Source: a virus
Virus record (IMG/VR): IMGVR_UViG_3300046816_000552
Coordinates: 1-23,648 of that record
Strand: one strand, 5' to 3'
Length of the DNA: 23,648 nt
Part shown: piece by piece, positions 1 through 23,648 of the stretch
How positions within the stretch are numbered: position 1 is the stretch's first letter
Layout of the letters: each line of letters starts with the position of its first letter
The notes under the pieces: generated by a model
Seen by the model: only the letters and a program-made list of their open reading frames with translations
What the model was told of the DNA's origin: nothing
The model's database searches: none
Program-made: the position numbers and the translations under genes

Positions 1-1
1 C

Positions 2-250
2 TTGTCCGACCACCGACTGTTTGTCACCATCCAGTATGCGCTGGCGCCGACGGCGGGCGCCGCGGCCACCATCGTTGGAACCATCGGCCCGTTCGGCCAG
101 TCGCAGTTCTTTCAGGACTCGGCGCCGATCGGGGTTGCCAACGCGCGCAACGGCACCGCAACCTTTGTGCTAGAGCGGGGATGGCTATTCAACTTTACGG
201 CGACCAACGCTACGCTCGGCCAGCTTCGCGCGGTGCCCCTTCTCGGTTAG
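2..250 (+). CDS. 3' part of a rightward gene, beta-rich hypothetical protein
   Basis: This frame is open from the window edge to a TAG at 248-250, so I read it as the last 82 codons of a gene that probably begins outside the window; the TTG at position 2 need not be the start. The peptide is rich in Ala, Gly, Thr and aromatic residues in short alternating hydrophobic stretches, as in beta-sandwich virion proteins, and ends in hydrophobic Pro-Leu-Leu-Gly. It has no motif I recognise. Its stop overlaps the TAA of the leftward hydrolase gene (bases 247-250 are shared), an arrangement more likely between two real genes. A structural or receptor-binding role is only a guess. An antisense ORF over the same bases is a shadow. 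Confidence 0.55.
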   Translation: MSDHRLFVTIQYALAPTAGAAATIVGTIGPFGQSQFFQDSAPIGVANARNGTATFVLERGWLFNFTATNATLGQLRAVPLLG

Positions 251-1371
251 CTGACGCTGACCGGCGTGTGGTGCAGGATCACCTTGGAGAAGTCGATGCC
301 CTGCGGCGTGCCGTGCGTGTGGCGCGCGGCCACAGCGCCGGGCGACTGCGCCTGCGTTAGCGTCTGACCGGGCGTGCCGGAGGCCCACCCAATCTCGATG
401 CCGGTGCCGCTCGGCGCAAAGCGCGCGACGGTATCCCCCTCGCGGATGACGGCGCCCACGTGCGGCAGCGCGTTGATCTGCTCGCTGACGTACCAGTACC
501 GGCCTGCGTCCGGCCCGTTGAGGATCTTCATGACCATGAACGGCTGACCGGCATACCAATTGGGCTGGATGCTCATGACCTTGGAGTCGGCCAGCGCGCG
601 GATCGGTGAGCCGACCGGCGCGGCCGCGTCGACACCCTGGTCGGTCTCGGTCAAGTGCCACTCGGAGCCGAGCGGGTTGATGTTGCCGACGCCCACGCGA
701 CCGCTGGTGCGCAGCGAGCCGTGGCCGGGCGTGCCCGGCGTGCCGGGGATGACGTCGGTCGCGTGCTGCACCGGCGCGTTGAACCGGCCGCTCTGCTCGG
801 CGGCGACATAGTCGCGCAGCGGGTTGCCGACGGTCACCTTGCCGGTGGTGTTGATCGGCCGCGCGGCCTGCTTCTCCAGCACGGCCAGCGCGAGCGCTTC
901 GGTGTTGAGGCCGCCGCCGATCGACGTGCTGAGCCGTTGGGCGGCCGTGCCCGGCGTGCCGGGGATGCTGGTGAGACCACGTGTGGGCTTGGCGTTGAAG
1001 CTCGCGCCCAGCTTGGCCGCAGCCAGGATCCTGTCGGCGTAGCCCAACCCGGCGCCGAGGTTGCCCGGCCCGGCGTTGTAGGCGGCCAGCGCGTTGCGCA
1101 CGTTGCCGTGGTACTGGCGCACCAGCGTGCTCATGAGCTTGGCGTACGCGCGCGCGGCGTCCTGCGGGTTGTCCGGCGAGCCGCCGGTGTGCTGCGCGGC
1201 GAAGGTGCCCGGCTCGAACTGGAACTCGCCGCGGGCGCCCGCGCTGCTGACGACGTGCGGCTGGAAGCCGGACTCCATGTTGACCTGTGCGGCGACGAGC
1301 GGCACCGGCAGCCCGGCGCCTGCGGCCGCGCCGCGGATGAGACCTACCTGGTTGGCGGGGATCTGGGTCAC
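247..1371 (-). CDS. peptidoglycan hydrolase: lytic transglycosylase plus degenerate M23-like domain
   Basis: 374 aa, GTG start overlapping the upstream TGA as GTGA. The N-terminal third is a soluble lytic transglycosylase-type domain: the catalytic Glu is in ESGF (residues 33-36), followed by SSAGARGEFQFEPGT (about 42-56) and ALAAYNAGPGNL (about 94-105), the usual three SLT blocks. Such enzymes cleave the glycan strand. Two collagen-like linkers, IPGTPGT (about 136 and 208), bracket a middle segment. The C-terminal part (about 235-350) resembles an M23 peptidase fold: TDQGVDAAAPVGSP matches the first metal-site strand, but the usual His is Gln and the HxH strand reads IEIGWA, so that domain is probably inactive or only binding. 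As the last gene of the late operon, after candidate ejection proteins, it may be a virion-borne murein hydrolase used at entry or the endolysin. No holin is seen nearby. Confidence 0.82.
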   Translation of the reverse strand: MTQIPANQVGLIRGAAAGAGLPVPLVAAQVNMESGFQPHVVSSAGARGEFQFEPGTFAAQHTGGSPDNPQDAARAYAKLMSTLVRQYHGNVRNALAAYNAGPGNLGAGLGYADRILAAAKLGASFNAKPTRGLTSIPGTPGTAAQRLSTSIGGGLNTEALALAVLEKQAARPINTTGKVTVGNPLRDYVAAEQSGRFNAPVQHATDVIPGTPGTPGHGSLRTSGRVGVGNINPLGSEWHLTETDQGVDAAAPVGSPIRALADSKVMSIQPNWYAGQPFMVMKILNGPDAGRYWYVSEQINALPHVGAVIREGDTVARFAPSGTGIEIGWASGTPGQTLTQAQSPGAVAARHTHGTPQGIDFSKVILHHTPVSVS

Positions 1372-4172
1372 AGCCCGCTCCCGCCGCCGAGGCCCGAGCC
1401 GCCGCCGAGGCCCGAGCCGCCGCCGAGGCCCGACCCGCTGTCGGGATAGAGACTACGCGTGCGAGTGCTGGGCTTCTTCTTGGGCTGCGTCTTGATCGGG
1501 AAGAACGGGTTGAAGACGCGGTTGGCTCCGCTCAGCGGGCTGTGCGGCCCGCGCTGCGTGCCCGGCTTTGTCGTCGGGGCCAGATCCCACAGCTTCTCGG
1601 TGTTGTATGGCGTCGCGCCCTGATCAGCGAAAACGCGATGCAGCACGTTGGCCGGGCCACCCTCCTGTCCTGCCAGACTGGACAGTGCAGTGAGCAGCGC
1701 GCCCAGCGTGCCGCCCTTGATCTGATGCTTTGTGGCGTGGCTGATGTGGCCGCCCGGAGTCAGCTTCGCGCCGCGCCCTGGCGCTACCAGATCCTGCATG
1801 AACGCGTCCTTGCCGAACCAGTTGGCGACCGGCGTCGCATACTGCGGGAACAGCGGACTCGACGCCCAGCCGAGTGGGCCGCCGGTGGAGGCTCCGAACG
1901 GCAGGTATCGACCGAGGTCTTGGTAGCTGGCCTTGCCCGTCTTGAGTGCGTAGATCAGGTCTCCGAACGGAACGCCGAGCACCTTGTTGCCCTGGTCAGG
2001 GTTGTTCGACTCGTGCTGCTTGAGCCAGTCTTGCCAGGTTGCACTGTGGATGGCGTTGAGTCCTGCGGTCAGCGCGCCATGCTCCAGCGGCAGATCGCGG
2101 TAGATGAACTTGAGCGCGTTGCCGTACCACGGGCCGAACGGCGCCGCGTGGCGGATCACCGACTGCACACCCGGCGCGAAGGCGTCATACTTGCCGAGCA
2201 CCCTGCGGGAGTAGCGGCCAGCCGAGGCGGCCAGCTGCGGGTCGGCGTAGTGCTTGGCGAGCGCACTCACCGCATCCTTGTCCAGCGGGTTCTTGCCGAT
2301 CGCTCGAAGCTGCTGACGCATGTGGTGCCCGAGCACCGCCTGTGAGAACTGCTGCTCAGCGACGCGGTTGCCTGAGAAGATGCCCTCGATGGCGTGGTTG
2401 TACTTCTGGAGACCCCTGCCGATCTTGGTCGTCGGTGCCTTCTCACCGACCTGGTACAGGCGCTCTTGGAACGCACCGTGCGCGCCACCCATTGTCATCC
2501 CCCGCAGGTATTGTGCCTGGTCGAACTTACCCTGGTGTTCCATCTCCTTCAGCACGCGGCTCGCGAGCGCGTAGTCGTACGGCGTCGCGCCGTTGAGCGC
2601 GCTGCGCAGCGCGGCCTCAGAGAGGTTCCCCAGCACCCACTTGGTGCTGAACGGCAGCACCGTGTTGCGGAACTGACGGGTGAACTGCGGCAGGCTCATC
2701 TCCTTACCACCGGCGACCGGAACTGCCTTTGGGATCGTGAACGACTTTGGGGGCTTCTCGTGCTCGGCGTACTGCCTGAAGGTGTCGACGATCGTGTTGG
2801 GGAGCAGGTGGTACTTGTGGGCGAAGTTGGAGTGCGTGCCGTAGTCCTCATGCACGACGCGCTTCAGGAAGGTGCTCTTGTTCGCGTGGCTCTTCATCAG
2901 ACCGCCGACGATCGTGGCGTCCTCCTTGAGACCCCTGCGCGTACGCATGGCGCGCGCGCCGCGCACAGACCGGCTGACACCCAGACTGTGGCGCTCGACG
3001 AAGTCCTTGTGCAGCGCAGCTGCGACTGCGGCCTGCGCCTTACGTGCGGCCTTCTCAGCGTCGACACCTTCCATTCCCGCCTTGTGAGCATCAGCTAGTG
3101 CCTGCGAACCAACCTCGCCGCGGATGGCGTTGACCACAGCGTGGTGCTCGATCGCCCGCTGCCGCAGGAGCTTCTCATTCGTGGTGCCCTTGATGGCGCG
3201 GATGCGTTCATCCATCGCCGGGTGGTTCTCGATCGCCTGCTGAATGGCCTTGGTGAAGACGTTGCGGCTGTACTGCTGGTGCTCGAAGATCCCCGGAGCA
3301 ATCTCGCGGGGCGCGCGCGCCGTGTCAGCGGCCGCTGCGAGCCGCTCTCCGCCCACGCCAGCCCTCCCGGCGAGTCCAAGCGCCTTCCCGGCCACGCCAG
3401 CGCCGCCAGCGACGTCCAGTAGCGCCTGGGTGGGGTCGTTGTAGGCAGCCTTGAGTCCCGCCAGCGGCCCTTGCGTGAATCCAATCGCGACAGGGTCGTG
3501 CTTCAGCCCCTCGTGCACGAGGTGCTGCACCGCGCTCTGGTGGTGCAACGGTGAGTTGACGTTGTAGCCCCAGGTGCTCGGGTGTGACAAGTCGTGCAGG
3601 ACGGCGGCGCCGAGCGCTTCTCCACCCTGGAGCAATCCAGGCCCGAAGCCGATGGCGCCCTTGGCGAGGCCGCTGGCGACGTGTGCAACGCCATGACCCG
3701 CGCCCTCCGCGATGTGCTCGGCGCCGGATAGCACCGAAGCCGGGTGAAGGATTGGACCCTCGATCGCGCCCAACAGTCCACCGCCGTGGTGCACGACTGG
3801 CGGCGCGGCGATGTGGGTGCTGGCGTGCAGAGTGTGGATGAGCGCGACGGCTGCGTCGTGCAGTTGCTGGCGCACGACAGCCTGGTCGCCCAGCGCCTCG
3901 TTGTGGTGCTGCACCGCGGGTACGTGAGACTGGGCCTCTGAGTGGTGGAACGCTTGCTGCGCGGCCGCCTGCTGGTGCGAGGTGACCACGTGATGGACGG
4001 CGGCGGCCTGGTGCGGCGCCAGCCGCGGCGGCGGGGCCACCGGCGTGCTGTGGACGACGTTGTGGATGCCGCCACTGACGGCGCCAGTGATGGCGCCGAT
4101 GCCCTTCGCTACCGGGTTGGACTGCGCAACCGGTCGCCCGGCTGCGACTGGTGTTCCGCGATCCGCAGGCAT
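1368..4172 (-). CDS. very large candidate internal virion (DNA ejection) protein
   Basis: 934 aa, the longest gene in the window, ATG start 3 bp after the previous stop with GGGGGT as ribosome site. I do not recognise a catalytic motif. Residues about 35-130 are strikingly His-rich (17 His in roughly 95 residues) and low in complexity. Residues about 130-270 are Gly/Ala-rich amphipathic or weakly hydrophobic segments. The centre (about 280-780) is helical and basic with aromatic patches, and the C-terminus is a basic stretch followed by a GGGSGL repeat tail. Size, composition and position (after the tail hub, before a transglycosylase) match the internal or ejection proteins of podoviruses, of which T7 gp16 itself carries a transglycosylase domain. 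The role is inferred from context; a minor capsid protein is the alternative. Confidence 0.65.
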   Translation of the reverse strand: MPADRGTPVAAGRPVAQSNPVAKGIGAITGAVSGGIHNVVHSTPVAPPPRLAPHQAAAVHHVVTSHQQAAAQQAFHHSEAQSHVPAVQHHNEALGDQAVVRQQLHDAAVALIHTLHASTHIAAPPVVHHGGGLLGAIEGPILHPASVLSGAEHIAEGAGHGVAHVASGLAKGAIGFGPGLLQGGEALGAAVLHDLSHPSTWGYNVNSPLHHQSAVQHLVHEGLKHDPVAIGFTQGPLAGLKAAYNDPTQALLDVAGGAGVAGKALGLAGRAGVGGERLAAAADTARAPREIAPGIFEHQQYSRNVFTKAIQQAIENHPAMDERIRAIKGTTNEKLLRQRAIEHHAVVNAIRGEVGSQALADAHKAGMEGVDAEKAARKAQAAVAAALHKDFVERHSLGVSRSVRGARAMRTRRGLKEDATIVGGLMKSHANKSTFLKRVVHEDYGTHSNFAHKYHLLPNTIVDTFRQYAEHEKPPKSFTIPKAVPVAGGKEMSLPQFTRQFRNTVLPFSTKWVLGNLSEAALRSALNGATPYDYALASRVLKEMEHQGKFDQAQYLRGMTMGGAHGAFQERLYQVGEKAPTTKIGRGLQKYNHAIEGIFSGNRVAEQQFSQAVLGHHMRQQLRAIGKNPLDKDAVSALAKHYADPQLAASAGRYSRRVLGKYDAFAPGVQSVIRHAAPFGPWYGNALKFIYRDLPLEHGALTAGLNAIHSATWQDWLKQHESNNPDQGNKVLGVPFGDLIYALKTGKASYQDLGRYLPFGASTGGPLGWASSPLFPQYATPVANWFGKDAFMQDLVAPGRGAKLTPGGHISHATKHQIKGGTLGALLTALSSLAGQEGGPANVLHRVFADQGATPYNTEKLWDLAPTTKPGTQRGPHSPLSGANRVFNPFFPIKTQPKKKPSTRTRSLYPDSGSGLGGGSGLGGGSGLGGGSGL
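1381..1434 (-). repeat. 18-bp tandem repeat encoding a Gly/Ser/Leu linker
   Basis: Three consecutive 18-bp units (1381-1398, 1399-1416, 1417-1434, the last differing at its final base) with a partial fourth unit running to 1371. On the minus strand they encode repeated GGGSGL at the very C-terminus of the 934-aa protein. The reading frame is preserved because the unit is a multiple of three. The repeat ends directly at the overlapping GTG start of the hydrolase gene. Copy-number change by slippage would lengthen or shorten the tail in steps of six residues. Confidence 0.9.
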
Positions 4173-4175
4173 GCG

Positions 4176-5825
4176 TTACCCCCTGTGTCCGATGCCGCCC
4201 TGCGTGTTTCTGGCGTCCGCACCGCGGTTGTGGATCGGGTAGTAGCCGCCGAGGTTACTCAGCCCCTGCGTCTCCAAGAAGGCGACGTCGCCGGGCGAGA
4301 GACCGAGTGCGCCGTACTGCGTCAGCAGGTTGGATGCGGCGTTGATGAAGCCAGTGTCGACGTTGACCGGCAGCGCCGGGCCGGGCACGGTGACCGGCTT
4401 CCCGGTGTTCGGGTCAGTCTTTTGCTTCGCGCCGTGCACGCGCTGGTAGGTGCCGTTCTCCAGATCGAGGCGCGCCTTGTTGAGTGCGTCTGGGTCACCG
4501 CGGTGCAGGTGCTGGATGTCCCACAGCAGCGCGTTCTTTACCGAGCCGACGAGGTTGCGCGTGGTGCGCTGCGACGCGGCTGAGGCGATCTTCACCGGGC
4601 GGCCGTTGACCAGCTGCGTGCCCTTCCCGGCGTTAGCGGCCGCGTTGGCGGCCCGCTGCTGCGCGGTGGCGGCGTTGGTCTGGCCGATGGCTTCGGTGAC
4701 CGCGTTGTGTCGGGCGGTCTCCTGCGCCACCGCGCGCTGGTGCGCGGCCTGGTCGGTGTAGTGCGTCGAGTTGATCTTCTCCATGGCCGAGTTGTGCCGG
4801 GCCGTTTCCTCCGCGCGCTGGCGCGAGGTGATTGCGTTGTACTGGCCGGTCTTGGCGCGCGTGACGCCCGCCTGCGCGGTGATCTTGGAGATGCCGAGCT
4901 TTTGCTCCAGCGCGGCCTGGCTCTGGTTGTATTGCGCCTTGGAAATCTCGACCCCCTGGAGGCGCGCGATTTCCTTGGCGATGTCGCCGGTGCGCGAGAC
5001 GAGCAGTTTGGAGCGCTCGGAGGCGATGGACTGGAGCGACTTGCTGAGCGTGTCGAACTCAGCGGCCTTGGCCTGCGAGATGCGGCCCTGCGCCACCTGC
5101 CCGGCATTCACGATCGAGGTGTTGCCCACGCCGACCTGTACGGCCTCGCGCTCGGCGGCCGCGGCCGTCTCGGCGTTGGCCGCATTGATCGCGGGGGCGC
5201 TCGCGGAGGTGGCCGCGGCCTGAAGCTGGCCGGGCGCCGTGCCGGTGCCCTGGATCTGGCCTGCCAGCTGGCCGGGCAGCGCGCCCAGCGCCTGCTGCTG
5301 CGTCTGGAGGATGCCGTTCATCGTGTCGGCCAGCTTCTGGTTGACGGTGTCGGTCTGCGCCTGCATCGACTGCGTCTGTGTGGTCAGCCACTTGGCGAAG
5401 GCGGCGTCGTCGGCCGACTGCGTCTTGAAGAGGTTCTGCGCCTGCTGGCGCTGGTTGTTCAAGTCCTTGAAGTCACCGCCGTACGCCGCGCCGACGGTCT
5501 TCGACGCCTGCTGGCGGATCTGCTGCGGCGTGAGCGGCGCCAGCGGGTTGGTCGGGATGCTGCCGCCACCACCGCGGCGGTGCGGGGCGGGCGCGCTCGT
5601 GTTGGCGATGGGGTTGACGTGTGCGGCGGCGCCGGTGTGGCCCTGCTGCGGCTGGTTGTTGCGCGGCGGCGGCGTGCCGGGGCGGTTGCGGTTGGTCACG
5701 CGAACCGGCGGGCCGGACGAGAAGCTGCGGAGCGGCTGGGGGCGCGCGAGCGGGTCGCGGATGGCCGGGCGCTGCGGCTGCGAGCGCGGCGGGGCTGCGA
5801 CGCCAGCGCCGCCGGAGTAGGCCAT
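4176..5825 (-). CDS. helical candidate internal virion protein, 549 aa
   Basis: ATG at 5825 overlaps the TAA of the preceding gene by one base (TAATG), implying coupled translation. Residues 1-90 are Pro/Arg/Asn/Gly-rich and disordered-looking and contain SFSSGPPVRV (34-43), a motif also present at both ends of the 300-aa neighbour. Residues about 95-400 are Gln/Ala-rich long helices with coiled-coil character, including two similar segments (ETARHNSAMEKI and ETARHNAVTEAI). The final 140 residues are mixed and carry no known motif. Alanine/glutamine-rich helical proteins after the tail hub are typical of podovirus ejection complexes. No enzymatic function is visible. A tail-associated or scaffold-like role is possible. 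Confidence 0.65.
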   Translation of the reverse strand: MAYSGGAGVAAPPRSQPQRPAIRDPLARPQPLRSFSSGPPVRVTNRNRPGTPPPRNNQPQQGHTGAAAHVNPIANTSAPAPHRRGGGGSIPTNPLAPLTPQQIRQQASKTVGAAYGGDFKDLNNQRQQAQNLFKTQSADDAAFAKWLTTQTQSMQAQTDTVNQKLADTMNGILQTQQQALGALPGQLAGQIQGTGTAPGQLQAAATSASAPAINAANAETAAAAEREAVQVGVGNTSIVNAGQVAQGRISQAKAAEFDTLSKSLQSIASERSKLLVSRTGDIAKEIARLQGVEISKAQYNQSQAALEQKLGISKITAQAGVTRAKTGQYNAITSRQRAEETARHNSAMEKINSTHYTDQAAHQRAVAQETARHNAVTEAIGQTNAATAQQRAANAAANAGKGTQLVNGRPVKIASAASQRTTRNLVGSVKNALLWDIQHLHRGDPDALNKARLDLENGTYQRVHGAKQKTDPNTGKPVTVPGPALPVNVDTGFINAASNLLTQYGALGLSPGDVAFLETQGLSNLGGYYPIHNRGADARNTQGGIGHRG

Positions 5826-6727
5826 TAGCGGACCCGCCTGGCCGGGCCTGACGAGAAGGTCTGTCGCTGCGGCTTCGCGGGCGCGCCCCAGGTGTTGCCC
5901 TTGGCCTGCGCGAAGAACGGGTTCTGCGGCGTCGGGCTAACGGGCTGATGCGCGACTGCGGCGGGCGGCGCAGGCGGCGCGGCCGGGTGGCCGAGCGCCG
6001 GATTCTGCGAGGTCGCGGTGTACGCCGGGTTGGGCGCCTGGTACGGCTGCTCCGCAGGCAGCCCGGCCGCATTGGCCCCGGCGATACCCTGGTACGCCAG
6101 CTGCGTCGAACCCCACGAACTGTTGAGCGCAGTGATGGCGCGGGTAGCCTCCCCGACGAGCGTGTTGAGCGTGGCGTACGCGTTCGCCTGCGTGTCGGCC
6201 AACGTGCGGTTGATGTCGGTCAGGTCGTTGGCGCGGATGGAGGATGAGAACAGCCCGCGCGCGGCCAGCGCCTCGTTGGCCTGCTCGGTGTTGACATCGT
6301 GCTGGTACTGCGCATCGCCCACGCGCTGGTTGTATCCCGCCTGCGCGTCGGTCGCGCGAGCGTTCCAGTCGCCCACACCCTGTGTGGTGGTGATGCCCGC
6401 CTGGCTGAGTGCGTTCAGCTGGTCCGGTGACAAGTACGACTTCCACTGGTCGCCCGACAGGTCGGCGGGCGGCGGGGTCACGGTCAGCGTCGGAGCGGGC
6501 GGCGGCGGCGCCGGGCGGGCGCCAGCGGACGTCTGCGCGGCCGTCAGCGGCGGCGTGGCCGCGGCCACACCCGGCCCGGCGTGCACCGGGCCGCCCTGCA
6601 CCTGCGCGCCAGCGCGGCCACCGGAGACATTCGGGTTCCTGATAATGCCGCTCGGGTTGGTAGGGCGGGTAATGGGCCGCGCCTGCACACGTACCGGCGT
6701 CGATGACGAGAAGGATGGAAGGGCCAT
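5825..6727 (-). CDS. candidate internal virion protein, 300 aa, with disordered ends
   Basis: ATG at 6727 is preceded by AGGAGGT at good spacing. Residues 1-95 are Pro/Ala/Gly/Thr-rich. Residues about 95-225 are helical, with QWKSYLSPDQLNALSQAG and heptad-like Ala/Asn/Asp stretches. Residues 225-300 are again Pro/Ala/Gln-rich. SFSSSTPVRV (5-14) and TFSSGPARRVR (290-300) are related to SFSSGPPVRV in the next protein, so the N-terminal segments of the two neighbours may derive from a duplication or share a binding peptide. The gene lies directly downstream of the tail hub gene and is coupled to the 549-aa gene. I know of no family assignment that can be made by eye; a small internal virion protein is the most economical reading. 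Confidence 0.65.
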   Translation of the reverse strand: MALPSFSSSTPVRVQARPITRPTNPSGIIRNPNVSGGRAGAQVQGGPVHAGPGVAAATPPLTAAQTSAGARPAPPPPAPTLTVTPPPADLSGDQWKSYLSPDQLNALSQAGITTTQGVGDWNARATDAQAGYNQRVGDAQYQHDVNTEQANEALAARGLFSSSIRANDLTDINRTLADTQANAYATLNTLVGEATRAITALNSSWGSTQLAYQGIAGANAAGLPAEQPYQAPNPAYTATSQNPALGHPAAPPAPPAAVAHQPVSPTPQNPFFAQAKGNTWGAPAKPQRQTFSSGPARRVR

Positions 6728-6750
6728 GGTCTAAGTCTACCTCCTGGGTG

Positions 6751-8643
6751 TTATGGGAGCGGTTCACGTGCGCCAGGGAGGAATGTAAGGCCGACGCCGA
6801 AGATGTCATACAGGCGCTCGCTGGCGCCGCCGCCCGGCCCTTGGTTGCTCCCAGCCCACGAAACCTCGAAGCTGGCATCATCTGATTCGTCGAAGTCCCA
6901 CGAGTAATCGCGCATGATCGATGGGCGCGCGCGCAGCGTCAGATCGACCAGCAGCGAGGACTGCCCGATCTTGGAGTCGAAGCTGGCGCCGGGCAGTGTG
7001 TTGCCGCTCATATCGATGAGGTTGACGTGCCAGCCGGTAGTAACACCGGTGAACCCGAAGTTGGTATCACCGGGGAAGGTGTGATCGAGGAACATCTGGC
7101 GTACACCCGCATGTGTGCGCGGTGCCTCTGGCCCAAAGAGGTCGCGTGAGCGCCACTTCGCCGGGATGATCGGCCTGTTTCCACCCGTGTCGTGGTCGTA
7201 CAGTCCGTCTCCGCGCGGAAACTGACCGCTGATGATGTTGGTCCCGCCCGATTCGACGACTGACATCTTGAAGTTGGCTAGGTGAAACACCGCGCTGGAT
7301 CGCGGCGAGATAGGGGTGAACAGGTGACTCGGATACAAGTTCGAGTCACCCGAACTGATGTTGTCAGTGAACACCTGGCTGGTGATGCGGAACCAGGTGC
7401 CCGTGTTCGGGTTGTACACGCCGTTCCACGCAGGCGCAGCATCGGGTGTGGAGATACTGCCCAGGTTGCCCAGTGTCACCCACAGCAGGCCGTCTTGCAG
7501 CGGCACAATCTCAGCCCAACCGCCGAGGAAGATGGTCTGCTGGAAGGTGTAGTTGCACGCCTGCTGAAGCGACTTCTGCACCGGGCCGCTGACATTGCGG
7601 ATGGTGGTGCCGTCGGTGTACATCAGGCCGCGCTGACTCAGGAAGTACACGCCGTTGTCCGTCTCCACGATGGACTTCTGGTCGAGGCAGCCCACGTCCT
7701 GGCTGATGCGCTTGGCCTGGAACGTCTGCGACGTGGTGCCCTGCACCACCCATACGCTGCGGTCGCGGAAGATGATCAGCTGGTTGCGCCACACGGCCAG
7801 GCCGACGCCGGGGTCGTTGTAGTCCTGGTCAAGCTCGAACTGGTTGGTGTTGCCGGTCACCGAGTCGCGCCAGTCGGCCAACACCGTGCCCAGCGTGCCG
7901 CCGGTGCCGACGTTGGTGTAGAAAATCTTGGTGGGCGAGTTGGTCGTGGTGCCCGCTGGAACGTCCACGCCGCCGAGCAGCCAGATGCGGTTGAGGTGCA
8001 CCTTGAGGTCGACCATGCCGCGCGGCGCCTGCGTGGGGAATGCCGTCGGAGGCGGCGGCGCGCCCGCGCCGGAGTATGTGCCCAAGGCCCACGTCAGCAA
8101 ATTGGTGTTGCGCAGGTTGAGTGAACCGTCCGGCAGCGTCGCAGTCGTCGGTGCGGTCGATGCGCTGTAGCTGAGGCCATAGAACTGTGACCCGAAGGCG
8201 ATGAAGCGTGGGCCGGGTGTGTTGTCACTGCTGAGGGCTGTGGATCCGTGCGTGCCGGAACCATCGCGGTAGATCAGGCTGGTGTTGACTGCCGACACAC
8301 CGCCGGTGCCGGTGACCGCCTTGGCGCGCACGGCGAACCACGGGTCGACATAGTCGGAGAGCGTGCGTGCGGCCTGCGTGATGAACACCTGGAAGTGGCC
8401 GAACTTCTCTTGGACGATGGCATTGCGCGCGACGCTGCCGAGCTTGGTGCTGCTCGTGGTGAAGTCATCAGTCACCGAGATTGCGCCGCGCATGCGCACG
8501 TAACCGTTCTGTGGCACCAGGTTGTCGAGGATCGGCGCCTGGTTCGCGGCCATGATGCCGGGGGAGACATCTGGTGCCCAGCCGCCGGTAGGCGCCGGGA
8601 TGTAGGCGGTCGCCTCGCGGATGTACGGTCGACGGAGCGCCAT
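6751..8643 (-). CDS. tail hub/nozzle-like protein (beta-propeller type)
   Basis: 630 aa, ATG overlapping the preceding TAA by one base (TAATG). The N-terminus WAPDVSPGIMAANQAPILDN followed by LVPQNGYVRMRGA is the pattern I associate with podovirus tail hub or nozzle proteins, where an early Asn-Leu-x-Pro segment leads into Arg-rich GYVRMR-type repeats. The rest consists of repeated beta strands with WV, YFLSQRG, GLLWV and similar blade-like motifs. The last 150 residues form a separate beta domain. In T7 (gp12) and related phages such proteins form the conical tail tip attached to the adaptor ring, and here the adaptor gene is immediately upstream. I infer the fold from the pattern and the gene order, not from an alignment. 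Confidence 0.72.
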   Translation of the reverse strand: MALRRPYIREATAYIPAPTGGWAPDVSPGIMAANQAPILDNLVPQNGYVRMRGAISVTDDFTTSSTKLGSVARNAIVQEKFGHFQVFITQAARTLSDYVDPWFAVRAKAVTGTGGVSAVNTSLIYRDGSGTHGSTALSSDNTPGPRFIAFGSQFYGLSYSASTAPTTATLPDGSLNLRNTNLLTWALGTYSGAGAPPPPTAFPTQAPRGMVDLKVHLNRIWLLGGVDVPAGTTTNSPTKIFYTNVGTGGTLGTVLADWRDSVTGNTNQFELDQDYNDPGVGLAVWRNQLIIFRDRSVWVVQGTTSQTFQAKRISQDVGCLDQKSIVETDNGVYFLSQRGLMYTDGTTIRNVSGPVQKSLQQACNYTFQQTIFLGGWAEIVPLQDGLLWVTLGNLGSISTPDAAPAWNGVYNPNTGTWFRITSQVFTDNISSGDSNLYPSHLFTPISPRSSAVFHLANFKMSVVESGGTNIISGQFPRGDGLYDHDTGGNRPIIPAKWRSRDLFGPEAPRTHAGVRQMFLDHTFPGDTNFGFTGVTTGWHVNLIDMSGNTLPGASFDSKIGQSSLLVDLTLRARPSIMRDYSWDFDESDDASFEVSWAGSNQGPGGGASERLYDIFGVGLTFLPGAREPLP

Positions 8644-9314
8644 TAGGACCAGAAGTCCCGCAACGGGTCAGGACTCGACCAGATGCCTGTCGTCTCGACC
8701 TCGTCGGCGGTCTGGCGCTGGTGCATCTCTTCGGATGCCATGAGCTTGTTGATCAGCGCCAGCTTCTGCTGGTCCGCGAAGTCGCGGGTGAGCCAGTTGT
8801 TCTGCCGCAGCGCGCTGCGCGCGACCGCACCCCAAACGAGGATGTCATCATAGTTCTCGGGCACGAGCGGCTGGTCGCCGTCGGCCGCCAGCATGACCAC
8901 CCGCTGCGCGTACAGCAGCGTGTAGGTGTACGTCTGGTCGGCCGTCGGGTACACGTAGAAGGTCGACCCGATCAGCGTCCAGTATCGCGGCGCGCCGGTC
9001 AGCACCGTGTCGACGGTGAGGTTGAACAGCCGCACCGGGTCGAGGTAGCGGGCCGGGCGCATCTGTACGCCGGACGGATCCTGAAAGTAGATGCCCTCGA
9101 CGCTGGTGCCGCTGATGTCGGACGGGGCGGCGAACGAGTTGGTCGCCAGCGTCAGCGAGCCGGTCGTGGTCTTCATCAGGAACTGCCAGTGGCGCAACCC
9201 GATCAGATCCTTGTACGCGCTGTTGATCCACTCCGTCTGCGCGGTAGCGGTATCGACGCCGACGCCGTAGGACTGGACGGCCGTCCTTAGCTGCGCGAGG
9301 GTGCGTGCCGCCAT
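8643..9314 (-). CDS. head-tail adaptor (P22 gp4 / T7 gp11-like)
   Basis: 223 aa. The start TLAQLRTAVQSYGVGVD followed by TEWINSAYKDLIGLRHWQFL is the classic N-terminal helix pair of podovirus head-to-tail adaptors. The middle has beta strands with PARYLDPVRLFNL and PRYWTLIGSTFYVYPTADQ, where the sequence Tyr-Trp/Ile/Tyr-x-Tyr-Pro is common in this family, and the C-terminus is helical. It would form a ring under the portal and receive the nozzle protein encoded next. The ATG at 9314 has GGAGCC just upstream and overlaps the end of the previous gene by 28 nt, unusually long for this operon. The next gene is coupled by TAATG. Confidence 0.8.
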   Translation of the reverse strand: MAARTLAQLRTAVQSYGVGVDTATAQTEWINSAYKDLIGLRHWQFLMKTTTGSLTLATNSFAAPSDISGTSVEGIYFQDPSGVQMRPARYLDPVRLFNLTVDTVLTGAPRYWTLIGSTFYVYPTADQTYTYTLLYAQRVVMLAADGDQPLVPENYDDILVWGAVARSALRQNNWLTRDFADQQKLALINKLMASEEMHQRQTADEVETTGIWSSPDPLRDFWS

Positions 9315-9796
9315 GCTGGCTCCATCTGCCCGGCGTGGATGCCCCGCTTGGGGAACGACTTACCGGTGTGGGTGATGAATCCGTCGTGCGCCAGCTGCGC
9401 GCGGAAGTCCCAGCCCCAGTCTTCGAGCGCCTTGTCCAGCTGCGCGTCCAGGTCGTCCTGCTGGCGCTTGGCCTCCAGCTTCTCGGCCGCGGCGAAGCGT
9501 TCCTTGAACGGCACGCGCAGCAGCATCTGGAGGTGCTCGATGACGCGCGAGTCGAGCGCGGCGACGGCGGTCACCAGGCGCTCAGGCGGCATCATGCCGG
9601 GCACCACCTCGACGATGGCGAAGTGCCGGAAGTCGCCGGGGTTGTACTCCGGCGGTGGATCCAGGTGCTGGATGTACAGCCGGTCGCCGCCCTCCAGTTC
9701 GCGGATGCGCTCGGAGATGTGGAACATATCTGCGTCGACCCAACGGCCGAAGCGCCCGCGAACGTTCTCGGGGCGCGGGTACGCTGCGAGGCTCAT
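9287..9796 (-). CDS. hypothetical head/tail-module protein, 169 aa
   Basis: ATG directly abuts the previous TAA (TAAATG) and has AAGGAG upstream. The sequence has no motif I recognise. It contains a Trp/Phe-containing N-terminal part with YPRPENVRGRFGRWVDADMF, a central LVTAVAALDSRVIEHLQMLL helix, a charged helical stretch (about 105-140: FAAAEKLEAKRQQDDLDAQL) and a basic C-terminus. Its place between capsid and adaptor genes suggests a head-completion or connector-associated role, but nothing in the sequence proves it. The 28-nt overlap with the adaptor gene may couple their translation. Confidence 0.7.
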   Translation of the reverse strand: MSLAAYPRPENVRGRFGRWVDADMFHISERIRELEGGDRLYIQHLDPPPEYNPGDFRHFAIVEVVPGMMPPERLVTAVAALDSRVIEHLQMLLRVPFKERFAAAEKLEAKRQQDDLDAQLDKALEDWGWDFRAQLAHDGFITHTGKSFPKRGIHAGQMEPAWRHAPSRS

Positions 9797-9973
9797 TTAG
9801 GACTCCTTGTGCTTGGGAACGGCGATGTCCGGCAGGCCGTCGTAGCCGTAGGGCTTGTAATGCGAGACACGGCCACTGTCGGCGTCGTTGTCGGCCACGT
9901 AGTCTGGACCCTGTGGCTCCAGATCAGGACTCCATGAGATTCCCTCGTAGACTGTGTTCTTGACGTTGTCCAT
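9797..9973 (-). CDS. small hypothetical protein, 58 aa
   Basis: ATG at 9973 with a strong AGGAGGT site that overlaps the TAG of the preceding gene; TAA at 9797-9799 abuts the next ATG. The peptide is acidic and Tyr/Asp-rich (MDNVKNTVYEGISWSP at the start, SHYKPYGYDGLPDI near the end). It has no known domain. The strong ribosome site and exact fit between neighbours make it a convincing gene despite its length. Location in the head-assembly block suggests a structural or assembly role. Confidence 0.75.
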   Translation of the reverse strand: MDNVKNTVYEGISWSPDLEPQGPDYVADNDADSGRVSHYKPYGYDGLPDIAVPKHKES

Positions 9974-9982
9974 GGTGACCTC

Positions 9983-10216
9983 CTAGTAGCCGCTCGGGTC
10001 CAGCTTGGCGCCGGACGCCTTCTTCTTGGCGGCGGCCTTGTGGCCGGGGTTGATCTTGTGCAGCGTCAGCGCGAAGCGGGCGCGCTGGCCGAGCTTGCCG
10101 CCCTTCTTGGCCGCAGCCTGCACCTTGCCCTGCGGGATCTTCTGGCCTTGGGGCACGCCAAGCTCCCGGTGCAGCGCACCGGGATGCTTGATTGCTCCTG
10201 CGATGAAATTAGCCAC
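9983..10216 (-). CDS. small basic protein, 77 aa, head region
   Basis: GTG start at 10216 overlaps the end of the previous gene by 8 nt; stop is TAG at 9983-9985, embedded in TAGGAGGT, the ribosome site of the next gene. The peptide begins ANFIAGAIKHPGALHRELGV and is Lys-rich in its second half (KVQAAAKKGGKLGQRARFAL, then AAAKKKASGAKLDPSGY). The GAIKHPGALHR and KGKLGQRARFA-type pattern is familiar from small uncharacterised phage proteins; the charge suggests contact with DNA or an acidic partner. An alternative longer frame upstream is a shadow of the 155-aa gene. Confidence 0.72.
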   Translation of the reverse strand: MANFIAGAIKHPGALHRELGVPQGQKIPQGKVQAAAKKGGKLGQRARFALTLHKINPGHKAAAKKKASGAKLDPSGY

Positions 10217-10676
10217 CGTCGACCTCGGCGTGAGCCTTGTCGCGAGCTTCCTTGGCCCGCTCCAGCGCCGCCTCGGCCTCCTGCACCGCGCGCTCGGCGT
10301 TGGCAAGCTCGGCGTCCTCGCCGTCGAGCACGTCGGACTTGTTGTCCTGCGCGGCCTGTACCTCGGCCGCGGCCGCGTGGATCTGTAGCTCGTGCACCTG
10401 GTCAACGTAGCCGTGCAGCGCGTCCTTGTCGGCCTGGTCGCGCGCGGCCTTCTCTTCGTCGTTCATTAGCTCGACACACACGTCCAGCATGACGCCGGAT
10501 GGGCCGCCGTAGATGCGGACCTGGCGGTCAGCGTGCAGGATGCCCGGCAGCCCCTCGGCAATACCGATGCCGTGCACCCCCTTCACGTCGCGCCAGTTCT
10601 CGATGGGGATGTCCACCGCGGCCGTGCCGTCTTCGAGGACGGCAACCTGCATGACGAGTCCGTTGCAGTCGGCCAT
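10209..10676 (-). CDS. hypothetical head-region protein with C-terminal coiled coil, 155 aa
   Basis: ATG at 10676 with GGGGATG upstream, 2 bp after the previous stop. Residues 1-75 look like a small beta domain (VAVLEDGTAAVDIPIENWRD, then IYGGPSGVMLDVCVEL). Residues 75-155 are strongly charged heptad-like helix (AELANAERAVQEAEAALERA), a likely coiled coil. No family is recognised. Being the second gene after the capsid gene, it could be a head accessory or fibre-like protein, which is inference. Confidence 0.7.
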   Translation of the reverse strand: MADCNGLVMQVAVLEDGTAAVDIPIENWRDVKGVHGIGIAEGLPGILHADRQVRIYGGPSGVMLDVCVELMNDEEKAARDQADKDALHGYVDQVHELQIHAAAAEVQAAQDNKSDVLDGEDAELANAERAVQEAEAALERAKEARDKAHAEVDGG

Positions 10677-10678
10677 GA

Positions 10679-11035
10679 TTACATCCCCAGTGCCATGACG
10701 TCGTACACGCCCGCGACCACACCAGCGCCGACGGCCTCAGCCGCGATGGCGTTGAGCTTGAGCTTGGGCGCGGCCGGGTTGGTGCAGTCGAGCACCGCAC
10801 CGGTGACCGTGTTCGAGGCGGCCGAAGTGCGGATGTTGACGACGCCGAGGATGACCTGGGAGTCCATCCCAAGCTGCACCGGCGTCAGCGGGATTCCACC
10901 GGCTGAGTAGTCGCCGGACGCGCCGACCGTGATCGACGTGAGCGACGCCTTCAGTGCGGCGACGTTACTCCGCTGGGAGGGAGCAGTGCTCCCTCCCGCG
11001 GGGTTGATGTTGATTGGCGTGATGGTAAGCGCCAT
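10679..11035 (-). CDS. small beta-rich protein after capsid gene, possible decoration protein
   Basis: 118 aa, ATG at 11035, 6 bp after the capsid stop, with GAGGT upstream. The sequence is almost wholly small, hydrophobic and Thr/Ser/Val residues (SLTSITVGASGDYSAGGIPL, VILGVVNIRTSAASNTVTGA), with an N-terminal TPININPAGG segment. A compact beta protein directly following the major capsid gene is the common position of capsid decoration or cement proteins. I see no sequence signature that confirms this, so the role is positional inference. Confidence 0.7.
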   Translation of the reverse strand: MALTITPININPAGGSTAPSQRSNVAALKASLTSITVGASGDYSAGGIPLTPVQLGMDSQVILGVVNIRTSAASNTVTGAVLDCTNPAAPKLKLNAIAAEAVGAGVVAGVYDVMALGM

Positions 11036-11041
11036 CTCGGC

Positions 11042-12325
11042 TTACCTCGCGTCGTCGGACAGACCCGTGAGCCGGAAGTGCGCTCCCCGGAAGGTCGTGC
11101 CCAGGTTGCAGTACTTGTAGAGCACGGCGATGTACCGGTCTCGACGGTTCTCCCACTTGAGGACGTCACCGTCGCGGTCCATCCAGTTCCAGTCGGAACC
11201 CTGCGCCCAGAACATCTTGTTCAGAGCCAGGCCGTACATGTTGCCGATCGGGCACGTGTCGTCGACGAAGATCGGGTTCTCGTCGAACATCAGCGCGGTG
11301 AACCCACCGTGCAGTGTGACGGAACTCGCGTCGTTGAACCGCTTGAGGGCGGTCAGCGTGTCCGAGTACCGGCGGCGGATACCGCGGGTCGTGATCAGGG
11401 CGAAGTCGAGGCCCGCTGCCAGATCGAGACCCTGCTCGAATCCGACCGCGTCCTTGGCATCGCGCATGACCGCGTCCGAGATAGGCCCACCGATGGCCTT
11501 GACGTAGGACTTCCAGAAGTTGTACGTCGCCGGGTTGAAGCTGTGCAGCACACCGGTGTTGTTCACGATGTTGGCCAGCCCGTTGATTTCCTTGTTCTGG
11601 GAGTTGTTCGGCAGGGCGACGGTCGAGTCACTGGAAGCACGAACCGGGAAGTGCGTACCCGCCGTCAGCGTGGCGATGAGCGCCGGGCTGATGGTGATGC
11701 TCAGGTTGACTCGGTCGACTCCGGTCACAACGTGACCCGGAGACAGCACCACACCCGTGGCTGCAACGAAGTCGACGACCTCGCCCAGTCCGCGGAAGTT
11801 GATGGTGGATCCGACGTTCAGGATCGAGGATCCTGAAGCGAGTGAGCCACCACCGGCACCAGTCGCCGTGAGGGTCGACATTGAGCCGGTGCCGTCACCG
11901 AACGCCGCGCGGTTGAAGTCGAGCTTCGACGCGAGGACGGTGTCGGACATCTCCTGCTTGAACGCTGGGACGAACGCGCCGTCGCCAGACTCGGAAGCCT
12001 GGAGCAGCGGCCCAGTGATGTTGAACAGCGCGTATGCGTAACGCAGCGGCTCCGTCAGGAAGCTGTACTGCGAAGCGCCAGGCGCCGGAAGGATTTCGCC
12101 CTCAGAGCGGAACCCGACGGCCTGGTTGCGCCGGACCTTGTACGGGATACGAAAGTCGTTCCCGACGAATGAGATACCCTCGGCAGAGGGCAGGATGCCC
12201 TTGAAGTCCGTGGGGTTGGCGGCAGAGTCTCCAAACAGGAGCACCATGCCACGCGGCAGAGCGTCACGAATAGGCCCGAGAAGTCGGGTCTTCATGGCGC
12301 CTGCGAATGTTGCGGTATCGGCCAT
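11042..12325 (-). CDS. major capsid protein (HK97-type fold inferred)
   Basis: 427 aa, ATG at 12325 preceded by GGAGGAAGG, a strong site suiting an abundant protein. It starts MADTATFAGAMKT. An early basic/aromatic block (IPYKVRRNQAVGFRSEGE) and an axial-domain-like C-terminal half (LHSFNPATYNFWKSYVKAIG, then GGFTALMFDENPIFVDDTCP and MYGLALNKMFWAQG) match the layout of podovirus HK97-fold capsid proteins, in which ATYxFW and LMFxxxPIxxD are recurrent. The scaffold gene lies upstream. It is separated from that gene by about 400 bp holding oppositely oriented tRNAs, so it may need its own promoter. A 13-residue version of its N-terminus recurs in the 46-aa gene at 18610-18750. Confidence 0.88.
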   Translation of the reverse strand: MADTATFAGAMKTRLLGPIRDALPRGMVLLFGDSAANPTDFKGILPSAEGISFVGNDFRIPYKVRRNQAVGFRSEGEILPAPGASQYSFLTEPLRYAYALFNITGPLLQASESGDGAFVPAFKQEMSDTVLASKLDFNRAAFGDGTGSMSTLTATGAGGGSLASGSSILNVGSTINFRGLGEVVDFVAATGVVLSPGHVVTGVDRVNLSITISPALIATLTAGTHFPVRASSDSTVALPNNSQNKEINGLANIVNNTGVLHSFNPATYNFWKSYVKAIGGPISDAVMRDAKDAVGFEQGLDLAAGLDFALITTRGIRRRYSDTLTALKRFNDASSVTLHGGFTALMFDENPIFVDDTCPIGNMYGLALNKMFWAQGSDWNWMDRDGDVLKWENRRDRYIAVLYKYCNLGTTFRGAHFRLTGLSDDAR

Positions 12326-12463
12326 TGCCTTCCTCCGTTGAATTGAGATAGTCCTGTCCTACGAACGATCCCCGGTCTTGGCCGATACGGCTGTGCCTCG
12401 GGTCGATTGCTCGGTCTTGGCGTCCTTTGGTCGCTGTTCCTCTCTGCTGGCAGAGTAGCAGGC
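12326..12463. other. capsid leader / upstream of tRNA cassette
   Basis: No gene is seen here. On the minus strand it provides the capsid ribosome site (GGAGGAAGG). On the plus strand it precedes the tRNA promoter. A CTCTGC-TG-GCAGAG inverted repeat (12442-12455) sits where a -35 element for the tRNA promoter would be expected. I found no clear minus-strand promoter for the capsid gene by eye. Confidence 0.5.
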
Positions 12464-12469
12464 TATACT
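12464..12469 (+). promoter_or_regulatory. candidate -10 box of tRNA promoter
   Basis: TATACT, one mismatch from the sigma-70 consensus, ends 7 bp before the first base of the first tRNA, ideal for a -10 box. No good -35 hexamer is found 16-18 bp upstream; a CTCTGC/GCAGAG palindrome occupies that place. Position makes it plausible as the start of a monocistronic tRNA transcript. Confidence 0.4.
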
Positions 12470-12476
12470 CACATTC

Positions 12477-12547
12477 GCGGAACTGGTGTAGTGGCAGCAC
12501 AGCGGCTTCCAAACCCGCCAGTCGAGGTTCGATTCCTTGGTTCCGTG
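12477..12547 (+). tRNA. tRNA-Trp (CCA)
   Basis: 71 nt without encoded CCA. The acceptor stem GCGGAAC/GTTCCGT is fully paired (one G-U). The D arm is GTGT/GCAC, the anticodon stem GCGGC/CCCGC (with a C-C mismatch at the loop end) around loop TTCCAAA, and the T arm CGAGG/CCTTG with loop TTCGATT. Anticodon CCA reads UGG. The discriminator G73 agrees with bacterial tRNA-Trp, whereas tRNA-Gly normally has U73, which argues against reading the loop one base earlier as TCC (Gly). The mismatch next to the loop is unusual. It is antisense to the late transcript. Confidence 0.8.
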
Positions 12548-12550
12548 CTC

Positions 12551-12616
12551 GCGGTGGATTGAGGAATCAAGCCGGTCTCATACGCCGGTCATCCGGTTCG
12601 ACTCCGGCCCGCCCCC
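12551..12616 (+). tRNA. tRNA-Met-like (CAT) with reduced D arm
   Basis: About 66 nt, 3 nt after the Trp tRNA and 1 nt before the Asn tRNA. Acceptor GCGGTGG/CCGCCCC pairs with one mismatch at position 2. Anticodon stem CCGGT/GCCGG encloses CTCATAC, giving anticodon CAT. The T arm TCCGG/CCGGC has loop TTCGACT and one mismatch at its base. The D arm is TTGA/TCAA with only a 4-nt loop, and the variable region is 3 nt, so the molecule is shorter than normal. It could be elongator Met, a lysidine-modified Ile tRNA, or a decayed gene. Confidence 0.6.
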
Positions 12617-12617
12617 A

Positions 12618-12690
12618 TGGCCTGTAGCTCAGTTGGCAGAGCACGCGGTTGTTACCCGCGCGGTCGCAGGTTCGAGACCTGCCGGGCCAG
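12618..12690 (+). tRNA. tRNA-Asn (GTT)
   Basis: 73 nt, canonical cloverleaf: acceptor TGGCCTG/CGGGCCA, D arm GCTC/GAGC with AGTTGGCA loop, anticodon stem CGCGG/CCGCG around TTGTTAC (anticodon GTT), T arm GCAGG/CCTGC with TTCGAGA, discriminator G. CCA is not encoded. It is the last tRNA of the cassette and is followed 7 bp later by a perfect hairpin. Confidence 0.93.
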
Positions 12691-12697
12691 CTACTGC

Positions 12698-12723
12698 AAA
12701 GGGCGCCACAAGTGGCGCCCTTT
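12698..12723. terminator. hairpin between convergent transcripts, candidate bidirectional terminator
   Basis: A perfect 12-bp inverted repeat, AAAGGGCGCCAC and its complement, with a 2-base centre, lies between the end of tRNA-Asn and the stop codon of the scaffold gene. It starts with AAA and ends with TTT, so each direction has a short U tract within the stem. It would end the tRNA transcript and could also attenuate leftward late transcription before the capsid gene. The short U tract makes its strength uncertain. Confidence 0.65.
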
Positions 12724-12729
12724 GAAGCG

Positions 12730-13536
12730 TTAGCTGCCGATGACCGGCGGCGCGAGCGGCTTGTTCTCGGAGAAGATCCCGTCGATCGCCTCAGAGAGGG
12801 TCTCGCGCGGGTAGGTCGGCGTCGAGCCGTTGCCTCCGACGGTGCCACTGCCCATGACGGGCGGCGCGGTCTCGGGCTGCGCGGCAGGTTCGGCCGACTG
12901 CGCGAACTGCGCGGCGAACGCGCGGTACGCGTTGACCGCGTCCTCCCACGTCTCCGCACCGGCGACGAACCCGTCGAACAACTCGGGGTTGATGTCGCGG
13001 TACTGCGGATCCTGTAGGAACGTGGCCTTGGCCTCTTCGTACTGCTGCTCCTGGCGCTGCGCGTTCCACTCCTGATACATCTCGTCGTACTTGGGGTCGA
13101 CCGCGGGCTGCTGCGGCTGGGCGGCCTGCTGCGGCTGGTACTGCGGCTGTGCGGGCGCCTGGTTCACGACCAGGTCGGTGCGGCCGATGGCGGCGGCGAA
13201 CTGATCACCGTACGCATCGCCGTACAGCTGGCGCTGGACGGCCACATTGGCCGCGTCGGCGTCAGTCTCGAATGCTCCGAGCAACTGGCGCGCGGCCTCG
13301 GTCTCAGCATACTGCTGCTCCAGGCGCGTCACGTACGGCTGCACGTTGGCTCGCGCCCACGCGTCGACCGCTGCGGCCTGCTCAGGCGTGAACGCCTGCT
13401 GAAGCGACTGACTCCACGGCGCCTGTCCGACCGGCGCTGCCTGCTGTACCGGCTCAGGCGGCGTGGGCGGCGCAACCTGCTCGCCCTGCGACTGGACCGG
13501 GTCTTGGACCCCCTGCGGGGTCTGTTCCTCTGCCAT
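12730..13536 (-). CDS. capsid scaffolding protein
   Basis: 268 aa, ATG at 13536 with AAGGAG upstream. It is Gln/Ala/Pro/Glu-rich and acidic, without Cys and with low-complexity ends (residues 1-45 and about 200-240) around a helical core (AAVDAWARANVQPYVTRLEQ and following). It has a short C-terminal helix TLSEAIDGIFSE, the kind of tail by which scaffolds bind capsid protein. It sits upstream of the capsid gene, the usual place. This composition and order are typical of phage scaffolds, although no catalytic protease motif is present. It is followed by a hairpin and the antisense tRNA cassette. Confidence 0.78.
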   Translation of the reverse strand: MAEEQTPQGVQDPVQSQGEQVAPPTPPEPVQQAAPVGQAPWSQSLQQAFTPEQAAAVDAWARANVQPYVTRLEQQYAETEAARQLLGAFETDADAANVAVQRQLYGDAYGDQFAAAIGRTDLVVNQAPAQPQYQPQQAAQPQQPAVDPKYDEMYQEWNAQRQEQQYEEAKATFLQDPQYRDINPELFDGFVAGAETWEDAVNAYRAFAAQFAQSAEPAAQPETAPPVMGSGTVGGNGSTPTYPRETLSEAIDGIFSENKPLAPPVIGS

Positions 13537-13564
13537 GGTATGTCTCCTTGTTTGGGGTTGTCAT

Positions 13565-13963
13565 CTATCGACGGGAGGCCGCGTTGACGCTGGCCTTGTG
13601 CATCTCGACGATGGCGTTGTGCATATCGCCGTGGGCAGCGCCCGTGGGCGAAGATCCGTTGATCGAATTCTGGGGCTGCGGCTGGGGCGGTGGTGCGCCC
13701 ATCGACGCGCCGGGCGGAGGTGGCCCACCGGCCGCTGGCTGGCCCTGCGGTGGGCCTGCGTCGCCCGGCTGGGCGCCTACAGGTCCAGCGGCGAGCGCCT
13801 TGGCGACGCCTGCGTAAAGCTCGGAAGTCTGGTCGATCTGTGAAGTCACCTGGGGCGGCGCGCCCGCGTGGGCGAGACCGGTGGCCAGCATGTGGATGTC
13901 CTGCACGATGTCGACGGCAAGCTCGTGCAGCGAACGGTTGTCAGCAGCGCCTTGTGTAGCCAT
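13565..13963 (-). CDS. small Pro/Gly-rich protein between portal and scaffold, 132 aa
   Basis: ATG at 13963, weak AGGG site upstream, TAG stop at 13565-13567; the frame after this TAG is only a shadow of the scaffold gene, so TAG is a true stop here. Residues 1-60 are helical (RSLHELAVDIVQDIHMLATG, then TSQIDQTSELYAGVAKALAA). Residues 60-105 are Pro/Gly/Gln-rich. The C-terminus is a short helix (HGDMHNAIVEMHKASVNAA). It has no recognised family. Position suggests a head assembly or portal-associated accessory protein. Confidence 0.7.
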   Translation of the reverse strand: MATQGAADNRSLHELAVDIVQDIHMLATGLAHAGAPPQVTSQIDQTSELYAGVAKALAAGPVGAQPGDAGPPQGQPAAGGPPPPGASMGAPPPQPQPQNSINGSSPTGAAHGDMHNAIVEMHKASVNAASRR

Positions 13964-13979
13964 GGTCAGAACCCTAGCA

Positions 13980-14960
13980 TTAGTGCGTCACACCACGTGC
14001 GCCGGTGTTGAGTTGTCCGGCGGTGCGCTGTCGGTACTGCGCTTGCGCCTGCGGCGTGTCGCGCGCGGCGAACGGGTCGACCGGCGGCTGCGCTCCGAAT
14101 GCATTGGGTGGCGGCTGCTGTGGCCCTCCCGGCTCGGGCGGGTTCTGCGGACTGGCTCCGGGCGCGCCCGGCGCTGCACCGCCGCCCTGGAAGCCTGCAC
14201 CCTGCGCGACCGCGGCGGCCAGCTGCTGGCGCTGCAAGTCCTGGCCGAGCTTCTGGATCCACAGCTGCTCGTGCTTCTGCGCGTGCGACTCCAGCATCTG
14301 CTTGACCTTGAGCGACGAGCGCCGGTACTCGGCCGTCTTGCGGTAGTTGTTCAACTCGCGCAAGTGGGTCTCGTGATCCTCCCACGAGTTGGGGGCGACG
14401 AACTGGCCGGTCGCCATGATCAGGTTCTCGTTGCGCTGCTGGCGGATGTCGAAGCTCTTGTCCGGCGAGATGGTGCTGATCGGCACGTCCATCAGGTTGG
14501 CCATCACGTTCGGGTCGGTGATGATGCCCTGCGTCCACATGTTCATCCAGCGGTCCTCGCGCGCCGCGCGCGACTGCCCGATGCCCGCGGCCATGGTGAC
14601 GCGCACGGTGATGGCCGGGTCGATCTGGCGCGTCCACAGCGACTTGACCTCGGGGTAGCCCTCGGTCGAGTAGGTGACGAACACCGTCTCGGCGGTGCCG
14701 AACTGGCGCACCAGGCGGGCCTGCTGGTAGAAGCCGACGGCGATGGACTTCTTGATGGTGCGGGTCAACTCGGCCAGCCGCCCGTTGTCCGACTCCTTGA
14801 GTAGCTCGATGGCGGCGGCGGCCTCGACGCGGCCCGGCACCTGCGCCTGGCTCACCTCGTGCACGCCGACCGAGTCCATCATCTCGTTACGCAGCCACTG
14901 GCCCATCGCGTCCATGTTGGGCGAGATGCCCGGCTGGATCAACTCGGGCTTGAGGCCCAT
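13980..14960 (-). CDS. portal protein, C-terminal part (downstream of in-frame TAG)
   Basis: 326 codons from ATG 14960 to TAA. It is in the same frame as the 349-aa ORF upstream, separated only by TAG GGC ACC. The segment MMDSVGVHEVSQAQVPGRVE followed by AAAAIELLKESDNGRLAELT is the signature of the stem/crown-side region of P22-like portal proteins (typically SGVHEVSxGQxPxGVxSxxAIxxLxExDDxRL), which normally lies in the middle of one chain. The C-terminal third has a helical barrel-like region (SSLKVKQMLESHAQKHEQLW) and a Gly/Pro/Gln-rich tail. Only a weak AGGG precedes the ATG, so expression would rely on restart after the TAG or on readthrough. With the upstream part the chain would be about 678 aa, a normal size for such portals. 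Confidence 0.85.
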   Translation of the reverse strand: MGLKPELIQPGISPNMDAMGQWLRNEMMDSVGVHEVSQAQVPGRVEAAAAIELLKESDNGRLAELTRTIKKSIAVGFYQQARLVRQFGTAETVFVTYSTEGYPEVKSLWTRQIDPAITVRVTMAAGIGQSRAAREDRWMNMWTQGIITDPNVMANLMDVPISTISPDKSFDIRQQRNENLIMATGQFVAPNSWEDHETHLRELNNYRKTAEYRRSSLKVKQMLESHAQKHEQLWIQKLGQDLQRQQLAAAVAQGAGFQGGGAAPGAPGASPQNPPEPGGPQQPPPNAFGAQPPVDPFAARDTPQAQAQYRQRTAGQLNTGARGVTH

Positions 14961-14966
14961 GGTGCC

Positions 14967-16016
14967 CTAGCCGCGCAGCACCTGGTTCGGCCGGTCGTTC
15001 GGCGGCGCTTGCAGCTGGATTTCCTCGGGGATCCACCACTTCGGGTTGGAGTGGAAGCGCTGGAGCAAGATGGTCTGCGCGTGGTAGTTGTTCAACTCCT
15101 GCTGCTCCGGGCGCATGGTCTCGACCGCGCACGTGTAGTGCAGCTGGCCGGGGCGCGGGATGGATCCGACGATGGTGAACGGCAGTTGGAGGTGGTCGTA
15201 CGGATAGGTGCGCGGCGGGGTCAGCTGGTACTTGCCGCTCCACACGGAGAACAGGCCGCCGGGATACTGCCGCGACGGCTTGTGCCAAAGCTCGGTGACC
15301 GGTGCGCCCTCCAGCACGCCTGCCATGCCCATCTGCGCCAGCAGCGCGCCGCGGTTGGGGTCGTCGGTGGCCGCCGACTGCGGCGGCACCTTGACGCCGT
15401 AGATGTCGTAAATCTGCTCGACGTCCATGAAGCGGCGGTGGAAGATGTAGCGGGCGTGGTCGAGGTCGGTCGCGTACGGGTCGGGGTACACGTCGAGCGG
15501 CGAGACGGCGGCGATGTCGCCGCGGCCCTTGCCGTGCCCGTGGTCGATGTTCGGATCCCACGTCCACTTGAGCCAGCCCTCGCCCGCGGCCAGCGCCCAC
15601 AGGGTGGCCGCCGCCAGCTGCCCGTCGAAGTCGGCCACCTGCTCGGAGGACAGCCAGTTGAGGTAGGCCAGCAGCACGTTGGCATTGGAGATGGCCATGG
15701 GGTCGTTGTTGGCCGGGAGCACGTCGGCCGTCGGCCGCGTGTTGAGCGCCATCGAGTGCTCTTGCAGCACGAAGTGCTGGATCTTGTTCGAGACCGGCCG
15801 CGGCACCTGTAGCTCGGCGCCCTGCGCATCGCGCGGCAGCGCCATCTGCCGGATGGACCCGGTCTGCGGGTGCCACTCGGAGTACTGCCAGCTGAGGAAG
15901 AAGGCTGCGTTCAGCAGGATGTTGCGATCGAACGGCAGCCGTGCGCGACGAGTCTTCTCGAAGAGCTTCTCCAAATCCTCGTTGGGATTTGTCGTTGCGC
16001 GCTCAAAGAACGCCAC
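14967..16016 (-). CDS. portal protein, N-terminal part (ends at in-frame TAG)
   Basis: 349 aa from a GTG at 16016 preceded by GCGAGGA. It contains the N-terminal wing region of P22-type portals: RNILLNAAFFLSWQYSEWHP, then RPVSNKIQHFVLQEHSMALN, GEGWLKWTWDPNIDHG, DVYPDPYATDLDHARYIFHR, and MRPEQQELNNYHAQTILLQR followed by HSNPKWWIPEE. In homologues known to me, the RPEQxELN...NPK region continues directly to the GVHEVSQ region, which here lies beyond the TAG at 14967-14969. The ring-forming portal of the head vertex is therefore encoded in two pieces, or read through. A sequencing error or a true nonsense mutation are the alternatives. Confidence 0.87.
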   Translation of the reverse strand: MAFFERATTNPNEDLEKLFEKTRRARLPFDRNILLNAAFFLSWQYSEWHPQTGSIRQMALPRDAQGAELQVPRPVSNKIQHFVLQEHSMALNTRPTADVLPANNDPMAISNANVLLAYLNWLSSEQVADFDGQLAAATLWALAAGEGWLKWTWDPNIDHGHGKGRGDIAAVSPLDVYPDPYATDLDHARYIFHRRFMDVEQIYDIYGVKVPPQSAATDDPNRGALLAQMGMAGVLEGAPVTELWHKPSRQYPGGLFSVWSGKYQLTPPRTYPYDHLQLPFTIVGSIPRPGQLHYTCAVETMRPEQQELNNYHAQTILLQRFHSNPKWWIPEEIQLQAPPNDRPNQVLRG

Positions 16017-16019
16017 GAG

Positions 16020-16391
16020 CTAGTCCTCGCCGCGGGCGAACTCAGCTGCGCGCTTGAACGACTCGGCGTCGTACGGGTCGAACTCGGGCGGCACGATGTC
16101 CACCGGCACCTGACCGACCGGCTGAAGCTCGACCGGGTCGGGGGTGTCGCGTTCGCCACCGGCCAGCGGCTCGACGCCGCCCGCCTCATACTGATCGAGC
16201 AGCGCGGCCATCGCGCGCACTTCGGAGGCGGCGACGACGGCGTACGGGCTGATGTAGCTCTCGTACTCCTGGTTCGGCCAGATGAAGTAAGGTCCGGTTG
16301 CGTCAGCGTCACCGGTTGGGCCAGCGAGTGATCCGCCTCCGCCGGTGATGTCGTTCGGGTTGACCTGTACGAGGTCGAAGTTCAGGGGCAT
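16020..16391 (-). CDS. hypothetical protein between terminase and portal, 123 aa
   Basis: ATG at 16391 with GGAGACG upstream, 12 bp after the terminase stop. The peptide is acidic with a Gly-rich N-terminus (NDITGGGGSLAGPTGDADAT), a helical centre (SPYAVVAASEVRAMAALLDQ) and a Pro-rich C-terminal half (PVDIVPPEFDPYDAESFKRA). No family is recognised. It ends in TAG and the portal GTG follows one codon later in the same frame, so its translation and that of the portal are probably coupled. Its position would suit a small packaging-motor or portal accessory protein. Confidence 0.7.
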   Translation of the reverse strand: MPLNFDLVQVNPNDITGGGGSLAGPTGDADATGPYFIWPNQEYESYISPYAVVAASEVRAMAALLDQYEAGGVEPLAGGERDTPDPVELQPVGQVPVDIVPPEFDPYDAESFKRAAEFARGED

Positions 16392-16403
16392 GCCGCGTCT
16401 CCG

Positions 16404-17822
16404 TTATTGGGGAATTCCAAGGTCACTGTAGCTTACGGCACTCCCAAGACGGCTCTGCTGGCGCTGCCGACGGACGTCGGCCCACACCTCTTCGCTCCAG
16501 TTCTGGGGCGGCGGCTCGTACGGCTTGGTGCGGAAGGGCAGGAAGCGCCCGGCGATGAACTGGCTAGCCTCGACCAGGTCGGTGTTCTTCTTCAGCGGCT
16601 CCTGCTTGGGTTCCTCGCCCGATCGCTTCTGCGACGGGGTCAGATCCTTCCACTGGTAGTTGGCCAGCGACTCGATCAACTGCGGCAGATCCTCGCTCAC
16701 GACGAAGCGGCGCAGCTTGAGCAGGCGGCCCAGCTGCCAGATGCGCGTGTCGCGGTCGGCCGCGCCGAGGGCAAAGTTGTAGCCCAGCCGCGCGTACTGC
16801 TGCTGGAGCGGGATGGCCGTGCCGCGGTCGCGCTGGGTGATCGAGTTGGGGTCGCCCACCCGCCAGCGCACGCGCATCCGCTGCATGGCCTCGATCTGAC
16901 GCCACTTGGCAGCGTGGATGTCGACGGCCAGGCCCGGTTCCTTGTACTCCGCGATGGCGATGAGTCGGTGGTTGGCCTCGTCCACCTCGGCCCACACGCC
17001 CGCGGTCGGGTTCTGCGTGCCGGGGTCCATACCCATCCACACGACCGGCCCGGCGTGGTGTGGGTCATAGTGGGGGTGCGGGATGATGGTGCCGGGCGCG
17101 CCGAAGTCCTCGTAGATGCGCCCGGCGAAGTCGTCGAACTGGCAGAGCACGAAGCGCATGATGTACGGCCGCGGCATGTTCATCAGGTCGTCGACGTAGT
17201 CGCGCGGCAGGAAGGGGTTGTCCAGTGTCGTGCTGAAAAAACTGTCGACGCCGTCCTCGTGCTCGGGCGAGTCCGGATGCGCCAGCTTGTACAGCCAGTC
17301 CTTGCCGTTCGGGTTGGTAGCGCCCCACGCGCCGCGGCGGGTGATCTTGCCGGTGTAACCGCGTGCGTATGCCTCGGGGGTCAGCAACTCCTGGCGCAGT
17401 CGGGTGCGCATGCCGTGGAAGGTGTCGAAGTCGAACTCGGACATCTCATCGAAGAAGATGAAGCCCAGGTTGAGCGACCGGTGCTTCTCCCAGTCGTCGA
17501 TCGAGCGGAACAGCACCCGGCTGCCGTTGGGGAAGGTGATCGATTCGAGGTGGCCGTTGGTGCGCCGCACGTTGCTGGCGCGGTATAGCTCGGCGGGTAA
17601 GCGAGCGAGGAACACGCGCTCGGTGGAGTCGCGAAGCTCCGGCACCGTCTTGCGGGTGACCATGCCCTCGATGCCCGGCTGCTCCAGCATCCAGGCGATG
17701 ACCTCGTCACAGCCTGCGAAACTCTTGCCCGAGCCGACGGCACCGAACAGCACGCGAAAGCGCGCGCCCGAGCGGTGGAACGGCTCATGTACCGGCAGCG
17801 GCTTGCCGAAGATAACCTGCAT
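16404..17822 (-). CDS. terL: terminase large subunit (packaging ATPase and nuclease)
   Basis: 472 aa. The ATG at 17822 overlaps the preceding TGA by one base (TGATG); a longer frame upstream is a shadow of the previous gene. ATPase part: Walker A GAVGSGKS (27-34), Walker B FIFFDE (121-126), coupling motif GATNPNGKDW (about 167-176). Nuclease part: GMDPGTQNPTAG with the first metal-binding Asp near 266, GDPNS (Asp about 324) and TDLVEASQF (about 414-422) as the last acidic site. It translocates genomic DNA through the portal and cuts concatemers. Length is normal for the family. It is preceded by a beta-rich structural gene rather than directly by the small terminase. Confidence 0.95.
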   Translation of the reverse strand: MQVIFGKPLPVHEPFHRSGARFRVLFGAVGSGKSFAGCDEVIAWMLEQPGIEGMVTRKTVPELRDSTERVFLARLPAELYRASNVRRTNGHLESITFPNGSRVLFRSIDDWEKHRSLNLGFIFFDEMSEFDFDTFHGMRTRLRQELLTPEAYARGYTGKITRRGAWGATNPNGKDWLYKLAHPDSPEHEDGVDSFFSTTLDNPFLPRDYVDDLMNMPRPYIMRFVLCQFDDFAGRIYEDFGAPGTIIPHPHYDPHHAGPVVWMGMDPGTQNPTAGVWAEVDEANHRLIAIAEYKEPGLAVDIHAAKWRQIEAMQRMRVRWRVGDPNSITQRDRGTAIPLQQQYARLGYNFALGAADRDTRIWQLGRLLKLRRFVVSEDLPQLIESLANYQWKDLTPSQKRSGEEPKQEPLKKNTDLVEASQFIAGRFLPFRTKPYEPPPQNWSEEVWADVRRQRQQSRLGSAVSYSDLGIPQ

Positions 17823-18610
17823 CAGGCGAACGCGAGGGTCTGCACCCACAGCTTGCGACCGGATGCGGTCACCGAACCGGCCGAACTCTTGTACTGCACG
17901 CTGATGGTGTACGTGCCCGCGGCCGCGAACACCTGGATGTCCTGGCCCCACGGCGGGAAGGTGCCGGTCTCCAGCGTGCCGCCAAGCTCGACCGCGCAGG
18001 TAATCAGCCCGTTGCCCGCCACGCCGACGGCCTGGCCGGTGGTGACGTCCGACGGGTTGCCCTGGTTGGTCGGAGACACGATGCCCCACGGCCCGGCCGA
18101 CACCAGCGGCTGGTTGGTCGGCGCGCCCGCCGGAACGCCTGCGACGGTGCCGACGGTGTTGCCGACCGAGGCGCTGTCCAGCTGCGACTTCAGCTGGTTG
18201 GCGCCGATGAAGATTGCGGCGCGCGCGACGTTCGCGCCCGACTGCTGCCAGAGCGCCTGGAAGCGGATGACGAACAGCCCGTTGGCGGGCAGCACCAGGT
18301 TCTGCACCTGGTCTGGCGTGGGCAACTTGGCATAGGTCGTGCTGGAGACCGACTCGGCGCCCGGCACGTTCGAGAAGCCGCCGCCAACGATGCGGCCAGG
18401 CCCGGTGAGCGCGGCCGCCAGCCCCAGGTCGGCGCCGGTGGAGTCGACCATCACCACCTGCCGACGCCCGTCGGCGTCGGTCGCCTCGTACCCGCGGAGG
18501 GTGTCGGCCGCGGCGGGCGTCTGGTGCTTGGTCACCACCTGGAATTCCGGGCGGCCGTACCGGTCGTGCAGCAGGCCGCCGACGCCGTACTCAAATGCGT
18601 CAATGGCCAT
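17822..18610 (-). CDS. beta-rich structural protein, possible fibre or head-decoration protein
   Basis: 262 aa, ATG overlapping the TGA of the 46-aa gene by one base. The N-terminus (AIDAFEYGVGGLLHDRYGRP) and following 80 residues are mixed. Residues about 90-262 look like a jelly-roll domain of the C1q/TNF kind: YAKLPTPDQVQNLVLPANGL leads into VIRFQALWQQSGANVARAAI, and the end has TYTISVQYKSSAGSVTASG followed by KLWVQTLAFA. Such domains occur in phage fibres, spikes and head decorations, usually as trimers. No enzyme motif is seen. Lying between the small terminase and TerL, it is out of the usual order for a structural gene. The rightward fragment at 2-250 has a similar beta-rich style, but I could not establish homology. 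Confidence 0.7.
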   Translation of the reverse strand: MAIDAFEYGVGGLLHDRYGRPEFQVVTKHQTPAAADTLRGYEATDADGRRQVVMVDSTGADLGLAAALTGPGRIVGGGFSNVPGAESVSSTTYAKLPTPDQVQNLVLPANGLFVIRFQALWQQSGANVARAAIFIGANQLKSQLDSASVGNTVGTVAGVPAGAPTNQPLVSAGPWGIVSPTNQGNPSDVTTGQAVGVAGNGLITCAVELGGTLETGTFPPWGQDIQVFAAAGTYTISVQYKSSAGSVTASGRKLWVQTLAFA

Positions 18611-18750
18611 CAGTTGCCCCGCTTTGGCGGCATCGCAGCGCGCTTGCTCTTGCGCCCCAGGCGCCTACGTGCGGAGGCCCGATCTGCGGGCGCGATGGGG
18701 CGCGGGTAAGACGTCTTCATGGCGCCAGCGTAGCTCGCGGTATCAGCCAT
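18610..18750 (-). CDS. 46-aa basic protein with capsid-like N-terminus
   Basis: ATG at 18750 with GGAGG upstream; it overlaps the end of the preceding gene by 8 nt and its TGA overlaps the next ATG by one base. Residues 1-13, MADTASYAGAMKT, match the major capsid N-terminus MADTATFAGAMKT at 11 of 13 positions, and both continue to a Pro-Ile pair five residues later. The first 38 nt are about 84 percent identical between the two genes. The rest is very basic (ADRASARRRLGRKSKRAAMP and onward). Tight overlap on both sides supports a real gene. Function is unknown; it may compete with, or be marked by, whatever recognises the capsid N-terminus, or bind DNA through its basic tail. Confidence 0.7.
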   Translation of the reverse strand: MADTASYAGAMKTSYPRPIAPADRASARRRLGRKSKRAAMPPKRGN

Positions 18751-19516
18751 TGGAGAACCTCCGCGGGTCGGGCGGCCCGCCGAACTCAGCGGCCGCGTTG
18801 CGCGGTGGCTCGGGCAGGGTTGTGATCAGCGGGGGCGGGGTGTGACCGCCCAGCACTGATGCGCGCTCGTCCGGCTTGAGGAAGGTGTCGATCACCAGCT
18901 GCTTGCGGTCGTCCAGGCACTGCTGGCAGCGCGGGCCGTCGCCGGGAAACTCGCGCAGCGGCTTGTCCAGGTTGCACGTGTCGCACCGGCGTTGTTCAGA
19001 TTCGTCCGTTGCCTGGCTTGGCAAACCGAGCGATTCAGGCAACGGTGTCGCGTCGACATCGTAGGCGGGCGCGTCCGGCCGCGGCATGGCGTTGATGATG
19101 ACCAGCTTGTCGCCGGTGTCGTCGCGCGGCGGGGTCACATGCGGGTTGCCGAGGGTGTACTTGGCGATGAGGGAGGCAGCCTTGTGCCGGATGACCTCGT
19201 CATCGGAGGACAGGTCGTTGGCCAAGGAGAGTAGGGCGGCGGGCGCCAGCCCTACCAACATCTTGATCGACTGGCGAATCTCGTCGTCGATGGCCTCACG
19301 GATGACGGGGCGCAGTTCCTCGCGCATGACCTCGTGCACCAGGTCTTCGCGGGCCTTGCCGATGAGGGCCGAGATGTGGTCATTCTTCTGCGGCGGGCCG
19401 TGCTCGGCGCGCTCGCGATCGCGCTGTCGGCGCTTGCGTTCGCGCGCCAGCATCCGATCGCGCTCCTGGGTAGCGGTACGGCTACCGCCCTCGGGGCGGC
19501 CGGGGGCGGTAGCCAT
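18743..19516 (-). CDS. putative terminase small subunit with zinc-finger-like segment
   Basis: 257 aa, ATG at 19516, TAGGAG upstream overlapping the previous stop. Residues 1-45 are highly basic (ARERKRRQRDRERAEHGPP). Residues about 50-135 are helical and end in VIRHKAASLIAKYTLGNPHV, similar to the KAAxxILxxTLGxP segment common in phage small terminases. Residues about 180-205 contain CDTC and CQQC spaced by about 15 residues around KPLREF, a zinc-binding knuckle as seen in several phage DNA-binding proteins. Small terminases select the packaging site and stimulate the large subunit. Position two genes upstream of TerL supports this. The zinc element is not standard for small terminases, so another DNA-binding role remains possible. 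Confidence 0.6.
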   Translation of the reverse strand: MATAPGRPEGGSRTATQERDRMLARERKRRQRDRERAEHGPPQKNDHISALIGKAREDLVHEVMREELRPVIREAIDDEIRQSIKMLVGLAPAALLSLANDLSSDDEVIRHKAASLIAKYTLGNPHVTPPRDDTGDKLVIINAMPRPDAPAYDVDATPLPESLGLPSQATDESEQRRCDTCNLDKPLREFPGDGPRCQQCLDDRKQLVIDTFLKPDERASVLGGHTPPPLITTLPEPPRNAAAEFGGPPDPRRFSNG

Positions 19517-19524
19517 GAATGCTC

Positions 19525-19740
19525 CTAGTTGACCGGGGTCGCGGTGTCGGCCACCGGGTAGTTGTTGGCGTTGATCGACACGGTCGTGTCGGTCTGGCCG
19601 GACAGCTTCAGTGGCTTGGCCAGGAAGTCGTTGATGCGCGTAACGGCCAGCGCGGCCGCGGTCGCGGCTACGGTTCCGGCGGGCGCCTTGACGTTGCCCT
19701 TGCTCGCGTAAACTGCCTCCTGTGAAACGGGATCAAACAT
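19525..19740 (-). CDS. small hypothetical protein, 71 aa
   Basis: ATG at 19740 with a strong AGGAGGT site, TAG stop at 19525-19527 that forms part of the ribosome site of the next gene. The peptide starts MFDPVSQEAVYASKGNVKAP and continues through an Ala-rich helical stretch (AGTVAATAAALAVTRINDFL) to a Thr/Asn-rich beta end (TDTTVSINANNYPVADTA). No family is recognised. Being the first gene after the 46-bp gap below the Cys-pair genes, and having one of the best ribosome sites in the operon, it is probably well expressed. Confidence 0.72.
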   Translation of the reverse strand: MFDPVSQEAVYASKGNVKAPAGTVAATAAALAVTRINDFLAKPLKLSGQTDTTVSINANNYPVADTATPVN

Positions 19741-19787
19741 GTGTCACCTCCTGGGAGTATTCCGCCTGGCAGCTTAGCACGGGGCGT

Positions 19788-20111
19788 TCATGCGGGCACC
19801 CAGTCGGCGGGGTCGGCCTCCATCCAGTGGTCGAAATCGTGGCGCAGGGCGGCCGTGGCGGCGGAGATGCGGCGCTCTAGCTGGGCGCTGGCTGCATCGA
19901 GTTCGTCCTGGCGCTCTTGCTCGATCTGGGCCTGGAGGGCCGTCGACTGGGCGGTGTTGAGCACCGGGTCATCGCGGTCGATGCAGACCAATTCGCAGTC
20001 CTCGCCGCACGCCGGGCAGGTTTTCCAGCGGGGGTCGGGCGCCCAGTTGATGTTGTCGTAGAGGCAGCGGTTTGTGGGGTGCTTGTCGCGCTCGGCGCAG
20101 TGCGGAGTCAT
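19788..20111 (-). CDS. small zinc-binding-type protein with coiled-coil tail, 107 aa
   Basis: ATG at 20111 overlaps the TGA of the previous gene as ATGA. Cys/His ligands cluster at the N-terminus: His4/Cys5, His12, Cys17, then CPACGEDCELVC (about residues 33-44), suggesting one or two zinc sites. Residues about 55-100 are a charged helix (ALQAQIEQERQDELDAASAQ). The C-terminus is acidic and Trp-containing. I do not recognise the family. A longer start in the same frame (to 20261) would overlap the upstream gene completely and is less likely. It may be a regulator or adaptor at the head of the late operon. Confidence 0.65.
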   Translation of the reverse strand: MTPHCAERDKHPTNRCLYDNINWAPDPRWKTCPACGEDCELVCIDRDDPVLNTAQSTALQAQIEQERQDELDAASAQLERRISAATAALRHDFDHWMEADPADWVPA

Positions 20112-20272
20112 CGGATTCCGTCGCACCGAGGACACACCAAGACCGACGACTGGCGTTTGAGCGGCGGCAGTTGTCGGGTCTCGTCGCGGTTGGGGTTGTC
20201 TGGGTGGGCGACGGGGAACGAGTAGATGATAGAGACCAGCGAGCCAGCGCAGATGGAGCATGTGGGGAGCAT
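20108..20272 (-). CDS. small CxxC...CxxC protein, 54 aa
   Basis: The ATG at 20272 is the first possible start after an in-frame TAG; its TGA overlaps the next ATG as ATGA. The sequence holds CSIC (5-8) and CPRC (47-50), the four ligands of a zinc ribbon, separated by a 38-residue segment containing VSIIYSFPVAHPDNPNRDET. The ribosome site is poor, an AAGGAGG lying too far upstream. It is the most upstream leftward gene I can support. Two consecutive Cys-pair genes suggest a common regulatory or nucleic acid-binding task. Confidence 0.6.
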   Translation of the reverse strand: MLPTCSICAGSLVSIIYSFPVAHPDNPNRDETRQLPPLKRQSSVLVCPRCDGIR

Positions 20273-20341
20273 AGCGCAGACAATAGCAGCCTTTCGACGG
20301 CGTGAATGCCCTCCTTCCGACGCGCCCGATTTCTAACCCCG

Positions 20342-20373
20342 CAGCGCATCCCCCCTTTAGGGGGATGCTGCTG
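20342..20373. other. strong hairpin upstream of leftward operon
   Basis: GCATCCCCC (20346-20354) and GGGGGATGC (20360-20368) pair perfectly around a 5-base loop, and CAGC/GCTG extends the stem with a one-base bulge. It lies about 70 bp upstream of the first leftward start codon, in the expected leader of the late transcript. No U tract follows in either direction, so it is not a clear intrinsic terminator. It could be an attenuator, processing site or protein-binding site. Confidence 0.6.
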
Positions 20374-20410
20374 GGACTGTCGCCAGACCCAACTACCCAC
20401 GAACTCTGAG

Positions 20411-20506
20411 CCGTGACAAGCGGTCACGTCGAGGGTCACGCTAGGCGCGTTGCGGGTCACGCCCCCGGAGGTCGAGTCTCACCCTCTACTTGAGGGTTAG
20501 GTCACG
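20411..20506. repeat. four direct GGTCACG repeats plus an inverted copy
   Basis: GGTCACG occurs at 20422-20428, 20434-20440, 20455-20461 and 20500-20506 in the same orientation, and CGTGAC (20412-20417) forms an inverted pair with the first copy over a 5-bp spacer. A 7-mer repeated four times in 85 bp of noncoding DNA suggests iterated protein-binding sites, either operators or replication iterons. Confidence 0.55.
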
Positions 20507-20539
20507 TTCGAATTTTGCTCCAGGTGTATGGGTCCCATG

Positions 20540-20569
20540 CCCCGCCGACGCGCAAAGCGCGTGGCGGGG
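20540..20569. other. long GC-rich hairpin
   Basis: CCCCGCC (20540-20546), a bulged G, and ACGCGC (20548-20553) pair with GCGCGT (20557-20562) and GGCGGGG (20563-20569) around an AAA loop: 13 base pairs with one bulge. No T tract follows on the plus strand. It sits between the GGTCACG repeats and the AACCTCTTG hairpins. Confidence 0.6.
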
Positions 20570-20582
20570 TGCTTGTGGGGTC

Positions 20583-20641
20583 AACCTCTTGACGATCAAG
20601 AGGTTGTGCCCGCAACCTCTTGGGCATCAAGAGGTTGCGGG
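20583..20641. repeat. two tandem hairpins built from the same AACCTCTTG arms
   Basis: AACCTCTTGA (20583-20592) and TCAAGAGGTT (20596-20605) form a 10-bp stem with a 3-base loop. Three bases later CCCGCAACCTCTTG (20609-20622) and its complement (20628-20641) form a 14-bp stem with a 5-base loop. The 9-mer therefore occurs four times in alternating orientation in 59 bp. Each hairpin is flanked by GGGGTCAAC (before the first and after the second). The arrangement suggests dimeric protein-binding sites or a structured RNA. Confidence 0.75.
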
Positions 20642-20647
20642 GTCAAC

Positions 20648-20790
20648 TACGACACCGCGTCGTACGACGCACCATCGTACGACGCACGCCGTTGGTTAGC
20701 TGAGCTAGCACCCCGAGTGCTTGCTAGCTAACGCATCGCGCTTAGCACAGCTAGCACTACGACGTGCGTAGTACGACACCGCGTCGTACG
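20648..20790. repeat. 19-bp direct repeat with GTCGTACGAC and GCTAGC palindromes
   Basis: TACGACACCGCGTCGTACG occurs at 20648-20666 and again at 20772-20790; each copy is itself an inverted repeat (TACGAC/GTCGTA). The first copy runs into the perfect palindrome GCGTCGTACGACGC (20657-20670), followed by a second TCGTACGA (20675-20682). Between them, 20694-20732 holds an imperfect inverted repeat GTTAGCT...GCTAGCAC / GTGCTTGCTAGCTAAC, and GCTAGCAC recurs near 20750. No ORF here is convincing. This is the core of a candidate origin or control region. Confidence 0.7.
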
Positions 20791-20801
20791 TGACTGCGCG
20801 C

Positions 20802-20863
20802 TGCGCTGTGCGCTAGGCGGGGCGCGTGTGCGCACAGCGCACAACTACGCGGCCTCGTAGTTG
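20802..20863. repeat. paired inverted repeats
   Basis: TGCGCTGTGCGC (20802-20813) is complementary to GCGCACAGCGCA (20830-20841) across 16 bases. Immediately after it CAACTACG (20842-20849) pairs with CGTAGTTG (20856-20863) across 6 bases. A short A-rich run (CAAATAAAA, 20899-20907) follows, the only A/T-rich spot nearby. Confidence 0.6.
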
Positions 20864-21150
20864 CACGCGCAACGTTGTAAGCGCGCTGACAATCGGGTCA
20901 AATAAAACCCCGCGGCGCCGATGAACCGATTAGGCTCGGACTTCGTCCGATTCACAGCCAGCCAGGAGCCACCACCCGCCACCACCTCGCACGCAGGACT
21001 CACGCCACGGCAGCGCGCGCCGCAAACCATAAAGCGCAGCAGCACCTCCACTGAAGCGTGCCAGGACAAGGAGTCCGCGTAGTCGAAAGTTCAGGTTGAA
21101 GTCCTGTGAGATTGCAGCAGCGGCCTAAGAGCGGAGGTGTAGTTGAGAAC
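20864..21150. other. noncoding stretch before the early genes
   Basis: I see no supported gene in these 287 bases. There is a TCGGAC-TTC-GTCCGA hairpin (20936-20950). The ORFs present on both strands have no ribosome site and no recognisable content. A rightward early promoter should lie here or just downstream, but I could not identify convincing -35/-10 boxes. Confidence 0.5.
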
Positions 21151-21200
21151 TAGCCGAGGGCGCCGCACGACGGCTCCGCCGAGTAGCAATCAACCACCCA
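21151..21200 (+). promoter_or_regulatory. early-region element, degenerate copy 0
   Basis: TAGCCGAGGGCGCCGCAC (21151-21168) matches the 5' half of the elements at 21637 and 22435, and GAGTAGCAATCA (from 21181) resembles their GAGTGCGAATAA box. The hairpin is imperfect here (GCCG/CGGC with bulges). The distance from GAGT to the start codon of the next gene is 36 nt, identical to copy 1. It precedes the first gene of the rightward cluster. Confidence 0.5.
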
Positions 21201-21216
21201 ACACACGGAGGATCGT

Positions 21217-21360
21217 ATGTCTCCGCAGCACCTCAGGAAGCTCCAGCGCGAGCGCCGTACGGCTCGGCGCCTGAGTGATCGCACGAAGCGCGCGCAGCGG
21301 CGCCAGCTGGCGCACGACGCGCTACAAGCCATCTCACAGATGGATGGCGCCGATGTATGA
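21217..21360 (+). CDS. small highly basic protein, 47 aa
   Basis: ATG preceded by GGAGGAT at ideal spacing. The peptide is strongly basic and helical (HLRKLQRERRTARRLSDRTK, then RAQRRQLAHDALQAISQMDG), with 13 Arg and 2 Lys in 47 residues, suggesting nucleic acid binding. No family is recognised. Its TGA (21358-21360) lies inside the start of the next gene, so translation is probably coupled. It is the first gene of the rightward early-type cluster. Confidence 0.65.
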   Translation: MSPQHLRKLQRERRTARRLSDRTKRAQRRQLAHDALQAISQMDGADV

Positions 21361-21568
21361 GGATCCGACTCGCGCCGAGACTCGCGCTTGGGCGGCCGCA
21401 TACCCCGAGCCTGAAGTCATTCAGTACGTGGCAGCTGAAGCGCTCAGCGATGAGAGCATCCGCGTACGCGTCGGCTCGGGCAGCTGGCGCACACTGACGC
21501 GCGCCGCATGGTACGCGCTGGTGATGGCGTATCCGCGCGCCACGTACGTCAGTGTGGACGCGCCATGA
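21353..21568 (+). CDS. small hypothetical protein, 71 aa
   Basis: I chose the ATG at 21353 (MYEDPTRAETRAW), which overlaps the previous gene by 8 nt; an in-frame ATG at 21344 would add MAP. The ribosome site is weak, so coupling is likely. The sequence is mixed, with a helical N-terminal half (PEPEVIQYVAAEALSDESIR) and a second part VRVGSGSWRTLTRAAWYALV with Trp and Tyr. No family is recognised. The TGA overlaps the next ATG. Confidence 0.65.
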   Translation: MYEDPTRAETRAWAAAYPEPEVIQYVAAEALSDESIRVRVGSGSWRTLTRAAWYALVMAYPRATYVSVDAP

Positions 21569-21636
21569 TGCCAGCGCTCTATGTGATCGTTTGGCTCGCG
21601 CTGCTGTGCGCGCTGGTGATGTGGCTTGACGCGTGA
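21565..21636 (+). CDS. 23-aa single-pass membrane peptide
   Basis: ATGA overlap with the previous gene. The product MMPALYVIVWLALLCALVMW plus LDA is one continuous hydrophobic helix with two Trp and one Cys, long enough to cross the membrane, ending in Leu-Asp-Ala. Translation would be coupled to the 71-aa gene. Tiny early phage membrane peptides may alter host envelope functions, but no specific role can be read. It could be a chance frame; the perfect coupling and hydrophobicity support it. Confidence 0.5.
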   Translation: MMPALYVIVWLALLCALVMWLDA

Positions 21637-21694
21637 CGCGTAGCCGCGGGCGCCGTCGACGTTTGACGGCGCCTGCGAGTGCGAATAAGCGCAC
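21637..21694 (+). promoter_or_regulatory. early-region element, copy 1 (hairpin plus GAGTGCGAATAAGCGCAC box)
   Basis: It starts directly after a stop codon with CGCGTAGCC. GGCGCCGTC (21649-21657) pairs with GACGGCGCC (21665-21673) around 7 bases. Then come TGC and the box GAGTGCGAATAAGCGCAC (21677-21694), which can form a GTGCG/CGCAC hairpin. The start codon of the next gene is 36 nt after the beginning of the box. The sequence outside the hairpin tip is almost identical to copy 2, while the stem tip differs with pairing kept. Confidence 0.75.
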
Positions 21695-21712
21695 CAGGAC
21701 GAAGGGAGCCTC

Positions 21713-21868
21713 ATGCTCAATCTGTACCCGCCCACTAGTGGCCAGTACGCCGACGGACTCGCAATTGCCGCACGCGTCCTGAAGCTCGCCACACGCAGTC
21801 TCGCGCCGCTAGTACTGCCCGCGGCGCGCGGGATCGTTCGACAGCTGGTGAACGGCCGCGGCGCATGA
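21713..21868 (+). CDS. small hypothetical protein, 51 aa
   Basis: ATG with GGGAG upstream, 18 nt after element copy 1. The peptide begins MLNLYPPTSGQYADGLAIAA and continues as an amphipathic or hydrophobic basic helix (RVLKLATRSLAPLVLPAARG). It may associate with membranes or partner proteins. No family is recognised. It ends ATGA, overlapping the next gene. Confidence 0.62.
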   Translation: MLNLYPPTSGQYADGLAIAARVLKLATRSLAPLVLPAARGIVRQLVNGRGA

Positions 21869-22035
21869 GTGGCTACGTAAACCACCCGCGCGGCTTCGGC
21901 GCGCCCGCTGACGTATTCGCTGGCACGCTGGCAGACATCCGCGCGCTACCTGAGTACGACACTGAAGCAGCGCGCACGTACGCATTCGCGCGCACACTGA
22001 TGACGATTCGCCAACTACCCGAGGTGAACGCATGA
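21865..22035 (+). CDS. small hypothetical protein, 56 aa
   Basis: ATG overlaps the previous TGA (ATGA) and its own TGA overlaps the next ATG the same way, so it sits in a chain of coupled genes. It has an N-terminal MSGYVNHPRGFGAPADVFAG and a helical remainder with two related segments, DIRALPEYD and TIRQLPEVN. No known domain or catalytic motif. Confidence 0.62.
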   Translation: MSGYVNHPRGFGAPADVFAGTLADIRALPEYDTEAARTYAFARTLMTIRQLPEVNA

Positions 22036-22238
22036 CATCTGACGATCGCCTGCACGTTCACGCGCAGCACGCCAGCCGAGAGGTGGCACGCACTCACTAC
22101 GCCGCGCGCCACACGCCGACAGCGCGCGCGGCCGCTGACTACATCGAAGCGCTGGCCGACTTCAACCGCACGCGGGTGATGCTCGGGCAACCGCTGATCA
22201 ACCCGGACGCACGCGTTATCAACCGATTCGACTCGTAA
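22032..22238 (+). CDS. small hypothetical protein, 68 aa
   Basis: ATG inside ATGA, with CGAGGTG upstream. His/Arg/Ala-rich helical N-terminal half (RLHVHAQHASREVARTHYAA), then ADYIEALADFNRTRVMLGQP and LINPDARVINRFDS. No family is recognised. It is the third member of the chain beginning at 21713. The next gene begins 10 bp after its TAA with a separate AAGGAG site. Confidence 0.68.
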   Translation: MTSDDRLHVHAQHASREVARTHYAARHTPTARAAADYIEALADFNRTRVMLGQPLINPDARVINRFDS

Positions 22239-22248
22239 GGAGCACAGC

Positions 22249-22428
22249 ATGACAACCGCACATCTAGCCGAGATGGAAGCCGCGATCACGCGCGACGAAG
22301 CCACAAACCCGGACCGTTACTACGAGTACCAAGGAACAATCGACGAAGCGCACGCGCGCCGACGCTTGACCGATTACCAGGACGCTGACGCGCCCGTGGA
22401 GGTTAGCTACGGCGCGCTTGGCATCTAG
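22249..22428 (+). CDS. small acidic hypothetical protein, 59 aa
   Basis: ATG with AAGGAG at good spacing, TAG stop. Helical and acidic (MTTAHLAEMEAAITRDEATN) with YYEYQGTIDEAHARRRLTDY in the middle. No family is recognised. It is the last gene before element copy 2, which starts 6 bp after the stop, so it probably ends a transcription or translation unit. Confidence 0.65.
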   Translation: MTTAHLAEMEAAITRDEATNPDRYYEYQGTIDEAHARRRLTDYQDADAPVEVSYGALGI

Positions 22429-22434
22429 ACGCTA

Positions 22435-22494
22435 CGCGTAGCCACGGGCGCCGCACAACCGCTGTGCGGCGCCTGTGAGTGCGAATAAGCGCAC
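22435..22494 (+). promoter_or_regulatory. early-region element, copy 2 (hairpin plus GAGTGCGAATAAGCGCAC box)
   Basis: CGCGTAGCC at 22435, then GGCGCCGCACA (22447-22457) paired with TGTGCGGCGCC (22463-22473) around ACCGC, then TGT and GAGTGCGAATAAGCGCAC (22477-22494). Flanks and box are the same as in copy 1, while the stem tip has changed on both strands so that pairing is kept. The start codon of the peptidase-like gene is 41 nt after the beginning of the box. Confidence 0.75.
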
Positions 22495-22517
22495 TGCCAC
22501 CCGAGAGGATGGGAAGC

Positions 22518-23087
22518 ATGCAGGTATCAGAAGAGGATGTGACTCGCGCCATGCGCGAGACACGCGCGCAGTTCGAAGCATGGCATCCGCCACACGCGCG
22601 CACGCAGCTGCACATCGACGCTAGTGCGTTGCTGGCAGAGCTTGGGTTGCCCGCTGACGTCAAGTACGTGAACGTGGCACTCAACCCGATCCCGTCATTC
22701 CTCGCGCTGCTTGGATTGGGCGCCGAGGATGACGGCGCGCCCGAGTACGCGCGCACGGCTCGCCAGCTGGTGCACGTGGCAGAGATGACGGGCGGACTCA
22801 CAAACGGTCAGACGTCGTCGTACGACCTAACGACCGTGAACTACGACCTGGCAGCAATCAAGGTCAACATTGCGCATATGCCAGCTGATCAGCAGCTGTC
22901 ACTGGAGAACGTGCTGGCGCATGAGACGATTCACCTCTCGCAGTACGCCGCAATGAAGCGCGCTGGCAAGGACCCCATCCGCGAGAGCATCCGCGTAAAC
23001 ATGGAGCACTCGTACGCAGACAACCCGATGGAGCTTGACGCGTTCAAGCGCGCGCCCGCGCTGGCGCATCTGGTGAAGGTCGGATGA
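22518..23087 (+). CDS. HExxH zinc metallopeptidase-like protein, 189 aa
   Basis: ATG at 22518 with GAGAGGAT upstream; an ATG at 22509 and a GTG at 22479 (inside element copy 2) are less likely starts. Residues 131-143, NVLAHETIHLSQY, contain HETIH (135-139), the zinc-binding and catalytic motif of zincin peptidases, and NPMELDAF (169-176) supplies a Glu at 172 in the NPxExxA pattern that often provides the third zinc ligand. The upstream part has VNVALNPIPSFLALLGLG and a Tyr/Asp-rich stretch. No signal peptide is seen, so it probably acts in the host cytoplasm. In an early gene cluster it could process a host or phage protein. The target cannot be read from sequence. TGATG-type overlap couples it to the next gene. 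Confidence 0.72.
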   Translation: MQVSEEDVTRAMRETRAQFEAWHPPHARTQLHIDASALLAELGLPADVKYVNVALNPIPSFLALLGLGAEDDGAPEYARTARQLVHVAEMTGGLTNGQTSSYDLTTVNYDLAAIKVNIAHMPADQQLSLENVLAHETIHLSQYAAMKRAGKDPIRESIRVNMEHSYADNPMELDAFKRAPALAHLVKVG

Positions 23088-23353
23088 CAAAGTACTCACC
23101 CGAACCGGATGCGACACAGCCGCCACTCGGAGACACCGACGTAGCCTTCAGGTTTGACTACGGTCTAGATGGCACTCCGATGGCACGTGGCGAGCTTCAA
23201 GCAGTCACGTACTGCTCGCTGGACTCTAAGCAGCACATCGCCCAGTCTGGGCGCATGACGCGTGAGGAATTCAACGCGTACATTTGGCCGATCCTTCTAG
23301 ACCTTGAACGCGCGCGCTTCACGCAGCACGGCGCATGCGTTCACGCACGATAG
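23084..23353 (+). CDS. hypothetical protein, 89 aa
   Basis: ATG overlaps the peptidase-like stop (ATGA) and has GAAGGTC upstream; TAG stop at 23351-23353. It starts MTKYSPEPDATQPPLGDTDV, followed by FRFDYGLDGTPMARGELQAV, and has a helical end TREEFNAYIWPILLDLERAR. The fold looks like a small alpha/beta domain. No known family. Coupling to the peptidase-like gene suggests that the two may work together. Confidence 0.7.
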   Translation: MTKYSPEPDATQPPLGDTDVAFRFDYGLDGTPMARGELQAVTYCSLDSKQHIAQSGRMTREEFNAYIWPILLDLERARFTQHGACVHAR

Positions 23354-23361
23354 GAGTACGG

Positions 23362-23610
23362 ATGTCTCCCTTCCATGCAGTTTCGCCCGACGTCGACAGT
23401 ACGCGCCAGCTGCGTACGGTCTACGACTTGCCAGAAGACAAGTCGACGACGTCGGACAATGGCGTGCACGTGAAGAAGCGCGAGATTGTTTGCATCTACG
23501 CCGCTGTGGTGGTGGTGCTGATCATCACGTGTCTGATCAGTCCGCTAGTCGGAGTGATCACAGCTGCGATCGTGCCAGCTGCGCACGACGCTTGGCTGTT
23601 CCTCGCGTGA
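23362..23610 (+). CDS. small membrane protein, 82 aa
   Basis: I chose the ATG at 23362, which has TAGGAG at ideal spacing, over a longer frame starting inside the previous gene. Residues 1-45 are hydrophilic (HAVSPDVDSTRQLRTVYDLP, then a KKRE cluster). Residues about 46-80 are strongly hydrophobic (YAAVVVVLIITCLISPLVGV, then ITAAIVPAAHDAWLFLA), forming one or two membrane helices. The positively charged KKRE before the helix predicts a cytoplasmic N-terminus. No family is recognised. A hairpin follows the stop. Confidence 0.68.
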   Translation: MSPFHAVSPDVDSTRQLRTVYDLPEDKSTTSDNGVHVKKREIVCIYAAVVVVLIITCLISPLVGVITAAIVPAAHDAWLFLA

Positions 23611-23648
23611 AGCTCGCGCGCCCGCGGCCGCCGATAGGTTCGGCGGCC
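23611..23648 (+). promoter_or_regulatory. hairpin at window end, probable truncated copy of the early-region element
   Basis: Directly after the stop at 23610, GGCCGCCGA (23626-23634) pairs with TCGGCGGCC (23640-23648) around TAGGT. Like copy 1 it follows a stop codon with a CGCG- and CCGCGG-containing leader. The box expected after the hairpin would lie outside the window. Confidence 0.5.

Follow-up and report, generated by a model that had tools for sequence, protein, structure and literature searches.

We found that the portal gene in a 23,648-base stretch of viral DNA (an IMG/VR virus record, here called the window) is interrupted by a single in-frame amber codon, which is probably a private nonsense lesion or a base error in the consensus, without evolved function. 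The record type is fragment and the sequence carries no end repeats. The source is a metagenome, and the window covers part of the genome of an uncultivated, high-GC tailed phage; in its relatives the portal is a single chain. The portal gene of the window is intact but for this one codon, which would then be either a wrong consensus base or a real, private nonsense allele, and a real allele would belong to a defective or minority genome.

On the minus strand, the sequence TAG GGC ACC ATG parts one reading frame into 349 and 326 codons, and the combined reading, with both ORFs in the same frame, comes to 678 codons (Table 1). A preliminary description of this DNA had reported two same-frame portal ORFs split by TAG GGC ACC before an ATG and a joined product of about 678 aa, and our coordinates and count agree with it; it had also correctly placed the amber between the RPEQxELN...NPK and GVHEVSQ blocks. 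The interval that it gave, 14961-14969, does span the TAG, but it also takes in the six bases before the ATG, and the minus strand went unstated. Two tRNA genes, for Trp (anticodon CCA) and Asn (GTT), lie on the plus strand at 12477-12691, in the gap that separates the major capsid gene from the structural gene next to it.

Table 1. Coordinates of the divided portal gene and of its neighbours in the window.
Feature	Coordinates	Strand	Description
N-terminal portal ORF	16016..14967	minus	GTG start, 349 codons and TAG; predicted to form the wing, the first stem helix and the beginning of the clip
Amber, portal codon 350	14967..14969	minus	In-frame TAG, private to the contig
ATG two codons past the TAG	14958..14960	minus	Possible restart codon, not conserved in relatives
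C-terminal portal ORF	14960..13980	minus	ATG start, 326 codons, TAA end; predicted to form the remainder of the clip, the second stem helix, the long channel helix, the crown and the tail
Small gene upstream of the portal	16020..16391	minus	Ends in TAG; portal GTG follows 3 bases later in the same frame
Large terminase gene (TerL)	16404..18089	minus	Uninterrupted; start codon uncertain
Major capsid protein (MCP) gene	11042..12325	minus	Uninterrupted

The N-terminal ORF alone matches P22_portal (PF16510, 1.4e-11) and the portal family phrog_156 (3.6e-20). The C-terminal ORF alone had no match in Pfam or PHROGs, and its core aligns to the C-terminal half of single-chain portals with 36-60% identity. 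When the stop is read through, the protein matches PF16510 at 6e-13 and SU10_portal (PF23899) at 4e-9, the latter across the break (residues 278-493). By sequence comparison, therefore, the two ORFs make up a single P22/SU10-type portal gene that an in-frame stop divides, a match well beyond chance, and as assembled this gene fails to encode a single uninterrupted portal chain because of the TAG at codon 350. Neither half contains a stop or frameshift other than the amber, and the two have diverged comparably from relatives; decay of the C-terminal half as a pseudogene was rejected on the same grounds. This even divergence, together with the lack of any further lesion, suggests the pattern that a recent change would leave. 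Recombination at codon 350, or a chimera in the assembly, was likewise rejected, since along the protein the identity to two clades of relatives does not change over cleanly at that codon, and GC at third positions is equal on both sides (0.93).

The model predicted for the read-through protein aligns with podophage portals over residues 21-475 (VIA-align Z of 20-23.5), with a mean pLDDT of only 61. The best matches by Foldseek and VIA-align are podophage and P22-type portals (Pan3, GP4, SU10, P22 and N4); when the portal profile was searched against the sequences of solved structures no portal came up, whereas the fold search did find portals. The model places a helix at residues 303-322, a low-confidence segment at 329-367, and further helices at 368-381 and 396-439. 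The clip of T7 gp8 lies between two stem helices, after which comes a channel helix of 39 residues (PMC6702177). On this analogy in helix order, codon 350 would fall in the clip. P22-like and SU10-like portals (PF16510, PF23899) share with the window portal a sequence match in both halves and the same order of folds; they are, however, one chain, whereas the window gene is divided by an amber within what is probably the clip.

Relatives were gathered by scanning viral contigs with growing alignments, which yielded a detectable portal in 36 other viral contigs, some of them near-duplicates and a few without coverage of the amber site. In 35 of the 36, the portal occupies a single frame as far as it is sequenced; in the remaining one, IMGVR_UViG_3300045258_000129, a frameshift unrelated to the amber lies near the portal start (about 1874-1934). 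None of the 36 has a stop at the amber site, a few lacking coverage of it, and a split portal is absent from every other contig surveyed. The relatives thus carry one uninterrupted gene and not the two separate, diverged, out-of-frame portal genes that the preliminary description had named as evidence against its reading. The alignment of homologous portals that it had proposed as a check gave a sense codon in the amber column wherever this was checked, mostly N and also V, T, S or D, within a stretch that has insertions, deletions and varied residues. The restart ATG aligns with non-methionine residues, so that both it and the amber are private to the window, which supports a lesion. Isolated phages with related portals (Arthrobacter, Microbacterium, Cellulosimicrobium and spring-water podophages) are only distantly related, with identities of about 23-26%, and in each the portal is a single gene. 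No identical or near-identical second contig was present among the viral contigs, and no relative was present among the genome contigs.

The main rival to a lesion or consensus error is a two-chain portal made by reinitiation, in which translation would terminate at the TAG and restart at the ATG six bases on, and chains of 349 and 326 aa would co-assemble into each ring subunit with the break in the clip. We consider this unlikely. The intactness and full length of both halves would fit such an arrangement, as would the position of the break in the low-confidence, variable segment 329-367, between the stem helices by analogy with T7 gp8. Counting against a lesion, the amber sits in a stretch that looks tolerant of breakage (variable, near an indel and in a putative clip loop) and an ATG follows two codons on, with an AGGG nearby. 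The joint chance of a near-indel position and a nearby ATG is roughly 2%, but this combination was chosen after the fact; 25% of portal core positions are near an indel, and an ATG occurs within three codons of 7.9% of codons, so that one this close is expected after about 8% of them. The geometry of stop and start is also that of a natural gene junction in these phages, for in several relatives, as in the window, the portal start overlaps a TAG or lies 0-3 bases past one (in L037, L002 and L013 the TAG directly adjoins or overlaps the start), and some of these starts have little ribosome-site sequence. Against reinitiation, the portal is split in none of the relatives, and none carries a start codon at the site that aligns with the ATG. 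The weak AGGG noted in the preliminary description is indeed weak: the ribosome site of the restart ATG (TAGGG with a 4-base spacer) is predicted at -4.3 kcal/mol, against a median of about -6.5 for the other starts of the window, and 21% of random positions are as good. In addition, the clip makes inter-subunit contacts and docks both the adaptor and the terminase (PMC6702177), and a break there is not obviously harmless.

Our search of open-licence literature revealed no portal described as divided into two chains by an amber. A parallel can be drawn with the Jug phages (PMC12363816), whose portal gene is reported to be fragmented, as that of the window is divided; their split genes are reported with evidence of RNA splicing, whereas the window portal has no insert and only a stop codon. 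Also counting against a lesion, otherwise conserved sites within residues 301-360 are replaced more often in the window lineage, at 14 of 39 positions compared with 37 of 214 (nominal p = 0.015); faster change around the break is not claimed, as the protein-wide scan gave p = 0.33.

A further alternative is amber suppression or readthrough, in which a TAG-reading tRNA from the host or from the unsequenced part of the phage would yield a full-length portal, possibly as incipient recoding of the kind seen in crAss-like phages; this we regard as improbable. The window is only a fragment of the genome, which leaves room for such a tRNA, and elsewhere in the clade another phage carries an in-frame TAG in a different essential head gene, at a position that is Y or W in relatives. 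Once they have gained a suppressor, crAss-like phages are reported to gather TAG codons in TerL and similar genes (PMC7886860). In amber-recoding members, in some cases ahead of complete recoding, in-frame TAGs lie in late genes and structural genes, and the window resembles these phages in its in-frame TAG. Those phages, in contrast, carry suppressor tRNAs or many TAGs (PMC7886860), whereas the window has one TAG, still uses TAG as a terminator, and revealed no suppressor. Its tRNAs are those for Trp (CCA) and Asn (GTT) only, and no CUA suppressor tRNA was detected in the 23.6-kb fragment or in the contigs of relatives, including about 42 kb of one phage. In one relative (L029), genes for Trp, Asn and Pro tRNAs lie at 15099-15321, upstream of TerL.

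The use of TAG itself also speaks against suppression. As the preliminary description had observed, TAG is a true stop elsewhere in the window, ending the upstream gene at 16020 and another gene at 13565, and in relatives it forms the junction between the preceding gene and the portal. A TAG-reassigned code would be recognised by frequent in-frame TAG and by its avoidance as a terminator; what we found is a single in-frame TAG in the genes compared alongside these terminators, and wholesale recoding was rejected. RNA structure as a driver of readthrough or restart was rejected as well, as the structure around the TAG is unremarkable (z of -0.9 to -1.2, about -1). The regulated options listed in the preliminary description thus gain no positive support: the fragment has no suppressor tRNA and no unusual RNA structure, and neither the site nor the restart codon is conserved.

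That description had listed its options without choosing among them, and of these a mutation or sequencing error fits best, because breaks in conserved genes occur in about 2% of copies in related contigs. In these contigs 94 further gene copies for portal, TerL and MCP were compared, and two are broken: the frameshifted portal of IMGVR_UViG_3300045258_000129 (L053) and a TerL with an amber in IMGVR_UViG_3300012011_000015 (L037; also L034). The latter is a close relative with its own portal intact, and its in-frame TAG, at 5122-5124, falls within the conserved GATNPAGHDWL-RRFHPDSP region. Given its GC content and codon usage, TAG accounts for 77% of the single-base changes that create a stop in the window portal gene, and for 72-78% in the high-GC portal and TerL genes; with TAG as the expected mutational stop and one TAG per contig, the two ambers need no special cause.

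We infer that the amber is non-functional. A portal amber prevents P22 from producing infectious virions unless it is suppressed or complemented (PMC9320234), and a real, unsuppressed amber should therefore not persist or spread in a replicating phage. The P22 gene 1 amber mutants (1-am, PMC9320234) resemble the window in having an in-frame portal amber, and these need suppression or complementation; they differ in being laboratory mutants whose amber is codon 5, whereas that of the window lies mid-gene in an uncultivated phage, with an ATG following at once.

If a two-chain portal were true, it would mean that the ring through which DNA is packed and ejected tolerates a chain break at the end where the motor and the adaptor dock. 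With a private lesion or consensus error as the probable explanation, the case instead indicates that, in these phage contigs from metagenomes, single-codon lesions in essential genes reach about 2% per conserved gene. At such a rate, an isolated in-frame stop, when unaccompanied by reads or conservation, should not be read as recoding or as a split gene.
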